DNA from: Thermoplasma acidophilum DSM 1728
GTDB lineage: Archaea; Thermoplasmatota; Thermoplasmata; Thermoplasmatales; Thermoplasmataceae
Direction of reading: 5' to 3'
Assembly: GCF_000195915.1 (NCBI RefSeq)
Contig: NC_002578.1
Location: 248,001 to 312,000, forward strand
Length of the DNA: 64,000 nucleotides
The notes under the pieces are model-generated. The model did not search any database and was not told the DNA's origin. It saw only the letters and a program-made list of their open reading frames with translations. The translations under genes were made by a program, and so were the position numbers. This document shows, in pieces, positions 1-64,000 of this stretch. The stretch's first letter is position 1; every line of letters begins with the position of its first letter.

Positions 1-92
1 ATCAGAAGCCTGAGCGCAGCCTCCTGTCCCCATCCCTTCGTATTGAGCGTTTTGCCCCGCGGGGCATGTATCTCCCTTACCTTTGATTCCAT
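1..92 (-). CDS. hutU: Urocanate hydratase, N-terminal fragment (runs off the window)
   Basis: Reading leftward from the ATG at 92-90 gives a peptide beginning [13 protein letters not shown], followed by a [12 protein letters not shown] stretch. This is the conserved N-terminal pattern of urocanate hydratase (APRG, then KGW-QEAALR-L), the second enzyme of histidine breakdown, which converts urocanate to imidazolonepropionate with NAD as a tightly bound cofactor. Only about 30 codons are visible. The hutH gene 2.1 kb away supports the call. A TATA-like element on the minus strand (139-150) lies about 50 bp upstream of the ATG. Confidence 0.85.
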
Positions 93-208
93 AGATATAA
101 ATTGTATGTCTTTATTTATTTCTTTGCAAATTATTTGTAATTTATATATTGATAAGAGTAATACAGACATATAGTGAAATTTAAATATATTTAATTTCAT
201 GATATGCC
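93..208. promoter_or_regulatory. Divergent promoter region, urocanate hydratase / amino-acid permease
   Basis: This AT-rich gap separates two divergent genes. On the minus strand the sequence at 139-150 reads AATATATAAATT and fits a TATA box for the urocanate hydratase gene. On the plus strand an A/T tract at about 179-192 (core TTTAAATATATTT) lies about 25 bp before the permease ATG, the geometry of a leaderless archaeal transcript. TTTGCAAA at 123-130 is a short palindrome. I found no match here to the larger palindrome upstream of hutH. Confidence 0.55.
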
Positions 209-1615
209 ATGCAGTCTCAGGGTCTGAAACCGAATCAGATAGGGCTGGCTCAGGCAATATTTCAGGGTGTTTCTTATGTTGCGCCTGCAGCCGACGTTGC
301 CATACTCCTGGTGATCACGGCAGGCTTCGCTGCTGGCAGCACACCGCTCGCTGTGCTCTTTGCATGGGCAGTTTACTTCCTGTTTCTGAACGCAAACTAT
401 CAGTTTTCAAAATACACGGGAAGTGCCTCAGGTTACTACGGTTATGTTGCGAAGTCAATGGGTAACAGGGCTGGTTTCATAACAGCACTCTGGTATGTGA
501 TGTTCCAGTTCTTCTCACTTGCCGCTTTTGGCCTTCTGGGATTTGCCACATTCCTCTATTATGTATCGCCATCACTCGAACACATTCCGTATATATGGAT
601 AGCGTTCGTGGCGGTTGTTGCATTTTTCACATTCTATCTTGGTTACAGAGGGCTGAGGCCTTCCTTAAATTATTCCATGATAAGTGCATCCATTGAAATA
701 GGCTTTCTCATAATAATGAGCCTGATCATTGCCATCCGTGCGGGCCCTGCAAACACGTTCAGCGTTTTCACATTGAAGCCCATTAATGGAGATTTCTCCC
801 TTCTATTCTTTGCAATGATATTCTCAATACCGCTCTTTGCAGGATCCGGTACGGTCATAACACTGGCCGAGGAAACCAGGGGATCAATAAGAACGATACG
901 CAGATCTATTTGGATTTCGATGTTAGTTCTTCTTGCTGCACTCCTGCTGCCAGCATACGCCTTGACGGTTGGCTTCGGGGTGCCGAATATGTCATCATTC
1001 TCATCATTCCCTGATCCCGGCGTCATAATATTTGAGAGGTATGGGGGCATAGCGGCCGGGATCATACTCATCGTGCTGACCGTCAACAGCTATTTGAGTT
1101 CCAATGTCTCCCTAATGTCCTCCGTTTCACGCGTCATATACTCTCTGGGGAGAGACGGTGTCCTCCCTGAGAGCGTTACGAAGATGCATCCAACACATCA
1201 CTCTCCTTACATTTCGGTGCTCCTGCTGGAGATAGGCGGCATAATAATAGCGATCGTGCCATCCCTCGTTTATGGTCCATTTGAGGGTGCTTTGGTACTC
1301 TTTTCAATAAACATATTCGCCCTGCTGTTCACCCATCTTCTTGTGAATGCATCTCTACCGATATATGTACGTAAGATGAGGTTGAAGCTGAATGCCCTCT
1401 CTCATATAGTTCTGCCTGCGCTTTCGATAGTGGCAGGCTCTGTAATAATATATTATTCTGCCATGACATCGATCACAGAAGGCAATCCAATAACAGCAGC
1501 GGTTATTATAGGGCTTGCCTACGTCCTCTTCGCCACGATCTTCGGATTCGCATACGGCAGCATGAAGCCAGAAAAGATAAGTGAAATAGGAAAATTTGCT
1601 GTGGAGGAGACATGA
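209..1615 (+). CDS. APC-superfamily amino-acid permease
   Basis: This 468-residue integral membrane protein of about 12 hydrophobic segments belongs to the amino acid-polyamine-organocation superfamily. The early segment ([18 protein letters not shown]) resembles the TM1 substrate-binding region of APC carriers, and the middle contains the family-like pattern [15 protein letters not shown]. It should import an amino acid or amine by secondary transport. Its position between urocanate hydratase and hutH, divergent from the former, suggests histidine or urocanate as substrate; that is inference from context only. The ATG at 209 is preferred over the out-of-frame ATG at 199 because its frame gives the full membrane protein and the TATA element is correctly spaced. 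Confidence 0.85.
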
Positions 1616-1685
1616 TCCCTTGAGAACTAATTTTATAAACCGTGATCTCAATAAGATTAAATATCAATTTATAATTGATTTAATC

Positions 1686-2030
1686 ATGAAGAACATAGCT
1701 GTGATAGTCTCGTCCGGTAAAAACGAGAAGGAAAAGGTGCTGACAGCTCTTACATTTGCCAATGTGGCCAAGAAGAACAAGCTGTTCAATGACGTGACGC
1801 TGATACTTTTTGGTCCAGTTGAGAAGCTTGTTGCCGAAGGCGACAAGGATGTGCTGAAGATGCTCGATGATTTTGCATCACTAGGTGAAAAACCCGTGGC
1901 ATGCCAGGTAGTGGCCAACAATTTCAACATAACTACTGATCTTCAGAAGCTACAGAATCTTAAAGTTGACATGGTCGGGCCGATCATAAAGGATCTTGCC
2001 GAGAAGGACTATGAATTCTTAACCTTCTAA
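1686..2030 (+). CDS. DsrE-like small protein
   Basis: A 114-residue soluble protein. It starts MKNIAVIVSSGKNEKEKVL, alternates strands and helices, and has an internal VTLILFGPVEKL segment. This layout resembles DsrE/DsrF-type proteins, small alpha/beta proteins used in sulfur relay or of unknown role. I see no conserved catalytic cysteine in the position used by DsrE; the single cysteine is in the ...VACQVV... segment, so sulfur transfer is not established. The frame is open upstream to 1596, but the ATG at 1686 is chosen because it begins a typical first beta strand and an AT-rich promoter-like tract precedes it (1654-1680). A hairpin and T-tract follow the stop. Confidence 0.6.
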   Translation: MKNIAVIVSSGKNEKEKVLTALTFANVAKKNKLFNDVTLILFGPVEKLVAEGDKDVLKMLDDFASLGEKPVACQVVANNFNITTDLQKLQNLKVDMVGPIIKDLAEKDYEFLTF

Positions 2031-2052
2031 AATTTTTGTAGCGGATTCATAG

Positions 2053-2084
2053 GCCTGAAACAGGCGTTAAAGATTTCTATTTTT
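2053..2084 (+). terminator. Probable terminator after the DsrE-like gene
   Basis: GCCTG (2053-2057), a three-base loop and CAGGC (2061-2065) form a perfect 5-bp hairpin, followed by a T-rich tract at about 2074-2083. The site lies 23 bp past the stop codon. Archaeal termination usually depends on the T-tract; the hairpin may be incidental. Confidence 0.5.
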
Positions 2085-2101
2085 GGATAAGCGGAATTCC
2101 A

Positions 2102-2214
2102 CAATGGCAGAACTTTGAATTCATGCCATTGCGGCGGCCGATCCGCCTCCGGTTGTCTGCCTGCACAGGATGATATGACTATCAGGCAGATAGAATCCGG
2201 GGTTCCAGCCGGAT
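2102..2214. repeat. Cluster of four inverted repeats between convergent genes
   Basis: Four successive stems can be drawn in the gap between the DsrE-like gene and hutH. They are CAATGGCA/TGCCATTG (2102-2109 with 2124-2131, 8 bp), GGCGG/CCGCC (2133-2137 with 2143-2147), TCTGCCTG/CAGGCAGA (2156-2163 with 2183-2190, 8 bp) and ATCCGG/CCGGAT (2195-2200 with 2209-2214). The first and second share the edge base at 2131. The stretch is clearly richer in G+C than other intergenic DNA here. It may be a two-way termination zone or a small structured RNA; no protein is evident. Confidence 0.5.
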
Positions 2215-2220
2215 AGCAGA

Positions 2221-3711
2221 TCATGGAAGGGCCGATATGAATTCTTTCTTGTCCATCATCTTTCTTATTGTCTCTATATCGAAGGAAGGCGGTCTGTCGT
2301 GATCCAGCTTTTCCACTTTCTCCCTTATCTTCTCGTAGATCTTTCTGGTGGAGGGGGACATCCCTTTATCCGTAAACTCCAGCGCCTGTGATCCAAGTAG
2401 GTACTCTATCGCTATAATGTATCGGACGTTGTCGATGATCTCCAGCAGCTTGAGCGATCCAGTAGCACCCATGCTCACGTGATCCTCCTGGTTAGCTGAT
2501 GTCGGTATTGTGTCCGCAGATGAAGGATATGCCAGCACCTTATTCCTGTTGCACAATGCTGCTGCCGTATACTGTGGTATCATGTAACCCGAATTGAGGC
2601 CGCTGTCCGGCGTCAGGAAGGGGGGCAGACCGCTGAGGTTCGTGTCCACGAGCCGGGCTATGCGCCTCTCCACCATATTGCCCAGGTCTGTCAGCGCTAT
2701 CGCCAGAAAGTCAGCCGCCAGCGCCACCGGCTCGCCATGGAAGTTACCGCCAGAAACAACCTCCTCGCCGTTGAACAGGGGATTGTCTGTTGCGGAATTT
2801 ATCTCTACGGAGAGGACGTTCTCAACATAGTCGATCACATCCGCAACCGATCCGTATACCTGCGGTATGCATCTGAGCGTATAGGCATCCTGAACCTTCA
2901 CGCTGTCTGCTCTCTTAACTATATCGCTTCCCGTGAGGTATTCCCTGAACCGGTTACCTATTGCCACCTGACCAAGATGAGGCCTTGCCCCCAGAATCCA
3001 CGGGGTGAAGGCCTTTGAAGTTCCGCCTAGGGCCTCGAATGAGAGGAGCGCGGATCTTATGGCATTTTCAAGAATATCGTGCGCATCCATCACTGCTATG
3101 CTGAGTATGCCTGACATGAACGAGGTGCCGTTTATCAGGGCCACACCCTCCTTTTCCTTGAACTGGTACGGCTTGAGGCCTGCCTTTTCCAGTGCTCTGG
3201 CCGAATCCATAAGGCGCCCTTCAAAGAACGCCTTGCCCTCACCCATCATCGCCAGGCCTATGTGTGCCAGAGGTGCCAGATCACCGCTTGCACCGACAGA
3301 ACCATATTTTGGAACGGCTGGGATCACATCCCTGTTGAGCATCTCGACCATCATGTTCAGGAGATCAGCCGATACCGCGGAATAACCGGCGGCAAGGCTG
3401 TTCAACCGCACCGCCATTATGGCTCTCACGTATCTATTTTCAAGGTAATCCCCCACCCCGGATGAATGGCTCCTGATGAGATTCTTCTGAAGTTCGATCT
3501 CCTGATCCCTCTCGATATGGACGTTGAGAAGGCTTCCGAAGCCTGTGTTGACGCCATAAACAGTTTTGCCAGAATTTATCAGTTTTAGAAAGGCCTCGTG
3601 TTTCTCTTCAACCGCCTTGAGGGTATCATCGCTGATACTTACCCGATCGTATTCCACCGCAACGGCGTAGACGTCCTCAACCCTCAGTGATCTGCCATCT
3701 ATCTCTATCAT
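2221..3711 (-). CDS. hutH: Histidine ammonia-lyase
   Basis: This 496-residue enzyme deaminates L-histidine to trans-urocanate, the first step of histidine catabolism. The Ala141-Ser142-Gly143 triplet inside GSVGASGDLAPLAH is the tripeptide that cyclises to the MIO electrophilic cofactor. YGVNTGFG near residue 52 contains the conserved active-site tyrosine, and the C-terminal half carries the usual QYTAAAL and SANQEDHVSMG blocks. Length is normal for the family and the gene looks intact. It diverges from a small winged-helix gene with a 9-bp inverted repeat between them, so substrate-dependent regulation is likely. Urocanate hydratase near position 1 provides the next step. Confidence 0.97.
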   Translation of the reverse strand: MIEIDGRSLRVEDVYAVAVEYDRVSISDDTLKAVEEKHEAFLKLINSGKTVYGVNTGFGSLLNVHIERDQEIELQKNLIRSHSSGVGDYLENRYVRAIMAVRLNSLAAGYSAVSADLLNMMVEMLNRDVIPAVPKYGSVGASGDLAPLAHIGLAMMGEGKAFFEGRLMDSARALEKAGLKPYQFKEKEGVALINGTSFMSGILSIAVMDAHDILENAIRSALLSFEALGGTSKAFTPWILGARPHLGQVAIGNRFREYLTGSDIVKRADSVKVQDAYTLRCIPQVYGSVADVIDYVENVLSVEINSATDNPLFNGEEVVSGGNFHGEPVALAADFLAIALTDLGNMVERRIARLVDTNLSGLPPFLTPDSGLNSGYMIPQYTAAALCNRNKVLAYPSSADTIPTSANQEDHVSMGATGSLKLLEIIDNVRYIIAIEYLLGSQALEFTDKGMSPSTRKIYEKIREKVEKLDHDRPPSFDIETIRKMMDKKEFISALP

Positions 3712-3754
3712 ACAGTTGAAAGTAAAACGGACGATATGTTTTTTTGCTGCATTC

Positions 3755-3843
3755 TAATTTTTTTAACAGGTGAGCGGCAGAATGTTGCATTGTGCAGCCT
3801 GTTTTGCAGTATTTCACAATGCATCTATCATAAATTTTTTATA
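3755..3843. promoter_or_regulatory. Divergent hutH / winged-helix promoter with operator-like palindrome
   Basis: A perfect 9-bp inverted repeat, TGCATTGTG at 3786-3794 and CACAATGCA at 3815-3823, lies midway between two TATA-like tracts. One is on the minus strand at 3755-3766 (hutH) and one on the plus strand at about 3834-3843 (TTTTTTATAT, the small regulator gene). The near-symmetric position upstream of both elements suits an operator or activator site. Binding by the adjacent winged-helix protein is inference. Confidence 0.55.
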
Positions 3844-3863
3844 TCCGGCGGCGGTGAGGATAT

Positions 3864-4100
3864 GTGTATCCTACAGTGGACATAAGAGAGTTTCCTCTAT
3901 CCGTCAGGCTGGTATTTTCGTATCTGAAGAACGAGAAGATATCCGATGTAGCTCACATAATGGAATCCACCGGGCTTTCACGGCGATCTGTGATGTATGC
4001 CGTCAAGGTCCTCAGGGATGCCAACCTGATCGATATTCAGATATGTCTATCGGACACACGCAGAAGATACTACTGCATAAAGATATCCGGTGAACACTAG
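3864..4100 (+). CDS. Small winged-helix transcriptional regulator
   Basis: A 78-residue protein consisting of little more than one winged helix-turn-helix. A helical lead (PLSVRLVFSYLKNEKISDVA) is followed by a recognition-helix-like segment (TGLSRRSVMYAVKVLRDANL), then a two-stranded wing ending SDTRRRYYCIK. This resembles minimal MarR/ArsR-type archaeal regulators without a ligand-binding domain. It diverges from hutH across a short region holding a palindrome, making it a candidate regulator of histidine degradation. The ATG at 3864 follows a TATA element (3834-3843) and a GGTGAGGAT stretch that could act as a ribosome-binding site. Confidence 0.75.
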   Translation: MYPTVDIREFPLSVRLVFSYLKNEKISDVAHIMESTGLSRRSVMYAVKVLRDANLIDIQICLSDTRRRYYCIKISGEH

Positions 4101-4179
4101 AGGCATGATATAATATTTTTCATACACGCATATCCTGCACATTTATCAAATTTGAAGTATTACTAGGTTATAATTGATC

Positions 4180-4518
4180 ATGGATGCTTCGGAAAAACTG
4201 GGGGAGATAAACGATGTTTTCAGGTTGAGCAAGAGAGTGAAGCCTGAACTGACCGACAGGTTCCTTTCGTTCATGGAATCGACACTCGGAAAGGGATCGC
4301 TGGATGTGAAGACAAAGGAGCTCATTGCCCTTTCCCTGTCTTTGGCGCTGCAGTGTGAGTGGTGCATACCCTATCATACTGCCAAATGCCTGGAAGCAGG
4401 CTGCAGTGAAGATGAGATGATTGAAGCCTCTTACATAGCAGCCATAATGGCCGGTACGCCTGCACTGATGAACGTCAAGATCATGGCCGATACGATCGAT
4501 CAGCTGAAGAAGAAGTGA
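4180..4518 (+). CDS. AhpD / carboxymuconolactone decarboxylase-family protein
   Basis: A 112-residue all-helical protein of the CMD/AhpD family. The motif CEWCIPYHTAKCLEAG carries the CxxC pair and the downstream histidine of AhpD-like alkylhydroperoxidases, which use these residues as a peroxide- or disulfide-reducing centre. A role in oxidative-stress defence is therefore plausible, though many family members are uncharacterised. The frame opens with TTG at 4174, but the ATG at 4180 is the better start, with an A/T-rich TATA-like tract just upstream (about 4163-4173). It appears to be a single-gene unit. Confidence 0.8.
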   Translation: MDASEKLGEINDVFRLSKRVKPELTDRFLSFMESTLGKGSLDVKTKELIALSLSLALQCEWCIPYHTAKCLEAGCSEDEMIEASYIAAIMAGTPALMNVKIMADTIDQLKKK

Positions 4519-4647
4519 AAACAGGAATCGATAGCCGTATATTTTGCCATCGATTTATAGCTTATTTATTTCATTTATTTTTCTATTTTTCTAAATATTA
4601 TGGGAAAATTTAAGAATGATAGACATATTCACGCACTATGAAGTCTG

Positions 4648-5181
4648 GTGGTTCACTTTATAGACCTTGAGGATTTGAGGGCCAGGGTTCTTGAAAATAC
4701 CAGAAAGCTTGTTCTTCTGATGAACGAACGCATGGCCCTAGCAAGGCAGATCGCGGCCATCAAGAACGCGAACGGAATGCAGATAAGGGATCCGGAGAGG
4801 GAGGCGGCTGTGAGAAGGGCGCTGATCAGTGAGAATCCGCTGATCAACCTCATATTCGAGGCCACGATCGTGGAGCAGACTGGTTCGCCGCTTATGGATC
4901 GCCCTGTGGAGATATCGGGAAACCGCGATGACCTTTTCCTCGTTCTCGGCCTTTTCCTCTGCAGGCCGGGCATAGAGATACATGGATCGAAGATACCGGA
5001 CAGCTTCGTCAGTGGCTGTTCCATCAGTGGCGGCCATACTGTTCCGTCATCTGGCGCATGTGAGGATACTGTGGACATCGGATCAGGCTTTCCCGTAAAG
5101 ATGGAAGAAAACAGGATGACGATATTCCCGGACCTGATCAGGGTAAAGAACCGCTGCAATTCCATAAGGGTGATATTCTGA
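4648..5181 (+). CDS. AroQ-type chorismate mutase with an uncharacterised C-terminal domain
   Basis: Residues 1-75 are a clear AroQ chorismate mutase, converting chorismate to prephenate. The sequence LEDLRARVLENTRKLVLLMN-ERM-A-QIAAIK is followed by GMQIRDPEREAAV, which supplies the arginines, lysine and glutamate of the helical active site. About 100 further residues (from roughly VEISGNRDDLF to the end) match no family I know. An in-frame stop at 4639-4641 excludes any upstream ATG, so the GTG at 4648 is the best start. It begins a tightly packed operon with prephenate dehydrogenase and DAHP synthase, so the unknown part may be regulatory or may contact TyrA. A promoter-like tract is at 4591-4600. 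Confidence 0.85.
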   Translation: MVHFIDLEDLRARVLENTRKLVLLMNERMALARQIAAIKNANGMQIRDPEREAAVRRALISENPLINLIFEATIVEQTGSPLMDRPVEISGNRDDLFLVLGLFLCRPGIEIHGSKIPDSFVSGCSISGGHTVPSSGACEDTVDIGSGFPVKMEENRMTIFPDLIRVKNRCNSIRVIF

Positions 5182-5768
5182 GGGCAGCCATAATAGGAAA
5201 GGAAGGGCGCCTGGGAAGGGTTCTCTCGTCCATACTTACAGGGAATGGCGTTCAGATCGATGATGGCGCAGATCTGGCGTTTCTCTCAGTTCCCATAAAG
5301 GCAGCAATGGAATACATAGAACGGAGAGACCGTACATACGTGGAGCTATCATCCGTAAAATCAGTATTCAGGAAGTATTCTGGGAGCATAGTCAGCATAC
5401 ATCCATTATTCGGGCCTTCAAGCTACAACGACGGATTGCACAGGACGATCATATTCGTCACAGACATATCAAACGTAAAATATAAAGAGATAATAGAGGA
5501 GATGTTCAGGGGATACGATCTTGTCAGCATGTCAGCTGAAGAACACGATCGGATGATGGTCAGCGATATGGTAATACCGTACCTGATGTCAATGATCGCC
5601 AGAAGGATCGAAGCGGGGTACCATACCCGTTCCTTCGATATGGCAAGGAGTCTGGCTTCGATAGTTGAGGGAGAGAATCCGGAGGTAGTTATGGATACCA
5701 TAAGGTTGAATCCATTCTCTGGCATGGCCAGGGATATGATCAACGATGTCATGAGCGTGATACCATGA
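5178..5768 (+). CDS. tyrA: Prephenate dehydrogenase (start codon unresolved)
   Basis: The translation AAIIGKEGRLGRVL begins with a Rossmann-type dinucleotide site. It is followed by AFLSVPIKAAMEYI, ELSSVKSVF and SIHPLFGP, the standard order of TyrA motifs, so the enzyme should oxidise prephenate to 4-hydroxyphenylpyruvate for tyrosine synthesis. The first in-frame ATG (5307) would delete the whole nucleotide-binding motif. Between the in-frame stop at 5061 and 5307 there is no ATG, GTG or TTG. Initiation at CTG 5178 or ATT 5175, next to a GGTGAT sequence (5169-5174) resembling a Shine-Dalgarno site, or a -1 frameshift from the upstream mutase, must be invoked. The 3' end overlaps the DAHP synthase start (ATGA). 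Confidence 0.8.
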   Translation: MRAAIIGKEGRLGRVLSSILTGNGVQIDDGADLAFLSVPIKAAMEYIERRDRTYVELSSVKSVFRKYSGSIVSIHPLFGPSSYNDGLHRTIIFVTDISNVKYKEIIEEMFRGYDLVSMSAEEHDRMMVSDMVIPYLMSMIARRIEAGYHTRSFDMARSLASIVEGENPEVVMDTIRLNPFSGMARDMINDVMSVIP

Positions 5769-6700
5769 TAGTCATAGCAAGGGATGATAACGATAGGAAG
5801 ATGATCCAGGAGGATCTTGAAAAAACCGGATCAGAATACCGTATGATAAAACTGTACGATAACTACGTCTTCATATCGCAGGAAGGCGGAGAGAGCGGAG
5901 AACGGCTCTATTCCAAGAAATTCCGTGAAAAGAGCGTGGTGGATGTTTCAGGACTGCGCATAGGCGAGGGCCTCGTGGTTGCAGCCGGGCCATGCTCGGT
6001 GGAGAATGAGGCCATGATACTTGATATTGCCAGATCGGTAAAGGCCGCCGGTGCAGATATGATACGTGGCGGTGCGTTCAAGCCGAGGACATCACCGTAT
6101 TCTTTCCAGGGCCTGGCGGAGAAGGGCATAGAATATCTCGTGGAGGCGAGGGAAGAAACCGGCCTGCCCATAGTCACGGAGATAATGAATCCGGAGTATT
6201 ACAGGTACTTCGACAGGGTGGACATGCTGCAGGTCGGTTCAAGAAACGCGCAGAACTTTGATCTCCTTCGCTTTCTGGGAAAGCAGAAGAAGCCTGTTCT
6301 GCTGAAGAACGGCATGGGCAACACGGCCAGGGAATGGCTGGAAACCGCAGAATACATATTGTCTGGAGGGAACGGAAATGTTGTGCTGTGCTACAGGGGC
6401 GTGCGTGGCATAGAGAACTCAACACGCTTCACGATGAACGTTGGGAGCATAATATACGCAAAATCCGAAACGCATCTACCCATATGCGCCGATCCCAGCC
6501 ATGCTTCTGGAAGGCGCGATTTCGTGGAATCGATGGCCCTTGCATCGGTTGCGGCCGGTGCAGACATGCTCGAAATAGAGGTGCACAATGACCCAGACAA
6601 CGCGCTATCTGATTCAGAACAGCAAATAAGGCCTGTTGATCTGAAGAGGATCATAGAAAAGGCAAGAGCCCTAAAAGATCTGCTGTCTCATGAAATATAA
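5765..6700 (+). CDS. 3-deoxy-D-arabino-heptulosonate 7-phosphate synthase
   Basis: A 311-residue type I-beta DAHP synthase, which condenses phosphoenolpyruvate with erythrose 4-phosphate to open the shikimate pathway. The barrel shows AAGPCSVE (74-80), RGGAFKPRTSPYSFQG (101-116), QVGSRNAQNFDLL, PVLLKNGM, ICADPSHASGRR and EIEVHNDP, which contain the PEP/sugar-phosphate and metal ligands. Residues 1 to about 60 form a small ferredoxin-like domain of the kind that gives feedback control in bacterial homologues. Its ATG overlaps the TGA of prephenate dehydrogenase, so the two are translationally coupled. The 3' end overlaps the convergent radical SAM gene by 13 bp. Confidence 0.95.
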   Translation: MIVIARDDNDRKMIQEDLEKTGSEYRMIKLYDNYVFISQEGGESGERLYSKKFREKSVVDVSGLRIGEGLVVAAGPCSVENEAMILDIARSVKAAGADMIRGGAFKPRTSPYSFQGLAEKGIEYLVEAREETGLPIVTEIMNPEYYRYFDRVDMLQVGSRNAQNFDLLRFLGKQKKPVLLKNGMGNTAREWLETAEYILSGGNGNVVLCYRGVRGIENSTRFTMNVGSIIYAKSETHLPICADPSHASGRRDFVESMALASVAAGADMLEIEVHNDPDNALSDSEQQIRPVDLKRIIEKARALKDLLSHEI

Positions 6701-7749
6701 TCTGCCCTTTTTTCCTTCATAAGGGGGATTTGCGGATCGTAACCACATTTTTTGCACCTCCCATTTCTGTCAAGCCCGATGACCTTTGATGAGAAGACGA
6801 AGCGCTCTATGAGCAGGTTTCCGCAGTTCGGACAGTAGGTATTCTCGCCATAGCCCGGAACGTTTCCGATGTATACGTATTTGAATCCCATGGAGACCGC
6901 AAGGTCATGGTGCTTTCTGAGCGTTTCCACTGGCGTATCGGGGAGATCCATCATGCGGTAATCCGGATGGAACCTGAGAAAACTTATTGGCACGTACTCA
7001 CCAAGTATATCCATAATCCTTTCTAACATGGTGCGTGCATCTTCCAGCCGATCGCCAACTTCTGGCACAACCAGATCCGTTACCTCAACGTGTATGCCCG
7101 CTGATTTCAGGTTGGCAAGCGTTTCGAATATCGGGCGAGCTGACGGAACGGATATGTACTTCCTGTAGAACTCATCGCTCGCATTCCCCTTGAAATCCAC
7201 TGTTGCAGCATCCAGGAAATCCCTTGCGTAGTCTATTGCCTCCGGGGTCTCGAAGCCATTGGTAACGAAGATGTTGATAAGCCCGTGCCTTCTCGCGATA
7301 ACTCCAATATCATGCGCGTACTCCATGAATATGCTGGGTTCATTGTAGGTGTAGGCGATTCCCTGGCAACCCATGCTCAGCGCCTCTTCAACTATCTCCT
7401 CCGGATCGTAATGGTATCCAGTTATGGTCCTTCTCTGGCTTATATCATAGTTCTGGCAGTACTGGCATGCGAAGCTGCAGCCAACGGTGCTGAGTGAGAA
7501 TATTCTAGCCCCAGGATACATGTGCAGCACAGGCTTCTTTTCTATCGGATCAACGTTGATGGCTGCTGGCAGGCCGTAAACAAGCAGGTACAGATCACCA
7601 TCTATGTTCTTTCTTACACCGCAGAATCCCGTTTTGCCAGGTTTCAGCCTGCAGTACCTGCTGCACGCTGTACATTCCACCGAATCAACGATTTTACTGT
7701 AAAGCTTTGCCTTTACCGGCCGGTTAACCACAGCCTGATCCAATGCCAT
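6688..7749 (-). CDS. AmmeMemoRadiSam-type radical SAM enzyme
   Basis: The protein has the radical SAM cluster motif CSFACQYC (Cys91, 95 and 98 from the chosen start). It is preceded by a cysteine-rich block (C26, C29, C33, C43) and ends in a zinc-ribbon-like CPNCG...CKKCG pair. This is the layout of the AmmeMemoRadiSam system protein, formerly annotated as a pyruvate formate-lyase activating enzyme; its substrate is unknown to me. The frame is open to a TTG at 7767, but the ATG at 7749 gives the usual short lead before the first cysteines. Neither AMMECR1 nor Memo partner is adjacent. Confidence 0.85.
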   Translation of the reverse strand: MALDQAVVNRPVKAKLYSKIVDSVECTACSRYCRLKPGKTGFCGVRKNIDGDLYLLVYGLPAAINVDPIEKKPVLHMYPGARIFSLSTVGCSFACQYCQNYDISQRRTITGYHYDPEEIVEEALSMGCQGIAYTYNEPSIFMEYAHDIGVIARRHGLINIFVTNGFETPEAIDYARDFLDAATVDFKGNASDEFYRKYISVPSARPIFETLANLKSAGIHVEVTDLVVPEVGDRLEDARTMLERIMDILGEYVPISFLRFHPDYRMMDLPDTPVETLRKHHDLAVSMGFKYVYIGNVPGYGENTYCPNCGNLLIERFVFSSKVIGLDRNGRCKKCGYDPQIPLMKEKRADYIS

Positions 7750-7895
7750 TCCATACCATGCAATCAATCAAATGCAGGCATTTAGCTGTTTCGAATTTCT
7801 TGCAATCGCATTTTTTCGTTGGTCAATGCCTAAAAGATCAGGGCGAAAACATGAAGCGAAGAATGTTTAAATAACTGGCTCATTATTCGACTCTC

Positions 7896-8981
7896 ATGCA
7901 GATAAATTTCTACAGGGTCAGGATACCGTTCCTCAGGCCCTTCACAACCAGTTTTGGTACTGAAAATTACAGGGAGGCGCTGCTGTTCAGGTTGGTTCAT
8001 GACGGCATTGAGGCCTACTCCGAGGCTGTCACATCTCCAATACCGGATTACGGCTATGAGGATAATGCAACTGCAATGCACATAATCGGAGATTTTGCTG
8101 CGAAATACATATCGGATCTGCCGGATCCTTCCGTATTCATGGAGAGGGCCAGGGGAATAAAGGGGCACAACATGGCAAAGGCGGCTCTGGAGATGCTCCT
8201 GTGGGACTACCACAGCAAGGTGAATGATCAGCCGCTGTACAGGTACATAGGTAAAAGCAGGGGATATGCCAACGTGGGCATCTCCATCGGCATGGCCAAG
8301 ATAGAGGAGATGCTGGAACAGATAGAGAAGGCCGTATCCATGGGTTACAAGAGGATAAAGATAAAGATAGCCAGGGGCAGAGAAGGCCTGGTGAGGGAGG
8401 TCAGGGACGCATTCCCGGATATACCGCTCAGCGTGGATGCAAATGGAGATTACACGCCATCGGACATGCCAAGGCTCAAGGATCTGGACAGATACGACCT
8501 GGAGTACATAGAACAGCCTTTTCCGGGTGATGATCTGATATACCATTCCAGGCTGAAGAAGGAGATATCGACGCCGGTCTGCCTGGATGAATCCATAACC
8601 TCGGCAGACAAGGCCAGAAAGGCGTTCGATATAGGTGCTGCAGACGTCATAAATATAAAGCCAGGTCGCATAGGTGGCTTCACGGAATCGCTGAAGGTAG
8701 CGGAAATCGCCAGGGAAAATGGGGGGCACGTCTGGGTGGGCGGCATGCTGGAGACGGGCATAGGCCGGGCCTTCAACATCGCATTTGCATCGCTGGATCT
8801 GGTTGACTATCCGGGCGACACATCTCCAAATGAGAAGTATTTCAGCCGTGATATCGTGAAAAATCCGTTCAGGATGAAGAATGGTATCATCGAGCCGTAC
8901 CACGACCCGGGCATCGGTGTCAGGATAGACGAGGAATCGCTTCTACGCTACCTGGTGGATGCGGGCACCATCTCAGTCTGA
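7896..8981 (+). CDS. Enolase-superfamily enzyme, MenC / N-acylamino-acid racemase-like
   Basis: A 361-residue member of the muconate-lactonising group of the enolase superfamily. Visible features are KRIKIKI (acid/base lysine), SVDANGDY, EYIEQPF and CLDESI (three acidic metal ligands in order), NIKPGRIGG (second lysine) and GGMLETGIGR near the C-terminus. These suit o-succinylbenzoate synthase or N-succinylamino-acid racemase, and one protein can do both. Thermoplasma makes menaquinone-type quinones, but no other men gene is visible here, so the substrate is undecided. A TATA-like TTTAAATAA at about 7866-7874 precedes the ATG by about 25 bp. The 3' end overlaps the convergent oxidoreductase by 9 bp. 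Confidence 0.8.
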   Translation: MQINFYRVRIPFLRPFTTSFGTENYREALLFRLVHDGIEAYSEAVTSPIPDYGYEDNATAMHIIGDFAAKYISDLPDPSVFMERARGIKGHNMAKAALEMLLWDYHSKVNDQPLYRYIGKSRGYANVGISIGMAKIEEMLEQIEKAVSMGYKRIKIKIARGREGLVREVRDAFPDIPLSVDANGDYTPSDMPRLKDLDRYDLEYIEQPFPGDDLIYHSRLKKEISTPVCLDESITSADKARKAFDIGAADVINIKPGRIGGFTESLKVAEIARENGGHVWVGGMLETGIGRAFNIAFASLDLVDYPGDTSPNEKYFSRDIVKNPFRMKNGIIEPYHDPGIGVRIDEESLLRYLVDAGTISV

Positions 8982-9941
8982 TGATGCCTTGTATATCCTG
9001 TCTATCGTTATTATGTCCCTGAGTGCCAGGTCCGGTGGCATCGGAACAGGTTCGTCTTTTTCAACGGCATTCAGGAATCCAGATATCTCCCTTTCGATGA
9101 CATCGTAGGGTTCCACCGGAATGTGCTTTCCATTGACTATTATGTCCCCATAGGCTGTCTTGCGCTTCCGCTGGTCCCACGGTTCGGTCGGCTTTGTGCC
9201 GATGTCCTCGTAAATGCTCCCGGCATCCCCTATGATCTCGAATTCGGGCAGAAGGGGGTATTCAGGGTAATTCCATGAGTAGAAGAAGAGGCCGTGCATG
9301 CCATTTTCGAAGTTGAATACGGCCTCTGCGGTATCTTCGCCCAGAAAATCCCAGGTCCTGTGGACGAATGACCTCAGAGATCGGTATCTTCCGCCAAAAT
9401 TGAGCAGGGTATCTATATAATGCGTTCCCTCATCTATGAGTATTCCCCTGCCCATCATGCTCTTCTCGTTTCGCCAGCCCTTCAGCTCCCTGAAGGATTG
9501 GTGCCTTACTATGACCGTGTGTGGTTTGCCTATTTCACCGTTGTTTATGCGCCTTATCGCTTCATTCACCGAGGGGTCGAAGTAGAACTGCTCCGCTACC
9601 ATTAACTTTAACTTCGATTCCTCCGCCTGCTGTATCAGGCTTATTCCGGAATCTATGTCCGGTGTTATCGGCTTTTCAACCAGAAGGTGTTTCTTCGACT
9701 TGAGTGCAAGAGATCCCATCTCATAGTGAAGGCCATCAGGAACAACGAGATCCACAATATTGGATCCGGATCTCAGAGCATCCTCATAATTGTCATATAC
9801 CTTGTATACCCTGAAGAGTTCAGAGCATCTCTTTGCTTCATTGCTGTCCCTCTCAACTATGGAAACATCGTAACCAAGCTTTGAATAGATCCGCAGATGC
9901 TCCTTGCCAAAACCTTTGCATCCCACCAGCACTATATCCAT
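8973..9941 (-). CDS. Gfo/Idh/MocA-family oxidoreductase
   Basis: A 322-residue NAD(P)-dependent oxidoreductase. The N-terminus MDIVLVGCKGFGKEHLRIY is a Rossmann start in which the usual glycine pattern is slightly altered. HLLVEKPIT contains the EKP motif that positions the catalytic lysine and cofactor, and DEGTHYIDTLL provides the conserved histidine/aspartate region. Members oxidise or reduce sugars, inositols and related compounds; the substrate here cannot be read from sequence. A plausible minus-strand A/T-rich promoter lies in 9950-10010. It converges on the enolase-superfamily gene. Confidence 0.85.
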   Translation of the reverse strand: MDIVLVGCKGFGKEHLRIYSKLGYDVSIVERDSNEAKRCSELFRVYKVYDNYEDALRSGSNIVDLVVPDGLHYEMGSLALKSKKHLLVEKPITPDIDSGISLIQQAEESKLKLMVAEQFYFDPSVNEAIRRINNGEIGKPHTVIVRHQSFRELKGWRNEKSMMGRGILIDEGTHYIDTLLNFGGRYRSLRSFVHRTWDFLGEDTAEAVFNFENGMHGLFFYSWNYPEYPLLPEFEIIGDAGSIYEDIGTKPTEPWDQRKRKTAYGDIIVNGKHIPVEPYDVIEREISGFLNAVEKDEPVPMPPDLALRDIITIDRIYKASSD

Positions 9942-10089
9942 ACTCCTATAAAATTGCCGTATTACACTTAAACTTTTTGATTATCCATATTTTATTTAAA
10001 AGGCATTTAAATTTACTGCTTTAGAATTCAGTTCGTCAATATTGACATCAGCATTATATTAGATATTTAATATCATAAAAATATAAAAT

Positions 10090-10857
10090 TTATATGCTGT
10101 GGGTAAGGTTGTCTATCCTCCCGCCGTCTATCACCATGACCTGACCGTTCATGTATTCCGAGTCCTTGGACGCGAGGAACACAGCGGCATTTCCGATGTA
10201 CTCCGGTTTGCCTATCATCTTCAGCGTCGTCCTGGATCTGAAGTCGTCTTCCAGCCGCTTTATCTCTTCCTCGCTCTTTCCGCCAATTGTCAGATCCGTT
10301 TCAATCCATCCCGGTGCTATTGCGTTGACCCTTATTCCGTATTCGGACAGGTCAAATGCGAGCCTCTTCGTGAGCATTATGATACCGGCCTTTGTTATCG
10401 AGTAGAAGGTCGTATTCCTGGCTGCCGTTCCGATCCCGGCATTTGAAGCCATGTTTATGATAACTCCTCTCTTCTCCTTGAGGTCAGGGAGGAATTCCAG
10501 AGTGGTGTATATAGCGCCCATGAGGTTCACATCGATCATTCTTCTAACCTTAGATTCATCGTACTGGTCGAAGGGCATGAGGTACCATATTCCGGAATTG
10601 TTCACAAGAATGTCTATCTTTCCGAGTTTGCTGTGTATCTCGTTTGCCATCCTGCGGATCTGATCCCTGTTGGACACATCGGCCTGGAAGATCTCTCCAC
10701 CAGTTCGCCTTTTCACCTCGAGTGCGCCCTTCTCATCGCTGTTGTAGTTTATGGCAACCTTGGCGCCTTCGTCAGCGAATTTCTCAGCTATAGCGCGGCC
10801 CAGGCCCTTACTTGCACCGGTTATAAGTGCTATCTTTCCCTCAAGTTTTCCGCTCAT
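10090..10857 (-). CDS. Short-chain dehydrogenase/reductase
   Basis: A 255-residue classical SDR. It shows TGASKGLGRAIA (nucleotide site, near residues 14-24), NNSGIW (NNAG-like motif), INMASNAG with the catalytic serine region, and YSITKAG with the Tyr-xxx-Lys pair. It closes with VMVIDGG, normal for the family. NAD(P)-linked oxidation of a sugar, alcohol or ketoacyl substrate is expected. The divergent neighbour is a sugar transporter, so a sugar dehydrogenase role is possible but inferred. The ATG at 10857 is the natural start. Confidence 0.88.
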   Translation of the reverse strand: MSGKLEGKIALITGASKGLGRAIAEKFADEGAKVAINYNSDEKGALEVKRRTGGEIFQADVSNRDQIRRMANEIHSKLGKIDILVNNSGIWYLMPFDQYDESKVRRMIDVNLMGAIYTTLEFLPDLKEKRGVIINMASNAGIGTAARNTTFYSITKAGIIMLTKRLAFDLSEYGIRVNAIAPGWIETDLTIGGKSEEEIKRLEDDFRSRTTLKMIGKPEYIGNAAVFLASKDSEYMNGQVMVIDGGRIDNLTHSI

Positions 10858-11129
10858 GCCTCTCCATTGAACGATCTTTGAAAAATGTTATCCAAATAGT
10901 CATAATATAAATGTAGCTTATTTTGGTCTGTTATCACTTAATAATATACTTGATTGCTGAAATCCTAAAGACCAGTGCCGTTCAATTATATTAATTTTAG
11001 CTTCAATTTTTAGCATTTTCTATATCCAATAAAATAGCTAATTATATTGATATCAAAATAAATATATATTTTACTGATCAAAAAACATCATATGGAAAAA
11101 ATATTAAGTATAATGCGGGATTATATCGT
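10858..11129. promoter_or_regulatory. Divergent promoter region, SDR / sugar transporter
   Basis: About 270 bp of very A/T-rich sequence separates the two divergent genes. A strong TATA-like tract (AAATAAATATATATTTT, about 11056-11072) fits a start near 11092-11100. An ATG at 11092 opens a 26-codon frame that overlaps the transporter start out of frame and could be a short upstream reading frame; it has no recognisable protein character. I see no long palindrome. Confidence 0.4.
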
Positions 11130-12587
11130 ATGGAAAATGGAGTCAGATATTCCGATCTCATCGAAAGGCTAGACATGAGCAGGGTAACCAGGTTTTACTG
11201 GTTGCTGACCATTCTGGCCACGATAGGTGGTTTTCTATTCGGATACGATACCTCTAACATAGGCTCTGCACTGCCATTGCTTGAAAGAATATACCCAGGT
11301 ATAAGTGGTTTTGTTGAGGGCTACTTGGTTGCTGGGGCCTCGCTTGGTGCCGCTGTAGGCGCGATAATAGCTGCGGGACTAACGGACAGGTACGGGAGAA
11401 AGTACCTGCTCATAGCCGATGCGGCTATTTACGCAGCCGGTGCATTGCTCTCAGCATTCACCGTGGATCTGGTCATGCTGCTGCTTTCCAGGACGCTAAT
11501 AGGGATTGCTGTCGGCGCAGACTCCGGCATAGCGACAGCTTATATAGCGGAATATGCTCCAAAGGCCAGGAGAGGAAGCCTCGGCATTCTGCAGCAGTGG
11601 ATGATCACCATCGGCATTCTGGCAGCTTACCTAATCGGAATGGCAACCCTGTTCTTCGCACCCGGCTTGGCTTATGCAGTTGGTTGGAGGATAATGCTGG
11701 GCGTTGCCGCCATACCAGCTATCATAGGTCTCGCCTTCAGGTTCATGATGCCAGAATCGCCTAGGTGGCTCCTCGTTAATGGAAAATACAAGGAAGCATC
11801 CGCTTCCCTGAAGAGGCTCGGCCTCAACATGAGCGAGGAAGATCTGAAATCTGTAAAGCTATCACAGCCCCACAAGATCACTCCTGGCGTAAAGCGTGCT
11901 CTCCTCATCGTGGGCCTGTTCTTTGTTTTCCAGCAGATCACCGGAATTAACATACCGTTTTACTACGGCCCGGTTGTGCTGGAGAACCTTCACATAGTTG
12001 GAAAATCGACATCGCTCGTTTACAGTATATACTATTCAATCGCCGCATCCGCAATACTGGCGATCATAAACGTGGCTGCAACGTATATAGGCTTCCGCTA
12101 CATAGACTCCGTCGGAAGGAGAAAACTGGCGCTGATGGGATACGCTGGCATGACATTCTTCGGAATACTTGGTGGAATACTGCTGTACCTCAAGTTAGAC
12201 ATAGGCCTGTTCATAGCCTTCGCTGGCTTCATAATATTCTTTGCCTTCGGTGTTGGCGGCACCGGCTGGATGATACAGGGAGAATACTTCCCGACCAGCA
12301 TGAGGGGGCTGTATGCTTCCCTTGGTGCGTTCATAGACTGGATAGCCAACTTCGCAATAATAGAGCTTTTCCCTGTCATGGACTCCGCCATAACGATAAA
12401 GAATGTGGAGTTTGTTTTCGGCGTCCTCTCGCTGATAGCGCTGATACTCTTCTACTATATAATGCCGGAGACGAAAGGGCTGTCCGTCGAGCAGATAGAC
12501 ACGCTTTTTGAAAACAACAGCCTCGGGCAGATGAAGCATGCCTCTATATCCATGAAGAAGGAGAGCGTTCCAGCAGACCCGAAATGA
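11130..12587 (+). CDS. MFS sugar transporter (SP family)
   Basis: A 485-residue carrier with about 12 membrane segments. It carries the sugar-porter signatures GYDTSNIGSALP in TM1, DRYGRKYLLIADA after TM2, PESPRWLLVNGK before the central loop, QQITGINIPFYYGP in TM7, and PETKGLSVEQI at the end of TM12. These identify the SP branch of the major facilitator superfamily, which usually imports monosaccharides with protons, sensible in an acidophile. The gene is separate from its downstream neighbours and shares a divergent control region with the SDR gene, so the pair may form a sugar-uptake and oxidation unit. Confidence 0.92.
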   Translation: MENGVRYSDLIERLDMSRVTRFYWLLTILATIGGFLFGYDTSNIGSALPLLERIYPGISGFVEGYLVAGASLGAAVGAIIAAGLTDRYGRKYLLIADAAIYAAGALLSAFTVDLVMLLLSRTLIGIAVGADSGIATAYIAEYAPKARRGSLGILQQWMITIGILAAYLIGMATLFFAPGLAYAVGWRIMLGVAAIPAIIGLAFRFMMPESPRWLLVNGKYKEASASLKRLGLNMSEEDLKSVKLSQPHKITPGVKRALLIVGLFFVFQQITGINIPFYYGPVVLENLHIVGKSTSLVYSIYYSIAASAILAIINVAATYIGFRYIDSVGRRKLALMGYAGMTFFGILGGILLYLKLDIGLFIAFAGFIIFFAFGVGGTGWMIQGEYFPTSMRGLYASLGAFIDWIANFAIIELFPVMDSAITIKNVEFVFGVLSLIALILFYYIMPETKGLSVEQIDTLFENNSLGQMKHASISMKKESVPADPK

Positions 12588-12648
12588 ATTAATTTCAAAC
12601 TTTTTTATTGAAAAGCTTTTAATAAGAGAATTCTTTTTTCCAATAAGT

Positions 12649-13161
12649 ATGCGTAAGAATATTGTGATAATAGGAGCGATCATATTTGTCCTGGGTATAG
12701 CCATGTTTGCCGGTGGCGATTACCTTGTCACCCATTATACGGTGACTGGTACGGCGCTGACCGAGATAAATCCCGGTATTTTTGGACATGAGATCAACAT
12801 ATCCTCGCCTTCCCTGCTCACGGTTGACAGCACCTTTTCCTCGATATATCTGATATCATCCGCTAACATGACGGGCCTGAATGCGAGCAACGCTGCCTCC
12901 AGGGCCATAAGTCCTCTGACCACAACGTCCGTGTCGTCGGAGCATGTGTGGGCATACGATCTGACCACTGCCGGTTCATACTACATCATAGCCCTGAACA
13001 GCACTGCACCTGCGATTGCTTACAGCTACATTCCACTGAGCTACTCCTATCTTTCCGTTGTCACGCTGATAGGGATAGTGCTCATAATAGTGGGAATAAT
13101 TGTGGCAATAATAGGCCTCATACTTAAAAAGAAAAAAATTCCAGAAGAACCGCAAATTTGA
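12649..13161 (+). CDS. Hypothetical membrane protein with external domain
   Basis: A 170-residue protein I do not recognise. It has one hydrophobic segment at about residues 4-25 and another at about 135-160 followed by a lysine-rich tail (LKKKKIPEEP). About 100 residues between them are rich in Ser, Thr, Ala and Asn with several N-x-S/T sequons. The predicted topology places the middle part outside the cell, anchored at both ends. A TATA-like TTTTAATAAG at about 12617-12626 sits 27 bp before the ATG, so a leaderless single-gene transcript is likely. Confidence 0.7.
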   Translation: MRKNIVIIGAIIFVLGIAMFAGGDYLVTHYTVTGTALTEINPGIFGHEINISSPSLLTVDSTFSSIYLISSANMTGLNASNAASRAISPLTTTSVSSEHVWAYDLTTAGSYYIIALNSTAPAIAYSYIPLSYSYLSVVTLIGIVLIIVGIIVAIIGLILKKKKIPEEPQI

Positions 13162-13217
13162 TTCAAGAAATGAACCGTGAAAAAATTTAATAAATTTCAG
13201 GATCTCAAATACAGCAG

Positions 13218-13907
13218 ATGCTGCATCAGGATACGCTATTTTTGGCGGTTGCGTTTGGCCTATTCGCGGCCACGGCGGTATATTCGTCCGTATCCGACAT
13301 TAAGAGGAGATCGGTGAATTCCTTCACATTCCTGCCCATGTTCATAATGGCCGCATTATTCTACGTGTTCTTCCACGAATTCTACATGTCGATCCTTACG
13401 GTTTTATTGGCCGTCTCTACATTCATACGAACCGATAGCTATGTTTATCTTGTGCTTCCGGCACTGTCATTCCTCATTGCGATCATCACAGGCAATCTGA
13501 GCGTCGGCGTCATGATAGCGATACTCTTCACGTTGCTTGGCTTCAGGGAAACGTTATTCGGTATTGGAGACGTGAAGGCGGAGACTTCGTACCTCCTGGC
13601 ATTCCAGTACATCAGCAGGCCATTCTTCAGCGGATCAGTATTTGCAATGAGCTTTCTTGTGTACATATCTGTGTTCTCGATCCTTATGATACTCGCATTC
13701 TACGTCTCAGCTCTGAGAAAAGGCCTGAAGTTCGAAGGCCTTCACCTGCGTTACGATGAGGAAGAATATTCGAAGAACAGCTACAAGTACAGGATCACAG
13801 GATCTGGAGATGATGCCAGGATGTCTTACAGGATGCCGTTTCTGGTTCCAATCAACCTGGCAGCCATTTTCTCTGTCCTCATAGGACTTCCGATGTTTCT
13901 TTACTGA
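13218..13907 (+). CDS. Prepilin / preflagellin peptidase-like membrane aspartate protease
   Basis: A 229-residue polytopic membrane protein of the A24 (FlaK/PibD/TadV) family. The two expected catalytic aspartates are visible: Asp27 in SVSDIKRRSVNS after the first membrane segment, and Asp118 in the GxGD-type motif GIGDVKAE. Such enzymes trim class III signal peptides of archaellins, pilins and some binding proteins. Six or so hydrophobic segments are present, with a hydrophilic loop near 165-205. No archaellin or pilin gene is adjacent, so its substrates lie elsewhere. A TATA-like AAAATTTAATAAA at about 13183-13195 precedes the ATG. Confidence 0.8.
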   Translation: MLHQDTLFLAVAFGLFAATAVYSSVSDIKRRSVNSFTFLPMFIMAALFYVFFHEFYMSILTVLLAVSTFIRTDSYVYLVLPALSFLIAIITGNLSVGVMIAILFTLLGFRETLFGIGDVKAETSYLLAFQYISRPFFSGSVFAMSFLVYISVFSILMILAFYVSALRKGLKFEGLHLRYDEEEYSKNSYKYRITGSGDDARMSYRMPFLVPINLAAIFSVLIGLPMFLY

Positions 13908-13951
13908 TCCGGGTCTTTTGAATATACGAAGGGATAAAATACCGGAGCATA

Positions 13952-15001
13952 ATGCGAACCGTAACAGGTGCAATATTGGCCATGAATCTTGAAGTTAAGG
14001 ATTTCGTACACAGGGATGTGGAGGAAGCGGACAGGCGTCTCAGGGAAATCGGTGCCAGGAAGATACTGCTGCAGCTGCCCGATGGTCTGAAGCCCTACGC
14101 CTTCGACTACTTCACGTATCTGTCGCAGAGATACGATGTGATTCTCTCGTCATCTCCTGTTTACGGCGCCTGCGACATAGGCCCTTCATACCTTTATGAT
14201 AGGGTGGATGCGATAGTGCAGGTTGGGCATTCGATAATGCGAAATGTGAAATATCCCCGCCCGGTCATATTCATAGAGCACTACAGGACAGTGGACGTCG
14301 AAGATATAAACACGGAAGCCCTGAAAAATTATCGCAGAATAGGCCTTATATATTCTATACAGTACAGGCCAGTTGCGGATCGCGTTAAACGGATACTGGA
14401 GTCAAAGGGATTTGAGGTCATTATCGGAAGATCGGACAGGCGGATGACCTACGATGGTCAGGTGCTGGGGTGCAATTTCAGCTCAGTTCACTCGGTGGAA
14501 GCAGAGGTTGAAGCATTTGTCATAGTATCTACAGGATCATTTCACGCACTGGGATCACAGATATCAACGGAAAGGCCAGTTTTTCTGCTGGATCTGAACG
14601 AGATGTCCCTCAGATCAATGGAGAAAGAAGCCGATACCTTCATAAGAAAGCGATATGCCCAGATATACCGGGCAATGGATGCGAAGAGGATATGTTTCCT
14701 TGTGGATACAAGGATAGGACAGCGGCGTGAAAAGCTTGCCAGGATGCTGATGGACCGCGCAAGGGATCTGGGTAAGGAGGCGGTTCTTGCCTACACCGAT
14801 AACATAAGCGATCAGGATATACAGAATATGGGGTGCGATCTGGCCGTTTATACAGGATGCCCGAGGGTACCCATAGACGATCAGGATCGATTCACCGTAC
14901 CGGTACTCACGCCGGCCGAATTTTCCATGGCGTTTTTCAAGTCATCGAAAAGGTACGTTCTGGACGAGATCGTTTCAGTCGACGAGTTCACCGATCAGTG
15001 A
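13952..15001 (+). CDS. dph2: 2-(3-amino-3-carboxypropyl)histidine synthase (diphthamide synthesis)
   Basis: An archaeal Dph2, which uses a non-canonical [4Fe-4S]/SAM radical reaction to start diphthamide formation on a histidine of elongation factor 2. The three cluster cysteines fall in their usual settings: Cys74 in VYGACD, Cys174 in LGCNFS and Cys303 in YTGCPRVPIDD. GxSxM-type (VGHSIM) and LLQLPDG segments are also typical. Two starts are possible, ATG 13952 and ATG 13982; the shorter fits the family N-terminus slightly better, the longer is kept as the first in frame after a TATA-like GGATAAAATA. The 3' end overlaps the convergent methylthiotransferase gene by 27 bp. Confidence 0.93.
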   Translation: MRTVTGAILAMNLEVKDFVHRDVEEADRRLREIGARKILLQLPDGLKPYAFDYFTYLSQRYDVILSSSPVYGACDIGPSYLYDRVDAIVQVGHSIMRNVKYPRPVIFIEHYRTVDVEDINTEALKNYRRIGLIYSIQYRPVADRVKRILESKGFEVIIGRSDRRMTYDGQVLGCNFSSVHSVEAEVEAFVIVSTGSFHALGSQISTERPVFLLDLNEMSLRSMEKEADTFIRKRYAQIYRAMDAKRICFLVDTRIGQRREKLARMLMDRARDLGKEAVLAYTDNISDQDIQNMGCDLAVYTGCPRVPIDDQDRFTVPVLTPAEFSMAFFKSSKRYVLDEIVSVDEFTDQ

Positions 15002-16180
15002 GGTGTTCTCATAGCCGATTATACGTGCGGAGTGCCAGGTGTATTTCTCCGCTGGAGCGCGAATGACGACTGGCCTGTAGGAGGCATCGCGGCCCACCAT
15101 CGTTCCTGGCTTGCCATCCTCGGTTATCAGTATGCGCTCAACCTTTCCGACCAGCGCGGAGAACCTTTCTGATACTATTTTCCTGTGAATCTCTGCCATC
15201 GTTCTATCCTGATCCTTGAGCACGTTTGTCGGTCTTGGCCTGTGCTCGAAGTCCGGTGTGAGTTCCCTCGGTGAAAACCTCGTCACATTGATTATCTCCG
15301 GTTGCACCTTTCTGATCAGATCGCATGTGAGATCGAAGCTCCGATCATTCTCCGCATGGTATCCTATTATGACGTCTGTGGATATTGTCATGTCCGGGAA
15401 ACGTTTCCGGAAGGACTCGATTATCTGCATGAATTCATCCACGGTATACTCGCGGTTCATCGCCGTGAGCACGCGATCATCACCGCTCTGCACGGGTATA
15501 TGCAGGAACTTGAACACCTTTGGATCATCGTATGCCTCCAGTAGATCGTCCAGTATCTCAATGGTGTTCCTCGGCTCCATCATGCCCACACGGAGCATGA
15601 AGTCCCCATCAACTGCCGTAATATCCTTTATCAGGGATGGAAGCCTGTAGCCGGTGTCCTTGCCATAGGCGGCCGTGTCAAGCGAACTGATCCTGATCTC
15701 TCTCTTTCCTGCGGCAACCATCATGCGGATCTGGTTCACTATCTTTTCCGGCCTTCTTGATACGAGTTTACCCCGCGCTATATGCGATATGCAGAAATTG
15801 CATTTGCCGGTGCATCCCTGGTTTATGGGTATACCGGACATGATCTCGGCATCGATGATCGAGGTATCTTCGAGATACTCCTGAAACTGCTGGAATTCAT
15901 TTCTGTCGATGGCCTCTATATTCCCGCCGGATATTTCGCTGCCCTTTATGGCTGAAAGACAGCCTATAACCTTCACGCGGCCAAGCCTGCTGAGTTCCTC
16001 TATCCTCTTCAGCATGTGATCCTCGGTTTTCTGTATGACTGCGCATGTGCCTATTATAGAGATGTCGGCCTCATCTGGCCTGCTGACCAGAACCGATCCC
16101 TCCGAAAGCAGCTTGTTAACGTAAAGGCCGGTTTCGCCCTGGTTGAGAGTGCACCCATACCCCTCGTAGTAGATCTTCAT
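14975..16180 (-). CDS. tRNA methylthiotransferase (MiaB/MtaB family, archaeal type)
   Basis: A 401-residue methylthiotransferase. The N-terminal UPF0004 domain has cluster cysteines Cys10, Cys46 and Cys74. The radical SAM core has CTGKCNFC (Cys123, 127, 130), and residues from about 340 form a TRAM-like domain. Archaeal members of this type convert t6A37 to ms2t6A37 in tRNAs decoding ANN codons. EGYGCTLNQGETG at the start is the variant usual in archaeal/eukaryotic (CDKAL1-like) proteins rather than the bacterial GCQMN. It converges on dph2, so two translation-quality genes meet here, by chance or not. Confidence 0.9.
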   Translation of the reverse strand: MKIYYEGYGCTLNQGETGLYVNKLLSEGSVLVSRPDEADISIIGTCAVIQKTEDHMLKRIEELSRLGRVKVIGCLSAIKGSEISGGNIEAIDRNEFQQFQEYLEDTSIIDAEIMSGIPINQGCTGKCNFCISHIARGKLVSRRPEKIVNQIRMMVAAGKREIRISSLDTAAYGKDTGYRLPSLIKDITAVDGDFMLRVGMMEPRNTIEILDDLLEAYDDPKVFKFLHIPVQSGDDRVLTAMNREYTVDEFMQIIESFRKRFPDMTISTDVIIGYHAENDRSFDLTCDLIRKVQPEIINVTRFSPRELTPDFEHRPRPTNVLKDQDRTMAEIHRKIVSERFSALVGKVERILITEDGKPGTMVGRDASYRPVVIRAPAEKYTWHSARIIGYENTSLIGELVD

Positions 16181-16538
16181 TTGGTGTGCATTATTTTTTA
16201 GTATATTAGCATGGATTATGATCCGAATTCACAATCCTATCCCCGCGATCAATGTCATGTTAACCAACGCATCGCGCACTCTCGGTCTATTTTAGGAACT
16301 GATCCAATCCATCGTTGAAGCCTGCAGAAAGATAATCTTTCTTTATGATCATAACGATCCTGCGATCGATGGCATACGTCAAAAGCCGAAATCTGCCATA
16401 GCAAAAGCTTAATACTTGCTCTGATCGTATATACAATAGGTTAAAAATAATCATTTTATAAAAAATGGAACTGCTATCCGTTATAAAATAACTGAATCTT
16501 AAACTCAGAATTTATATATTTAAAACAAATAACTGAAT
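16181..16538. promoter_or_regulatory. Gene-free region with palindromes and Lrp-gene promoter
   Basis: No convincing gene occupies these 358 bp. The left part has several perfect palindromes: AAAGATAATCTTT at 16328-16340, TTATGATCATAA at 16343-16354, and ATGGCA/TGCCAT at 16369-16374 and 16394-16399. The right part is the promoter of the Lrp-like gene: a TATA tract at about 16511-16522 and two exact copies of AAATAACTGAAT at 16486-16497 and 16527-16538, the second touching the ATG. The 41-bp period is close to four helical turns, which would suit autoregulation by the Lrp-like protein. Confidence 0.5.
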
Positions 16539-17072
16539 ATGGAAAAGAAAGACATATCAGATCAGTACCTGGAGGGCTACAGCTGCGATGTCGCCATCCG
16601 CTGGTCGAGGATCGATCCATCACTCCTGCCTGTTGACGAGCTTGACAAGCAGATAATATGCTTTCTGAGATACAATGCAAGGATATCCAATGCGGAAATT
16701 GCAAAGGCCCTGAACACGAGCGAGGCAACTGTCAGAAGGAGGATAAATGAGCTCGTCAGGAAGAAGATAATAATAGGATTTTCAGCATTGGTGGATCTAC
16801 AGGCAGTTGAAAACAGCATAAAGGCGTACATCATAATCGATGTGGATCCGAACAAGATGGATGACGTTGCAAACTCAATAACGGACAATATAAACGTCCT
16901 GAGCCTGTACAGAAGGCGGGGCAAGAACCAGCTGATCGCAGAAACGCTGTTCCTAAACCTTGAAGCCATAGAAAACTTCGAGAGCCAGATATCAAAGATG
17001 AGCGGCGTAAAGAACTTCGAGACCATGATAATATCCAAGGCGTACAGGAAGAACCCATGGATAGGAATTTGA
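16539..17072 (+). CDS. Lrp/AsnC-family transcriptional regulator
   Basis: A 177-residue Lrp-type regulator. An N-terminal extension of about 30 residues precedes the helix-turn-helix (LDKQIICFLRYNARISNAEI, then LNTSEATVRRRINELVRKKI). A RAM-type ligand/oligomer domain follows (SIKAYIIIDVDPNKMDDVA to MIISKAYR). Lrp proteins form octamers on DNA and respond to amino acids. Aspartase and a 2-oxoacid oxidoreductase are close downstream, so amino-acid catabolic control is plausible. The repeated 12-mer in its own promoter suggests autoregulation. The ATG at 16539 follows the TATA tract at leaderless spacing. Confidence 0.9.
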   Translation: MEKKDISDQYLEGYSCDVAIRWSRIDPSLLPVDELDKQIICFLRYNARISNAEIAKALNTSEATVRRRINELVRKKIIIGFSALVDLQAVENSIKAYIIIDVDPNKMDDVANSITDNINVLSLYRRRGKNQLIAETLFLNLEAIENFESQISKMSGVKNFETMIISKAYRKNPWIGI

Positions 17073-17163
17073 CCGCCAGCACATCTGATGACAAACGTTT
17101 AAAATTTTTGTTCGGCAGTTATTGATAATTAGAAGGGCTTATTTTAAAAAGTGGGGTTCAAAT

Positions 17164-18537
17164 TCAGTCCTTTGGAACCCCACTGTCCATTATCTTCATG
17201 TACTGCTCTTCTGTCAGTTTTCCGGTTGCGAGTACTAGGCTTTTTATTGATTTCCCAGTTTCAACGGCCTCTCTCACTATCTTTGCAACGTTATCGTATC
17301 CGAGATAGGGGTTAAGGAGCGCTGCTGAACCGAAGCTGTTCGCCAGGTGTTCTCTGCATACAGGAACGTTAGCTTTGATGCCGTCTATGAGTTTCTGCTT
17401 GAACATCTTCAGGCCGTTTGTCATTATGTCTATGGATCTCGTCAGCTCGTAGTCGATGTTGGGCATCATCACGTTCAGCTCAAGCTGCCCTGCCTGAACG
17501 CTCATATTAACCGCCTGCTGCGCTCCTATGACTGAGTGGCAGATCATGTTCATGGCCTCGGCGATGGACGGGTTTATCTTGCCCGGCATTATGGATGATC
17601 CCTGCTGTACAGCTGGAATTATTATCTCATGGATGCCTGCGCCAGGGCCGGAGTAAAGCAGCCTTATGTCGTTTGCTATCTTCTCAACATCCAGGGCGAG
17701 GTTCGTGACCGCATTCATGACCCTGGAGAAATCCGTCATGAACTGCATTATGCCGAGCAGATTCGTGCTTTTCCTGAAGTTCTCCTTCGTTATCTCGTTT
17801 ATGTGCTTCACCACGTTTTCCTGATAGTTCTTCGCAGTGTTTATCCCCGTGCCAACCGCTGTCCCCCCTATGTTCAGCTCCATTATGTAGTCCGAGGCAT
17901 CTATTATCTCATCACGGTCCTTCTTCATGGCGTAGGCGTAGGCTCCGAACTCAAGCCCAAGCGTTACAGGCGCAGCATCCTGGAGATGGGTCCTCCCGGG
18001 CTTTGCGATCCCCCTGAATTCCCTGCTCTTTGCCTCTAAGCTCTCTATGAGTTCGTTGAGTGCATCCTTGAGCTTCCTGATCTTCTTGGAGACTGTTAAT
18101 CGCATCATCGTCGGATAAACATCGTTCGTAGACTGGCTCATGTTCACGTGGTCGTTTGGATGTATCACCGAGTACTCTCCCTTATTCTTGCCCATCAGTG
18201 TCAGCGCAACGTTGGCTATGACCTCATTTGCGTTCATGTTGTAGGATGTTCCTGCGCCAGCCTGGTAGACGTCTATCACGAACTGGTCATGGTACTTCCC
18301 GCCGATTATCTCGTCGCATGCCTTTGAAATGTAATCTGCCTTCTCCTTATCCAGTGCGCCTCCGTCGGCATTTGCAAGCGCTGCAGCCTTCTTGACCTGC
18401 GCAATTGATACGATGTGATCAGAATCAGCGGTCAGCCCGGTGATCCTGAAGTTCTCCCTTGCCCTTGCCGTGTTTATGCCATAAAATACATTGTCGGGCA
18501 GCTGCACCTCCCCGATAACATCCCTTTCTGTCCTCAT
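17164..18537 (-). CDS. aspA: Aspartate ammonia-lyase (aspartase/fumarase superfamily)
   Basis: A 457-residue class II lyase with the superfamily signature QGSSIMPGKINPS. Details favour aspartase over fumarase: QAGAGTSYNMNANEV rather than a GSGTQ pattern, and the QAGQLELNVMMP...IMTNGL block after the signature. It should reversibly release ammonia from aspartate to give fumarate. GGTAVGTGIN is more fumarase-like, so some doubt remains. The divergent neighbour encodes 2-oxoacid:ferredoxin oxidoreductase, placing amino-acid carbon entry next to oxidative decarboxylation. A minus-strand TATA-like AATTTATACACT at about 18556-18567 fits a leaderless start at 18537. Confidence 0.8.
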   Translation of the reverse strand: MRTERDVIGEVQLPDNVFYGINTARARENFRITGLTADSDHIVSIAQVKKAAALANADGGALDKEKADYISKACDEIIGGKYHDQFVIDVYQAGAGTSYNMNANEVIANVALTLMGKNKGEYSVIHPNDHVNMSQSTNDVYPTMMRLTVSKKIRKLKDALNELIESLEAKSREFRGIAKPGRTHLQDAAPVTLGLEFGAYAYAMKKDRDEIIDASDYIMELNIGGTAVGTGINTAKNYQENVVKHINEITKENFRKSTNLLGIMQFMTDFSRVMNAVTNLALDVEKIANDIRLLYSGPGAGIHEIIIPAVQQGSSIMPGKINPSIAEAMNMICHSVIGAQQAVNMSVQAGQLELNVMMPNIDYELTRSIDIMTNGLKMFKQKLIDGIKANVPVCREHLANSFGSAALLNPYLGYDNVAKIVREAVETGKSIKSLVLATGKLTEEQYMKIMDSGVPKD

Positions 18538-18724
18538 GCGTGACTATCGTTTGAGTGTATAAATTTTTGATTATGCCGCACGAATGATATCGTGCAGTTC
18601 CCGTATGCCGGCACTCGCATGATAAATATCTGCAATGAACGGTAATTGCATGCATTTCTTACCATATATCAATTAGTTATGATTGGAGAAAAAACATATT
18701 AATATCATCCGGTCATAACAAGAG
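18538..18724. promoter_or_regulatory. Divergent promoter region, aspartase / 2-oxoacid oxidoreductase
   Basis: Two promoters face apart. The minus-strand TATA tract for aspartase is at about 18556-18567, and the plus-strand tract for the oxidoreductase is AAACATATTAATATC at about 18692-18706, 27 bp before the ATG. A 6-bp inverted repeat GCACGA/TCGTGC (18578-18583 with 18590-18595) lies immediately upstream of the aspartase TATA, and the palindrome TGCATGCA lies further right at about 18648-18655. These are operator candidates only. Confidence 0.45.
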
Positions 18725-20491
18725 ATGACAATCATGAGGCAAAATGAGGTCATTATCAGAGTAGCCGGTGCTGCCGGTGACGGTGTGCAATCGGCCGGTG
18801 AAATCCTGGTTAGGACTTTTGCAAGAAGTGGGCTTTACGCAACCTCTTACAACTATTATCAGGACATCATAAGGGGTGGAGAATCCTGGTATCAGGTGCG
18901 TGCTTCTGATGTAAAGGTAAAGAACCAGGGGGACGGCCTGGACATACTGATAGCGCTGAACCAGGATGGCGTGGAGAGGCACACGAACCCGGATATAAAT
19001 GAGGGCGGTGCTTCTCCTCTCGGAAAGGATGGAATAGCGATATTCGACAATTCGATAAAGAATTACACCAAGAGGGATACCAACTACTGCCCGATGCCTC
19101 TGGCGGACATAGCTGCAAAGTACAGCAAGAACACGCTCCTGAAGAATACGGTGGGACTCGGAGCGGCCATAGCTGCAACAGGAATAGATTTCAATATATT
19201 CGCCGATGTGATAAGGGACCAGTTCGGAAAGAAGGGTGAGATAGCCGAGCTGAACGTGAAGGCAGCCAAGGAGGGCTACGATTATTATCTGGCCAACTTC
19301 AAGCCTCTGGGCAAGAAGTTCAAGTTCGGAAAGAAGAAGTACATGATATCGGGTGGGATGGCCGTTGCCCTGGGTGCTGTGGCTGGCGGCCTGAAGATGT
19401 ATGTCGCTTATCCTATGACACCAGCGTCATCAGCCCTTCATTTCCTGGCGCAGCATGCGAAGAAGTACGGCGTCTTCGTTAAGATACCTGAGGATGAGAT
19501 CTCCGCAATAAATACCGTTATAGGCGCAAACTACGCCGGTGTACGAGCGATGACCGGATCATCTGGCGGAGGTTTTGCACTGATGACAGAGGCGGTTGGG
19601 CTTTCAGGCATGACAGAGGTACCGCTTGTTATATACGAGGCACAGAGGCCTGGTCCGTCAACCGGCCTTCCGACAAAGACGGAGCAGGGAGACCTGAACC
19701 AGGTGCTGGGTGCATCGCAGGGCGATTTCCCAAGGATAGTGTTCGCACCTGGTGATATCGAGGAAGCCTTCTACCTCACAAGGGAGGCTATGAACATAGC
19801 GGAGAAGTACCAGACGCCTGTATTTGTCATGTCCGATTTATACCTTGCCGAGCATTACGACACCATAGACAGCTTCGATCTTAACTTCAATATAGATCAC
19901 GGCCTCAGGGCCAAGGATAACGAACAGGATTACAAGAGGTATCTGATAACAGAAACCGGAATATCTCCGAGGGCGATACCGGGGCAGCCCGGAAACATGC
20001 ACAATGAGGATTCAGACGAGCACAACGAATACGGAGACGTCGTGAGCGATGCTGTAACGAACCCGCAGGACAGAATCAAGATGATGCAGAAGAGGATGCG
20101 CAAGCTCGATACTTACATAGAGGAGATGAAGCCAACCCCCACGTACCGCATACAGGATGCAGAATACGTCATAATCCAGTGGGGCAGCACGAAGGGCGCG
20201 GTTGAGGAAGCCATAGACATACTCAGGGCTAAGGGAATAAAGATCGGCGCGATAGAGGTAAAGAACGTTTTCCCGCTGAATCCAGACATAGGCACACTGC
20301 TGAAGAACAGGAAGAAGATACTTGCCGTGGAGAACAATTATTCAGGCCAGCTTTCAAAGTACATAGCTGCCCAGTTCCTTGTAAAGCCTGAACTCATTAC
20401 GAAGTATGACGGTGAGGCTTTCTATCCAAATGCGCTTGCTGAGGAGATAGAGGTAAGGATAGGAAAGAAGAAGGAGGTAATAAGGGAGTGA
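18725..20491 (+). CDS. 2-oxoacid:ferredoxin oxidoreductase, alpha (gamma-alpha fused) subunit
   Basis: A 588-residue subunit of the two-subunit archaeal enzyme that decarboxylates pyruvate, 2-oxoglutarate or other 2-oxoacids to acyl-CoA with reduction of ferredoxin. Residues 1 to about 190 form the gamma domain, starting RVAGAAGDGVQSAGEIL. From about 205 the alpha domain begins (YMISGGMAVALGAVAGGLKM-YVAYPMTPAS), and YPMTPASS matches the YPITP motif used to assign this class. The C-terminal transketolase-like domain contains VIIQWGSTKGAVEEA. Substrate range cannot be fixed from sequence. It is followed by the beta subunit with overlapping ends. Confidence 0.94.
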   Translation: MTIMRQNEVIIRVAGAAGDGVQSAGEILVRTFARSGLYATSYNYYQDIIRGGESWYQVRASDVKVKNQGDGLDILIALNQDGVERHTNPDINEGGASPLGKDGIAIFDNSIKNYTKRDTNYCPMPLADIAAKYSKNTLLKNTVGLGAAIAATGIDFNIFADVIRDQFGKKGEIAELNVKAAKEGYDYYLANFKPLGKKFKFGKKKYMISGGMAVALGAVAGGLKMYVAYPMTPASSALHFLAQHAKKYGVFVKIPEDEISAINTVIGANYAGVRAMTGSSGGGFALMTEAVGLSGMTEVPLVIYEAQRPGPSTGLPTKTEQGDLNQVLGASQGDFPRIVFAPGDIEEAFYLTREAMNIAEKYQTPVFVMSDLYLAEHYDTIDSFDLNFNIDHGLRAKDNEQDYKRYLITETGISPRAIPGQPGNMHNEDSDEHNEYGDVVSDAVTNPQDRIKMMQKRMRKLDTYIEEMKPTPTYRIQDAEYVIIQWGSTKGAVEEAIDILRAKGIKIGAIEVKNVFPLNPDIGTLLKNRKKILAVENNYSGQLSKYIAAQFLVKPELITKYDGEAFYPNALAEEIEVRIGKKKEVIRE

Positions 20492-21345
20492 TCACGATGA
20501 ACATGAACGATTACAAGAACAAGAGGGTTCCACCTGACTGGTGCCCTGGTTGCGGAAATTTTGCTCAGCTTTCCGCAATAACAATGGCTCTTGCCGAGCT
20601 GAAGATAGATCCGAAGGACGTTGTGGTCGCATCCGGTATCGGATGCTCATCCAATATGCCTGAGTTCCTGAACACATACGGTTTTCATGGCCTCCACGGA
20701 AGGCTGGTGCCGTTTGCGGCAGGTGTGAAGTGGGCAAATTCAAAGCTTACCGTGATAGCGTATGGCGGCGATGGCGATGGATTCTTTGAGGGTACCCAGC
20801 ACTTCTACCATACAGCCAAAAGGAACGTGGACATAACGTACATGGTATCGGATAACCAGGTCTTCGGCCTAACAACGGGCCAGGCATCTCCTACGGCTCC
20901 AATAGGCCTAAAGACGAAGACGACGCCAGACGGAAACATAGAGACGCCATTCAACCCGATAGCCTTTGCGCTCAACGCAGGCGCAACCTTTGTGGCAAGG
21001 GCCTTCTCAGGTGATATAAAGCATCTGAAGGATATAACGGTGCGTGCGATAAAGCATAAGGGATTCTCCTTCATAGACGTCATAAGCCCATGCGTCACGT
21101 GGAACAAGGAAAACAGCTATGAGTACTTCAGGCCAAGGGTGTACCACCTCGAGAACAACGATGTAACAAACTTCGACCAGGCTTACAAGCTTGCCTTCGA
21201 GTGGGGCGATCACATACCGATCGGTGTCTTCTACGAGGTCGAAAGGCCGACATACGAAGATCTCGATGAGGTTCTCAAGGAAGGGCCGCTGGTCGAGCAG
21301 GGCATTCATAAACTTACGGAAGACGATCTAGAAGAATTCGCATAA
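20488..21345 (+). CDS. 2-oxoacid:ferredoxin oxidoreductase, beta subunit
   Basis: A 285-residue partner subunit that binds thiamine diphosphate and a [4Fe-4S] cluster. It has PDWCPGCGNF (cluster cysteines), ASGIGCSSNMPEF, and IAYGGDGDGFFEG followed by a VSDNQVFGLTTGQASPT stretch, which is the GDG...N thiamine-diphosphate motif. The start is ambiguous: GTG 20488 overlaps the alpha-subunit stop, and ATGs follow at 20497 and 20503. GGAGGT at 20473-20478 serves the GTG best at 9-nt spacing. It is translated together with the alpha subunit. Confidence 0.94.
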   Translation: MITMNMNDYKNKRVPPDWCPGCGNFAQLSAITMALAELKIDPKDVVVASGIGCSSNMPEFLNTYGFHGLHGRLVPFAAGVKWANSKLTVIAYGGDGDGFFEGTQHFYHTAKRNVDITYMVSDNQVFGLTTGQASPTAPIGLKTKTTPDGNIETPFNPIAFALNAGATFVARAFSGDIKHLKDITVRAIKHKGFSFIDVISPCVTWNKENSYEYFRPRVYHLENNDVTNFDQAYKLAFEWGDHIPIGVFYEVERPTYEDLDEVLKEGPLVEQGIHKLTEDDLEEFA

Positions 21346-21363
21346 TATTAATTATCTTTTTAT

Positions 21364-21463
21364 ACTTAATGTAGGTATATATGCAAAGGTTAAAATCTCA
21401 AGCCTCCCACCATGAGGGTCACCGTGTCGAACTTAATGTAGGTATATATGCAAAGGTTAAAAT
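21364..21463 (+). repeat. Exact 33-bp direct repeat containing a TATA element, upstream of a binding-protein gene
   Basis: The segments 21364-21396 and 21431-21463 are identical over 33 bp (each starts ACTTAATGTAGGTATATATG) and are separated by 34 bp. The bases flanking the two copies differ, so the repeat ends are sharp. Each copy includes GGTATATATG, a plausible TATA box; the second lies about 40 bp before the binding-protein ATG, so the gene may have duplicated promoters. The spacer is less A/T-rich and has a small CCTC/GAGG hairpin. Confidence 0.8.
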
Positions 21464-21486
21464 AGCAGAATTTTGATAAATGTTTG

Positions 21487-23733
21487 ATGAATAAGACAGC
21501 TTTAGTTGCGATTATAGTGGTAGTCGTTGTCGTAGCTGGAGTTGGTGGATATCTGGGATACCAGTATACACATCCGGTCAAGACTAACCTGCCAAAAATG
21601 TACATAACGGCACTGTCCCCGTTGAACGCACTGGCGACATTCGAACTGGACGAGCTTGTGAGCAATTATAAGGCACTTGGTCTTCCAATAAGTATATCGC
21701 TGGTCTCGCCGACAGTAGAAGGTGAATGGCTATCGCCAACATCAACACCGCAGTTTGTTGATCTTGGATGGCTGCCAGACTGGCCTGATCCTGTGGCACA
21801 GCAGATGTGGCCAATGGCTACGTACTCTAACGGTGGCGCATATGGAGCGAACATGGCCTGGGTTAACAACACGACTCTGAACTCAGCATTCCCAGCTATA
21901 GTTTTCAACAGCAACAAGACACAGCAGATGCAGGAATTCGTGCAGCTCTACAAGGTATTCTATGACCAGTATTCTTACATATGGCTTCCTAACCCGGACA
22001 CATACTTCTTCGTGCAGCCATACATAACGAATTTCACTTACAACGCGTATGAGAATCACTATTACAACATGATGAACTACAATTCAACGCTTGCCCACGA
22101 TTACGGAATGACTCTTCCATCCAATGGATCAGGTGGATACGCTTTAAACGATGCGGCCGTAGGTGACTCACTTGCTCCTCCTGACTATCTCGACCCATCG
22201 CATGGATTCTTTGTACAGGATGGTCCAATGTTCACCGCAGCCTTCCAGCAGCTCTATGAACTCAACGGTACGAACTATGAACCGGTTGTGCCCGTCATAG
22301 CGCAGACTCCAGCAAAGGATGCGACCAACACAAGCAATCCGAACGTAGCCTACAGGATATACAACATAACCCTAAGAAGCGGTGTATACTTCGATGCTCC
22401 GTCATTTGGAGTTTATGGTAGTGCAACAAACTACTCAACAGTGGTCAACGCCACAACGGTATGGTTCTCGCTGTACCGTACACTCGTGATGGCCCAGGGT
22501 GTCTCCGTTGACAACTACGCTGGAATGCTGTTCAACGCATCAGCATATGCAGCAACCGCTCCATACTCGCTTCCATGGGGCTGGATGCATGCAATGCGTG
22601 CAGTTGCCAACAACACATCACTTAACTCGGGCATAAGCTTCCCGTATCCGAATGTATATTCGAACCTCAACGTTTCCAACACAGTATACGCTGCGGACTA
22701 CCTGGCGAACATGCTCTCCCACTTCGATCCTTGGAGCAACGCTACTCAGGCAGCTTTGATATCTTACCCGAACCAGGCCCTGTACGTGCCCAACTACAAC
22801 AAGACTGTAGCGATGTATGGTTCTAACAGCGCAGCACTGAATGCGCATTCATTGAACGTTACGATACAGCTCCTGAAGCCTTACCCGTTCTTCCTACAGG
22901 ATATGGCAGAGTGGTGGGGTAACATAGCCGATCCGGCATTCATAGACACTCATGATGGCGTCCTTGCAACAGCGCCTAACAACTACACCGATGCTAATGG
23001 AATGCCTGGCACCGGTCCATACTACATAAGCGGTGTTGGATCATCGCTGTCAACGGTAACGCTCACAATGGCGTCCAACTACTGGGGCAAGGCCTACTGG
23101 AGCATGCCAGGTCATGGTGGTCTTCCTGCAATGGCGCAGCCCGCACACATAGGCACAGTGGTGATGGACTTCACGATTGATCACTCTGGAAGGGTCAGCG
23201 GTTTCTTGGACAACACATACCAGATATCGGTGGTGAGCTCTTCATATCTAGGTTCCATAATAGGTCAGGGTGCATTCAAGAACATACCCTTGAAAGACTA
23301 CTTTATCAATTTCGGTGCGAATCCGGCAGTATTCTACATATCTATGAACAATTACCTGTATCCAACTAACAACACTTACTTCAGGATGGCCCTCTGGTAT
23401 GGTACGAACTATAGCGCATTGAATACGCCTTTCTATTACACATTCGCCAATGGAACAAAATTGTTCCTTGCTCAGAACTACATAGGTCCAATATCTCCGG
23501 GCTTCGCCAACTTCTACAATAATGCTACAAAGGGACTTCAGCCGCCTACATACAACATAACACTTGCAGAGCACTACCTCAACATAGCCGGTCAGCAGGA
23601 GCACTTCTTCGTAACGCTACCAAACGGTACGAAGCTAGGTGATGTGTCGTCGTCCAGTACGACCGCACAGATAGTCCTGACCGTTGGCAACCTACTGGAC
23701 AATATGCTCATGGCGCCGGTAAGAATATTCTAA
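21487..23733 (+). CDS. Peptide-type ABC substrate-binding protein with circularly permuted family 5 fold
   Basis: A 748-residue exported protein anchored by one N-terminal hydrophobic segment (about 4-25), with many N-x-S/T sequons. It belongs to the DppA/OppA binding-protein family, but the parts are out of order. Residues about 38-195 look like the normal C-terminal part (GLPISISLVSPTVEGEW, DLGWLPDWPDP near 93-102, YIWLPNPDTYFF). Residues about 225-725 look like the normal N-terminal start (APPDYLDPSHGFFVQDG, VVPVIAQ, YNITLRSGVYF) and end in AEHYLNIAGQQ, which in DppA precedes the segment found here at the N-terminus. It heads a complete transporter operon region. The ATG at 21487 is used; TTG at 21484 is also in frame. 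Confidence 0.88.
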   Translation: MNKTALVAIIVVVVVVAGVGGYLGYQYTHPVKTNLPKMYITALSPLNALATFELDELVSNYKALGLPISISLVSPTVEGEWLSPTSTPQFVDLGWLPDWPDPVAQQMWPMATYSNGGAYGANMAWVNNTTLNSAFPAIVFNSNKTQQMQEFVQLYKVFYDQYSYIWLPNPDTYFFVQPYITNFTYNAYENHYYNMMNYNSTLAHDYGMTLPSNGSGGYALNDAAVGDSLAPPDYLDPSHGFFVQDGPMFTAAFQQLYELNGTNYEPVVPVIAQTPAKDATNTSNPNVAYRIYNITLRSGVYFDAPSFGVYGSATNYSTVVNATTVWFSLYRTLVMAQGVSVDNYAGMLFNASAYAATAPYSLPWGWMHAMRAVANNTSLNSGISFPYPNVYSNLNVSNTVYAADYLANMLSHFDPWSNATQAALISYPNQALYVPNYNKTVAMYGSNSAALNAHSLNVTIQLLKPYPFFLQDMAEWWGNIADPAFIDTHDGVLATAPNNYTDANGMPGTGPYYISGVGSSLSTVTLTMASNYWGKAYWSMPGHGGLPAMAQPAHIGTVVMDFTIDHSGRVSGFLDNTYQISVVSSSYLGSIIGQGAFKNIPLKDYFINFGANPAVFYISMNNYLYPTNNTYFRMALWYGTNYSALNTPFYYTFANGTKLFLAQNYIGPISPGFANFYNNATKGLQPPTYNITLAEHYLNIAGQQEHFFVTLPNGTKLGDVSSSSTTAQIVLTVGNLLDNMLMAPVRIF

Positions 23734-23796
23734 TGAAAGTAAAATTTTTTACTATTTTTGATAAAATTTTTGTATTCAAATTCATTTTAATTTTTT

Positions 23797-23949
23797 ATGA
23801 GGGAAGAAGAATTAGCTGTTATGGAAAAGAAACTCAATAATGAAATTGAAAGAAAAAAGGAAATTATAAAGAAATTAAACAGCGATCTTGAGGAATTATC
23901 TGCGATCGAAAATGAGTTGCTAGCCGAACTTGGTGAAGATCATGAATGA
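23797..23949 (+). CDS. Small coiled-coil protein, 50 residues
   Basis: The frame ATG 23797 to TGA 23949 encodes 50 residues, mostly Glu, Lys, Leu, Ile and Asn in heptad-like order (KKLNNEIERKKEIIKKLN, then DLEELSAIENELLAEL), so a long helix or coiled coil is expected. I know no family for it. The next small gene starts inside its last codons (8-bp overlap), which supports translation of both. It lies between the binding protein and the permease of the same transporter. An A/T-rich promoter-like run (23750-23796) precedes it. Confidence 0.6.
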   Translation: MREEELAVMEKKLNNEIERKKEIIKKLNSDLEELSAIENELLAELGEDHE

Positions 23950-24151
23950 CAAAATGAAGGAATTGGTGAGGCTTTCATCCGAATCCTCGGCTCTTGATAG
24001 GGATATCATAGAGAAGCAGTTGGAGATAAAGAAAAGGATCATGAGAGTATCAGGTTTAATATCGCTTTATAGGATCAAAAAAGGAAGTGATCCGCCAGTT
24101 GAGCTACTAAAAATTCGTGATCGGCTATTTAATGAATATATGAAGAAATAA
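23942..24151 (+). CDS. Small helical protein, 69 residues
   Basis: A 69-residue, charge-rich helical protein of unknown family. It has SSESSALDRDIIEKQLEIKK and RIMRVSGLISLYRIKKGSDP stretches; the middle looks like a helix, a short turn at GSDPP, and a second helix. Its ATG (23942) overlaps the end of the preceding 50-residue gene, so the two are probably made together and may pair as a heteromeric coiled coil. The open frame extends upstream to 23930, but no better start is there. Function is unknown; position suggests an accessory role in the transporter locus. Confidence 0.65.
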   Translation: MNDKMKELVRLSSESSALDRDIIEKQLEIKKRIMRVSGLISLYRIKKGSDPPVELLKIRDRLFNEYMKK

Positions 24152-24306
24152 TGTGCCTTTTAGAATGATTGATATATATTTATATTACACCAATACTATA
24201 ATTTATATCTTGAAGATGTATACTCGATACTGCCAAAAAATTTCGTGGTTTATGTTAGGCATTCGCTAGATAAACTTTATTAGATCAATTTCCATATTGC
24301 CTCTGC

Positions 24307-25338
24307 ATGGATAGCAGAACACTTGCATTCATAATAAGAAGGGCAATATATGCAATTTTCACGCTTCTGATTCTTATTGTGTTCATATTCACACTTATAC
24401 ATATTATAGCTCCTAATCCACTGGCTTTAGCGAGACTGTATGCGGGCAATCCTCATGCATCGCAGTCTGAGCTCATCGGTATCGAGAAAAAATATGGTCT
24501 GAATCTGCCTATATATGATCAGGTGATAAATTACATTAAGGACGTGTTCATTGGGAATCTTGGATATGATTACCTTCACGATCAGCCAGTTTTAAAATTG
24601 ATAGGCGAGTATCTGCCGATCACACTCGAATTTGTCCTGACAGGCATAGTGTTATCCGTCATAATAGGCCTCTTTACAGGAGCATATGCAGCAGCCAGAA
24701 GAAGAAAACCTGCAGATTACACGATCAAGGGTCTCTACCTTGCCACATGGTCGATGCCCACATTCTTACTTGCCGCTGTTCTGCAGCTTTACATAGCCTA
24801 TGATTTGAAGCTTCTTCCAGCTACTGGCATGGTTAACCCTACTCTGAAACCTCCCCCAAATGTATTGGCATTTCCGCTTCTAAACGCCATATACGCCCAT
24901 GACTGGGTTTACGCCTCAAGTGTTATACATCATATGATACTCCCAACCCTTTCTGTTGCTTTGCTATCCTTCGGTGTTATCACAAGGTTAACCAGATCCA
25001 CCATGCTTGATATAATGGATATGGATTATTTCCGTTTGACCATCATGAAAGGAATACCCCGGAGAAAAGCGGTATACGGGGTGGCTTTGAGAAATGCTGC
25101 GATTCCCTTGGTAACTTATATAGTGCTTGCATTTGCTTACGCTATGGGTGGAGCTGTGGTGATAGAGGATATATTTTCTTACCACGGTATGGGTTATTAT
25201 ATTGTTCAGGCAGTTTACAACCTGGACTATCCTGGCATACTGGGGACTACGATAATAATAGCGATCGCTGTAATTGTAGCTAATCTTGTGGCTGATGTAT
25301 TGTACGGAATACTGGATCCAAGGGTGAGGCTGGAATGA
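24307..25338 (+). CDS. Peptide-type ABC transporter permease, DppB-like
   Basis: A 343-residue membrane protein. An N-terminal segment (RRAIYAIFTLLILIVFIFTL) is followed by the external loop typical of DppB, with the conserved LGLNLPIYDQ-type text (here KKYGLNLPIYDQV). The permease core carries an EAA-like cytoplasmic loop (TRSTMLDIMDMDYFRLTIMKG-IPRRKAVYGVALRNAAIPLVT) that docks to the ATPase. It forms the translocation channel with the next gene, which it overlaps by ATGA. Substrate is probably oligopeptides, an inference from family and from the scavenging lifestyle of Thermoplasma. Confidence 0.92.
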   Translation: MDSRTLAFIIRRAIYAIFTLLILIVFIFTLIHIIAPNPLALARLYAGNPHASQSELIGIEKKYGLNLPIYDQVINYIKDVFIGNLGYDYLHDQPVLKLIGEYLPITLEFVLTGIVLSVIIGLFTGAYAAARRRKPADYTIKGLYLATWSMPTFLLAAVLQLYIAYDLKLLPATGMVNPTLKPPPNVLAFPLLNAIYAHDWVYASSVIHHMILPTLSVALLSFGVITRLTRSTMLDIMDMDYFRLTIMKGIPRRKAVYGVALRNAAIPLVTYIVLAFAYAMGGAVVIEDIFSYHGMGYYIVQAVYNLDYPGILGTTIIIAIAVIVANLVADVLYGILDPRVRLE

Positions 25339-26264
25339 CAGAAAGTAATGTTGTAACTAACGTTGTAGAGAAAAAACCAAAGACGCAGAACAGGACGATC
25401 GCTTATCTCAAGATAATGATAAAGGATCCTTCTGCCGTCCTTGGTCTCGTTATAGTTGTAGCGTTTTTGGGATGGTCAATCATACAGGGTTTACTTGAAG
25501 TCTTTTTCGGTATATCCGGTCCTGCAATAGCGTTGCTACCACATGACCCTTTTAAATACAATTTGGTTGTGGGTCTTCACCCCCCGGATCGCACATATCT
25601 ATTGGGGACAAATGCAAATGGTGAGGATATACTATCAAGGATGCTATACGCGATGCCTAGGGATGCCTATATTTCGATTATTGTAGTATTGTCGGGTGTT
25701 CTTCTTGGCGGACTGTTCGGAATCATCGCGGGGTATAGGGGCGGCTACCTCGATGAAGTTATAATGAGGATAACAGATGCGTTCTTGTCGTTGCCCGCAC
25801 TTATACTGGTGATTGCGTTATCAGTCCTGTTTCATGAAACGCTTGGCGGCGTAATACTTGCACTTGTAATTGTGTGGTGGCCTATATACGCAAGGTTCTT
25901 CAGAGCGCAAACGCTGAGAATCAAGAATCTGGACTTCGTGCAGGCTGCGAAGTTAGGAAATGTTTCATTCGCAAAACTATTCTTCAGCTATCTTTTCATA
26001 AATTCAATAGATCCGGTTGTTGCCTATGCGGCTCTAGATTTCGGAAACGTCATACTCACATATTCAACATTAGCCTTTCTGGGTATAGGATTAGAGCCAC
26101 CAATACCGGAACTTGGATCAATGGCATCTAACGGTGTGGGTACTCTGCCCACAGGATGGTGGTATGCAGTATTTCCGGGCCTGGCAATACTTATAATAGT
26201 GATAGGCTTCGTGCTCGTAGGAGACAGAATGCAGGATATCGTTTCAAACAGGATAAACTACTAG
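25335..26264 (+). CDS. Peptide-type ABC transporter permease, DppC-like
   Basis: A 309-residue permease of ordinary length. The first membrane segment is near 33-55. It is followed by the DppC hallmark YLLGTNANGEDILSRMLYAM (compare LGTDxxGRDVLSR), the channel core, and an EAA-like loop (YARFFRAQTLRIKNLDFVQA-AKLGNVSFAKLFF). This pairs with the upstream DppB-like subunit. The gene overlaps it by 4 bp and is followed after 10 bp by the first ATPase. It is useful as a normal-sized comparison for the enlarged DppC-like protein at 29688. Confidence 0.92.
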   Translation: MTESNVVTNVVEKKPKTQNRTIAYLKIMIKDPSAVLGLVIVVAFLGWSIIQGLLEVFFGISGPAIALLPHDPFKYNLVVGLHPPDRTYLLGTNANGEDILSRMLYAMPRDAYISIIVVLSGVLLGGLFGIIAGYRGGYLDEVIMRITDAFLSLPALILVIALSVLFHETLGGVILALVIVWWPIYARFFRAQTLRIKNLDFVQAAKLGNVSFAKLFFSYLFINSIDPVVAYAALDFGNVILTYSTLAFLGIGLEPPIPELGSMASNGVGTLPTGWWYAVFPGLAILIIVIGFVLVGDRMQDIVSNRINY

Positions 26265-26274
26265 GTGCATTTCG

Positions 26275-27240
26275 ATGTTGTTAAGCATTAAGCATCTGAA
26301 CGTATGGTACAATACAGTAGCTGGCAAGTACAAGGTCATCGACGATCTAAATCTTGACATAGATCAGGGGGAGCTTGTCTCGCTGGTCGGCGAATCTGCT
26401 TCTGGAAAATCTACGCTTGGGCAGGTCATATCCAGAATGCTTCCGCCTGTTGGAATCACATCCGGCGAAGTTGTGCTGGACGGTGTAGATGTTCTGAAGC
26501 TCTCAGAGAAGGAGATGACCAAGATCAGGGGAACGACCGTATTCATGATTTTTCAGAACCCACTTAACAGCCTGAATCCGGTGAAGAGGATTGAGGAGCA
26601 GCTCATGGAGGCCCTTGCCATCAGGAACAGCAGAATGAATATACAGATGACTTTCGAAGAGGCAAGGAAAGAGGTAATTAAAGCCCTGGAGAGCCTAAGA
26701 TTGCCGGACCCTGAGAAAATTCTGATAAGGTATCCCCATGAGCTTTCTGGTGGGCAGGTACAGAGGGTAGTTATATGCATGGCGCTTCTTCTAAGACCAA
26801 AATTATTGATTGCAGATGAACCTACCACTGCACTTGATGTCACAATTCAGGCGCAGGTAGTGAAACTGTTGAAGGATCTCAACAGAGATACAAAGATGAC
26901 AATCATCTTCATCACGCACGATGTTGGCCTTGCCTACGTTTTATCCGATCGCATGCTCGTTTTTTATGCAGGAAGGGTTATGGAGCAGGGGCAGACCGTT
27001 GAAATCGTTAAAAATCCCCTGCACCCGTACACATCCGGATTGCTTGCAAGCATTCCATCTTCACCAAAGCATTCAGGGAAGCTGTATTCCATACCGGGGT
27101 ATCCACCTTCATATCTGTCGTTGCCAAAGGGCTGCAAATTTGCCCCGAGATGCAGGTTTGCATTCGAAAGGTGTTTTGAGGAGGAACCCAGTTACATAAA
27201 GAAGGATAACAGATTGATAAGGTGTTGGCTGTATGAGTGA
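26275..27240 (+). CDS. Peptide-type ABC transporter ATPase, DppD-like
   Basis: A 321-residue ATPase. Visible are Walker A GESASGKST, the Q-loop (FMIFQNPLNSLNPV), the ABC signature LSGGQVQR, Walker B LLIADEPTTALD and the switch histidine in FITHDVGL. The C-terminal tail has the cysteine-containing oligopeptide/dipeptide domain (GCKFAPRCRFAFERC), which in bacterial DppD binds an iron-sulfur cluster. It works as a heterodimer with the next ATPase, whose start it overlaps by 8 bp. Confidence 0.94.
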   Translation: MLLSIKHLNVWYNTVAGKYKVIDDLNLDIDQGELVSLVGESASGKSTLGQVISRMLPPVGITSGEVVLDGVDVLKLSEKEMTKIRGTTVFMIFQNPLNSLNPVKRIEEQLMEALAIRNSRMNIQMTFEEARKEVIKALESLRLPDPEKILIRYPHELSGGQVQRVVICMALLLRPKLLIADEPTTALDVTIQAQVVKLLKDLNRDTKMTIIFITHDVGLAYVLSDRMLVFYAGRVMEQGQTVEIVKNPLHPYTSGLLASIPSSPKHSGKLYSIPGYPPSYLSLPKGCKFAPRCRFAFERCFEEEPSYIKKDNRLIRCWLYE

Positions 27241-28177
27241 GATATACTCTCTTAAAAATGTAAAGAAATATTATCTGGCCCAGAAACGTGGTCTGATAGA
27301 CGCTCTTGTTAAGGTTCCGAAAATATATGTCAGGGCGCTAGACGATGTGAGCATATCAATAATGGATGGGAACGTCATAGGTGTTGTTGGGGAAAGCGGT
27401 TCCGGTAAGTCGACCATGGGCAAGGTTATGGTAACCTTGGAGACTCCGACAGATGGCGAACTCTACTTCAAGGGCACTAGGGTCACTAAGTCAGAGTACC
27501 CAAAGATAAGGAAGCAGGTGGATATGGTATTCCAGAACCCTGCCACATCATTGAACCCTAAAATGAAGGTGAAGGACATAGTTTCTGAACCTCTTGGGCA
27601 CTTTGACGAAGGCGCCATAAAGGAGGTCATTCTGAAGGTAGGTCTTTCATACGACGAGGTCAAGGACAAGCAATCCAGGGAACTTTCGGGAGGGCAGGTT
27701 CAGAGGGTTGCGATCGCACGTGCGTTGATGAAGAAGCCGGAACTGCTAGTTCTCGATGAACCAACATCAGCTCTGGATGAATCAATACAGGCACAGGTCT
27801 TGAACCTTCTCGTCGACCTGCAGACAGAGTATAAGATGACATATATATTTATAACTCATAATATACTGGTAGCAAAATACATATCAGACTATATAGTGGT
27901 ATTATACGCTGGCAAAATAGTGGAGTATGGGCCGACTTCAGAGGTCCTTTCCAAGCCTTTGCATCCCTATACTCAATTGCTTCTAAGTTCCGTTCCGACG
28001 GTTGATGTTAAGGATGTGAAACCGCCTGTCGGCGATGTGCCGAGCCTGATAAATCTTCCACAGGGCTGCCGTTTTAACCCCAGATGCCCATTTGTTATGG
28101 AAAAATGCAGGAAAGAAGAACCACCTCTGATAAGTCAGGGGCAGAATTATCAGGTGGCATGCTGGCTGTATGAATAA
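27233..28177 (+). CDS. Peptide-type ABC transporter ATPase, DppF-like
   Basis: A 314-residue ATPase with Walker A GESGSGKST, Q-loop MVFQNPATSLNPKMKV, signature LSGGQVQR, Walker B LLVLDEPTSALD, and an ITHNILVAKY switch region in which the usual His-Asp is His-Asn. The C-terminal domain includes GCRFNPRCPFVMEKC. The DPF-like lead (KKYYLAQKRGLIDALVKVPK) is typical of the DppF half. It overlaps both neighbours, by 8 bp on each side, so the system 1 genes from 24307 to 28571 are almost certainly one transcript. Confidence 0.94.
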   Translation: MSEIYSLKNVKKYYLAQKRGLIDALVKVPKIYVRALDDVSISIMDGNVIGVVGESGSGKSTMGKVMVTLETPTDGELYFKGTRVTKSEYPKIRKQVDMVFQNPATSLNPKMKVKDIVSEPLGHFDEGAIKEVILKVGLSYDEVKDKQSRELSGGQVQRVAIARALMKKPELLVLDEPTSALDESIQAQVLNLLVDLQTEYKMTYIFITHNILVAKYISDYIVVLYAGKIVEYGPTSEVLSKPLHPYTQLLLSSVPTVDVKDVKPPVGDVPSLINLPQGCRFNPRCPFVMEKCRKEEPPLISQGQNYQVACWLYE

Positions 28178-28571
28178 GAAGGGATATGCAAAAACTACGA
28201 TCAAGAGCGTGATCGCTCTGTTGATCTTTTCCAGCGTACTTGAGATCAGCTCTAAGAACATCTATAATTATCTCATATTTGTTGCAACATGGCTCGGACT
28301 AACGGCAATTTACGAAGTCTATAAGTATTCAACAAAATATACGCTGGAAGATGACGGCGTACATGTGAAATCGCCTCTCAAGTCGAATTTAATATACTAT
28401 CATAATATCCGCGATGTTTTTATGACTGAAGGATTTCTTCAGAGAAGGTTTGGGCTGTCATCCGTATACATAATTACGCCAAAGGAGGCGATTGCCGTTC
28501 GTGATTTGAATAATGGGAAGGAATTCTTGAATCTGATAGAGGATCGTATTGGAAGAGCCAGAACCGACTAG
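28170..28571 (+). CDS. Membrane protein with bacterial PH-like domain
   Basis: A 133-residue protein with two hydrophobic segments (about 10-25 and 32-48). A beta-rich part follows, reading KYTLEDDGVHVKSPLKSNLIYYHNIRDV..., with YIITPKEAIAVRDL nearer the end. This is the pattern of YdbS/YdbT-type membrane PH domains (DUF304-like). The function of such proteins is unknown in general. It overlaps the DppF-like gene by 8 bp and so is the last gene of the transporter operon, which hints at an accessory or regulatory role in the membrane. The call rests on pattern recognition, without a profile search. Confidence 0.65.
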   Translation: MNKKGYAKTTIKSVIALLIFSSVLEISSKNIYNYLIFVATWLGLTAIYEVYKYSTKYTLEDDGVHVKSPLKSNLIYYHNIRDVFMTEGFLQRRFGLSSVYIITPKEAIAVRDLNNGKEFLNLIEDRIGRARTD

Positions 28572-28707
28572 TTTTCTTATATTTTGGTACTTTTCTTATA
28601 TCTTTTTAGAAGATGGGTTTTCAGATGGATATTTTAATATTTGTATGGTATTATAGTGAATGAGTCTACTAAATTTTTAATAGGTATTTTTGTTACAATA
28701 TTTGTCG

Positions 28708-29685
28708 ATGAACATATACGTAATAACCAGAAAAATAATACAAGATGTCGTTCTGATTATATTTGTCGTGGTGATACTTTACGTGGTATTCAGGATTATG
28801 CCAGGGAGTCCCGTAGACCTTTTCCTGCACGGTTTAAAGCATCCTACAGAACAGGAAAAAATTACAATTGAAAAACAACTTGGCCTATACGGTGGGAAAT
28901 TTAGCTTGACAAATTTTCTCATCTATCTTAGAGATATGTTTACATTTAACTTTGGCGAAGACTATTATACGGGTCAAAGCGTAATTTTTGTCATTAAGCA
29001 GGCATTGCCTTATACTCTTCTGCTTTTTGGTTCAGCTGCAGTCATTTCTTTTGCAATAGGGATCCCGTTAGGAATATACACATCGTTTAAGAGGGGTAAA
29101 AAATCTGAGAGCGGCATTATAACTGCAAGTACGCTTCTCAATTCTATACCATTCTTTGTTTTTGCTATTATTTTCTTTGTTTATCTTGCGGGGGATCTTC
29201 ACATATTTCCGTTGAGATCAATATTCCCTATTTCGTATATTGTACATCCAACTTTGAAGAGTATCGAGTTGATTCTTTATTATCTCGCTATGCCTATCAT
29301 AGTCCTGGTTATAGTAGAAGCTGCAGGGCATCTGTTAACCATGCGTGCTGCCATGGTATCAGTTCTTGGTGAAGATTTTATAACAACAGCGCGTGCGAAA
29401 GGAGTAAGTGAACGGGGTATAATGTTTCATCATGCGGCTAGAAACGCCATGATACCTGTTTCCACTAGAATGGCCCTTGAATTCGCTTTCTTAATGAGTG
29501 GGGCTGTGATAGTCGAAGTAATATTCTCAATACACGGAATGGGTACTGTTCTTTATGATGCAACACTTCAAGAAGATTATCCTGTAAGTGAAGGGGCTCT
29601 CTTTGTGATTTCAATCATAGTTATATTGGCTTATTCTGCCATAGACTTTATTCATGCTTGGTTAGATCCAAGAATCAAGGTGTAG
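28708..29685 (+). CDS. Second peptide-type ABC permease, DppB-like
   Basis: A 325-residue DppB-type permease, first of a second transporter. It has an N-terminal membrane segment (VVLIIFVVVILYVVFRIMPG, containing the RIMPGSPVD motif), EKQLGLYGG in the external loop, the channel core and an EAA-like loop (EDFITTARAKGVSERGIMFH-HAARNAMIPV). Codon use is more A/T-rich than in the flanking metabolic genes. The ATG at 28708 is chosen over TTG 28690. The next gene starts 2 bp after its stop. Confidence 0.92.
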   Translation: MNIYVITRKIIQDVVLIIFVVVILYVVFRIMPGSPVDLFLHGLKHPTEQEKITIEKQLGLYGGKFSLTNFLIYLRDMFTFNFGEDYYTGQSVIFVIKQALPYTLLLFGSAAVISFAIGIPLGIYTSFKRGKKSESGIITASTLLNSIPFFVFAIIFFVYLAGDLHIFPLRSIFPISYIVHPTLKSIELILYYLAMPIIVLVIVEAAGHLLTMRAAMVSVLGEDFITTARAKGVSERGIMFHHAARNAMIPVSTRMALEFAFLMSGAVIVEVIFSIHGMGTVLYDATLQEDYPVSEGALFVISIIVILAYSAIDFIHAWLDPRIKV

Positions 29686-29687
29686 AA

Positions 29688-31808
29688 ATGAAGAGCAATT
29701 ATAATTTTAGAAAGGAAAGAATTAGATTCACGATATCTAATCTTAAAAAGGACTGGAAGATTTTCTACTCATCAGCCTATGGGAAGGTGGGCTTCATATT
29801 AGTTATGATATTTGTTATAATATCCCTAATAAGCCCATTAATTATTATTCACAACAATCCAAATAATTATATTGTCCCGCAGGAGGATTTCTATACTGCT
29901 GGTCTTGAAAAGAGCCTGAACATTGGTGCCAGCAATTTTTATGGGCCTTTTTCATCAACATCGAATCCAGACGGTAGTTATCTTCTTTACTTCAACAATA
30001 AAACTAACATAGTGAGTATAGGAGAAAATGGTGCCATTTATCATTTACTAAATTCAACAGGTTTGATGCCATTGAAAGTCTATTCAATAGGTAATTATAA
30101 TGAATACCTTATAAGCGGTACTCTTCAACTTAACACGTATCTCATTGATTCAAATGAAACAACAGTTTTTATAGGCAAAGTTGTCTGGCCAAGTGGAACT
30201 CCAGGAAGTGGGAACCCTTCCGTTAGTTGGTCAGATATTAATGCGAGCAATGTGATCGATTTTATTTCCAGTGCGTATTCCTATTCTACATATCAGAGCG
30301 GAATTCCTGAATTCAACGATGAAACTTACAGACCAGCTTACCTGATCATTGAGAACGGATCTACGACTTCTGGTTTTTATCTGACATCTTATTATCTTTC
30401 ATCTATGAAACAGGTTTTTTCAATTAAATTGCCTCATAGTGTTGGCCCAGATTCGCTTCATTTTTACGGTTCGCTTTTTGACACAGCAGATATTCCAAAT
30501 CAACTCATTTTGGTTAATTATTCAAACAATTTATTGGCTTATTCAATGACTGGCAAACTCAAATGGGATCTATCATTGCCCGCAAATATAACTCAAATTT
30601 ATATTCCATTCGCTTATCAGTCAATTTCAAAACCATATAACATGATATTTTCTGTTTCGGGAAATGATGTTTTTGGTATATATCCCGAAAATGGTAGCTA
30701 TGGAACCATTTATACAGGAAAGGACTCTGTATTAGCCATAGCTAGTACCCAAGGGGAAAGCGGTTTCCCCTCAGCCTTTATTGTATTGACAAAAGGTTTA
30801 TTTACGGTACTTAGCGCACCTGATAAAATATCGGAATCAGTAAGTATACCGGCGTCACTAAATAGGATAAGCTCCGATCAATTGGATTTTCTAGTTTATG
30901 ATGACAGTGGATATATGATTATGGCTGAATATTTAACAAGTAGTGAACCATTCGCATGGTTTACCAATCTCAATACCCACATATCAAAACCACAATTCTT
31001 TGTAAATCCTGAAAGTGCAAGAGAATCCATTGCAATGCTTGTTGGAAATAAGCTTAACATATATTCAGTAAATGGAAAAGACCTGAATCCATTGCCTCCA
31101 ACACTTAATGTTCCCGCTGGAGGCCCACTTCTCCTAGGCACCACTGATCATGGCAAAGATGTTTGGTCTTTATTCATAGGAAGCTTCCCAACAGATTTAT
31201 ACATAGGTGTTGTTGTTGGTATAGGGATACTGCTTATCTCAATGGTTATAGGTATGCTGATAGGCTATTTCACTGGCATCGTTAGTTCACTTGTAGAAAC
31301 TTTCTCGCTCGCCGTATACCTGATTCCAGGACTCCCACTTTTAATAGTTGTGGCCAGTATAGTGGGGCCTTCGTTAATTGGGCTGATTGCGGTGCTTACA
31401 TTCCTGAGTTGGCCTTTTCCAACATTTACCCTTATAGGTATAATACGAAGCTTGAAAAGCAGGGCTTTTGTAGAGGCCGCTAAAATTTCTGGTGCGTCTA
31501 CGATGTATATATTGAGAAAGCACATGCTTCCAAATATAACGCCTATCCTCGTATACTTAACCGCAATAAACATAGGCGGTGCTGTAGCCGCCGTTTCCAC
31601 TCTACAGATACTTGGAGTGGCTCCACTAAACGTTCCAACATGGGGCGGAATGTTATCCGGGTTTTACAGTGACTACTTTGATCTGATAATTGCACCATGG
31701 TGGTTTATTCCTCCAATAGTTGCATTAACTCTCTTTATCTTCGCATTTATATTCGTTTCAAGAGGGCTAGATGAAGTTGTCAATCCTAGATTAAGCCAGA
31801 GGAGATAA
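29688..31808 (+). CDS. DppC-like permease with a large inserted extracytoplasmic domain
   Basis: A 706-residue protein whose ends are an ordinary DppC. The first membrane segment is near 36-57, and the hallmark LLLGTTDHGKDVWSLFIGSF sits near residue 480 and is followed by the channel core with an EAA-like loop. Between them, where a normal DppC has about 60 external residues, lie roughly 400 residues rich in beta strands, Ser, Asn and Gly. Phrases such as DGSYLLYFNN, TGKLKWDLSLP and NDVFGIYPENGSYG recall PQQ/beta-propeller repeats. The insert should lie outside the membrane, where it could cap the channel or receive the binding protein. The domain name is inference. Confidence 0.88.
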   Translation: MKSNYNFRKERIRFTISNLKKDWKIFYSSAYGKVGFILVMIFVIISLISPLIIIHNNPNNYIVPQEDFYTAGLEKSLNIGASNFYGPFSSTSNPDGSYLLYFNNKTNIVSIGENGAIYHLLNSTGLMPLKVYSIGNYNEYLISGTLQLNTYLIDSNETTVFIGKVVWPSGTPGSGNPSVSWSDINASNVIDFISSAYSYSTYQSGIPEFNDETYRPAYLIIENGSTTSGFYLTSYYLSSMKQVFSIKLPHSVGPDSLHFYGSLFDTADIPNQLILVNYSNNLLAYSMTGKLKWDLSLPANITQIYIPFAYQSISKPYNMIFSVSGNDVFGIYPENGSYGTIYTGKDSVLAIASTQGESGFPSAFIVLTKGLFTVLSAPDKISESVSIPASLNRISSDQLDFLVYDDSGYMIMAEYLTSSEPFAWFTNLNTHISKPQFFVNPESARESIAMLVGNKLNIYSVNGKDLNPLPPTLNVPAGGPLLLGTTDHGKDVWSLFIGSFPTDLYIGVVVGIGILLISMVIGMLIGYFTGIVSSLVETFSLAVYLIPGLPLLIVVASIVGPSLIGLIAVLTFLSWPFPTFTLIGIIRSLKSRAFVEAAKISGASTMYILRKHMLPNITPILVYLTAINIGGAVAAVSTLQILGVAPLNVPTWGGMLSGFYSDYFDLIIAPWWFIPPIVALTLFIFAFIFVSRGLDEVVNPRLSQRR

Positions 31809-31809
31809 A

Positions 31810-33978
31810 ATGATAGAAAATGAAAGATTAGAAAAACAAAATCAGGATGAAGTTATACTTAGCGTGAGGAATGTTTCAGTTGAATTTAAAACCTATAGCG
31901 GCATAGTTCATGCACTGAGCGATGTATCGTTCGATTTGAAGCAAGGTAGATTTTTAGGTATAGTTGGTGAGTCCGGCTCAGGAAAAAGCACTCTTGCGCT
32001 ATCCATAATGTCCTTATTACCAGAAAATGCCATGATGCGAGGCTCGATCTATCTTAAGGGCACAGAATACATTTCAGACGTGATAATCAATAATGCAAAG
32101 AAGAAAAAGGCAAGAAAAATTCTTGAAGATAATCTTCGAAATATAAGATGGAAAAATATTTCTATGGTCTTCCAAGGTGCCATGAATTCTTTTAATCCCG
32201 TTTACACCATCAGAAGACAGATGTTTGAGGTTTTTAAAATACACACAACTTTGGATAATGATGAAATAGAAAAAAAGGTAGAGGAAGCTCTCAGAATGGC
32301 TGGCCTTAACATTTCGGTACTAGATATGTATCCACATGAGCTTAGCGGTGGAATGAAACAAAGAGCAGTGATTGCCATGGCGCTATCTCTGGATCCAGAT
32401 ATTGTTATAGCAGATGAGCCCACAACAGGTCTAGATGTTATAACTCAAGCTGAAATAATATCTCAACTCAAGAAATTAAAGGAGAATGGTAAAATAAAAT
32501 CGCTTATATTAATATCCCATGATTTGGGTGTCGTTTCTCAGTTAGCCGATGAAGTTATGGTTTTATACGCAGGGAAAGTGTTTGAATATGGGGAAAAATC
32601 TAGAATATTTCAAAATACGGCAAATCCATATACCTATAAACTTATAGGAAGCTATCCAAGTATAAGGAATGCCAAAAGATATGTTGAAGGCATACCTGGA
32701 TCATTGCCCGATCCCATGAAGATAGGCAAAGGATGCAAATTTGCTGATAGATGTTATATGGCTAGGGATGTATGCCGAGAAGAAGAACCGGAATTGATAA
32801 AAGTCGAAGATAATCATTATTCTGCCTGTTTTTACTGGGATTCTATAAAGAAGTCAGATAAAAGTGATGTAAAAACAGAGCCGTATCACGTGATTCAACA
32901 GAGTTCGATGGTTGAAGTAAAGGATCTTGTAAAATATTTCGAAATAAAGGAATCAATATCCAAGGCACTTTTCGAAAGGGAAAAAAGATTTGTTAGAGCT
33001 GTTGACGATATAACATTCGCAATAAGAAAGGGAGAAATTCTTGGAATTGTTGGTGAATCAGGATCAGGGAAGACAACTCTTGGCAAGACCCTTCTGGGCC
33101 TGTATTCGCCTACGGCTGGTAAGATCACCTATTCATTTTCGAATGGTGACGTTGAGATCACTCCAACTACAAGTGAATCAGAACTGATGAGATCGTCCAT
33201 CCGTAAAGAAACGCAGATGATATTTCAGGATCCATACGATTCTCTTAATCCAAAGCTTACTGTATATGATATAGTAGCAGAGCCTATAATAGCTCGAAGA
33301 TATCATAAAGGGAACAAAGAAAAAGATGATATATATAAAAATCCTTTAGAAATATTAAATCTGGTGAAAATCGCACTGGCAAAGGCGTCTCTAAAGCCTG
33401 TGGAAAATTATTTATTCAGATACCCTCATGAGCTTTCCGGAGGAGAAAGGCAAAGGGTAGCAACTGCAAGGGCATTGGTATTGAATTCAGAATTCATAAT
33501 AGCCGATGAACCCACCTCTATGCTGGATGTTTCAATCAGGGCTTCGTTTATGAATATGATGAAAGAAATAAGATCAAAAGAAGGAATAACTATGGTGTAC
33601 ATATCTCATGATATAGCTTCTACATATTATATGTCAGATAAAATATTAGTTATGTATTTAGGGAAAGCTGTAGAAATGGGATCTGCTGACGCTATAATAA
33701 ATGAACCGCTCCATCCTTATACGAAGGCGCTTATAAAGGCAATACCTACTCCATTCAGTGATTGGGATCCATCGAAAATCGATATTATTGGAGAAATAGG
33801 AAATGCAATAAATGTTCCTAAAGGATGCAGATTCTATAATAGATGCATATATAGGCAGGACATATGCAAAGATAATCCCCCAACAGTCAAAGGGGCGGAA
33901 GATCATTGGTATCTTTGCCACTTCTCGCAAGATGAACTTATGGCGATAAAAAATGGCCAAAAATCACCCAATTCTTAA
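31810..33978 (+). CDS. Double ABC ATPase (DppD-DppF fusion)
   Basis: A 722-residue protein with two complete nucleotide-binding domains. The first has Walker A GESGSGKST near 53-61, signature LSGGMKQR near 177 and Walker B IADEPTTGLD. The second has GESGSGKTT near 416, LSGGERQR near 541 and IADEPTSMLD. Both halves end with the cysteine-bearing oligopeptide domain (GCKFADRCYMARDVC and GCRFYNRCIYRQDIC). It therefore supplies both ATPase halves of system 2 in one chain, unlike the two separate genes of system 1. The ATG follows the permease stop by one base, with a GGAGAT ribosome-binding-like site before it. Confidence 0.94.
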   Translation: MIENERLEKQNQDEVILSVRNVSVEFKTYSGIVHALSDVSFDLKQGRFLGIVGESGSGKSTLALSIMSLLPENAMMRGSIYLKGTEYISDVIINNAKKKKARKILEDNLRNIRWKNISMVFQGAMNSFNPVYTIRRQMFEVFKIHTTLDNDEIEKKVEEALRMAGLNISVLDMYPHELSGGMKQRAVIAMALSLDPDIVIADEPTTGLDVITQAEIISQLKKLKENGKIKSLILISHDLGVVSQLADEVMVLYAGKVFEYGEKSRIFQNTANPYTYKLIGSYPSIRNAKRYVEGIPGSLPDPMKIGKGCKFADRCYMARDVCREEEPELIKVEDNHYSACFYWDSIKKSDKSDVKTEPYHVIQQSSMVEVKDLVKYFEIKESISKALFEREKRFVRAVDDITFAIRKGEILGIVGESGSGKTTLGKTLLGLYSPTAGKITYSFSNGDVEITPTTSESELMRSSIRKETQMIFQDPYDSLNPKLTVYDIVAEPIIARRYHKGNKEKDDIYKNPLEILNLVKIALAKASLKPVENYLFRYPHELSGGERQRVATARALVLNSEFIIADEPTSMLDVSIRASFMNMMKEIRSKEGITMVYISHDIASTYYMSDKILVMYLGKAVEMGSADAIINEPLHPYTKALIKAIPTPFSDWDPSKIDIIGEIGNAINVPKGCRFYNRCIYRQDICKDNPPTVKGAEDHWYLCHFSQDELMAIKNGQKSPNS

Positions 33979-34294
33979 ATTATCATCTATACCGCTTACT
34001 ATTCTGGTATTCTTATTAATACTTTCTCTAGTATTTAATATCCAAGGAAATAAGGATGCATTTGATGCGATGCCACTTATTATTTTTATTTATGGTATAT
34101 CTGTAATATTTTATGGGGCCTGGTCAAGCTTTGGCTCCAAAAAATATGTGGCAGAAGTCATGAAGGCGGGTATGCCATTAAAAAATGAAGATATTATATA
34201 TATAAACAAAAAACAGCTCCTTCTGACGGGCATCTTTATAGGCATTGGTTCCTTATGTATGCTTGTAGGCTATATACTTAATTTTTTCATATGA
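33953..34294 (+). CDS. Small three-segment membrane protein
   Basis: A 113-residue protein with three hydrophobic segments (about 10-30, 40-60 and 90-112) and a polar loop (KKYVAEVMKAGMPLKNEDII). I recognise no family. It overlaps the double ATPase gene by 26 bp, so it is translated from the same message and may belong to the transporter. A/T-rich codon use matches the rest of this cluster. Confidence 0.65.
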   Translation: MAKNHPILKLSSIPLTILVFLLILSLVFNIQGNKDAFDAMPLIIFIYGISVIFYGAWSSFGSKKYVAEVMKAGMPLKNEDIIYINKKQLLLTGIFIGIGSLCMLVGYILNFFI

Positions 34295-35164
34295 ACTGAG
34301 ATTCCCTGAAATTTTCGATGGCTCATAGGAATGATTGTGAAATCTAGGTGTAATAGCTTCCAAGTCGTTCTTATTGGGTCGATTTTACTTCCATTCCAGC
34401 ACCGTTTTTCCTGAGGTCTATGGCTTACTCTTCGCAATTAGGGAATCCTGCTCTTATAATATTATGAAGCGCTATGTGACGAAGTATATCCTTATCTCAT
34501 TATCCGTACGCCTCAACCATGATATGGAATAAGTGGATCATACCCTTTAAGAATGCATATAGATGTTCCACCATTGGTCTGTGCGTACTATGCTATGGTT
34601 GCTTCTAAATGCCTTTGCGATCATATATCAATGATCTGCCTCAATAAATGGAATATCTTGTGCGGTCTGATACCATGATAATGATCTACCTTGCCATTGC
34701 CATGAATTGATCTATGATCTTATTAAAGATAAGACGTTCTTTTTCTATCCTATGCGATATTTCCTCGAAGTAATATTGTATCCATATCCGGAAAGCTTTC
34801 CAAGATACCCTAAGAAGTCCATAGATGCTGTTCTGAAATAGAATTTACTTAATATCTGTGGATCTGAGAGGAATATCATTGCTGAAGTAAAGCCATACAA
34901 TCATTATATTTCTATCATAATTATGCTTTCAGTTTTCTAATGCATCATTCTCATAAATGTCTGATAATAATTGTCTGATTCTATCGTACTCAAACTGATC
35001 AGATGTTCTGGTGCCGGAATGGCCTTCTGCTTCGACTTTTTTTGTACCATTTTAGTATAATTGGCTTCAATGGGTGTATATATGTTGATCGTAAGGCTAA
35101 GGAAGAAACATCCATATTGTTTTTTGGAGTTTATTATATTATAATATTTAATGAATATAAACAA
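34295..35164 (-). pseudogene. Decayed transposase remnant
   Basis: Almost 1 kb lies without an intact gene before the large binding-protein gene. On the minus strand it yields broken protein-like pieces in different frames. These include a 75-codon frame at 34937-35164 ending TIESDNYYQTFMRMMH, a stretch near 34750-34850 (LSKFYFRTASMDFLGYLGKL), another near 34700-34770 (YYFEEISHRIEKERLIFNK), and 34501-34587 (RPMVEHLYAFLKGMIHLFHI). The spacing and character suggest an old transposase split by frameshifts and stops. I cannot assign a family and see no clear terminal inverted repeats. Confidence 0.45.
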
Positions 35165-35259
35165 TCATTTTATGAGTATAATTGTCAAGAATTAAATTGT
35201 CAATGCCTAGGATTTGCATGTAAAAAAAATTATATATAATCATTCTGTTACATTCAAAG

Positions 35260-38200
35260 ATGAACGATAGAAAGAGTTGGAATAAGTTCATTGTGATTGG
35301 AGTTGTATTGATTACAGCGATTTTCATCGGTACTTCCTTCGTGGCCCTATCCGAGGCGCAACAGTCAGTTTCTGGCATCGCGCAACCTCAAAATGTGCAA
35401 GCAAATGCGTATTCATCTTCAGGTACTATTTTCAGCGATCCTAACTATACCGGCGGTACTTATGTTCAAGCTACGGTCAATAATATACAGCATTTGAACA
35501 TATTCGATGCTACATCATTATATGACTTTATGTTGCTTGATGAAATATATGATTCGCTGTATAATTTCTTCCCAAATGAAACATATGGACCCTGGCTAGC
35601 TTCTTCTGCACAGGAATATAATGTGACCAATAAGAGTATTACTACCTTCGATCCATTGACTGGAACTGTCATGCCAGTTAATTTCATATATTTAGTAAAT
35701 CTCAGGCCAGGCGTTCAATGGGATGATTGGACTGCAGCTAATGCATCAGATACGTACGTTTTTACGAATTATACGGCATTCAATAACGCTACAGGAGTGC
35801 CATATTCTCATACGTATAAAAAATACTATAATGTGCTAGTCGGAAAAAATGAAACATGGACAAACATAACGATGAAAACATACTATTTACAATCTGCCGA
35901 TGTGATATTGTCTTGGAAGATATTATTTGATGCCTTAGATTACTCCGGAGAATTTCAAGACGTAGTTAATGTTGTTCCGGTTAACAATCTTACCGTGGAA
36001 TTTTATTTGAGCGCACAGAATGCTTTATTTATCTCAACGACGCTTGATACCCCAATTCTACCTTATCACATATGGATAAAACATGATTGGTCTTCCGTTC
36101 CAGGTCTCTGGAACTATACGCCTACTGCACCTGCTAGCAGTGCTTACAATTCCTGGGACATGAATTGGAATTCGGTGACAGGTTATGCGCCCGGTCTAGT
36201 TGGTACCGGTCCATATATGATGTATGCAGGTTATGGTCAGCCTCCAGGTGCGTGGATCTATGCGGACTATTGGCAACTGTATGTTAATCCCCACTATTTT
36301 GCTCAATATGTTCCGTCACTAGCGCAGTGGGCCCCAAGGCTGTATTCTATAAAGACGCTTGTTTTCACATCGAACTCAGCTGCTGTTTCAGCTCTCCAGA
36401 GTGGTGAGGTTCAGTCCATACTCGAAATACCGCCTACATTCGTCCCAACAATACAGACTATACCACATACTTATCTATATGATAAGCCCGGGACAGGGTA
36501 TGGATATCAGCAGGTCAATTCCTATCCTGGAAATGCTCCGTTTAATATAACGACACTCAGACAGGCTTTAGAATACGCCATTCCAAAGACCTATTTGGCA
36601 AGCGTCGTTGCTGAAGGTTATGCAATACCGGGTCCCTCGACAACCATACCCGTTTCGGATTCCGCATGGCAGTACACAAATATCCCTTTTTATCACTTTA
36701 ATATGAAGAAAGCTGCAGAGATGATAAATGAAACCATAAATGAAACAAGTGGGGCACTTTCGTACAGTTCTGCAGGCGGTCTCCACTATTACAGCCCAGG
36801 TGGAACGCTTTATTATAAAGGCAAAGCCGTAACGATAAGCATTCAGATAACCGTTGCTTCTGAGGATCCATTAGGTGTTGAGGGAGCAGACATAATAGCT
36901 TCGAACTGGGACGCCCTAGGAATACATACCACTGTTAAACAAGAGGCATTCGCCACACTTGTGGGCAACCTTGTAAGCTTGACTCCATCCGATCAGACAT
37001 CATTCAGTGTGATAAACTTAGGAATAACTGGGATAGCAGGGAATCCAGCGCCAGACTTTATAGCATTTAACAATCAATTGGGAATTGGAACAGGCTTTTA
37101 TCTCGGGCCGTATTCAAAAATAACATATAACGGTCCGAATATAACCAATGTTTATCCGGGATTGAAGGTCGGAACAACATACAATGGTGCCCAGATAGAT
37201 CAGATAATGAATAACCTAACGAGCATGATGTTCGTGGAAACGAATGTACATTACGAGCATGAACTTTCGGATGCTATACAGTGGATACAAGCTGAAGAAG
37301 CCACATTCCAAAATCTTGGCTATACCATATCAATAATACCGATAGATAACGGTACGTTTACTGGAATAATACATGATTCCGATCCAATAGCATCCTTCTG
37401 GTATTGGAACTTTATGACACTGCACTTAAAAACGCATGTTCCAGTTACTATTCCTATAACGGTACCAGTAAAACTAAATGTGGGCATCATTTCAAACAAA
37501 AGGATATACTATGATGGACAATTTGGGAACTTAACAATCCAGGTGAGAAACCAATATGGAAATCCGATGTCTGGAGTTCCTGTAAGTATTGGTTATTCAC
37601 CTTCTGGTGCACTAGTTAATATAACTTCTTACAGAGGCACGACAAATTCCGCTGGAATTTACACGTTTGAATTCCGCGTATTACCCCAGAATACCCTAAT
37701 ATATACTAAAGATTACATGGGAGATATAACCTTCACGGTCTCAGCCTTGCCTACCTCATCTAACGAAATATCGGGGATAGGATATGCGAACATCGATGTT
37801 TCACCGTACCCTGTAGCTTTTGAATTCACACCGCTTAAGACTCTAACAAAAGGTTCGCAGGCGTATTTCAATATGACTATTGTTAATGCTGAAACAGGGG
37901 AGCCCCTTTCTGGGTATGATTATAAGATACAGGCGTTTGACGCAGCGCTTATGCTAAAGAACACCTCGAAGAATCAAACAGTACAGCAGGTATTGAGCAA
38001 CTACGGCGGTATAGCGATAAGACTTAACAGTACAGGCTATCCGGTGTACGATATGAATATGACTTCCATTTCTGGAGTTACAGGATCTAACGGCGAAGTA
38101 TCGGTTATGGTTCAGGAGAATTCATCCTTTAACTTTACATTGAATGGCGGGAATTTCACGACGTATTTATACCTTGGTGATTATGCCGCCGGTGCACCAA

Positions 38201-39243
38201 TGGCCGGCGAAGCTGGTTATATGGATCTAGGAGAATTGACATCAGAATTCAACCCCAGCGGATTTGGAGTTGCTCAGCCCTTTGAAATACCAGTCATTAT
38301 AACAAATCAGACCGTAGTTCCAAATATATCGGTTACCGTGATGAATCAAAAAACAAACTATATGGGAACATCTACAATAATAATAAACGTGACAAAATCT
38401 GGTAAACCAGTTGCAAACTACACGGTTAGTCTGATAGCACAAAATGCCCTAGGCGCTAATAGGGGCTATTTCCTGGGAGGTGCCGGAATGGGCTTTAATC
38501 CCAATGAATACTTTGGATCAAGCAACATGCCTACCATAAGCGTTGAAACGAACCAGACTGGAATAGCTACGGCCACGTTTAATGTATCTTTGTATCAGCC
38601 TGTCTACCTTAATGGAAATGTAGTTGGCTATGCTCCGATGCCATATACTTCACAATATTACATACCCTTCGATGAATTTGTCATAGGCATTTCCGGTCCA
38701 GATTCGAGTAATGTTACATATGTTCAGGCAACTCCGTTTGTATTTAATAACACTACTCATCCGTTCATAGTGCCCGTTCTTTCAGCCTATTTCGCCAATC
38801 AGACTACAGTCGATAACGAAAGTTTCATAATTTCAAATACTACATATAGCCTATACATCAACTCTACTTGGAATACCCCATATGGTCCGTATTCTCCAAA
38901 TATACCGTTTTCAGTAAGTGTTTCCGCCGGCACTGTTTCTAGCACATCGGGTACAACATCTCCATCAGGTACATTTATGTTAAGTTATACCGCTCCTAAT
39001 GTTACTGTGATAACGCCTGTCACAATAACGGTGACTATGAATGGAGGAGGATATATAAAGACCTTCACATACACTTTCTATGTATTACCGAGCTTCATCC
39101 ATACAATAACCAAGACAAAAACGGTAACGGTTACACAAAAAATCGTTTCAGTTCCATCATATGCATATGCAGTAATAGGAGTCCTTGCTGTGATATCTGT
39201 TGCCTTTATAGCATTATACGCGATAGGTAGAAGAAAGCCATAA
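35260..39243 (+). CDS. Large membrane-anchored ABC substrate-binding protein with Ig-like C-terminal region
   Basis: A 1327-residue exported protein with a signal/anchor at about 10-32 and a C-terminal membrane segment (about 1298-1320, ending GRRKP). Residues about 60-720 form a family 5 (DppA/OppA) binding domain in the normal order: HLNIFDATSLYDFM, VNLRPGVQWDDW, TGPYMM, ALEYAIPKTYL, then GIHTTVKQEAF. From about 735 onward are beta-sandwich repeats of bacterial Ig/invasin character (YYDGQFGNLTIQVRNQYGNP and similar), and the part before the final membrane segment is Ser/Thr/Gly-rich. It probably serves system 2, standing on a stalk above the membrane. A TATA-like AAAATTATATATAATC at 35226-35241 gives a leaderless start. 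Confidence 0.9.
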   Translation: MNDRKSWNKFIVIGVVLITAIFIGTSFVALSEAQQSVSGIAQPQNVQANAYSSSGTIFSDPNYTGGTYVQATVNNIQHLNIFDATSLYDFMLLDEIYDSLYNFFPNETYGPWLASSAQEYNVTNKSITTFDPLTGTVMPVNFIYLVNLRPGVQWDDWTAANASDTYVFTNYTAFNNATGVPYSHTYKKYYNVLVGKNETWTNITMKTYYLQSADVILSWKILFDALDYSGEFQDVVNVVPVNNLTVEFYLSAQNALFISTTLDTPILPYHIWIKHDWSSVPGLWNYTPTAPASSAYNSWDMNWNSVTGYAPGLVGTGPYMMYAGYGQPPGAWIYADYWQLYVNPHYFAQYVPSLAQWAPRLYSIKTLVFTSNSAAVSALQSGEVQSILEIPPTFVPTIQTIPHTYLYDKPGTGYGYQQVNSYPGNAPFNITTLRQALEYAIPKTYLASVVAEGYAIPGPSTTIPVSDSAWQYTNIPFYHFNMKKAAEMINETINETSGALSYSSAGGLHYYSPGGTLYYKGKAVTISIQITVASEDPLGVEGADIIASNWDALGIHTTVKQEAFATLVGNLVSLTPSDQTSFSVINLGITGIAGNPAPDFIAFNNQLGIGTGFYLGPYSKITYNGPNITNVYPGLKVGTTYNGAQIDQIMNNLTSMMFVETNVHYEHELSDAIQWIQAEEATFQNLGYTISIIPIDNGTFTGIIHDSDPIASFWYWNFMTLHLKTHVPVTIPITVPVKLNVGIISNKRIYYDGQFGNLTIQVRNQYGNPMSGVPVSIGYSPSGALVNITSYRGTTNSAGIYTFEFRVLPQNTLIYTKDYMGDITFTVSALPTSSNEISGIGYANIDVSPYPVAFEFTPLKTLTKGSQAYFNMTIVNAETGEPLSGYDYKIQAFDAALMLKNTSKNQTVQQVLSNYGGIAIRLNSTGYPVYDMNMTSISGVTGSNGEVSVMVQENSSFNFTLNGGNFTTYLYLGDYAAGAPMAGEAGYMDLGELTSEFNPSGFGVAQPFEIPVIITNQTVVPNISVTVMNQKTNYMGTSTIIINVTKSGKPVANYTVSLIAQNALGANRGYFLGGAGMGFNPNEYFGSSNMPTISVETNQTGIATATFNVSLYQPVYLNGNVVGYAPMPYTSQYYIPFDEFVIGISGPDSSNVTYVQATPFVFNNTTHPFIVPVLSAYFANQTTVDNESFIISNTTYSLYINSTWNTPYGPYSPNIPFSVSVSAGTVSSTSGTTSPSGTFMLSYTAPNVTVITPVTITVTMNGGGYIKTFTYTFYVLPSFIHTITKTKTVTVTQKIVSVPSYAYAVIGVLAVISVAFIALYAIGRRKP

Positions 39244-39421
39244 TAGGTTTTTCTTATATAATTTATAAATTTTTTTCATATTATTATTATCTGAATTTTA
39301 GAAGCTAGCCGTTATAAATACATAGCCCGGACGCTAAATAATTTGAATACGTTTCATCCGTGATAACTGATCATCAGGTCCAAAGCATAACATTTAATAA
39401 TATTGTTTTGACTAGTATTTT

Positions 39422-40414
39422 AGGGTGTCTCGGCTTTTCAGAATAGCCGCACAAACGTCGAACATTATTAACAGAATGGGAATACTGGGATATGCCGGGG
39501 AAGTATATCCCATTGATAATGGATATCATAGATAATATTGTTTTGCCCGATGTCAGGAAGAGAAAGTATACGGACAGGCAGATTGTTAAAATTCTCATCC
39601 TTCTGCAGATATTCGGAATATCCTACAGATCCTCGAGGGCATTTCTGCTTAACAATAGGGGGTATCTTGACCTTGTAGGTATTCGTGAAATACAACCATT
39701 CCAGACGTTATCAAGGAGATCTCGGAAACTCGATCTGCATGCAATAAACATGGAGATCGCTTCCCTCTATTCGTTGAAGGAAACCGCAACTATGGATTCC
39801 TTCAAGATACACATGCAAGCATTCAACTGCCATGAGGAGAAGGGTATGGGGAAATTACAAGGATCCTAGATCAGGGCTGTCCGAAAAACGAGGGGATGGT
39901 CATACGGAAGGAAGTGCCACATGTCCTTGGATGTGGTTTCGCTCCTTATCATTGACTGTATCGTTACCAGAGGTAACATACATGATTCCCGTGTATCGCA
40001 CAGGCTGATAGATTCAATCAGGAACTTCGCATACATACTTGCAGATTCCACATACCATATATCCGAGATATACGATTACGTATTCGAGAACACGCATTCC
40101 ATTCCGATAATAGATACCAGTAAGAGGAGAGGCATCGTGCCTGAACGGTTATCCGTTAACCGGAAATCGGAATTGACCTCAAGAAGGAATACTCTTAGTT
40201 ATATTCACTTAGATGGGAGATAGAGCGTACATTCTCAATACTTAAAGGTATAATGAATGCGGAGAACATCTGGTATGTTAAGAACAGGGATTACGATACA
40301 GCGGATGGATTAAAGGCGATCGCTTATAACCTAATGATCGTATCAAATATAAGGACAGGAGAAAGGACGAGGGAGATAATGACGATCATCGTTCGCTAAA
40401 ACATAGGACATCCT
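39422..40414 (+). mobile_element. Decayed insertion sequence, about 1 kb
   Basis: The left end AGGGTGTCTC (39422-39431) and right end AGGACATCCT (40405-40414, reverse complement AGGATGTCCT) form imperfect terminal inverted repeats around a broken transposase gene. The subterminal text CGAACATTATTAACAGAA near 39459-39476 recurs in the deleted copy just downstream (near 40469-40486). I did not find a certain target-site duplication. The insertion separates the large binding-protein gene from the orphan one. Confidence 0.7.
39492..40399 (+). pseudogene. DDE transposase gene broken by frameshifts
   Basis: Three frames in succession make up one transposase of the IS4/IS5 superfamily type. The first (39492-39869) includes TATMDSFKIH with the first acidic residue. 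A second piece (NYKDPRSGLSEKRG near 39855) leads into the frame around 39921-40223 (MSLDVVSLLIIDCIVTRGNI and YILADSTYHISE, second Asp). The last runs from about 40200 to the TAA at 40397 (LRWEIERTFSILKGIMN, catalytic Glu). At least three frameshifts are needed, so it is inactive. Exact IS family needs a database comparison. Confidence 0.8.
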
Positions 40415-40430
40415 CTTTTGCTCTATATAT

Positions 40431-40610
40431 AGGATGTCTCATTTTTCCAAAATGGTTGGACAAATGCCGAACATTATTAACAGAAACTATGATAATGCAA
40501 TTGTATTGAAAATAATTGCATACAACCTCATGGTTATATCAAATATGAAAACGGGAAACAGGTCGAGGAAGATAATGAAAATCGTCGTTTGCTAAAACAT
40601 GGGACACCCT
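40431..40610 (+). mobile_element. Internally deleted derivative of the adjacent insertion sequence
   Basis: AGGATGTCTC (40431-40440) and GGGACACCCT (40601-40610) are ends like those of the upstream element. Inside, the left subterminal sequence CGAACATTATTAACAGAA is joined directly to the last transposase codons (IIAYNLMVISNMKTGN, compare AIAYNLMIVSNIRTGE in the larger copy). About 800 bp of the middle is missing. The short sequence GCTCTATATATA follows both right ends. It resembles a MITE-like, non-coding derivative, with sequence differences showing it is not a fresh duplication. Confidence 0.7.
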
Positions 40611-40719
40611 ATGGCTCTATATATACAATAATAATGTGCCGATATGAATCCGTTTATCTATACATAATCTGAGTTGATCTGCGCGCAACAATTTTATACA
40701 AGGATTTTCATCGGCATGT

Positions 40720-42870
40720 ATGAAAAGGTCTATCATGGCTTTGGTAATTGCAATAGTGCTTATCATAGCAGGTATTGGTGGATTCTTTGGATATGAGTAC
40801 ACGCATCAGGTTAAGACTAACCTCAAGACGATGTATCTCACGACTTTCACAAATCCATCCAGTATCCAGACATTTCAGCTTTCTGTAATGGAACAGGATC
40901 TCAGAGCCATAGGGCTTCCAGTGAGTATACAATTGGTCTCTCCCACGGTCATAGGCAGCTATCTGACGCCAAATGGCACTCCAAATTTTGTGGGCTTTGG
41001 CTGGTTCCCCGACTGGCCTGATCCGGTGGGTCAGCAGCTAATTCCGATAACTGCATCATTTGATGGCGGTGCTATAGGTTACAACATGGCCTGGCTGGAT
41101 AATTCGACCCTCAATTCACTGTACCCGCAGATTATGTTTGAAACCAATCTAACCCAGCAGATGAAGCAGGTCGTTGAGGCCTATCACATAATATACAATC
41201 TGACGCCGTACATCTGGTTCCCGAATCCCGATACATATTTCTTTGTCCAACCTTACGTTAATAATTTCACTTACAACCCTTACGACACATATTTCTACAA
41301 CATGATGTCTTATAATTACAGCTATAACGTTAATGGAATAAAAGCCCCGACAGACGGCGTTCTCACTGACGTCGCTGCGGATGGAGCAATATCTCCACCG
41401 GATTTTCTTGATCCATCTGTTGGCTTTGATATAGAGGACGGACCGCTGTTCACAGCGGTTTATCAGCAACTGGTAGAACTCAACGGGACCAATTACCTGC
41501 AGGTGGTACCGGTAATAGCATCGAACTATTCGGTTGGCACCGGCACCCACCTATATCAGAACTACACCTTCAATATAAGGAAGAATGTAACATTCAGCAA
41601 CGGTGATCCTGTAAATGCCACCACGGTCTGGTTTTCCTTCTACAGAACAATAGTAATGGCGCAGGGTCCATCTGTGGCCAACTACGCTGATCTGCTTTTC
41701 AATTCGACCTCATACGAATATACCGCGCCATACTCGATTCCCTGGGGATTCGAGCATGCGATGCGGTACGTTTACAACACGACCGGCAAACCTAGCTGGA
41801 TGCAGTTTCCATTCCCAACAAATTATTCCAATACGAACGCATCAAATGTGAAGTTTGCTGCGGAATTTCTGGCGAACATGCTCTCGCACTTCGATCCATG
41901 GAGCAACGCCACTCAGGCGGCCTTGATATCGTATACGAATCAAGCTGTTTCAGTTCCTGGCTATAGGCCCGGCGAAGTATCGTATAAGGTTGATATGAAT
42001 ACCATATACCCGTACAGATTCTTCCTTTCTGATATAGCAGAATGGTGGGGCAACATAGCCGATCCCATATTCATAGATTCTCATGGCGGCGTAACTGCTG
42101 ACGGTACAAATGAATACATAGATGCAAGTGGTATGCCAGGAACGGGCCCATACAGTATTTCCGCAATTGGTGCATCGCTTTCCTCAATAACCTTAGTTTC
42201 AAACCCGCATTACTGGGGAAGATCATACTGGGCGAACAATGATCTTCCTGCAGTGGCGCAACCCGCACACATCCCAACGCTCATCCTCGATTACGGAATA
42301 GAACACTCCGGCCGTGTCAGCGGTTTTCTGGATAATGATTATCAGATCAGCTACGTGAGCATACCTTACATCTCTTCAATCGCTGGGGCCTCTCCTTACA
42401 GTTCGTTACCTCTAAGCTCCTTTTTCAAAAACTTTGGGGCAAATCCCGGTGTGATACCCTGGTCGATGAACACCCAGCTATATCCAACTAACATACTCGA
42501 TTTCAGAAAAGCGGTTGTTTATGCATTGAATTACTCTGAGATAGAGCACCCGTATTACTATAATAGCCAGTACCTTGCCCAGAATTATATAGGCCCTATT
42601 AGCCCTCAGTTCGCTTCATACTATGATAATGCTACTGCTGGGTTGAGTCCACAGCAGTACAACATTACGAAGGCAGAATACTACTTAAATCTCGCTGGTC
42701 AGCAGGGGAAGTTCTTCGTGACACTGCCCAATGGCACGATACTTGGGGATAAGGCGCTTGCCAAAAAGTACACCGTTCTGGAAATATCCGGCCTGAGTCA
42801 GTTCTCCCTCTTCGAAGACATGATCCTTTCAGCCGAAACGAAGCTGTCATTCATGCCATTTTTAGGCTGA
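40720..42870 (+). CDS. Orphan ABC substrate-binding protein, circularly permuted family 5 fold
   Basis: A 716-residue paralogue of the protein at 21487, with the same order of parts. It has an N-terminal anchor (about 5-25), then normally C-terminal binding-protein sequence (GLPVSIQLVSPTV, GFGWFPDWPDP near 92-102), then normally N-terminal sequence (SPPDFLDPSVGFDIEDGP, VVPVIAS, TFNIRKNVTF). It ends in AEYYLNLAGQQGKFFVTLPN plus a short tail. No permease or ATPase gene follows, so it probably shares the components of another system. ATTTTATAC at about 40690-40698 gives leaderless spacing. An IS derivative ends 110 bp upstream and may have cut it from a former operon. Confidence 0.88.
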   Translation: MKRSIMALVIAIVLIIAGIGGFFGYEYTHQVKTNLKTMYLTTFTNPSSIQTFQLSVMEQDLRAIGLPVSIQLVSPTVIGSYLTPNGTPNFVGFGWFPDWPDPVGQQLIPITASFDGGAIGYNMAWLDNSTLNSLYPQIMFETNLTQQMKQVVEAYHIIYNLTPYIWFPNPDTYFFVQPYVNNFTYNPYDTYFYNMMSYNYSYNVNGIKAPTDGVLTDVAADGAISPPDFLDPSVGFDIEDGPLFTAVYQQLVELNGTNYLQVVPVIASNYSVGTGTHLYQNYTFNIRKNVTFSNGDPVNATTVWFSFYRTIVMAQGPSVANYADLLFNSTSYEYTAPYSIPWGFEHAMRYVYNTTGKPSWMQFPFPTNYSNTNASNVKFAAEFLANMLSHFDPWSNATQAALISYTNQAVSVPGYRPGEVSYKVDMNTIYPYRFFLSDIAEWWGNIADPIFIDSHGGVTADGTNEYIDASGMPGTGPYSISAIGASLSSITLVSNPHYWGRSYWANNDLPAVAQPAHIPTLILDYGIEHSGRVSGFLDNDYQISYVSIPYISSIAGASPYSSLPLSSFFKNFGANPGVIPWSMNTQLYPTNILDFRKAVVYALNYSEIEHPYYYNSQYLAQNYIGPISPQFASYYDNATAGLSPQQYNITKAEYYLNLAGQQGKFFVTLPNGTILGDKALAKKYTVLEISGLSQFSLFEDMILSAETKLSFMPFLG

Positions 42871-42964
42871 ACACCGGCGGATATTAAATTAGATTTTTTA
42901 TTTTTCAAATTAAGACTTAAGATGCAATTATGGTTCATTTTACAAAAAATTCAGTCCTGTCTCT

Positions 42965-43906
42965 TCAGGAAGGAACCTGTTTGGGTCTTTTGGTCTCAAT
43001 GTACTTTATGTCCCTCCTCTTTACATGATTGAACCACCATATCTTTCCGATTAGCGAAGCCGCTTCAAAAGTATGATCTATGGATGGTTCAAGGAAGCAT
43101 TCGGTGAAGCACTTGTGACACTTATTATCATATATATCCCATGTCGGCTTCTTATTCAGAACGACTTCTACATGCTCAAAGCATGGATGAACCTTGCCGC
43201 GGTAATCAGTATAGAAGATCTCCTGTCCGGCCTTACAGGCCCTTGATCCCTTCCCATCTATGAAATCAACCGCCTCCTTGTAGTAGCTCCTCATGTTTCC
43301 GAATACGTGCTTATGATAATTCTCGTAAGCATAACTGAATGCCTGCCTTATCATATCGTTTGTAACCTGGAAGTCCTGGAAGTAGTAAGCGTCCTGTTCT
43401 GGGAAGCACATAGATAGAGGAACTCCCAGTTCATTATTGGCGAAGTCGGCGATCTCTCCAACCTTGAAATAATTGAAATTCGTCACAAGCATGTTTGCTG
43501 TGACGATCTTGACCTTACTCTTCGCTTCCTTTATATTTGAAACTACCGTATCGAATATCTTCAATCCACGGTAAGCATTGTGTTCTTCGGGTATATTGCT
43601 GTCCAGTGATATCGTAACAGCATCAAGATATGGATAAAGCTTTCTGAGCACATAGGGATTTGTACCATTTGTAGCTATATGCGTGAAGAAATGATTCTCC
43701 TTCAACTTTCTTATTATATCCACAACGTTCTTGTTTAAAGTCGGCTCTCCGCCTGTGACAGACACTATTTTTATACCGTTATTCTTCATCTCCTGAAGGT
43801 GCTTGTCTATCTGATCCTCCGGAAAGAATATCTTCCCCTGCCATGCATTGCAGCTCTTGCATCTAAGGTTGCAAAAGTAATCAATATTCCATATCATTGT
43901 TTTCAT
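42965..43906 (-). CDS. Radical SAM protein, MoaA/HpnH-like
   Basis: A 313-residue radical SAM enzyme with the cluster motif CNLRCKSC at residues 12-19, directly at the N-terminus. TGGEPTLNK follows (the SAM-binding GGEP motif), then THIATNGTN and AVTISLDS in the usual order. The C-terminal part has further cysteines (RACKAGQE, HPCFEH, CHKCFTEC) that could bind an auxiliary iron-sulfur cluster, as in SPASM-type enzymes. The substrate is unknown. It lies 60 bp after a GNAT gene on the same strand and may share its transcript. Confidence 0.85.
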   Translation of the reverse strand: MKTMIWNIDYFCNLRCKSCNAWQGKIFFPEDQIDKHLQEMKNNGIKIVSVTGGEPTLNKNVVDIIRKLKENHFFTHIATNGTNPYVLRKLYPYLDAVTISLDSNIPEEHNAYRGLKIFDTVVSNIKEAKSKVKIVTANMLVTNFNYFKVGEIADFANNELGVPLSMCFPEQDAYYFQDFQVTNDMIRQAFSYAYENYHKHVFGNMRSYYKEAVDFIDGKGSRACKAGQEIFYTDYRGKVHPCFEHVEVVLNKKPTWDIYDNKCHKCFTECFLEPSIDHTFEAASLIGKIWWFNHVKRRDIKYIETKRPKQVPS

Positions 43907-43966
43907 ATTAAATTAGTAACATCTTTTGAGATTTAACATTTTCAGTTTAATTCAAAACACAAGAAC

Positions 43967-44524
43967 CTATTGCGGATCCTTCAGCGAAGGATCAACATAA
44001 TATGTCATGAGAACGTCATCAACGTATTCTCCCTCTATGAGGAACTGCTTCTTTCTAAAGCCTTCGATTTCAAAGCCTATCTTCTTATAGGCGTTGATTG
44101 CATTTACGTTTGTGGAAAAGACCTCGAGATTGAGTTTCTTTATTCCCTGATCTTCGCACCACTCAATAGCCTGTTTTATCATTCTTGTACCGATCCCCTT
44201 GTGCCTGTGGCCGGCCATTATCGCTATGCCAAGACTGGCAGTATGCTTGTTCTTCCTGTATATGCCCCTTTGCACGGTGAGTACCCCAACCACTTTCCTG
44301 TCGAGCACGGCGACGAGCGTGAGATCATCCAGGCTCTTTATGCGCTCCTGTTCGGCTCTTTCCGTCAGCATGTAGTACTCGCCGACGAGGTAGACCTTTT
44401 CGTCCATGACGCTCTGCATACAGCTTATGATCCCAGAAGCATCGCTGGGTTCGGCTTTTCTGATTATGTATTCGTGTGTCAGCTCTGTGGGTTTCTTCCA
44501 AAGCATCTGATTTAAAAAATGCAA
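43967..44524 (-). CDS. GNAT-family N-acetyltransferase
   Basis: A 185-residue acetyltransferase. IRKAEPSDASGIISCM starts the fold, SLGIAIMAGHRHKGIGTRMI holds the acetyl-CoA pyrophosphate loop (RxxGIG/A pattern), and LEVFSTNVNAINAYKKIGFE is the classical C-terminal motif, as in RimJ/ribosomal-type or PseH-like enzymes. Acceptor unknown. ATG 44524 is used; ATG 44506 is also possible. It begins 13 bp after the winged-helix gene ends, so the two are probably co-transcribed. Confidence 0.87.
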   Translation of the reverse strand: MHFLNQMLWKKPTELTHEYIIRKAEPSDASGIISCMQSVMDEKVYLVGEYYMLTERAEQERIKSLDDLTLVAVLDRKVVGVLTVQRGIYRKNKHTASLGIAIMAGHRHKGIGTRMIKQAIEWCEDQGIKKLNLEVFSTNVNAINAYKKIGFEIEGFRKKQFLIEGEYVDDVLMTYYVDPSLKDPQ

Positions 44525-44537
44525 AACAACTAATTAA

Positions 44538-44861
44538 TCATTTCTTCTGAAGCATCTTCTTTACCTGTTCTAGAATGGCGTTTGCTTCTTCCACAGTCTT
44601 TTCAGCATCACTTATTATCTGATCTTTGTGTTCGATAAAGTCTGGTGTCAGTATGGCCCCTTCCCTCGATGGTGATATTATATTTTCTTGTTCTAGTATG
44701 CGCAGAGAATACCGTATCTTATGCTCGGGAATTCCTGTTTCCTGGGAAAGCTTTATTATACCTATTGGCTGCTCCTTAAGCAAAACGTCTATGACCGAAA
44801 TATGCCTTTTCAGCGTTTCCATGTCATTTATGATCTCTCTGAAGATCGAATACTCCTTCAT
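44538..44861 (-). CDS. Winged-helix transcriptional regulator with C-terminal coiled coil
   Basis: A 107-residue regulator. The winged helix-turn-helix spans about residues 22-70 (IGIIKLSQETGIPEHKIRYS, then LRILEQENIISPS), and a C-terminal helix (DAEKTVEEANAILEQVKKML) probably dimerises. This is the architecture of a broad set of archaeal predicted regulators. It heads the group regulator, acetyltransferase, radical SAM. A perfect palindrome between its TATA tract and start suggests it represses itself. Confidence 0.8.
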   Translation of the reverse strand: MKEYSIFREIINDMETLKRHISVIDVLLKEQPIGIIKLSQETGIPEHKIRYSLRILEQENIISPSREGAILTPDFIEHKDQIISDAEKTVEEANAILEQVKKMLQKK

Positions 44862-44874
44862 GTTCGTATATCAC

Positions 44875-44900
44875 ATGCTAGCATATATTTTTATAGTAAA
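44875..44900 (-). promoter_or_regulatory. Promoter and operator-like palindrome of the winged-helix gene
   Basis: On the minus strand a TATA-like tract (complement of about 44885-44897, reading TATAAAAATATAT) lies about 30 bp before the ATG at 44861. The perfect 10-bp palindrome ATGCTAGCAT (44875-44884) sits between it and the expected start of transcription, a typical position for a repressor site in archaea. Confidence 0.5.
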
Positions 44901-45014
44901 GTTAGAGGTTTGAGAAAAGCGGTAAAACTCCTATATTGAGGTATGACGTACAAGGGCTTGCCGAAAAAAGTTCATAATACCTATACATAGATTGAAAAAT
45001 AGAGTCAGTGCGAT

Positions 45015-45083
45015 TCGAATTCACGCCTGTGGAGATCGCTATTTCGGACTAGTCCGGTATATATCCGTACAGACAGAATTCGA
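45015..45083. other. Long imperfect hairpin in a gene-free stretch (possible small RNA)
   Basis: The stretch 44862-45214 has no evident protein gene. Within it, concentric pairings share a centre near 45050. They are TCGAATTC/GAATTCGA (45015-45022 with 45076-45083), CTGT/ACAG (45027-45030 with 45069-45072), GGA/TCC (45031-45033 with 45064-45066), and a central perfect palindrome CGGACTAGTCCG (45045-45056) that can fold with a CTAG loop. Together they could make a 69-nt stem-loop. It may be a non-coding RNA, a protein-binding site or the end of a decayed mobile element. No terminator-like T run follows closely. Confidence 0.4.
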
Positions 45084-45214
45084 TCTATGAATCAGGAAGA
45101 AGATCCGATGCCTCGGCATAGGAGTGGCTCACAGATATGTAAGAGATCACCATGAAATTGTCTAAAATTGGCTTCTGCGAAGAATTGAAATGATAAGCCA
45201 GCACATGCGAAAGA

Positions 45215-45472
45215 TCAATCGAATGTTATCTTAATGGTTTTCCCGTCGTAATCTAGAATGGTATTTCCGTCCTCCACAAGGCACATACTACCGGTCTTTC
45301 CGGTTATCCTGAATATGGTCTCAAGTCGATCCTCTATGTATTTTTCAAATCTTGAAGGTTCCTTAGATAGGGCCATTATTCTCTGTGCGTTCAGGATCAG
45401 TGCTGCCTCAGTCTTCAGCTTGAATCGCGTATCTTCATCAAATGATTTTAAATCGATAATTTCCTGGGACAC
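45215..45472 (-). CDS. Hypothetical small protein
   Basis: An 85-residue frame with mixed helix and strand, rich in charge (RFEKYIEDRLETIFRITGKT, ending GNTILDYDGKTIKITFD). No family is recognised. The beginning is uncertain: TTG 45475 and GTG 45472 are the only sensible starts and no strong promoter or ribosome site stands out. The residue composition looks protein-like, so it is listed with moderate confidence. It is divergent from rtcB. Confidence 0.45.
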   Translation of the reverse strand: MSQEIIDLKSFDEDTRFKLKTEAALILNAQRIMALSKEPSRFEKYIEDRLETIFRITGKTGSMCLVEDGNTILDYDGKTIKITFD

Positions 45473-45714
45473 CAAGATGGAAGATCAGATATTCGTTATT
45501 AATCATATCGTTTTTGCACTGAGTATCAAATGCTGTTGATCAGGATTGCGCTTGTAGGCGTTTATACTTCTAAATCCAGAAAATGTTAAAGTAAAGATCA
45601 AGCACAAAAGACAGGCCTCAATCTTGCCATTTAAGTATTGACCTGTTAAATCTGCATCATCCTCCTTTTTCTTTCGGCTATGAAGCTTTATCATTCAATT
45701 AACAATCATGGATC

Positions 45715-47115
45715 ATGAACGTTAGGCGCATCGATGACTATACCTATATGATCGATAAGGAGAATGGTATGAACGTACCAGGTATAGTCTATTCGAGCGA
45801 GGAACTCTTCAAGAAGAGTGTGGATGAGGGCTCGCTCAAACAGGTCATGAATGTGGCGAAGCTCCCAGGAATAATAAAAGCGTCATACGCTATGCCTGAT
45901 ATTCATCTCGGATACGGCTTCCCAATAGGAGGTGTTGCTGCGTTTGATGCAGAGACAGGAATCATCTCACCGGGTGGCGTGGGATACGACATCAACTGCG
46001 GTGTGGCTCTTGTTTCCACTGGCATATCCTTTGATGAATTCATGCCTAAAATCAAGGAAGTTACCGACGATCTGTTCATAGAGATCCCAAGCGGTCTGAC
46101 ATCAAGAAAAGGTCTCAAAGTATCTTCTTCCGATCTCAACGAAATACTGAGATCGGGTCTGAAATGGGCGTATGAACACGACCTTGCAACGCGAGACGAT
46201 ATGGATCACACAGAAGACCACGGTTCCATAGAAAACAGCGGGGAAAATGTATCCAAAGCGGCGCAGCAGCGTGGAATGAGCCAGATCGGAACGCTAGGAG
46301 CTGGAAACCACTTCCTAGAGGTCCAGAAGGTATCACAGATCTTCGATTATGATTTAGCCGGGAAATTCGGGATAAAGATGAACGAGGTAACGGTCATGGT
46401 GCATACAGGCTCCAGAGGTCTGGGACATCAGGTAGCGACGGATTACATAAGAATGCTGAGAGAGGCAGACTATTCTGTGAAGACATCGGATCCAGAGCTC
46501 ATCTCTGCTCCAGTGAGATCACCGATAGGCGAGAAATACATCGATGCCATGAGGTCTGCTGCGAACTTTGCATTTGTAAACAGGCAGATAGCGATATATC
46601 GCATAAGGTCAGTTTTTGAGAAGCATTTTGGAGTAACTCCAAGGCTAATATACAGTCTGGCACATAATATAGCGAAGGAGGAGAATCATGTTGTCGATGG
46701 CGAATCAATGAAGGTCATAGTTCATCGCAAGGGAGCAACTAGGGCATTTCCCGCAGGAAAGGCGTCCTCACCCTTTGAAGATACAGGACATCCTGTGCTG
46801 ATCCCGGGAAGTATGGGCACCGCGTCATACGTACTTGTGGGTCTCCGAGACAACCTGGATAAATCTTTTGGAACTACCTGCCATGGTTCCGGCCGCGTAT
46901 TAAGCAGAAATCAGGCAGTGAAGAAATACGCTGGCCTTGTAGAAAAGGAGCTGCAGGAGAAAAATGTATATGCCCGGCCAGCTACCAAGCAGGTGCTTTA
47001 CGAGGAGGCGCCTGAGAGCTATAAGAACGTAGACGAGGTTGTTGACGCTGTGTATGGAGCAAGTCTAGCTAAGCCGGTTGTGAAGATGATACCGGTATCC
47101 GTGGTTAAAGGCTAG
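45715..47115 (+). CDS. rtcB: RNA ligase RtcB
   Basis: A 466-residue RtcB, the GTP- and manganese-dependent ligase that joins 2',3'-cyclic phosphate or 3'-phosphate to 5'-OH RNA ends in archaeal tRNA splicing. Key blocks are MPDIHLGYGFPIGGVAA, GGVGYDINCGV (metal ligands including Cys95), GTLGAGNHFLE, HTGSRGLGHQVATDY, SLAHNIAKEE, HRKGATRAFPAG and TTCHGSGRVLSR, whose histidine is the guanylylation site. Length is about that of inteinless archaeal RtcB and no intein is present. No archease gene is adjacent. Confidence 0.97.
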   Translation: MNVRRIDDYTYMIDKENGMNVPGIVYSSEELFKKSVDEGSLKQVMNVAKLPGIIKASYAMPDIHLGYGFPIGGVAAFDAETGIISPGGVGYDINCGVALVSTGISFDEFMPKIKEVTDDLFIEIPSGLTSRKGLKVSSSDLNEILRSGLKWAYEHDLATRDDMDHTEDHGSIENSGENVSKAAQQRGMSQIGTLGAGNHFLEVQKVSQIFDYDLAGKFGIKMNEVTVMVHTGSRGLGHQVATDYIRMLREADYSVKTSDPELISAPVRSPIGEKYIDAMRSAANFAFVNRQIAIYRIRSVFEKHFGVTPRLIYSLAHNIAKEENHVVDGESMKVIVHRKGATRAFPAGKASSPFEDTGHPVLIPGSMGTASYVLVGLRDNLDKSFGTTCHGSGRVLSRNQAVKKYAGLVEKELQEKNVYARPATKQVLYEEAPESYKNVDEVVDAVYGASLAKPVVKMIPVSVVKG

Positions 47116-47263
47116 GACGAATTATCCAAAATAGATTTTATCCTATCTATCTTTTTTATTTTTTCAAAGCCATGCAATAAAATAGCAGTATAATGCATCA
47201 GCACTGAATGATCACAATATTTATAAGAAAAGTTTTGTTTAGCCCAAAAAAGGGAGGATATCG

Positions 47264-50086
47264 GTGAACAAATCTACAATTGCGATTGCTATTGTTTCAA
47301 TAATAGCATTGAGTTCCCTTGCGGGATTGAGCTTTGCCAAGACGCCACAGACCGGCTATGCGGATATAGCTGTATCATATTATGGTGGGCCGGCTAAAGT
47401 ACCTGTTGAGGTACTTAACTTCAATGGCGCTGTTGTGGCATCGGGAAGCGGCCCGCATCTAAATGTATCGCTTCCATTTGGGCAATATTATGTTTACGTT
47501 CCAAACTATATTGGACCAGGTTCCAGTGGAAATTTCACTATATACGATGCTAAGTCTGTAGCATTCAACCTAACTTCAAGCAATGTCAGTGTGTCTATAG
47601 CACTTACTGCGTATCCGACATATGGGATAAATGTTTCATTCTCAGGCATACCTAATGGAGCTATCGTGAAGTTTGAAACCGCAGACGACTTTGTGTTCAA
47701 CCAGACGCACGTTATAAACGGAAAATATCAATTCCAGCTACCGATAAAAGTTCCATTCTATGCAGTTCTGGATTATGGAACTACCAACCATACATATCTT
47801 GAATATCTTGCGAATGCTACCTCCACACTATCTATAAGTCCTAACAAACCAGATTTCTATGGTTATCCTAACGTCAACTCCGGAAACATAGTAATAATAG
47901 ATCCTGTAAGCCCTTATGATTATACGGTGGTACCATTTACAAATGGGTATTTCTCTATAAATGCTTCATCTAGTGATATAATACTGGTTGAATCTCCGGG
48001 TTATATGCCATATGCATTTACTTCATCGCAGAACGGCAATATGATAAAGCTCTCCAAAGACGTATCCAACGTGTATTACAATTACAGTCTTAGCCAAAAC
48101 ATGCAGACGCTATACCAGAATATAACATTCCATCTGAACAATGGAACCGCATTTCCAAACTATTTTACAAATTCCAGCGTTGGATCACTGTACTGGCAAA
48201 TGAAGTTGGATAATATAACAGAATCACAGCTCGTAAGATACTTCTACGGTCTTGCCCAGAATTATACTCTGAGCACGTTCACAGTCAACGGTGTCAACTA
48301 CAACATAACATCACCTCCAAAGGTTACTGTTTACAGCACATCTAATTCCGTAACAGCCTATGTAAACGCAACCTATTCGAATATGTCACCAGTTTCTTCT
48401 CTGAGCACGATAAATGTATACGTTTACGGCACGCAGAATACCCCGGGATCAATACAGTACAATTTCAATATAACATATAATAATGCAAGTCTCGCTGTAT
48501 CCTCATCAAATGTGCCTCTAATATCCTCGTACAGATATGTTAGAATATCGCCACTCTCAAGCAACACCATGGTCAGTCTAAAGTTTTCACCAGTTCAGAA
48601 GCCCGTGATGGCCAACAATTCATATACGCTATACTGGAAAGACATGGTATCTGACAACTATGTGCTCAATAACAACGCATCAAATGCCTATTACGTCGTC
48701 CCACTAAATCAGACCGTATACCTAAATGCTTCAAGCGCTTACTTCAACCCCGTGACAAATTCGAATGACTATGCGCAGGCAAACTTCACCTGGACCATAA
48801 ATGGAACAACCGAATACTCGTACAACGTATCCTATAAGTTCTATGATCAGGTCAACAAGGTCAGTGTAAGGGTAGTTAGCCCGTCGGGAGGTATAGCCTA
48901 CTCAAACTTCACCGTCATAGGCGTGAGCAACAGCACTGCACCTATGGTCAAGTTCTCCGCTTCACTGAACGGAAAGACCATAACTTCATCTAAAAATTAT
49001 TATAGATCTAACAACACCTATCTTATATCGTTGAGCGTTCCCCAGTCCGCAAGCGTCAGCTACAGCTTCTATGGATCTTCCCTCACGGCACAGAAATACA
49101 GTGTATTCCTGATGTACAGCTGGCACTTCCCAGGACAGACGTTCATAGGCCAGAACGTATCCTACGCTTTCCAGCATCCGAGTATAGCTCCAGGGTATCT
49201 GAATCAGTATGCGTATGCAAACATAACAACTGAAGTTGGAAATGTAACCCATGTGATTCTGCACGTCTATGTCAACGATACAACGCCACCATCGGCTACA
49301 TTCTTCATGATGTACAACGGTACTTACATAAAGAACCCGATTGCTGGCAAGTCCATAGTGCTTAGCGCCAACAATACAACCGATCCGTACTATCCATTCT
49401 CCGATCTCAGATTCCAGTGGAAGATAGAGTACGTCAACGGCACAGTGGCTCAGCCTTCATCCACAACGTATACAAACATGACGCCTATGAACAATTCTTA
49501 CGTTATCATACAGTTCAACACAGTCAATAGCATGATAATATCCCTCAATGTTACAAATCCGTCTGGAATATCCGGCTACTACAACAAGACTGTATCCATG
49601 GTTGTGCAGAGCCCGAGGCTAGTCGTGAAATCCATATACATGCCCAAGGCGGCATACCAGGGATCATCTTCAAAGGTATATGTTAACGTATCCAACCTTG
49701 GAACTATGAATGCCTACGATGTCAACATAACGCTATATGTTAATGGAAAGGTCGTTGGAAGCACTACCGTGAGCGAGATCAAGGCGGGATCGTACTACAA
49801 CGCGACGGTGACATGGGTACCGCCAACATCCGGCAAGCTTCCACTGTATGCCACCGCAGAGGTTGGCAATGAGCCATCAGCATTCGTAACTGCTGGAGCA
49901 TTAACACAGCAGGTGAGTGTGAATCCGCCGGCCTACAGGACGCCGCTCATAGTGGTATCGGTCATAGTTGTGCTCGTAGTAGTGGTCTACGTGTACTACA
50001 GGATCAGATCCGGTGGTGGAAAATCAACGCAGAAGGCTGTACAGCCAAAGACGGAGCTTCCAAAACAGCAGCAAAAGAAGAAATGA
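47264..50086 (+). CDS. Large membrane-anchored surface protein with CARDB-like domain
   Basis: A 940-residue secreted protein. A signal segment (about 4-24, ending LSFAKTPQ) is followed by a long beta-rich region full of Asn, Ser, Thr and Tyr with dozens of N-x-S/T sequons. Near 795-880 is a CARDB-like adhesion fold (YQGSSSKVYVNVSNLGTMNA and following), and a C-terminal membrane anchor (about 895-915) precedes a Lys/Gln-rich tail. It is probably a heavily glycosylated cell-surface protein; Thermoplasma has no cell wall. The start is GTG 47264 with a clear GGGAGG ribosome-binding site 6-7 bp upstream (47252-47257), so this gene has a leader, unlike most here. Confidence 0.82.
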   Translation: MNKSTIAIAIVSIIALSSLAGLSFAKTPQTGYADIAVSYYGGPAKVPVEVLNFNGAVVASGSGPHLNVSLPFGQYYVYVPNYIGPGSSGNFTIYDAKSVAFNLTSSNVSVSIALTAYPTYGINVSFSGIPNGAIVKFETADDFVFNQTHVINGKYQFQLPIKVPFYAVLDYGTTNHTYLEYLANATSTLSISPNKPDFYGYPNVNSGNIVIIDPVSPYDYTVVPFTNGYFSINASSSDIILVESPGYMPYAFTSSQNGNMIKLSKDVSNVYYNYSLSQNMQTLYQNITFHLNNGTAFPNYFTNSSVGSLYWQMKLDNITESQLVRYFYGLAQNYTLSTFTVNGVNYNITSPPKVTVYSTSNSVTAYVNATYSNMSPVSSLSTINVYVYGTQNTPGSIQYNFNITYNNASLAVSSSNVPLISSYRYVRISPLSSNTMVSLKFSPVQKPVMANNSYTLYWKDMVSDNYVLNNNASNAYYVVPLNQTVYLNASSAYFNPVTNSNDYAQANFTWTINGTTEYSYNVSYKFYDQVNKVSVRVVSPSGGIAYSNFTVIGVSNSTAPMVKFSASLNGKTITSSKNYYRSNNTYLISLSVPQSASVSYSFYGSSLTAQKYSVFLMYSWHFPGQTFIGQNVSYAFQHPSIAPGYLNQYAYANITTEVGNVTHVILHVYVNDTTPPSATFFMMYNGTYIKNPIAGKSIVLSANNTTDPYYPFSDLRFQWKIEYVNGTVAQPSSTTYTNMTPMNNSYVIIQFNTVNSMIISLNVTNPSGISGYYNKTVSMVVQSPRLVVKSIYMPKAAYQGSSSKVYVNVSNLGTMNAYDVNITLYVNGKVVGSTTVSEIKAGSYYNATVTWVPPTSGKLPLYATAEVGNEPSAFVTAGALTQQVSVNPPAYRTPLIVVSVIVVLVVVVYVYYRIRSGGGKSTQKAVQPKTELPKQQQKKK

Positions 50087-50107
50087 ATTTAATTTTTTAT
50101 AAAATTA

Positions 50108-51748
50108 TTACATTTGATCAAGCATTTTTATTCCTATAAGATCACCGGCGTCAGAGAGTATCTGTTTATAGGCCTTTACAATCCTTATTCTTCTTGCGTA
50201 TGTGAGAGGATCTGTGCCAATCACCCTGCACGCCCCATAGAAATCATTGAATTTCTGTACAAGAGAAATAAGGTATGCTGCGATCAGATCAGGCTTGAGA
50301 TCCTGTGCGGCATCTTTGAGATAATATGGATATACGTACATGGCCTTCACAAGATCAGCCTCTTCCTTGGGCATATCCATGCCATAAGATTGCTCCGGTT
50401 CTGGGGCCTTATCAAGTATGCTTGCAGCTCTGGCATGCGAATACATTATGAAAGGCGCAGAATTGGATTCAAAGTTGAGCGCCTCCTCCCACCTGAACGT
50501 TATGGGCTTTGGTGCGCTCACCCTGATTATGCTGTATCTCACGGCTGAACTGGCGATCACCTCAGCTATTTTTTTGCGTTCTTCCTCACTGAGGTCAGGT
50601 CTCTTTTCGTTTACTATCTTAAGGGCCTCATCATAGGTCCTGTCGACGAGATCCTGCAATGTTACTATATTTCCACGCCTGGTGGACATCTTTCCGGTTT
50701 CCAAAGTTATGAAGCTGTAATACATGAACGATACCCTGTTTTCCAGCTTAAGCATCTCCTTCAGCACGTGGTTCAGCGACTTGGCGTGATCCTTATGATC
50801 TTCACCGAGAACGTCTATGATCCACTCGCTGTTTTCTGCCTTGAAGAGGTGGTAGGCGATATCCCTGGCGAAGTACAGCGTGGTACCATCCTTCCTGGTT
50901 AGGAATACCTTTTTTCCAGAAATTTCTATATACCTTGCACTATCTTCTTCCTTTGTTTCCAGCATATCGATTGCTTTCCTCACGCTGCCGTTGAGAAGAA
51001 GATCAGATTCCCAGTCGAACTCATCGAACTCTATCCCGATCCTCTTGAGCGTTGAGGCGATGCCGTCAAGCATGACGCCCGCAATTTTCCTCAGTGTTCC
51101 GAAAACTTCAGGATCAGCATTCTCGTACCTCTCGATGTTCTTCTCGATCTCTTTCTCTATGCTTTGATCCTTTTCCATCTCGCGGTAGATCTTCTGGTAA
51201 TTCTCAAGCAGATTCTCTATTGTTATCGGGCCGCCATACTTGATATAGGCTGTGTAAAGCGAGATCATTTGCTTGCCTGAATCATTGACGAAGTACTGCC
51301 TTACGGTCCTGTACCCGTATCTGGAAAGGATTCTGTAAATGGAATCTCCGATTATGGAGTTTCTTGCACGTCCTATGTGCAGTGGCCCTGTTGGATTGGC
51401 ACTTGTATGCTCAACACTTACCCTTTCAGCCTCCTGAAATACATCAGGATACGTTCCTGATTTCTCAATTGATTCTAGAACCTCTCTGAGCATGTAGGTG
51501 CGTTTTATCCAGACATTTATGTAACCGCCTTCAGAAAGCGCCTTCTCCACGTAGTCCTTCTCGGATATCGATCTCACAATTTCCATGACGGCATTCTCAC
51601 CGCCATCAGGCGATTTAAGGATTCTGAATACCCTTATCGTTATATCAGAATGACCCGTATCATCCAGGTATACATCGTTTTCAGAGATCCTGAACCTTTT
51701 GCTCACGATCTCATATATGTCCTTCCTAAGATCCTGAAAAAGAAGCAT
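50108..51748 (-). CDS. argS: Arginyl-tRNA synthetase
   Basis: A 546-residue class I synthetase. The HIGH-type motif is in TSANPTGPLHIGRARNS, and the equivalent of KMSK is in TGKMSTRRGNIVTL. An N-terminal additional domain of ArgRS type (SENDVYLDDTGHSDITIRVF) and a C-terminal DALR-type anticodon domain ending GIKMLDQM complete the protein. It is the last gene of the aro operon; its ATG is 27 bp after the aroA stop. Joining tRNA charging to an amino-acid biosynthetic operon could be chance packing. Confidence 0.96.
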   Translation of the reverse strand: MLLFQDLRKDIYEIVSKRFRISENDVYLDDTGHSDITIRVFRILKSPDGGENAVMEIVRSISEKDYVEKALSEGGYINVWIKRTYMLREVLESIEKSGTYPDVFQEAERVSVEHTSANPTGPLHIGRARNSIIGDSIYRILSRYGYRTVRQYFVNDSGKQMISLYTAYIKYGGPITIENLLENYQKIYREMEKDQSIEKEIEKNIERYENADPEVFGTLRKIAGVMLDGIASTLKRIGIEFDEFDWESDLLLNGSVRKAIDMLETKEEDSARYIEISGKKVFLTRKDGTTLYFARDIAYHLFKAENSEWIIDVLGEDHKDHAKSLNHVLKEMLKLENRVSFMYYSFITLETGKMSTRRGNIVTLQDLVDRTYDEALKIVNEKRPDLSEEERKKIAEVIASSAVRYSIIRVSAPKPITFRWEEALNFESNSAPFIMYSHARAASILDKAPEPEQSYGMDMPKEEADLVKAMYVYPYYLKDAAQDLKPDLIAAYLISLVQKFNDFYGACRVIGTDPLTYARRIRIVKAYKQILSDAGDLIGIKMLDQM

Positions 51749-51775
51749 GCGTGTTAATCAACACCGCGTATAAAA

Positions 51776-53008
51776 TTAATTTGATTCGCTCACGTTTGCA
51801 AATTTTGAGAGTTCCTTGAAGAAGCCCGGAAAGCTCTTCGAGACCTTGGTTTCGTTCTCTATTTCCACCTCGAATCCAGATGCGGCTGCTGCAACAGCGG
51901 CGCTCATTATCATGCGGTGGTCTGTGTATGATAGCGTTCCTGGATCCTTCAGATCGCCTCTCTTGATGAAGAGATCCTTTCCGTTGTCCTCGACGATCGC
52001 ACCGAACCTGGAGGCCATATCTATTATGCCTTCATAGCGGTTGCTCTCCTTGGTCTTCAGCCTTGCATAGTTATCGATCTCAACACCGTGTTCAGAGAAT
52101 ATGCCTATGACGGAGATCGGTGGGCATAGATCTGGATTGTGATCGGCGTCAACCGTGATCCTGTCCCTGATTCCTGGAAGCACTCTCAGCGTATCCCTGT
52201 CTATCGCTATGTTGTCCTTGAACATGTCAAGGAGAACCGAATCCGGCTGAATCCTCGACATGCGCTTTATATTGAACCTCACATCAACGTTTTCGGAGAG
52301 CAGCCCGAGGACGAGGAAAAATGCCAAACTTGAGTAATCCGGTTCTACATCTATTGCCGTCTTCCAAACGCCGGATGGATTGATCGTTATTGTCTTCTCA
52401 ATGTTAACGAAATAACCGAGATCGTACAGAACACGCTTGGTTATGTAAACATAGCCTGGCGACCGCATATTCTTTACCAGGAACTCGCCTCCACCCTTCC
52501 TTGCATAGTAGAAGATCATGGACGAGACGAACTGTGAGCTCACGCCGTCTACCTCAATGTATCTCTTCTTTGATTCCGATCCATCGACGTCGTAGAAGCC
52601 ATCTTCGTTGAGCTTCAGATGCACATCATTCGCTTCAAGTGCCTTCACCAGAGGATCCATCGGTCTCTTTGCAAGGTCCGGATCGCCCTTTACGTGAGTG
52701 ATGCAGCCGGCTGATCCGAGCAGTCCAAGAGCAATTCTATAAGACGTGGCGGACTCCCCCACATAGATATCGCTAGGGCACGTGAACGAGGTCCTGATCT
52801 TTATGCTGCTGTCATTCATCGTTATATTTGCGCCGGCCCTCTGTGCTATATCCAGAGCTATGGAGTCATCGCCTGTGATCGTCACGTAGTTGAGTGTAAC
52901 GCTCTTGTTCAAAAACACAGATCCAAGTATATAACGCTGTGTAAAGCTCTTTGAGGAGGGAAGTGCAACCGTACCGCTGCCGCCAGATCCATATATCTTA
53001 ACTGTCAT
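51776..53008 (-). CDS. aroA: 3-phosphoshikimate 1-carboxyvinyltransferase (EPSP synthase)
   Basis: A 410-residue EPSP synthase, which joins phosphoenolpyruvate to shikimate 3-phosphate. LPSSKSFTQRYILGS near 17-30 holds the substrate lysine (Lys20). GESATSYRIALGLLGS corresponds to the GNSGT region, AKRPMDPLVKAL supplies an arginine site, and TVDADHNPDLCPPISVI contains the acidic catalytic region. Its first codons overlap aroK by 11 bp. It provides the sixth step towards chorismate. Confidence 0.95.
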   Translation of the reverse strand: MTVKIYGSGGSGTVALPSSKSFTQRYILGSVFLNKSVTLNYVTITGDDSIALDIAQRAGANITMNDSSIKIRTSFTCPSDIYVGESATSYRIALGLLGSAGCITHVKGDPDLAKRPMDPLVKALEANDVHLKLNEDGFYDVDGSESKKRYIEVDGVSSQFVSSMIFYYARKGGGEFLVKNMRSPGYVYITKRVLYDLGYFVNIEKTITINPSGVWKTAIDVEPDYSSLAFFLVLGLLSENVDVRFNIKRMSRIQPDSVLLDMFKDNIAIDRDTLRVLPGIRDRITVDADHNPDLCPPISVIGIFSEHGVEIDNYARLKTKESNRYEGIIDMASRFGAIVEDNGKDLFIKRGDLKDPGTLSYTDHRMIMSAAVAAAASGFEVEIENETKVSKSFPGFFKELSKFANVSESN

Positions 53009-53804
53009 ATTTCCAGTAACGTATTCCCTGGTTGTTTATCTTTGTGACTATCCCAAAACCGATATCGGATCTTGCGTTCATCGCAGATCTCCTGTCCGCG
53101 AATATACCGAATATTGCAGGGCCCTTGCCGCTCTGTGAAGAATACAGAGCTCCGGCCTTCAGCATACTGCCAATGAGGCGCAGATCCATTCCGAATATAG
53201 ATCCGTATATAAGTCCGTTGGCCACTGCAGCATCGAATATCCTGCCCTTGAAGGCTAAATCTTCAACTCTGCGAATTGCGTTGGTGAAGTGTCCTTCTAT
53301 GGATACTTTCCCGGATGATCGCTTATCGCCATCTGCGCAGACAAGAACAGGCATCTCGGGAAGCCTGCCACGCCTCAATATTTTCATCTTCCTGTTATCG
53401 GTGAGGCAGTACCCGCCGTACATGGCCTGGCACAGATCGTCCAGAGCCCCTGTCATTGATAATCCTGAATTCTTGGATATATCCGCTGATGCAGTCATTA
53501 TCTCCATGTCGCTTATATCAATCCCGCTGTATACAGCCATCGCCTTTGCCAGCGCGAGTATATAGGCGCTGCTGCTTTTTAGTCCGTATCCTGACGGTAT
53601 CCTGCTGTCCACAGTGAATCTGAAGCACGTAGCTATTGAAAGGTATCTTCGAATATCTTCGCTTATCTTCTTTTCCTCTGAGCACGTTCCTTCTCTGACG
53701 GTGACCGTCATGGGGACGTCTATCGAAAATGCGCCGCCCATACCGTCTATGAACGCAGATATTATGGATACCCCGCCGTGCGTCCTAACCCTTGCGTATT
53801 TCAT
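52998..53804 (-). CDS. aroK: Archaeal shikimate kinase (GHMP family)
   Basis: A 268-residue kinase of the GHMP superfamily, unrelated to the P-loop shikimate kinase of bacteria. The ATP-binding motif IPSGYGLKSSSAYILAL (about 69-85) is the PxxxGLGSSSA signature in its archaeal shikimate-kinase form. SGLSMTGALDDLCQAMYGGY and QSGKGPAIFGIF are the other GHMP blocks. The context, between aroE and aroA with overlaps on both sides (20 and 11 bp), confirms the role. Confidence 0.95.
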   Translation of the reverse strand: MKYARVRTHGGVSIISAFIDGMGGAFSIDVPMTVTVREGTCSEEKKISEDIRRYLSIATCFRFTVDSRIPSGYGLKSSSAYILALAKAMAVYSGIDISDMEIMTASADISKNSGLSMTGALDDLCQAMYGGYCLTDNRKMKILRRGRLPEMPVLVCADGDKRSSGKVSIEGHFTNAIRRVEDLAFKGRIFDAAVANGLIYGSIFGMDLRLIGSMLKAGALYSSQSGKGPAIFGIFADRRSAMNARSDIGFGIVTKINNQGIRYWKYDS

Positions 53805-54591
53805 TCAGAGCCTCCACTGCATATTCTCTGAAGATACTGTCTGGCCTGATCCCGAACACAAGTTCCAGCGTCCGGAGTCCCTGCCCTATGAAGACATCCA
53901 GGCCGGAGACCGTTCGGCCGCCCGCATTCCGCATTCTCTTCAGGAAGGGAGTGTCAGGTGGATTGTAGACGAGATCTATGCCCGTACGCCCGCTGCGGAA
54001 ATCGACAGTCGAGAAGGGATCGCCGTCTCCAAGTGTGCCCAGGGGTGTGCAGTTCACGTAGATGTCGTAGTCCTCATCGATATTTTCATGCAGGCCTATG
54101 CCTGGAATATCCAGATTTCTTCTGGCATTCTGTGCATTCCTCGTCAGAACGTCAACTCTATGCGCGCCATGATCCAGCATGTATCTGATTACTGTTCTTG
54201 CAATGCCGCCGGAACCGGCTATCACGATTCTTTTTTCCTCAATCTCAACTTGATTAAAAGATAGTGCGTAGTCCAGACCGTAGTAATCGGTGTTGTATCC
54301 CTTCATGCGGCTCTGTTCCCTTATCACGAGGTTAACAGAACGTGTTTGTGATGCTATTTCATCCAGATCATCAAGGAATGGAATTATAGATACCTTGTGC
54401 GGTATCGTCACGTTGAACGCTTTTAGAAAAAAAGAATTCTTCAGGAATGCTGGAAGAACGTTCATGTGAACATCCATCGCCAAGTAAAAGGCGTCTATGC
54501 CCATGTCCTGAAAGATCCTGTTGTAAAGTATCTGGCCTATGGAATGCGATACGGGATGCCCGATCAGCCCGATAATGCTATTTCCGTTCAT
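53785..54591 (-). CDS. aroE: Shikimate dehydrogenase
   Basis: A 268-residue NADPH-dependent enzyme that reduces 3-dehydroshikimate. [15 protein letters not shown] binds the substrate (paired serines), [11 protein letters not shown] holds the catalytic lysine (Lys66), [12 protein letters not shown] has the partner aspartate, and [15 protein letters not shown] is the nucleotide loop. [15 protein letters not shown] and [11 protein letters not shown] close the fold. It overlaps aroB by 14 bp and aroK by 20 bp. Confidence 0.95.
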
Positions 54592-55660
54592 GCTCTCTGA
54601 TGAATGTGTTCAGCCCGTCGCTGATCATCCTCTCGGTGACCTTCATGGTTATTATATTCCCGATATCCGCGGGGACAGGCATGTTGATGTAACCCTCCGA
54701 CATCTTCTTATCGTTAGATATATACCTCAGTATGCTGTTGACGCCTATGTCCGATATGCGTACCCTTTCTATACCGTAGTTATCTGCAAGCTTCATTATC
54801 TCGTCGATGACTTCTGGCCTCGTGTTTCCGTATTTCTCGCCTATGTGCGCTTCCACCATGAGGCCGGTGGCCACAGCACGTCCGTGGCTTATCTGCCCCT
54901 TTGAAGCACCCTCTATGCCGTGGGCTATCGTATGGCCCAGGTTCAGTATAGATCGCACTCCATTTCTGTCATAGTAATCTCTGTTGACTATGTCTGCTTT
55001 GATCTTTATGCTCATCTTCACGATATCCGCTGAGTGATCGTGGAAGTTCGATAATGAGCATTCTGAAACCTTGCGGAACATGTCTCCGCCGGCTATTATG
55101 CTGTACTTTATGACCTCCCCCATGCCTTCCCTTATGAGATCCGGAGTGCTCTTCAGGAACTGCAGATCATCGATTATCAGGTATGGATTATAGAACGTCC
55201 CTATGACGTTCTTGACGTCGGAGAAATCCAGCCCGTTCTTGCCTCCAATGGAGCTGTCTACCTGTGCAAGCAGTGTGGTAGGAACGGCTATCATACGCAA
55301 ACCCCTCTTGTACGTTGCCGCAACGAAGCCTGCAAGATCACCCACTGTGCCGCCGCCAACGTATACAAGCAGAGAGTTCCTGCTGACCTTTTTTTCCACA
55401 AGTACCTTTATTATGCGCTGGTAATTCCTAAGGGTCTTTAGCGATTCACCGTCGTTAAGCGTGATCTTGATCGTGCTGCTTCCATAATTTTCAAGCGGGG
55501 GTATCTTGGAACCGAACATCTCCTCAACATTTCTGCTTATCATAAAGACGAGGCTGTCATAGTGGCCGACCTCCTCGCTGATATGGCCTGTGATATCTTC
55601 TCCTATAACCACGGATATATTCTCGCCATTCATCGGCAGGACGAATCTCTGAGCATCCAC
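54578..55660 (-). CDS. aroB: 3-dehydroquinate synthase
   Basis: A 360-residue classical dehydroquinate synthase that converts DAHP to 3-dehydroquinate with NAD and a divalent metal. [20 protein letters not shown] near 101-120 binds NAD, and [19 protein letters not shown] is the strongly conserved middle block. The metal ligands come from [22 protein letters not shown] and [10 protein letters not shown]. Many archaea lack this enzyme and use the ADH synthase route; here DAHP synthase and this gene show the bacterial-type route. It is first in the operon. Confidence 0.96.
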
Positions 55661-55827
55661 ACTTTGTTTATTGTTAAATAGATATAAACTTTATTGTATT
55701 ATTTATATATCAATATAATAAACCTCAATTGTCAGCTGATATCATTTGTTAATGCAGGTGGACGAAGTGCAGACGCAACCCGATAATGTTAATATCCCTG
55801 ATCTAAATACGGAAAGAACTGACTGCT
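55661..55827. promoter_or_regulatory. Divergent promoter region, aro operon / GH15 enzyme
   Basis: The left half is strongly A/T-rich (about 55670-55720, including TTATTTATATATC) and can carry promoters in both directions. The right half has a 32-codon frame, ATG 55752 to TAA 55850, that overlaps the GH15 start out of frame; it shows no recognisable protein character. No long palindrome is evident. Confidence 0.4.
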
Positions 55828-57669
55828 ATGGCCTTTCATGGTCTTGTTAAATATGATGATATAACAATTGACGGATATCCGAAGATACAGTATCACGGGT
55901 TCATTGGAAATAACAGAACCGCAATGCTCGTGGCGATGAATGGTTTTATAGACTGGGGATGCCTTCCAAACTTCAATTCTCCTGCTGTTTTCTCTTCCAT
56001 ACTGGATAAGAAGAAGGGGGGATATTTCGCCATATACCCGACGGACACGCACGATCTGTACGTTGATCAGTACTATAAGGAGCTGACTAACATACTAGTA
56101 ACAGAATTCATAAAGAATGGGAAGGTAATCCTGAGAACCACAGACTTCATGCCAGATTCCGAATACGGAAAGATAAGCTTCCCGGAGGTCCACAGGTTTG
56201 TTGAGACCTTCTCAGATCCTGTTCGTATAACTATCGATTTCAAACCAGCGTTCAATTACGCGACGGAGAGGCCCCTGATACAGAGGGTCCAGCATGGGTT
56301 CATTTTCAGCACAGAAAAGGAAAATATGGGGATATCAACAGAATTCCAGCTGAAGAAAAATGCAGATCACGTCTTTGCGGATGTGGATATGGAACCCAGG
56401 AGTTCGTCATGGGTTATCGCTCTCTACGGGATACATCATCTGTACAGGCCAACGGATTACAAGTCGTATTTGAGGCTGCAGGAGACCACTGACTACTGGA
56501 GAAAATGGGCCTCGAATTCTACATACTCCGGTATGTACCACAGCATGGTCATGAGGTCTGCGCTTGCCCTGAAGGTGCTCTTCTACGAACCAACCGGCAT
56601 GATGGTTGCAGCACCGACTGCAAGCCTTCCGGAGGCTATTGGCGGCGAAAGGAACTGGGATTACAGGTATACGTGGATAAGGGATACTGCCTATGTCATT
56701 GAAGCTCTGGCCACCATAGGATACAAGCGCGAGGCAGTATCGTTTCTTTACGATATGATGGACGTCATATCCAGGGAAAACAAGATAAGGACCATATATA
56801 GCATCGATAACTCCGATGATTTTGTAGAGAGGGAGCTTGACTTTGAAGGCTACAGGGGTTCCAGGCCCGTGCGCATAGGCAACAAGGCTGTTGACCAGCT
56901 GCAGATAGACCAGTACGGTTCCATCGTACGGGCAATACACGCCATGGAGAAGGCCGGAGGCGTGGTGAACTCATACCTCTGGGACTTCGTTGAAGAGATG
57001 ATGGCAAAGATCGAATACCTGTGGAAATATCCGGATTCCAGCATATGGGAATTCAGAACGGAGCCAAAGCAGTACGTCTATTCCAAGGTCATGTCCTGGG
57101 CAGCGTTTGACAGCGCGATCACCATGGCGAGAGACCTCGGGCTTACCGCGCCGATAAAGAAGTGGAAGGGTATACAGGATGAGATCTGGAACGATGTTAT
57201 GACGAAGGGATTCGATCCACAAACAAACAGCTTCGTGCAGTATTACGGATCGAAGAACGTGGATGCATCGCTTCTCCGTTTGCCCATACTTGGCTTCATA
57301 CCGGCAAACGATGAGAGGTTCATTGGAACGATGAAGCGTATAGAGGACGAACTCATGGTTGACGGATACCTGTTCAGGAGATACAGGGAGGACGATGGCC
57401 TGAAGGGAGACGAGGGTTCATTCCTCATGCTCACATTCTGGTACATTGAAGATCTCATACTCATGAAGAGGCTAAAAGCTGCAAGGGCCGCTCTCGAATC
57501 CATCATTGAGAAGGCAAACCATCTTGGTCTCTATTCAGAGGAAATAGACGAAAAAACAGGCGATTTCCTGGGAAACTTTCCGCAGGCGCTGTCGCATTTA
57601 GGTATAATCCGAGTGGCGCCTAAGCTTGAGGAGGCCTTTCTAAAGAGAGTTTCAAAGATAAATGAGTGA
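55828..57669 (+). CDS. Glycoside hydrolase family 15 (glucoamylase or trehalase)
   Basis: A 613-residue GH15 enzyme without a signal peptide, so probably cytoplasmic. The N-terminal beta-sandwich domain (to about 230) is followed by an (alpha/alpha)6 barrel with GGERNWDYRYTWIRDTAY (272-289). Glu408 in SSIWEFRTEPKQY is the likely catalytic acid, and Glu571 in GLYSEEIDEKTGDFLGNFPQ is the likely base. As I recall, a GH15 enzyme of Thermoplasma has been reported to act as an acid trehalase, others as glucoamylase; the sequence alone does not decide. The next gene ends 2 bp after its stop on the opposite strand. Confidence 0.9.
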   Translation: MAFHGLVKYDDITIDGYPKIQYHGFIGNNRTAMLVAMNGFIDWGCLPNFNSPAVFSSILDKKKGGYFAIYPTDTHDLYVDQYYKELTNILVTEFIKNGKVILRTTDFMPDSEYGKISFPEVHRFVETFSDPVRITIDFKPAFNYATERPLIQRVQHGFIFSTEKENMGISTEFQLKKNADHVFADVDMEPRSSSWVIALYGIHHLYRPTDYKSYLRLQETTDYWRKWASNSTYSGMYHSMVMRSALALKVLFYEPTGMMVAAPTASLPEAIGGERNWDYRYTWIRDTAYVIEALATIGYKREAVSFLYDMMDVISRENKIRTIYSIDNSDDFVERELDFEGYRGSRPVRIGNKAVDQLQIDQYGSIVRAIHAMEKAGGVVNSYLWDFVEEMMAKIEYLWKYPDSSIWEFRTEPKQYVYSKVMSWAAFDSAITMARDLGLTAPIKKWKGIQDEIWNDVMTKGFDPQTNSFVQYYGSKNVDASLLRLPILGFIPANDERFIGTMKRIEDELMVDGYLFRRYREDDGLKGDEGSFLMLTFWYIEDLILMKRLKAARAALESIIEKANHLGLYSEEIDEKTGDFLGNFPQALSHLGIIRVAPKLEEAFLKRVSKINE

Positions 57670-57671
57670 TT

Positions 57672-58688
57672 TCAGGATTCTACACCTGAGGTCAGCTGAT
57701 CTATCCTCTTCATATCGTCATCGTTCAGCCTGACATCCAGGGCGGCAAGGTTCTCGTCAAGATACTTTTCCTTCGTCACTCCCAGCAGCGGTATCATAGG
57801 TATTTTTTCTATTTCCGATCTTTTGATTATCCAGGCTATGGCAAGCTGGCTCCCAGTTATGCCCTTCTCCTTGGCAAGTTCCATCAGTTCCTTTATAATG
57901 CCCTCGTTTTTCCTGCTGAAGGATATCAGATCCGGATAGTACGATGACCTGGATCCTGGCTCAGGCGGTCTGAGATACTTGCCAGAGAGCACGCCCTGTG
58001 CCAAAGGTATGTATGCAAGCAGGCCAAGTCCATACTTTCTGGCCACGTTCAACTTGTCCTTCTCTATGCCGCGCTGCATTATGTTGTACGGCTCCTGCAT
58101 GGTCACAAAGGGATGCAGGCCATACCTTTCAGAGATGTTCATGAAATCCTCTATATCAGTGGCAGAGTGGTTGCTCTCTCCGACGTACCTCACAAGATCC
58201 ATATCGACCAGATGGCTCAGCGTGCGCATGGTCTCAAGGTGTGGCGTATTTTGATCCGGCCAGTGTATCTGGTAAAGATCCACATAGTCCACATCAAGCC
58301 TGTTAAGACTCTCCCTTATCTGCCACATTATGTGCTTTCTGGAAAGACCCTCACCATTTGGAAAAGTGGATACCGGGCCCCTGACCTTTGTTGCGATTAC
58401 CAGAGATTCCCTGTCGTATCCCTTGAGCGATCTACCGAGTATTTTCTCTGAGTTGCCTATGTGATCTATGTGATCCTCATTCTTCTCCACGCGGCCGTGG
58501 TATATGTTCGCTGTATCAAAGAAATTGATGCCTGCGTCATAGGCCTTCCTCACAATTTTGTAGAATTCAGCTTCGTCTACCATCTCCACTCCATCCATAT
58601 GATATTTTCCCGATCCAGGGAGATGCCACGTGCCTATGGCAACCTGAGAGACTATCGTCCCTGAATTTCCAAGCCTTACATATTTCAT
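57672..58688 (-). CDS. Aldo/keto reductase
   Basis: A 338-residue TIM-barrel oxidoreductase using NADPH. The catalytic tetrad can be placed: Asp in INFFDTANIYHGR with its Tyr, Lys in LVIATKVRG, and His in LYQIHWPDQNTP. RYVGESNHSA and PLAQGVLSGKYL are further family blocks. The type resembles YghZ/YajO-like reductases of small aldehydes or ketones. The gene converges on GH15 with only 2 bp between stops, and its partner substrate is unknown. Confidence 0.92.
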   Translation of the reverse strand: MKYVRLGNSGTIVSQVAIGTWHLPGSGKYHMDGVEMVDEAEFYKIVRKAYDAGINFFDTANIYHGRVEKNEDHIDHIGNSEKILGRSLKGYDRESLVIATKVRGPVSTFPNGEGLSRKHIMWQIRESLNRLDVDYVDLYQIHWPDQNTPHLETMRTLSHLVDMDLVRYVGESNHSATDIEDFMNISERYGLHPFVTMQEPYNIMQRGIEKDKLNVARKYGLGLLAYIPLAQGVLSGKYLRPPEPGSRSSYYPDLISFSRKNEGIIKELMELAKEKGITGSQLAIAWIIKRSEIEKIPMIPLLGVTKEKYLDENLAALDVRLNDDDMKRIDQLTSGVES

Positions 58689-58915
58689 GAGATGCTATTT
58701 CTCTATCTATGAAATACTTTGCCACACCATCGGTCAATGTGGGCCGCTCCTCAGCTTAAGCACTGAATCTCCGGCTTCATAAGCCAGCATCTGTAGGTAC
58801 GCATATTCTATGCCAGATCTGGCTATGTTTATATATTCTTAAAAAGTATAATTTCCTGCAGGAAGATAATATATTAAAATATTAAGAAATTAGTTATATT
58901 GTAAAATTGAAAGCA

Positions 58916-60592
58916 TCATGCTCTGGCAAATTGAGCCAGCGAAGTTATCTCGTCTGTGCTCTCTATTCCATACCTCTTAACCTTATCTATGTCTACGCCG
59001 GCCTTCTGTGCTTTCTTCTCGATGAAATCCATCATAAGCCTTCCACCAAATGATATCAGGCCACCCGTTGCGAGTTTCAGGAAGGCGTTTCCGTGAGCAT
59101 CCCTGAAGCCATCCCTCGCAGCCATCTTCGCCAAATGCCTGTATGAAGCATAGTATACAGCCAGGCCGTTGACATCAAGCATGCTGGTGTTGAGCTTCTT
59201 GGATTTTATTCTGCCAAGCGGTACGTTCACAAGCGGAGTTACCGTGAATTCGAATGGGCGGCCATCTACATAGGAATTGCTCAGTTTGTTTATCAGCGCT
59301 ATCGTCTCCCAGAGATCCTCCGGAGTCTCACCCTCCTGGCCAACCTGTATTGTGAAAGCTGATCTCCAGTAGTTCCTGGTTTCAACAAACACTCCCTGCC
59401 ATACGATGTCCTGCCATGATCCATCGACGCCTATCCTGAGCGGCAGAGTCTTGTTCGGCATATGCTTCTTCGCCAGCTCTTCGCTTCCCGTCTCAAGACC
59501 GGTCTGTATCCCGATCCAGTTTCTCGGGCCGGCCTTCAGAATCTTAGACAGCTTCTCCATCATCTCCGGGTATCCAGCAGGTATGGATATTCTGCCGTGC
59601 GTCGGGTTTGAGGTCTTCACTCCGGGAACGCTCATGACTGTAGAGAATAATTCGCTTAGAGCTTCCTCATTTGGCTCGAAGAAATGGCCGTGCTTGTAGC
59701 CGAATATCTCATCTGAATGCAACCACGCGTTGTCAACACCGCCAGCTACGTTTATCTTTATCTCGTCAACGATCATGTTCAGTGGCATGTATCTGAGCGG
59801 TCTTAACGTCACTTCACAGAAATCGCAGCCAACGCCGCAGCCACGCATAACCTCCACCATGCCCTTCATCGATGGATTTATGATCTCAGGGATATCCTCA
59901 AGCCGCGGATATGCTGACTGCGTTATGCCTCTCGCAAGGAATTTTTCATCCTTCTTAAGGACTTTGTGGAAGTTTTCGTCATAGCTCATGTATCCATTGA
60001 AAAACATCTGCTTGTCTATGTTGTCCTCTGCAACCTGCCTGAAAAGTTCAGCGACGACATCGTCCGTTTCGCCCTGTACATAGTAATCAACTTTGTATTT
60101 GTCAATTTCGTCTCTCAGTATTGTGAATTCCCACACTCCAGGGCCGCCAACTATCAGCTTCGCCTTCTTGCCCTCCCTGGCCTTGTTGACCTTTTCCATC
60201 AGGCTGTCCCATTCCCGTCTGACCCAGGCGTCGAGGTCTCCACCAAACAATGCATAATAGGACATAGTTGTTGGGCCCAGGCCTAAGGGATCCATTGTGG
60301 AAACACCTATGACCTCGGTCTTATCATCAACATACTGGCCCAAATAATCCTCGTCAACGACAACCACGCTGTCTCTGCCAAAAGCTCTGACGAGAGACGC
60401 CTCTATCTTTCTTATTGCATATGGAGCGTATTTGACGATTCCGTTGACATTGGGAGGTTCTGGGCCCTTGAGAAAACGATATATTGGGCCAGGAATGGCC
60501 TTCCCTGGAGCACACGGAAGAAAGTCCAGCAATGGGAAATGTCTATATTCATAACTGAGAGTTGTGTCGGATACGAGCACGAATCTGGTCAT
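58916..60592 (-). CDS. B12-binding-type radical SAM enzyme, possible tetraether-lipid modifying enzyme
   Basis: A 558-residue protein with an N-terminal cobalamin-binding-like region (VIGVSTMDPLGLGPTTMSYY, then LIVGGPGVWEF). The radical SAM core carries GCGVGCDFC (Cys252, 256, 259) and then TGLETGSEEL. Few other cysteines occur, so no auxiliary cluster is evident. Archaeal enzymes of this build include the GDGT ring synthases (Grs) and related lipid-modifying enzymes, and Thermoplasma makes cyclopentane-bearing tetraether lipids. The opening LVSDTTLSYEYRHFPLLDFL is distinctive. The lipid role is inference; another radical SAM methyltransferase-like function is possible. Confidence 0.78.
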   Translation of the reverse strand: MTRFVLVSDTTLSYEYRHFPLLDFLPCAPGKAIPGPIYRFLKGPEPPNVNGIVKYAPYAIRKIEASLVRAFGRDSVVVVDEDYLGQYVDDKTEVIGVSTMDPLGLGPTTMSYYALFGGDLDAWVRREWDSLMEKVNKAREGKKAKLIVGGPGVWEFTILRDEIDKYKVDYYVQGETDDVVAELFRQVAEDNIDKQMFFNGYMSYDENFHKVLKKDEKFLARGITQSAYPRLEDIPEIINPSMKGMVEVMRGCGVGCDFCEVTLRPLRYMPLNMIVDEIKINVAGGVDNAWLHSDEIFGYKHGHFFEPNEEALSELFSTVMSVPGVKTSNPTHGRISIPAGYPEMMEKLSKILKAGPRNWIGIQTGLETGSEELAKKHMPNKTLPLRIGVDGSWQDIVWQGVFVETRNYWRSAFTIQVGQEGETPEDLWETIALINKLSNSYVDGRPFEFTVTPLVNVPLGRIKSKKLNTSMLDVNGLAVYYASYRHLAKMAARDGFRDAHGNAFLKLATGGLISFGGRLMMDFIEKKAQKAGVDIDKVKRYGIESTDEITSLAQFARA

Positions 60593-60749
60593 TTTATCCT
60601 AATATGTAGACTCTCTTTATTCATAAACTTTTCCTCCAAAAAGTGATAAAAACATATTTGTCTGACACATTCGTTCGATCTCTATTGGGATAGCCATGTG
60701 ATCATTTTTAATTGAAAAATATTATATTTAATCAGAACATAGCTTGTTT

Positions 60750-61280
60750 ATGAGAGTAGAAAAGATAATGAATTCAAACTTCAAGACGGTGAACTGGAAT
60801 ACAACGGTATTCGACGCGGTCAAGATAATGAATGAAAACCATCTTTACGGTCTTGTGGTCAAAGATGATAACGGTAACGATGTGGGCCTTTTAAGCGAAC
60901 GCAGCATAATAAAGCGCTTCATTCCAAGGAATAAGAAACCTGATGAGGTACCGATAAGGCTCGTCATGAGAAAGCCGATACCAAAGGTAAAAAGCGATTA
61001 CGATGTGAAGGACGTGGCCGCTTATTTAAGTGAAAACGGCCTTGAGAGATGTGCAGTGGTCGATGATTCCGGCCGTGTTGTTGGCATAGTTACGCTAACA
61101 GATCTGTCCAGGTATCTTTCTAGGGCGTCCATAACGGACATACTGCTGTCGCACAGGACAAAGGATTACCAGCATCTCTGCCCAAAATGCGGTGTGGGCG
61201 TACTCGAACCTGTTTACAATGAAAAAGGAGAAATAAAGGTATTCAGATGCTCAAACCCTGCATGCGACTACGAGGAGTAA
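60750..61280 (+). CDS. Two-CBS-domain protein with C-terminal zinc ribbon
   Basis: A 176-residue protein. Two CBS domains (about 4-65 and 70-130, with SERSIIKRF and TLTDLSRYL ends) form a Bateman module, which in other proteins senses adenine nucleotides. A rubredoxin-like/zinc ribbon with Cys144, Cys147, Cys167 and Cys172 follows. I recall a T. acidophilum protein of this design whose structure was solved (Ta0289), and this sequence fits it. Its cellular role is unknown; a redox- or metal-linked sensor is possible. ATG 60750 is preferred over TTG 60744. Confidence 0.92.
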   Translation: MRVEKIMNSNFKTVNWNTTVFDAVKIMNENHLYGLVVKDDNGNDVGLLSERSIIKRFIPRNKKPDEVPIRLVMRKPIPKVKSDYDVKDVAAYLSENGLERCAVVDDSGRVVGIVTLTDLSRYLSRASITDILLSHRTKDYQHLCPKCGVGVLEPVYNEKGEIKVFRCSNPACDYEE

Positions 61281-61436
61281 ATAATTTTTTATTCAGGTGC
61301 TCTGAATTCAGCCGTTTCGGAATATTTTCCATTTTTTCAATCATCATCGATGGCCTGTCCATTTGTGATATTCGTTTTGGACACCAACAATATTTAAAAG
61401 TAAAAAATTATATTGGCTAAAGGTCTATACATAAAT

Positions 61437-61763
61437 ATGAGTTCAAAGGATCTTATAAAGCAGATAATAGAAAAGATACCTGAAAAGGATATGGCCGATC
61501 TGGCCAAATCCAGCAAGACTGTTAACATAGAGCTTACGGATTCGGATCCGTTCCGGATAGCAATCGGCGAGGGAAAGATCAGCATCGCAGATGGAAAGGC
61601 TGAAAAGGCTGATGCGACAGTAAAATGCTCGGATCAAGTTCTTGGCGATATCATTACGGGTAAACTCAACGCGTTTTCTGCCTTCATGAGTGGCAAGGTT
61701 ACGGTTTCAGGCGATCTTTTCTTTGTTCAGAAGATGATAACTGTTCTCGGAAAGGGGAAATGA
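61437..61763 (+). CDS. SCP2 sterol-carrier-like domain protein
   Basis: A 108-residue single-domain protein of the SCP2 family. LIKQIIEKIPEKDMADLAKS precedes a strand-rich core with ATVKCSDQVLGDIITGKLNA, then FMSGKVTVSGDLFFVQKMI, the conserved end of the fold. Such domains bind fatty acyl chains or other lipids in a hydrophobic tunnel. It lies 4 bp before the acyl-CoA dehydrogenase/hydratase gene, so it may deliver acyl-CoA or isoprenoid-CoA substrates to it. ATG 61437 is chosen (the frame opens with TTG 61413); a TATA-like tract at about 61402-61414 lies about 27 bp upstream. Confidence 0.85.
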   Translation: MSSKDLIKQIIEKIPEKDMADLAKSSKTVNIELTDSDPFRIAIGEGKISIADGKAEKADATVKCSDQVLGDIITGKLNAFSAFMSGKVTVSGDLFFVQKMITVLGKGK

Positions 61764-61767
61764 GATC

Positions 61768-63744
61768 ATGGAGATCAACAAGGTAACTGTCATAGGATCC
61801 GGAATAATGGGGCATGGGATAGCAGAAGTCATAGCTCTTGCTGGCATTGACGTCAACATCGAAGATATTTCAAACGAGGTTCTGGACAAGGCGAAGGCTT
61901 CCATAAATTCCAGTCTGGACAGGTTAGTCAGTTCTGGGAAATTGAAAAATAAGGATGAAGTTTTATCGCGTATTCACTATTTCACGGATATACCTTCATC
62001 TGTGAAAGATGCGGACCTGGTAATAGAGGCCGTTCCGGAAGTATTGGATATAAAGAAGAGTGTTTTCGACCAGCTGGACAAGAGCACAAAGGACAGCGCC
62101 ATACTTGCCACAAACACATCCAACATCAGGCTCACAGAGATCGCGGAGGGAATAAAGAAAAAGGGCAAGGTTGTCGGCATGCACTTCTTCAACCCACCGG
62201 TTGTGCTAAAGCTGGTTGAGGTCATAAGATCTCAGTACACTGAAGATGAAGTATTCGAAACGGTTTACGAATTCTCGAAGAGGATTGGAAAGACACCTAT
62301 AAAGGTCTACAAGGACACCCCGGGTTTTGTGGTTAACAGGATAAACGCTCCGGAATCACTGTACTTTTGCCTGGTGATAGATAATAATCTGGCGAAGCCG
62401 GAGGAGGTTGACAGATTCGCACGATCACAGGGACTGCCCATGGGACCGTACGAGCTTATGGACTACGTCGGCATAGATACCGTCTATCATTCTCTACAGT
62501 ACTACGCAAAGGAGCTATCTCCAGATTATTCTAAGTGCCAAGTGTACACGAAGCTCTTCAATGAGAAGAAGCTTGGGCTGAAGACCGGCGAAGGTTTCTA
62601 CAAATGGGTGAATGGTAAGGCGCAGATACCTGAGGCAAAGCCCACAAAGGCCGTGGAGCTTATGGACATCTTCGCTCTGGAGATAAACGAGGCGGTGAAG
62701 ATAATAGAGGACGGTGTTGCCTCGCCCGATGATATAGAGACGGGTGTAAAGCTCGGAATGAACAGACCATTCGGCCCGATAACTGTGGCAAAGGGCTTAA
62801 CCAATGCTGAGGTAAAGGCTAAGCTGGAGGCACTCTACCAGAAATTCAGCGTGGAGGTCTTCAAACCGGCGAAGTCCATAGCTGAGGGGAAGCTCAAGAC
62901 GGTTATATCGATGCAGGTAGCGCTCTCCAAGGCCGAAGAGAAGAAGGAGGCAGCATCAGCATACATTTCATCCAGCGATCCAGTAATAATGGAGACGAAG
63001 GGCAGGATCGCCATACTTCGTATAAATAATACGAAGAATAATCTGATAAATGCAGCGGTAATGGATGGTCTCGAGAAGGCCCTTACGGATCTTTGGAACA
63101 ACCGTGAGATATCTGTTATCGTATTGACTGGAAATGGCCCGGTCTTCTCAGCTGGAGCACAGCTGGACTCGTTCTTCAGCAGCACCTTTGACTTCATGGA
63201 GTTCTCCAGGCGTGGAGAGCGTGTTTTTAAACTGCTAAGTGAGATACCGAAGGTTACAATAGCCGAGTTGAAGGGCTACACACTCGGCGGAGGATTCGAG
63301 ATGGCACTCGCCTGTGATATAAGGGTTGCCACCGAGGATGTGCAGATAGGGTTCCCAGAGGTTACACTTGGCCTTGTTCCCGGATGGGGTGGCACACAGA
63401 GGCTCTCACGTACAGCTGGACAGTCCAGAGCTGCTTACTATATACTCACAGGTGAGAGGTTCACAGGCAAAGAGGCTTATGAGATGGGCATCGTCGCGAA
63501 GATATTCAGCAAGGACACAATCGACTCGGAGACGCTGAACCTGGCTCAGAACATAGCTGATAAGGTTGCACCAATATCTGCTGCACTGGCTAAGAGGCTT
63601 GTTCTCAGGAGCACGAACACATCCCTGGATGATGGGCTGGAGATGGAAGCCATATCGATGGGCCTGCTCTACGGTACAGAGGATCTCAAGGAGGGCATCT
63701 CGGCATTCCTGGGTAAGAGAAAACCAAATTATCAGGGTAAATGA
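61768..63744 (+). CDS. 3-hydroxyacyl-CoA dehydrogenase / enoyl-CoA hydratase fusion
   Basis: A 658-residue bifunctional enzyme in the archaeal order dehydrogenase first, hydratase second. Residues 1 to about 385 contain the NAD site VTVIGSGIMGHGIAE, the catalytic histidine region GMHFFNPPVVLKLVEV and VNRINAPE, typical of HADH. From about 410 the crotonase fold follows, with FSAGAQLDSFF (oxyanion hole), LKGYTLGGGFEMALACDIRV and PEVTLGLVPGWGGTQRL with the catalytic glutamate. It would hydrate and oxidise enoyl-CoA intermediates; thiolase and acyl-CoA dehydrogenase are not in the window. It follows SCP2 as an operon. Confidence 0.94.
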   Translation: MEINKVTVIGSGIMGHGIAEVIALAGIDVNIEDISNEVLDKAKASINSSLDRLVSSGKLKNKDEVLSRIHYFTDIPSSVKDADLVIEAVPEVLDIKKSVFDQLDKSTKDSAILATNTSNIRLTEIAEGIKKKGKVVGMHFFNPPVVLKLVEVIRSQYTEDEVFETVYEFSKRIGKTPIKVYKDTPGFVVNRINAPESLYFCLVIDNNLAKPEEVDRFARSQGLPMGPYELMDYVGIDTVYHSLQYYAKELSPDYSKCQVYTKLFNEKKLGLKTGEGFYKWVNGKAQIPEAKPTKAVELMDIFALEINEAVKIIEDGVASPDDIETGVKLGMNRPFGPITVAKGLTNAEVKAKLEALYQKFSVEVFKPAKSIAEGKLKTVISMQVALSKAEEKKEAASAYISSSDPVIMETKGRIAILRINNTKNNLINAAVMDGLEKALTDLWNNREISVIVLTGNGPVFSAGAQLDSFFSSTFDFMEFSRRGERVFKLLSEIPKVTIAELKGYTLGGGFEMALACDIRVATEDVQIGFPEVTLGLVPGWGGTQRLSRTAGQSRAAYYILTGERFTGKEAYEMGIVAKIFSKDTIDSETLNLAQNIADKVAPISAALAKRLVLRSTNTSLDDGLEMEAISMGLLYGTEDLKEGISAFLGKRKPNYQGK

Positions 63745-64000
63745 TCATTTCTTGATCATTTCCCTCAGAACCTTTTTATCTATCTTTCCTGTGCTTGTTT
63801 TTGCGAATTCTTTTATATTTATGAAATCGTCCGGTATCCAGAACTTTGCTATCCTTCCGGCGTTTACCATCTCGATGAGATGCTTTCTTATCTCATCTGG
63901 CTTGGCCGTGCCGGTGTAGAACGCCACTGGCCTCTCTCCCCACTTTTCGTCAGGCCTTCCCACTACGGCGTTCTCGACAACGCCTGAGCATGAGCTTATG
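63745..64000 (-). CDS. AMP-forming acyl/acetyl-CoA synthetase, C-terminal fragment
   Basis: Reading leftward from the window edge gives ISSCSGVVENAVVGRPDEKWG, then ERPVAFYTG, and it ends PDDFINIKEFAKTSTGKIDKKVLREMI. This is the small C-terminal domain of AMP-forming acyl-CoA synthetases. The lysine in the TSTGKIDK motif is the one needed for adenylation. The 5' part is outside the window. It is convergent with the dehydrogenase/hydratase fusion, and acyl-CoA formation would feed that enzyme. Confidence 0.88.
   Translation of the reverse strand, partial: ISSCSGVVENAVVGRPDEKWGERPVAFYTGTAKPDEIRKHLIEMVNAGRIAKFWIPDDFINIKEFAKTSTGKIDKKVLREMIKK

Follow-up and report, generated by a model that had tools for sequence, protein, structure and literature searches.

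Genes and chain order at the P0001 locus

The analysed window, 64,000 nucleotides of the Thermoplasma acidophilum DSM 1728 chromosome (NC_002578.1, positions 248,001 to 312,000), contains on its forward strand an intact open reading frame of 748 codons (21,487–23,733; ATG at 21,487, stop codon ending at 23,733). Its product, the substrate-binding protein P0001, has full-length homologues, and its gene is followed, in the same orientation, by dppB, dppC, dppD and dppF. These encode a DppB-type permease (24,307–25,338; PF00528 and PF19300), a DppC-type permease (25,335–26,264; PF00528), and DppD- and DppF-type ATPases (27,233–28,177 for DppF and 26,275–27,240 for DppD, each with ABC_tran and oligo_HPY), all forward and with the expected Pfam domains. 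Comparison with another Thermoplasma over 362 codons, at saturated dS, gave a dN/dS of about 0.03, indicating that P0001 is under purifying selection. The sole Thermoplasma contig obtained from the contig scan encodes a Thermoplasma sp. protein 86% identical to residues 380–748 of P0001.

Analysis of the chain revealed five parts, all on the forward strand. An N-terminal membrane anchor with a short linker (residues 1–37; 21,487–21,597) is hydrophobic at residues 6–27 and helical at 3–28 in the model. It is followed by segment B (residues 38–205; 21,598–22,101), the canonical C-terminal third with the GWLPDWPDP motif; by a linker that, from alignment A3, fuses the old C- and N-termini (residues 206–224; 22,102–22,158); and by segment A (residues 225–731; 22,159–23,679), the canonical N-terminal two thirds, running from the LDP start to the AEHYLNIAG helix and the VTLPNGTKLGD stretch. 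A new C-terminal tail (residues 732–748; 23,680–23,730) closes the protein, with a helix predicted at 733–747 in a low-confidence model. The strand–helix segment (about 38–72), GWLPDWPDP (about 94–102) and APPDYLDPSHG (about 230), with the linker between them, lie where the first-pass annotation had placed them. That annotation had let the protein end just after AEHYLNIAGQQ, which is not the case: about 45 further residues follow, first a stretch (FFVTLPNGTKLGD) homologous to canonical proteins and then the tail of about 17 residues. The cut separates the AxxLLxxAG helix from the strand that opens B, with the FFVTLPNGTKLGD extension of the helix remaining in A.

When compared with a profile derived exclusively from canonical proteins, P0001 matched positions 480–642 with B (E = 8.6e-57) and then 47–483 with A (E = 8e-112), so the reversed order of the halves is not due to chance. 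All other permuted proteins matched this profile in exchanged order as well. P0001 thus departs from the canonical family 5 order of LDP start, middle part, AxxLLxxAG and GWxxDxPDP. Both pieces are homologous to canonical proteins, their order is exchanged within one reading frame, and in alignment A3 every canonical segment is present once in the permuted proteins, none missing or doubled. The old termini are joined by the linker, which has no canonical counterpart in A3 and varies in length among the permuted rows, and the new termini lie in a loop, as judged from A3 and from the secondary structure of the model of a permuted relative, L022. Permutations usually arise through duplication, and an extra copy of B might have been added before a complete protein by partial tandem duplication. 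However, no second B follows A: there is only a tail of about 17–30 residues without significant likeness to the start of B, and the frames downstream of P0001 contain no remnant of B. The absence of a C-terminal B refutes partial tandem duplication, to which we give very little credence, and exchange of the two segments is the reading retained.

A second permuted binding protein of the same order lies further along the window (40,720–42,870, forward strand; 716 residues). It is 57% identical to and collinear with P0001, and matches the canonical profile at 476–645 and then at 32–489. Neither this copy nor the recurrence of the permutation described below had been seen in the first-pass annotation. 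The region between the two genes contains other transporter components. The 716-residue DppC-type permease encoded at 29,658–31,808 has its Pfam permease domain only at residues 529–713, its first membrane helix being separated from the remainder by about 400 apparently extracellular residues, and a 722-residue protein (31,810–33,978) fuses DppD- and DppF-type ATPases, with two ABC_tran and two oligo_HPY stretches. The 1,327-residue canonical-order binding protein at 35,260–39,243 matches an Ig-like domain weakly, carries its membrane helix at the C-terminus, and is tethered at the end opposite to that of the permuted proteins.

Homologues of both chain orders and predicted structure

A homologue search of 61 related genomes revealed proteins of the same order as P0001 in G003, G008, G009, G016 and G032 (50–67% identity), the homologues of P0001 in other genomes being 55–67% identical across the full length. 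Within the same family, other homologues contained A and then B in one reading frame, matching query residues 229–729 and then 39–208 at 35–46% identity; in the 61-genome search this canonical order was found, at about 37–45% identity, in G012, G015, G016, G028, G031, G032 and others, so that G016 and G032 carry both chain orders. When the search was extended to 77 genomes of the family, G100 joined the permuted set, bringing the same-order homologues to six other genomes, and G061, G062, G079, G080, G082 and G099 joined the canonical one. Sorting of every reading frame by the positions of A and B confirmed both classes, and the trees of A and of B agreed in placing the permuted proteins in one and the same clade, nested among canonical ones. 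One permuted copy, L082 (G009:C56:40835-42704), has a frameshift near residue 330 and is either a pseudogene or affected by an assembly error.

The Pfam profile PF00496 gave a significant match to P0001 (54 bits against a cut-off of 32.4), in one stretch only (residues 444–707, profile positions 62–282), because the B half is too diverged; the paralogue at 40,720–42,870 scored 119 bits. Of four PF00496 proteins in the genome, the two non-permuted ones matched collinearly (profile 1–361 and 3–362), and the matches of the two permuted ones stop at profile positions 282 and 292. The permuted relatives L022 and L126 each showed two PF00496 stretches, the best covering profile positions 1–286 and 2–283. 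The proposed alignment of two halves to PF00496 thus failed for P0001 itself and succeeded with closer profiles and with these relatives. Neither outcome that would have spoken against a permutation occurred: no collinear profile match was obtained, and residues 38–204, rather than forming an unrelated domain, are homologous to the canonical C-terminal third. The order-reversed profile match and the canonical homologues in the same taxonomic family support the circular permutation of a family 5 protein proposed in the first-pass annotation. Sequence comparison confirms the assignment of P0001 as a family 5 (DppA/OppA-type) substrate-binding protein with the order anchor, B, linker, A.

The AlphaFold2 model of P0001, based on 28 alignment rows, was poor (pLDDT 57, pTM 0.41), and a PDB sequence search with P0001 gave no match. 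The model of permuted L022 reached a pLDDT of 84.6 and a pTM of 0.79, with B well predicted. Foldseek, a sequential aligner, aligned it with DppA-type structures over about 370–400 of roughly 500 columns, with a TM-score to the target of about 0.5. At the sequence level, L022 residues 214–559 matched chain positions 40–372 of 6ofq and residues 56–196 matched positions 388–530, in exchanged order; the canonical protein L024 matched the same DppA-type chain in one stretch. The L022 data support a permuted chain with the usual family 5 parts, as far as the model can indicate. The structural check proposed in the first-pass annotation was borne out in part, for this relative.

Permuted proteins in other lineages of the Thermoplasmata

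Besides the relatives of P0001 (lineage I), permuted proteins were found in two further lineages. The 582-residue L022 (lineage II) belongs to G047, from another family of the order, and shares 88% identity, in A as well as in B, with a canonical relative in the same genus (G059). DNA comparison revealed that the L022 locus is orthologous to the canonical G059 gene, with the upstream flank and the anchor in place; after the orthologous anchor come B, then A, then unrelated sequence. A junction profile, in which the end of B is joined to the start of A, was applied to 400 genomes of the class and revealed a third permuted group (lineage III) in ten genomes of two further families in another order (G405, G426, G427, G423, G151, G278, G413, G263, G186 and G284), with canonical relatives that are 62–68% identical (G421, G355). 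No permuted gene was detected, at the thresholds used, in 293 genomes of the phylum outside these groups or in 195 genomes of another class of the phylum. In bacterial plasmids, the best 15 records of a non-exhaustive search matched over about 1,470 bases in two pieces, corresponding to the canonical layout.

Several relatives come from fragmented assemblies, as might be expected if the exchanged order reflected gene decay or an error of assembly or annotation. Against this, the window genome is a single contig of 1,564,906 bases, intact permuted reading frames with in-frame junctions and lineage-specific linkers are present in 18 genomes of three lineages, and the dN/dS of P0001 is low; we consider artefact or decay scarcely credible.

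On the canonical profile, lineages II and III matched in the order anchor (10–61), 431–598 and 60–431; as read from these matches, the soluble domain is permuted exactly, with the anchor kept in front. The anchor part of the profile gave significant matches in both of these lineages and in one protein only of lineage I. In all three lineages the cut falls in the loop that connects the AxxLLxxAG helix with the strand after it. Profile–profile alignment of the lineage I cut onto the lineage II/III positions was ambiguous right at the cut, so the equivalence of the cut sites is drawn from the multiple alignment.

In the concatenated tree the order label changes at least five times, with four of the changes forced by starred branches. 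AU tests, run on a group that had been selected with knowledge of the tree and that includes some long branches, rejected a single clade of all permuted proteins (p = 1.5e-102) and a single clade of lineage III (p = 0.0013; 0.0012 in the careful tree). Lineage III may therefore have undergone several gains, one gain with reversals, or gene conversion. Canonical L149, L150, L151 and L153 are nested among its permuted proteins, which may reflect reversal, repeated gains or gene conversion. Given the tree-guided choice of the group and the long branches, these comparisons argue firmly for at least three independent origins of the permutation in the Thermoplasmata, and further origins are only possible.

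One ancient permutation could mimic several origins if canonical paralogues later overwrote A and B by gene conversion. The interleaving of canonical and permuted proteins makes conversion or reversion possible within lineage III, and a short hydrophobic tail is common to permuted proteins of different lineages. However, L022 lies at the locus orthologous to that of G059, with upstream flank and anchor in place and 88% identity in A and B, both blocks would have to be replaced with their order left untouched, and the AU test rejected the one-clade constraint (p = 1.5e-102). A single origin with conversion is therefore unlikely in our judgement, and independent permutations are preferred.

Function, proposed origin and comparison with known systems

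In lineages I and III, the majority of permuted genes adjoin dppBCDF, including those of G009, G003, G100 and G008 in lineage I and of G405, G284, G151, G263 and G278 in lineage III; in G016, one permuted copy is convergent with the dppBCDF operon. This genetic association points to partnership with a DppBCDF/OppBCDF-type transporter. In another Thermoplasma (G003), a single dppBCDF operon has a permuted binding protein on either side (L090, G003:C20); the window's second permuted copy is arranged differently, about 12 kb further on and beyond another transporter. In OppA and DppA, the Asp of the GWxxD motif holds the amino end of the peptide. This Asp is kept in 21 of the 22 permuted sequences, L036 having Ser instead, and its retention suggests peptide binding. 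A working peptide-binding protein is the best-supported reading of P0001, with a peptide as the probable ligand.

Permutation might instead have altered function, turning a transport protein into, for instance, a sensor or a scaffold at the membrane, since some permuted copies (the paralogue at 40,720, G016b, G032 and L022) have no permease genes beside them. The adjoining dppBCDF genes and the nearly invariant Asp argue against such a change, which we regard as improbable. We hold it very probable that P0001 is a tethered, circularly permuted binding protein of a Dpp/Opp-type peptide importer that folds normally, binds peptides and belongs to a group that arose by repeated duplication and loss.

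P0001 would be expected to fold as a normal two-lobe clam shell, with the original termini close together and bridged by the Ser/Gly/Asn linker. Tethered by its N-terminal transmembrane helix, it would bind peptides and deliver them to DppBC, and the anchor would now sit on the lobe of the cut site instead of the lobe with the original N-terminus. Tandem duplication with loss of the outer copies is the standard route to permutation, and here it would have removed the outer A and B copies, probably several times independently in this archaeal class. This route fits the L022 locus, which has retained its 5′ end in place but has a new 3′ flank. More tentatively, with slightly less than even confidence, we propose that at least three independent permutations at one loop in the Thermoplasmata, with possible reversals in one lineage, were favoured by the anchor moving between lobes.

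The tail was also considered as a duplication fossil, a decayed start of B, which was unsupported in any lineage (shuffle p 0.075–0.96). In four of eight permuted proteins, all of lineage I, it weakly resembles canonical C-terminal tails (p 0.002–0.05), a likeness that would imply retention of both ends and exchange of the interior. In lineage III, L126, L130, L134, L135, L140 and L141 share a similar short terminal helix (like VLxELxARIxF), which is absent from their canonical relatives.

Compared with DppA and OppA (family 5, cluster C; PF00496), P0001 is homologous over all of A and B and shares the DppBCDF association and the motif Asp; the order, however, is A–B in those proteins and B–A in P0001, with new termini after the AxxLLxxAG helix and the old termini fused by the linker. 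The canonical Thermoplasmata relatives L037 (G099), L047 (G059) and L149 (G421) are 35–88% identical in A and B and have the same type of anchor, but contain A and then B in one reading frame. In the open-access literature we found no report of a permuted family 5 binding protein, although one may have gone unnoticed, and none of repeated permutation at the same site. Pfam and sequence annotation recognize only half of each permuted protein, so further cases have probably been overlooked. Natural circular permutations are usually regarded as single, ancient events that separate distantly related proteins. In the present case, the protein sequences of canonical and permuted genes at an orthologous locus differ by as little as 12%, and separate lineages show the same cut, so the mechanism and the selective value of permutation become directly testable. 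For the engineering of peptide biosensors from family 5 proteins, the shared cut site is also a position already validated by nature.

A natural precedent is TpMglB-2 (Tp0684) of Treponema pallidum, a circularly permuted type I substrate-binding protein ('type Ic / cluster Bc') in which the permuted piece comprises about the first 70–100 residues (PMC4990184). Like P0001, it is a natural permutant of an ABC importer, is membrane-tethered and is conserved across many species (PMC4990184). It has the type I (cluster B) sugar-binding fold (PMC4990184), which is not homologous to family 5; by its PF00496 homology, P0001 belongs to a different cluster. Its authors suggest tethering as the reason for permutation (PMC4990184), a proposal that can be tested with the proteins described here. 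TpMglB-2 and its relatives were presented there as one topological class, not as repeated origins (PMC4990184).

Follow-up and report, generated by a model that had tools for sequence, protein, structure and literature searches.

The number of rings in GDGT lipids is tied to the adaptation of membranes to acid and heat, and it is the basis of lipid palaeothermometers. The locus studied here raises the question of whether a Thermoplasma acidophilum gene that annotation leaves without a name encodes an enzyme that makes such rings. The gene, whose locus tag we take to be Ta0288 and whose product we call P0001, lies in a window of 64,000 nucleotides, the whole stretch of DNA that we analysed (bases 248001-312000 of the genome, a single contig of 1,564,906 bases). 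A literature search under this tag found no paper. The reading frame did not arise by chance, because all 27 other genomes of the same family (Thermoplasmataceae) in our phylum sample contain an orthologue, 65-98% identical to it. The gene and its parts, in window coordinates, are as follows:

58916..60592, minus strand: P0001 open reading frame, 558 amino acids, ATG start, no internal stop; a GrsA/GrsB-family radical SAM protein and putative GDGT ring synthase
60023..60592, minus strand: codons 1-190, predicted N-terminal Rossmann domain of the cobalamin-binding type (fold match to MgmA, 9ccb; Pfam trace with E 0.12)
59918..59998, minus strand: codons ~199-225, interdomain insert found in the P0001 clade (seen in two alignments; modelled as short strands)
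59213..59872, minus strand: codons 241-460, radical SAM core (Pfam PF04055)
59816..59839, minus strand: codons 252-259, CX3CX2C ligands of the [4Fe-4S] cluster, the three cysteines being kept in 69/69 Grs-family tree rows
59003..59173, minus strand: codons 474-530, two C-terminal helices, a possible membrane-contact element (AlphaFold2 model)

The Pfam Radical_SAM family (PF04055) matched residues 246-433 with 36.1 bits against a gathering score of 29.5, and the B12-binding family left only a trace (12.7 against 32.1 bits, E 0.12). Among solved structures, the AlphaFold2 model (mean pLDDT 85.7, pTM 0.87) was closest to MgmA (9ccb; Z 21.4, rmsd 4.0 Å, 369 aligned residues), a match that runs over residues 3-530; RimO, MiaB, AprD4, OxsB, TsrM, CysS, and TokK matched at lower Z. 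The two-domain layout of cobalamin-type radical SAM enzymes, which an earlier note on this DNA had proposed, stands in this predicted fold. The “few extra cysteines” that the same note remarked on come down to a single one: of the four cysteines (C27, C252, C256, and C259), the last three form CX3CX2C, and C27 is not conserved. The cysteines of auxiliary [4Fe-4S] clusters are absent, and P0001 would have too few for the usual kind of auxiliary cluster. C27 was also discarded as a catalytic or cluster ligand: its position holds Thr in all nine GrsA-clade rows of our tree and Ser in five of the 14 P0001-clade rows, and it is dispensable for the proven enzyme GrsA, since GrsA has Thr there. In the model, the insert forms strands 200-204, 210-214, and 218-220, and the C-terminal helices span residues 474-494 and 503-530, joined by a linker that is in part of low pLDDT. 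The second helix looks amphipathic (mean hydropathy 0.29, hydrophobic moment 1.16) and, by analogy with the GrsA model in passages of PMC11186832, membrane contact through these helices is possible.

The S. acidocaldarius genome (G388) was found to encode two full-length relatives of P0001. One precedes pyrE by twelve open reading frames, a number that includes a frame truncated at the locus boundary, and the identities of pyrE and pyrF nearby are in line with Pfam; pyrE is presumably Saci_1597, which would make this relative Saci_1585, that is, GrsA. The other, at ~200 kb, we take to be Saci_0240, or GrsB, from its position and because that genome yielded no further full-length member of the family. 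The two are 29.0% identical in our alignment, near the 31% that a passage of PMC8473941 gives for GrsA and GrsB. Among the 20 radical-SAM matches of the T. acidophilum genome are the tetraether synthase Tes, encoded by a separate gene (L002, 690 bits to NF045702), and a paralogue of P0001, L011, which is 30% identical to it. At 54.5% identity to S. acidocaldarius GrsB, L011 is, on its sequence, the GrsB orthologue of T. acidophilum.

Another T. acidophilum protein, L008 (529 aa), was rejected as a Grs protein, as the S. acidocaldarius gene before pyrE is related to P0001 and L011 instead. L008 had one match in each Sulfolobales-type genome searched (E <=1e-20), and its S. acidocaldarius orthologue, at 1.551 Mb, is probably Saci_1785, the outgroup of earlier Grs trees. 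Both proteins are, like P0001, cobalamin-type radical SAM proteins of similar size, but they fall outside the Grs family, with 19.6-19.8% identity and at most 36.3 bits to the GrsA and GrsB profiles described below. S. acidocaldarius also encodes a 399-aa Grs-like protein lacking CX3CX2C (L219, 8319-9518, minus strand), perhaps a partner subunit; three more of the genomes searched, G374, G382, and G389, gave partial matches within reading frames of 378-393 aa.

Profile searches placed P0001 in the same family as both proven enzymes. We built a GrsA profile from 14 GrsA-clade sequences and a GrsB profile from five GrsB-clade sequences, all from the class of genome G292 and none from Thermoplasmata, so circularity was avoided. 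The GrsA-only profile scored P0001 at 228 bits, GrsB at 265, and L011 at 274, and the GrsB-only profile scored P0001 at 199, GrsA at 234, and L011 at 813; the other T. acidophilum radical-SAM proteins tested reached at most 29.9 bits with either. In the reverse direction, a profile of 14 P0001-clade sequences, searched against the reading frames of 18 S. acidocaldarius radical-SAM loci, scored GrsA at 260 and GrsB at 214 bits, the next best being 20.4. A family profile that includes P0001 matched 287 reading frames, with the largest gap in score between 354.5 and 129.1 bits. P0001 is 28.3% identical to GrsA over 487 columns and 26.3% identical to GrsB over 506, levels close to the 29.0% between GrsA and GrsB themselves. 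Its membership in the Grs family is therefore well supported, and we regard it as close to settled. What the earlier note had argued from architecture, a radical SAM enzyme acting on lipids, is now backed by full-length sequence homology to GrsA and GrsB.

This homology also bears on whether P0001 could be a cobalamin-dependent methyltransferase, or a different radical SAM enzyme with a non-lipid role, alike in fold only. Its closest solved structure, MgmA, is a glutamine C-methyltransferase acting on MCR, and its best NCBIfam model, TIGR04013, is one of unassigned function. However, MgmA is only 20% identical to P0001 in the structural alignment, and P0001 scores far under the family cut-offs (27.2 against 360 bits for the MgmA family, TIGR04014, and 40.9 against 251 for TIGR04013). 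TIGR04013, itself below cut-off, is likewise the best model for GrsA and GrsB, and none of the three proteins reaches any NCBIfam cut-off. With full-length homology pointing to GrsA and GrsB, we consider a methyltransferase or other non-lipid function quite improbable.

Three further lipid enzymes share the superfamily and the pathway with Grs proteins, namely tetraether synthase, calditol synthase (Cds), and GMGT synthase, and any of them would be a very far-fetched identity for P0001. Tes is encoded by L002, which gave no meaningful BLAST alignment with P0001, and the Tes model (NF045702, cut-off 450 bits) was not one of the 13 families reported at E <=1 for P0001. GMGT synthase, according to a section of PMC11186832, has a SPASM domain and two auxiliary clusters, whereas only a single cysteine of P0001 lies outside CX3CX2C. 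Among the 18 S. acidocaldarius loci, whichever of them may be Cds, the P0001-clade profile gave no score above 21 bits beyond GrsA and GrsB, and even at E <=10 it matched only these two and one further locus (L310).

We next consider where P0001 falls within the Grs family. Our careful tree comprised 71 rows and 515 columns, its root being set by two highly divergent outgroup rows. One group (support 94/90) united GrsA and its outer relatives, and the GrsB clade (98/95) contained L011 and not P0001. P0001 fell into a third branch (38 rows, support 100/100), separate from the GrsA and GrsB clades and grouping with the GrsA side (95/88). Within this branch, the P0001 clade (14 rows, 100/100) has as its sister a Nitrososphaeria clade of ~575-aa proteins (98/92), and the two are joined at 100/99 by a “short” clade that includes Aciduliprofundum (87/96); a further clade consists of ~525-aa Nitrososphaeria genes, with a group of tandem paralogues nested among them. 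Approximately unbiased (AU) tests rejected the P0001 clade and the nine GrsA rows as one group (p 1.8e-58), and also the third branch with GrsB (p 0.009); these p values are optimistic, because a first FastTree had been inspected before the tested groups were defined. P0001 was thus rejected as an orthologue of either GrsA or GrsB, and no Thermoplasmataceae sequence put in our trees fell into the GrsA clade. The earlier note's expectation of a place among the lipid-enzyme clades is supported: P0001 belongs to the same family, if not to the GrsA or GrsB clade proper. According to passages of PMC8473941, a few Thermoplasmatales sequences belong in or close to the GrsA and GrsB clades of the Zeng et al. 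study, and thaumarchaeal homologues make up a separate group; a passage of PMC11868695 notes homologues of GrsA in scaffolds from Thermoplasmata and in some bacteria.

Conserved positions reflect both kinship and divergence. R61, W154, H332, K381, P384, and T414 are identical in 64/64 rows, a count that leaves out five rows labelled “oth”, and in each case one or both of the outgroup rows lack the residue; they are candidates for handling the substrate or SAM. At some other positions, nearly invariant in both the GrsA and the GrsB clade, the P0001 clade differs: I/T is replaced by Q at 416 and F/V by N at 456, and, together with the short clade, W/F by P at 330 and mostly V/F by T at 452. As residues 330, 416, 452, and 456 differ from both proven clades, regiochemistry may differ too. 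Compared with GrsA (Saci_1585), the C-7 ring synthase, P0001 is a full-length homologue with the same domains and the same CX3CX2C, and both are expected to act after Tes; P0001 is set apart by its separate clade, the insert at ~199-225, C27 in place of Thr, and these four positions. GrsB (Saci_0240), the C-3 ring synthase, is a full-length homologue as well, but its true T. acidophilum orthologue is L011, and it is patchy in Thermoplasmataceae, where P0001 is near-universal.

This near-universal presence emerged from a search of 77 genomes across the family, which found Grs-family genes in 73, and in 34 of the 35 of good quality. By our own count, a P0001-type gene occurs in 28 of the 29 Thermoplasmataceae genomes that are at least 95% complete (27 of them from the phylum sample, plus G437 with an orthologue at 74.6% identity); the remaining one, G400, gave no family match. 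In 12 of these 29 (G219, G125, G093, G236, G101, G180, G131, G204, G140, G242, G168, and G148), the P0001 orthologue is the sole family match at E <=1e-20. At the same threshold T. acidophilum has P0001 and L011 only, and the second family gene is GrsB-type in 11 further genomes whose copy was retrieved and of another clade in G227. One orthologue (L048, G177:C2:111880-113646) contains some 31 additional in-frame codons around the equivalent of residue 310, which split its match into two pieces.

Beyond the family, 120 of 292 Thermoplasmatota genomes matched P0001 at E <=1e-10, some of these matches being GrsA-, GrsB- or other-branch relatives. A contig scan, of which we took the best 80 of 189 stretches (78 loci), added Micrarchaeota, Marsarchaeota, Nitrososphaeria, and others, with taxa read from MAG titles, so that mis-binned contigs may be included. 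Tes accompanied the family in 113 of the 120 positive genomes and occurred in 71 of the 172 negative ones (raw counts that ignore kinship and mix P0001-type genes with other family members); seven genomes thus have the family without Tes, 71 Tes only, and 101 neither. Among 17 further genomes with a P0001-type or short-type gene, Tes was detected in 15, in 14 of them above cut-off. By our own sorting, these comprise 13/13 with a P0001-type gene, one by a partial match under cut-off, and 2/4 with a short-type gene. Six Micrarchaeota (G296, G297, G598, G599, G600, and G601; loci L133, L119, L117, L144, L102, and L103) have Grs-family genes in small genomes, P0001-type in four and short-type in two, together with Tes in all six (partial and under cut-off in G296).

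What, then, does P0001 make? Passages of PMC10465181 and PMC9385802 describe GrsA as introducing the C-7 rings that yield GDGT-1 to -4, and GrsB as then adding the C-3 rings of GDGT-5 to -8. The sequences show an intact reading frame, the predicted fold, full-length homology to GrsA and GrsB, a separate branch, near-universal presence in Thermoplasmataceae, often as sole family member found, and co-occurrence with Tes. On this footing, P0001 is probably an enzyme that closes cyclopentane rings in GDGTs and that stands for a third branch among the GrsA/GrsB proteins. Its most likely role in Thermoplasmatales, by analogy, is that of GrsA in Sulfolobus, the formation of the first rings at C-7, though we are less sure of the position than of ring synthesis itself. 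The lipids of cultivated relatives bear on both points. A genome that we take to be Cuniculiplasma divulgatum S5 (G093) has, of the Grs family, the P0001 gene only. As a passage of PMC11349054 reports, C. divulgatum shares with Oxyplasma and T. acidophilum a similar GDGT distribution of 0-4 rings; making these rings with the P0001 gene alone would, by elimination, mark P0001 as the C-7-type enzyme.

Several observations count against a ring synthase, including the mere 28% identity to GrsA, the clade-specific residues, and the lack of a recurrent lipid-gene neighbour described below. A genome that we take to be ‘Ca. Scheffleriplasma hospitalis’ (G125) also has the P0001 orthologue only. At 22 °C, according to a passage of PMC8975820, ringless GDGT-0 accounts for up to 97% of this organism's polar lipids. 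Low temperature may or may not be the reason; cold lowers cyclisation in Sulfolobales, as noted in part of PMC10465181. P0001 might instead modify tetraethers in another way, placing a ring elsewhere or of another size, or forming a crosslink, with a different enzyme making the rings of species that have P0001 only. The almost ringless S. hospitalis would fit such an activity, as would the position of the third branch apart from GrsA and GrsB, the clade-specific residues where both proven clades are near-fixed, and the sister clade in AmoA-bearing Nitrososphaeria, whose crenarchaeol contains a cyclohexane ring of origin unexplained in the relevant passage of PMC9385802. However, C. divulgatum is reported to make ordinary GDGTs with 0-4 rings, and no other family gene was found in it. 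We therefore hold an altered tetraether modification to be unlikely, if less so than the other alternatives, and favour the ring synthase.

As a ring synthase, P0001 would act once Tes has closed the tetraether, touching the membrane peripherally, by analogy with GrsA, through its C-terminal helices. A 5'-deoxyadenosyl radical derived from SAM would abstract hydrogen from an unactivated biphytanyl carbon, again by analogy with GrsA, and a cyclopentane would presumably be closed at C-7 positions up to four times, giving GDGT-1 to GDGT-4. L011, the GrsB orthologue, would add C-3 rings afterwards where present; any role of cobalamin in P0001 is likewise conjectural.

The gene neighbourhood gave no function, as no lipid gene was among the recurrent neighbours. 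We compared neighbourhoods at 99 loci, with the target gene present in 98 (all but L132) and some genomes included twice (for example L069/L078 and L066/L079), so that the loci are not all independent, labelling genes by eye. The recurrent neighbours were DNA-polymerase-like (16 loci), Cdc6-like (15 loci), and PhoU-like and phosphate-transporter-like genes (8 loci each), and short-clade genes had HTH regulators on their upstream side (16 and 6 loci); across the 98 loci, no lipid gene recurred. In T. acidophilum, the two adjacent genes encode an aldo/keto reductase and a CBS-domain protein, in agreement with the earlier note's remark that no lipid genes are adjacent. Two genes away on the opposite strand (window 61413-61763, plus strand) is a protein of the SCP-2 sterol-transfer family (69 bits), a lipid-binding fold; its gene adjoins a 3-hydroxyacyl-CoA dehydrogenase-like gene, and nothing was seen to connect it with P0001. 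The window also encodes, at 42965-43906 on the minus strand, a 313-aa radical SAM protein resembling PTO1314/HpnH (L007, 73 bits against a cut-off of 306).

P0001 itself joins an already known enzyme family; of more general interest are the third branch and the relatives it has in Nitrososphaeria. If P0001 is the ring enzyme of Thermoplasmatales, ring-making without GrsA and GrsB would be explained, the presence or absence of GrsA would be weakened as a proxy for ring-making, and there would be a way to ask which Nitrososphaeria paralogue makes the cyclohexane ring of crenarchaeol. In our own count of Nitrososphaeria, the class of G293, 118 of the 150 sampled genomes have exactly two family matches, and 142 have at least one, matches of any clade being included. 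Among typed genomes, G471 and G489 carry one gene each of the 575-aa and 525-aa types, and G531 has both plus another. Archaeal AmoA was present in 6/6 tested genomes supplying 575-aa or 525-aa type genes and was not detected in the two tested genomes with P0001-type genes (G293 and G591). A passage of PMC9385802 describes the enzyme for the crenarchaeol cyclohexane ring as unidentified. A tentative joint reading, which we find possible but rather doubtful, is that P0001 represents a third ring-synthase class, ‘GrsC’. This would be the only class that many Thermoplasmatales need, and one common to Micrarchaeota, Marsarchaeota, and some AmoA-less Nitrososphaeria; if the work is split, the ~575-aa sister would make the four C-7 rings of crenarchaeol and the ~525-aa type its C-11 cyclohexane.

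Several loci place third-branch genes beside other radical SAM genes. In L137 (6387-9677; Thaumarchaeota MAG UBA164), a P0001 orthologue lies directly 3' of an orthologue of L008 and the S. acidocaldarius 1.551-Mb protein, on the same strand and with a 6-base gap. In L139 (5022-9665; MAG FK_Sedi_A_Bin.149), the same two orthologues lie near each other on one strand, with a short reading frame and a 342-aa radical SAM gene between them. These gene pairs are possibly a cluster of lipid-modifying radical SAM enzymes. Tandem Grs-family genes, with a P0001-type or short-type gene beside other members, occur at L123, L128, L129, L098, and G438:C146. Finally, at L066 (5885-10741, minus strand; G023), a short-clade Grs gene stands in a same-strand run with genes that we labelled by eye as a SPASM-like radical SAM protein, a second cobalamin-type radical SAM protein, and an HTH regulator.
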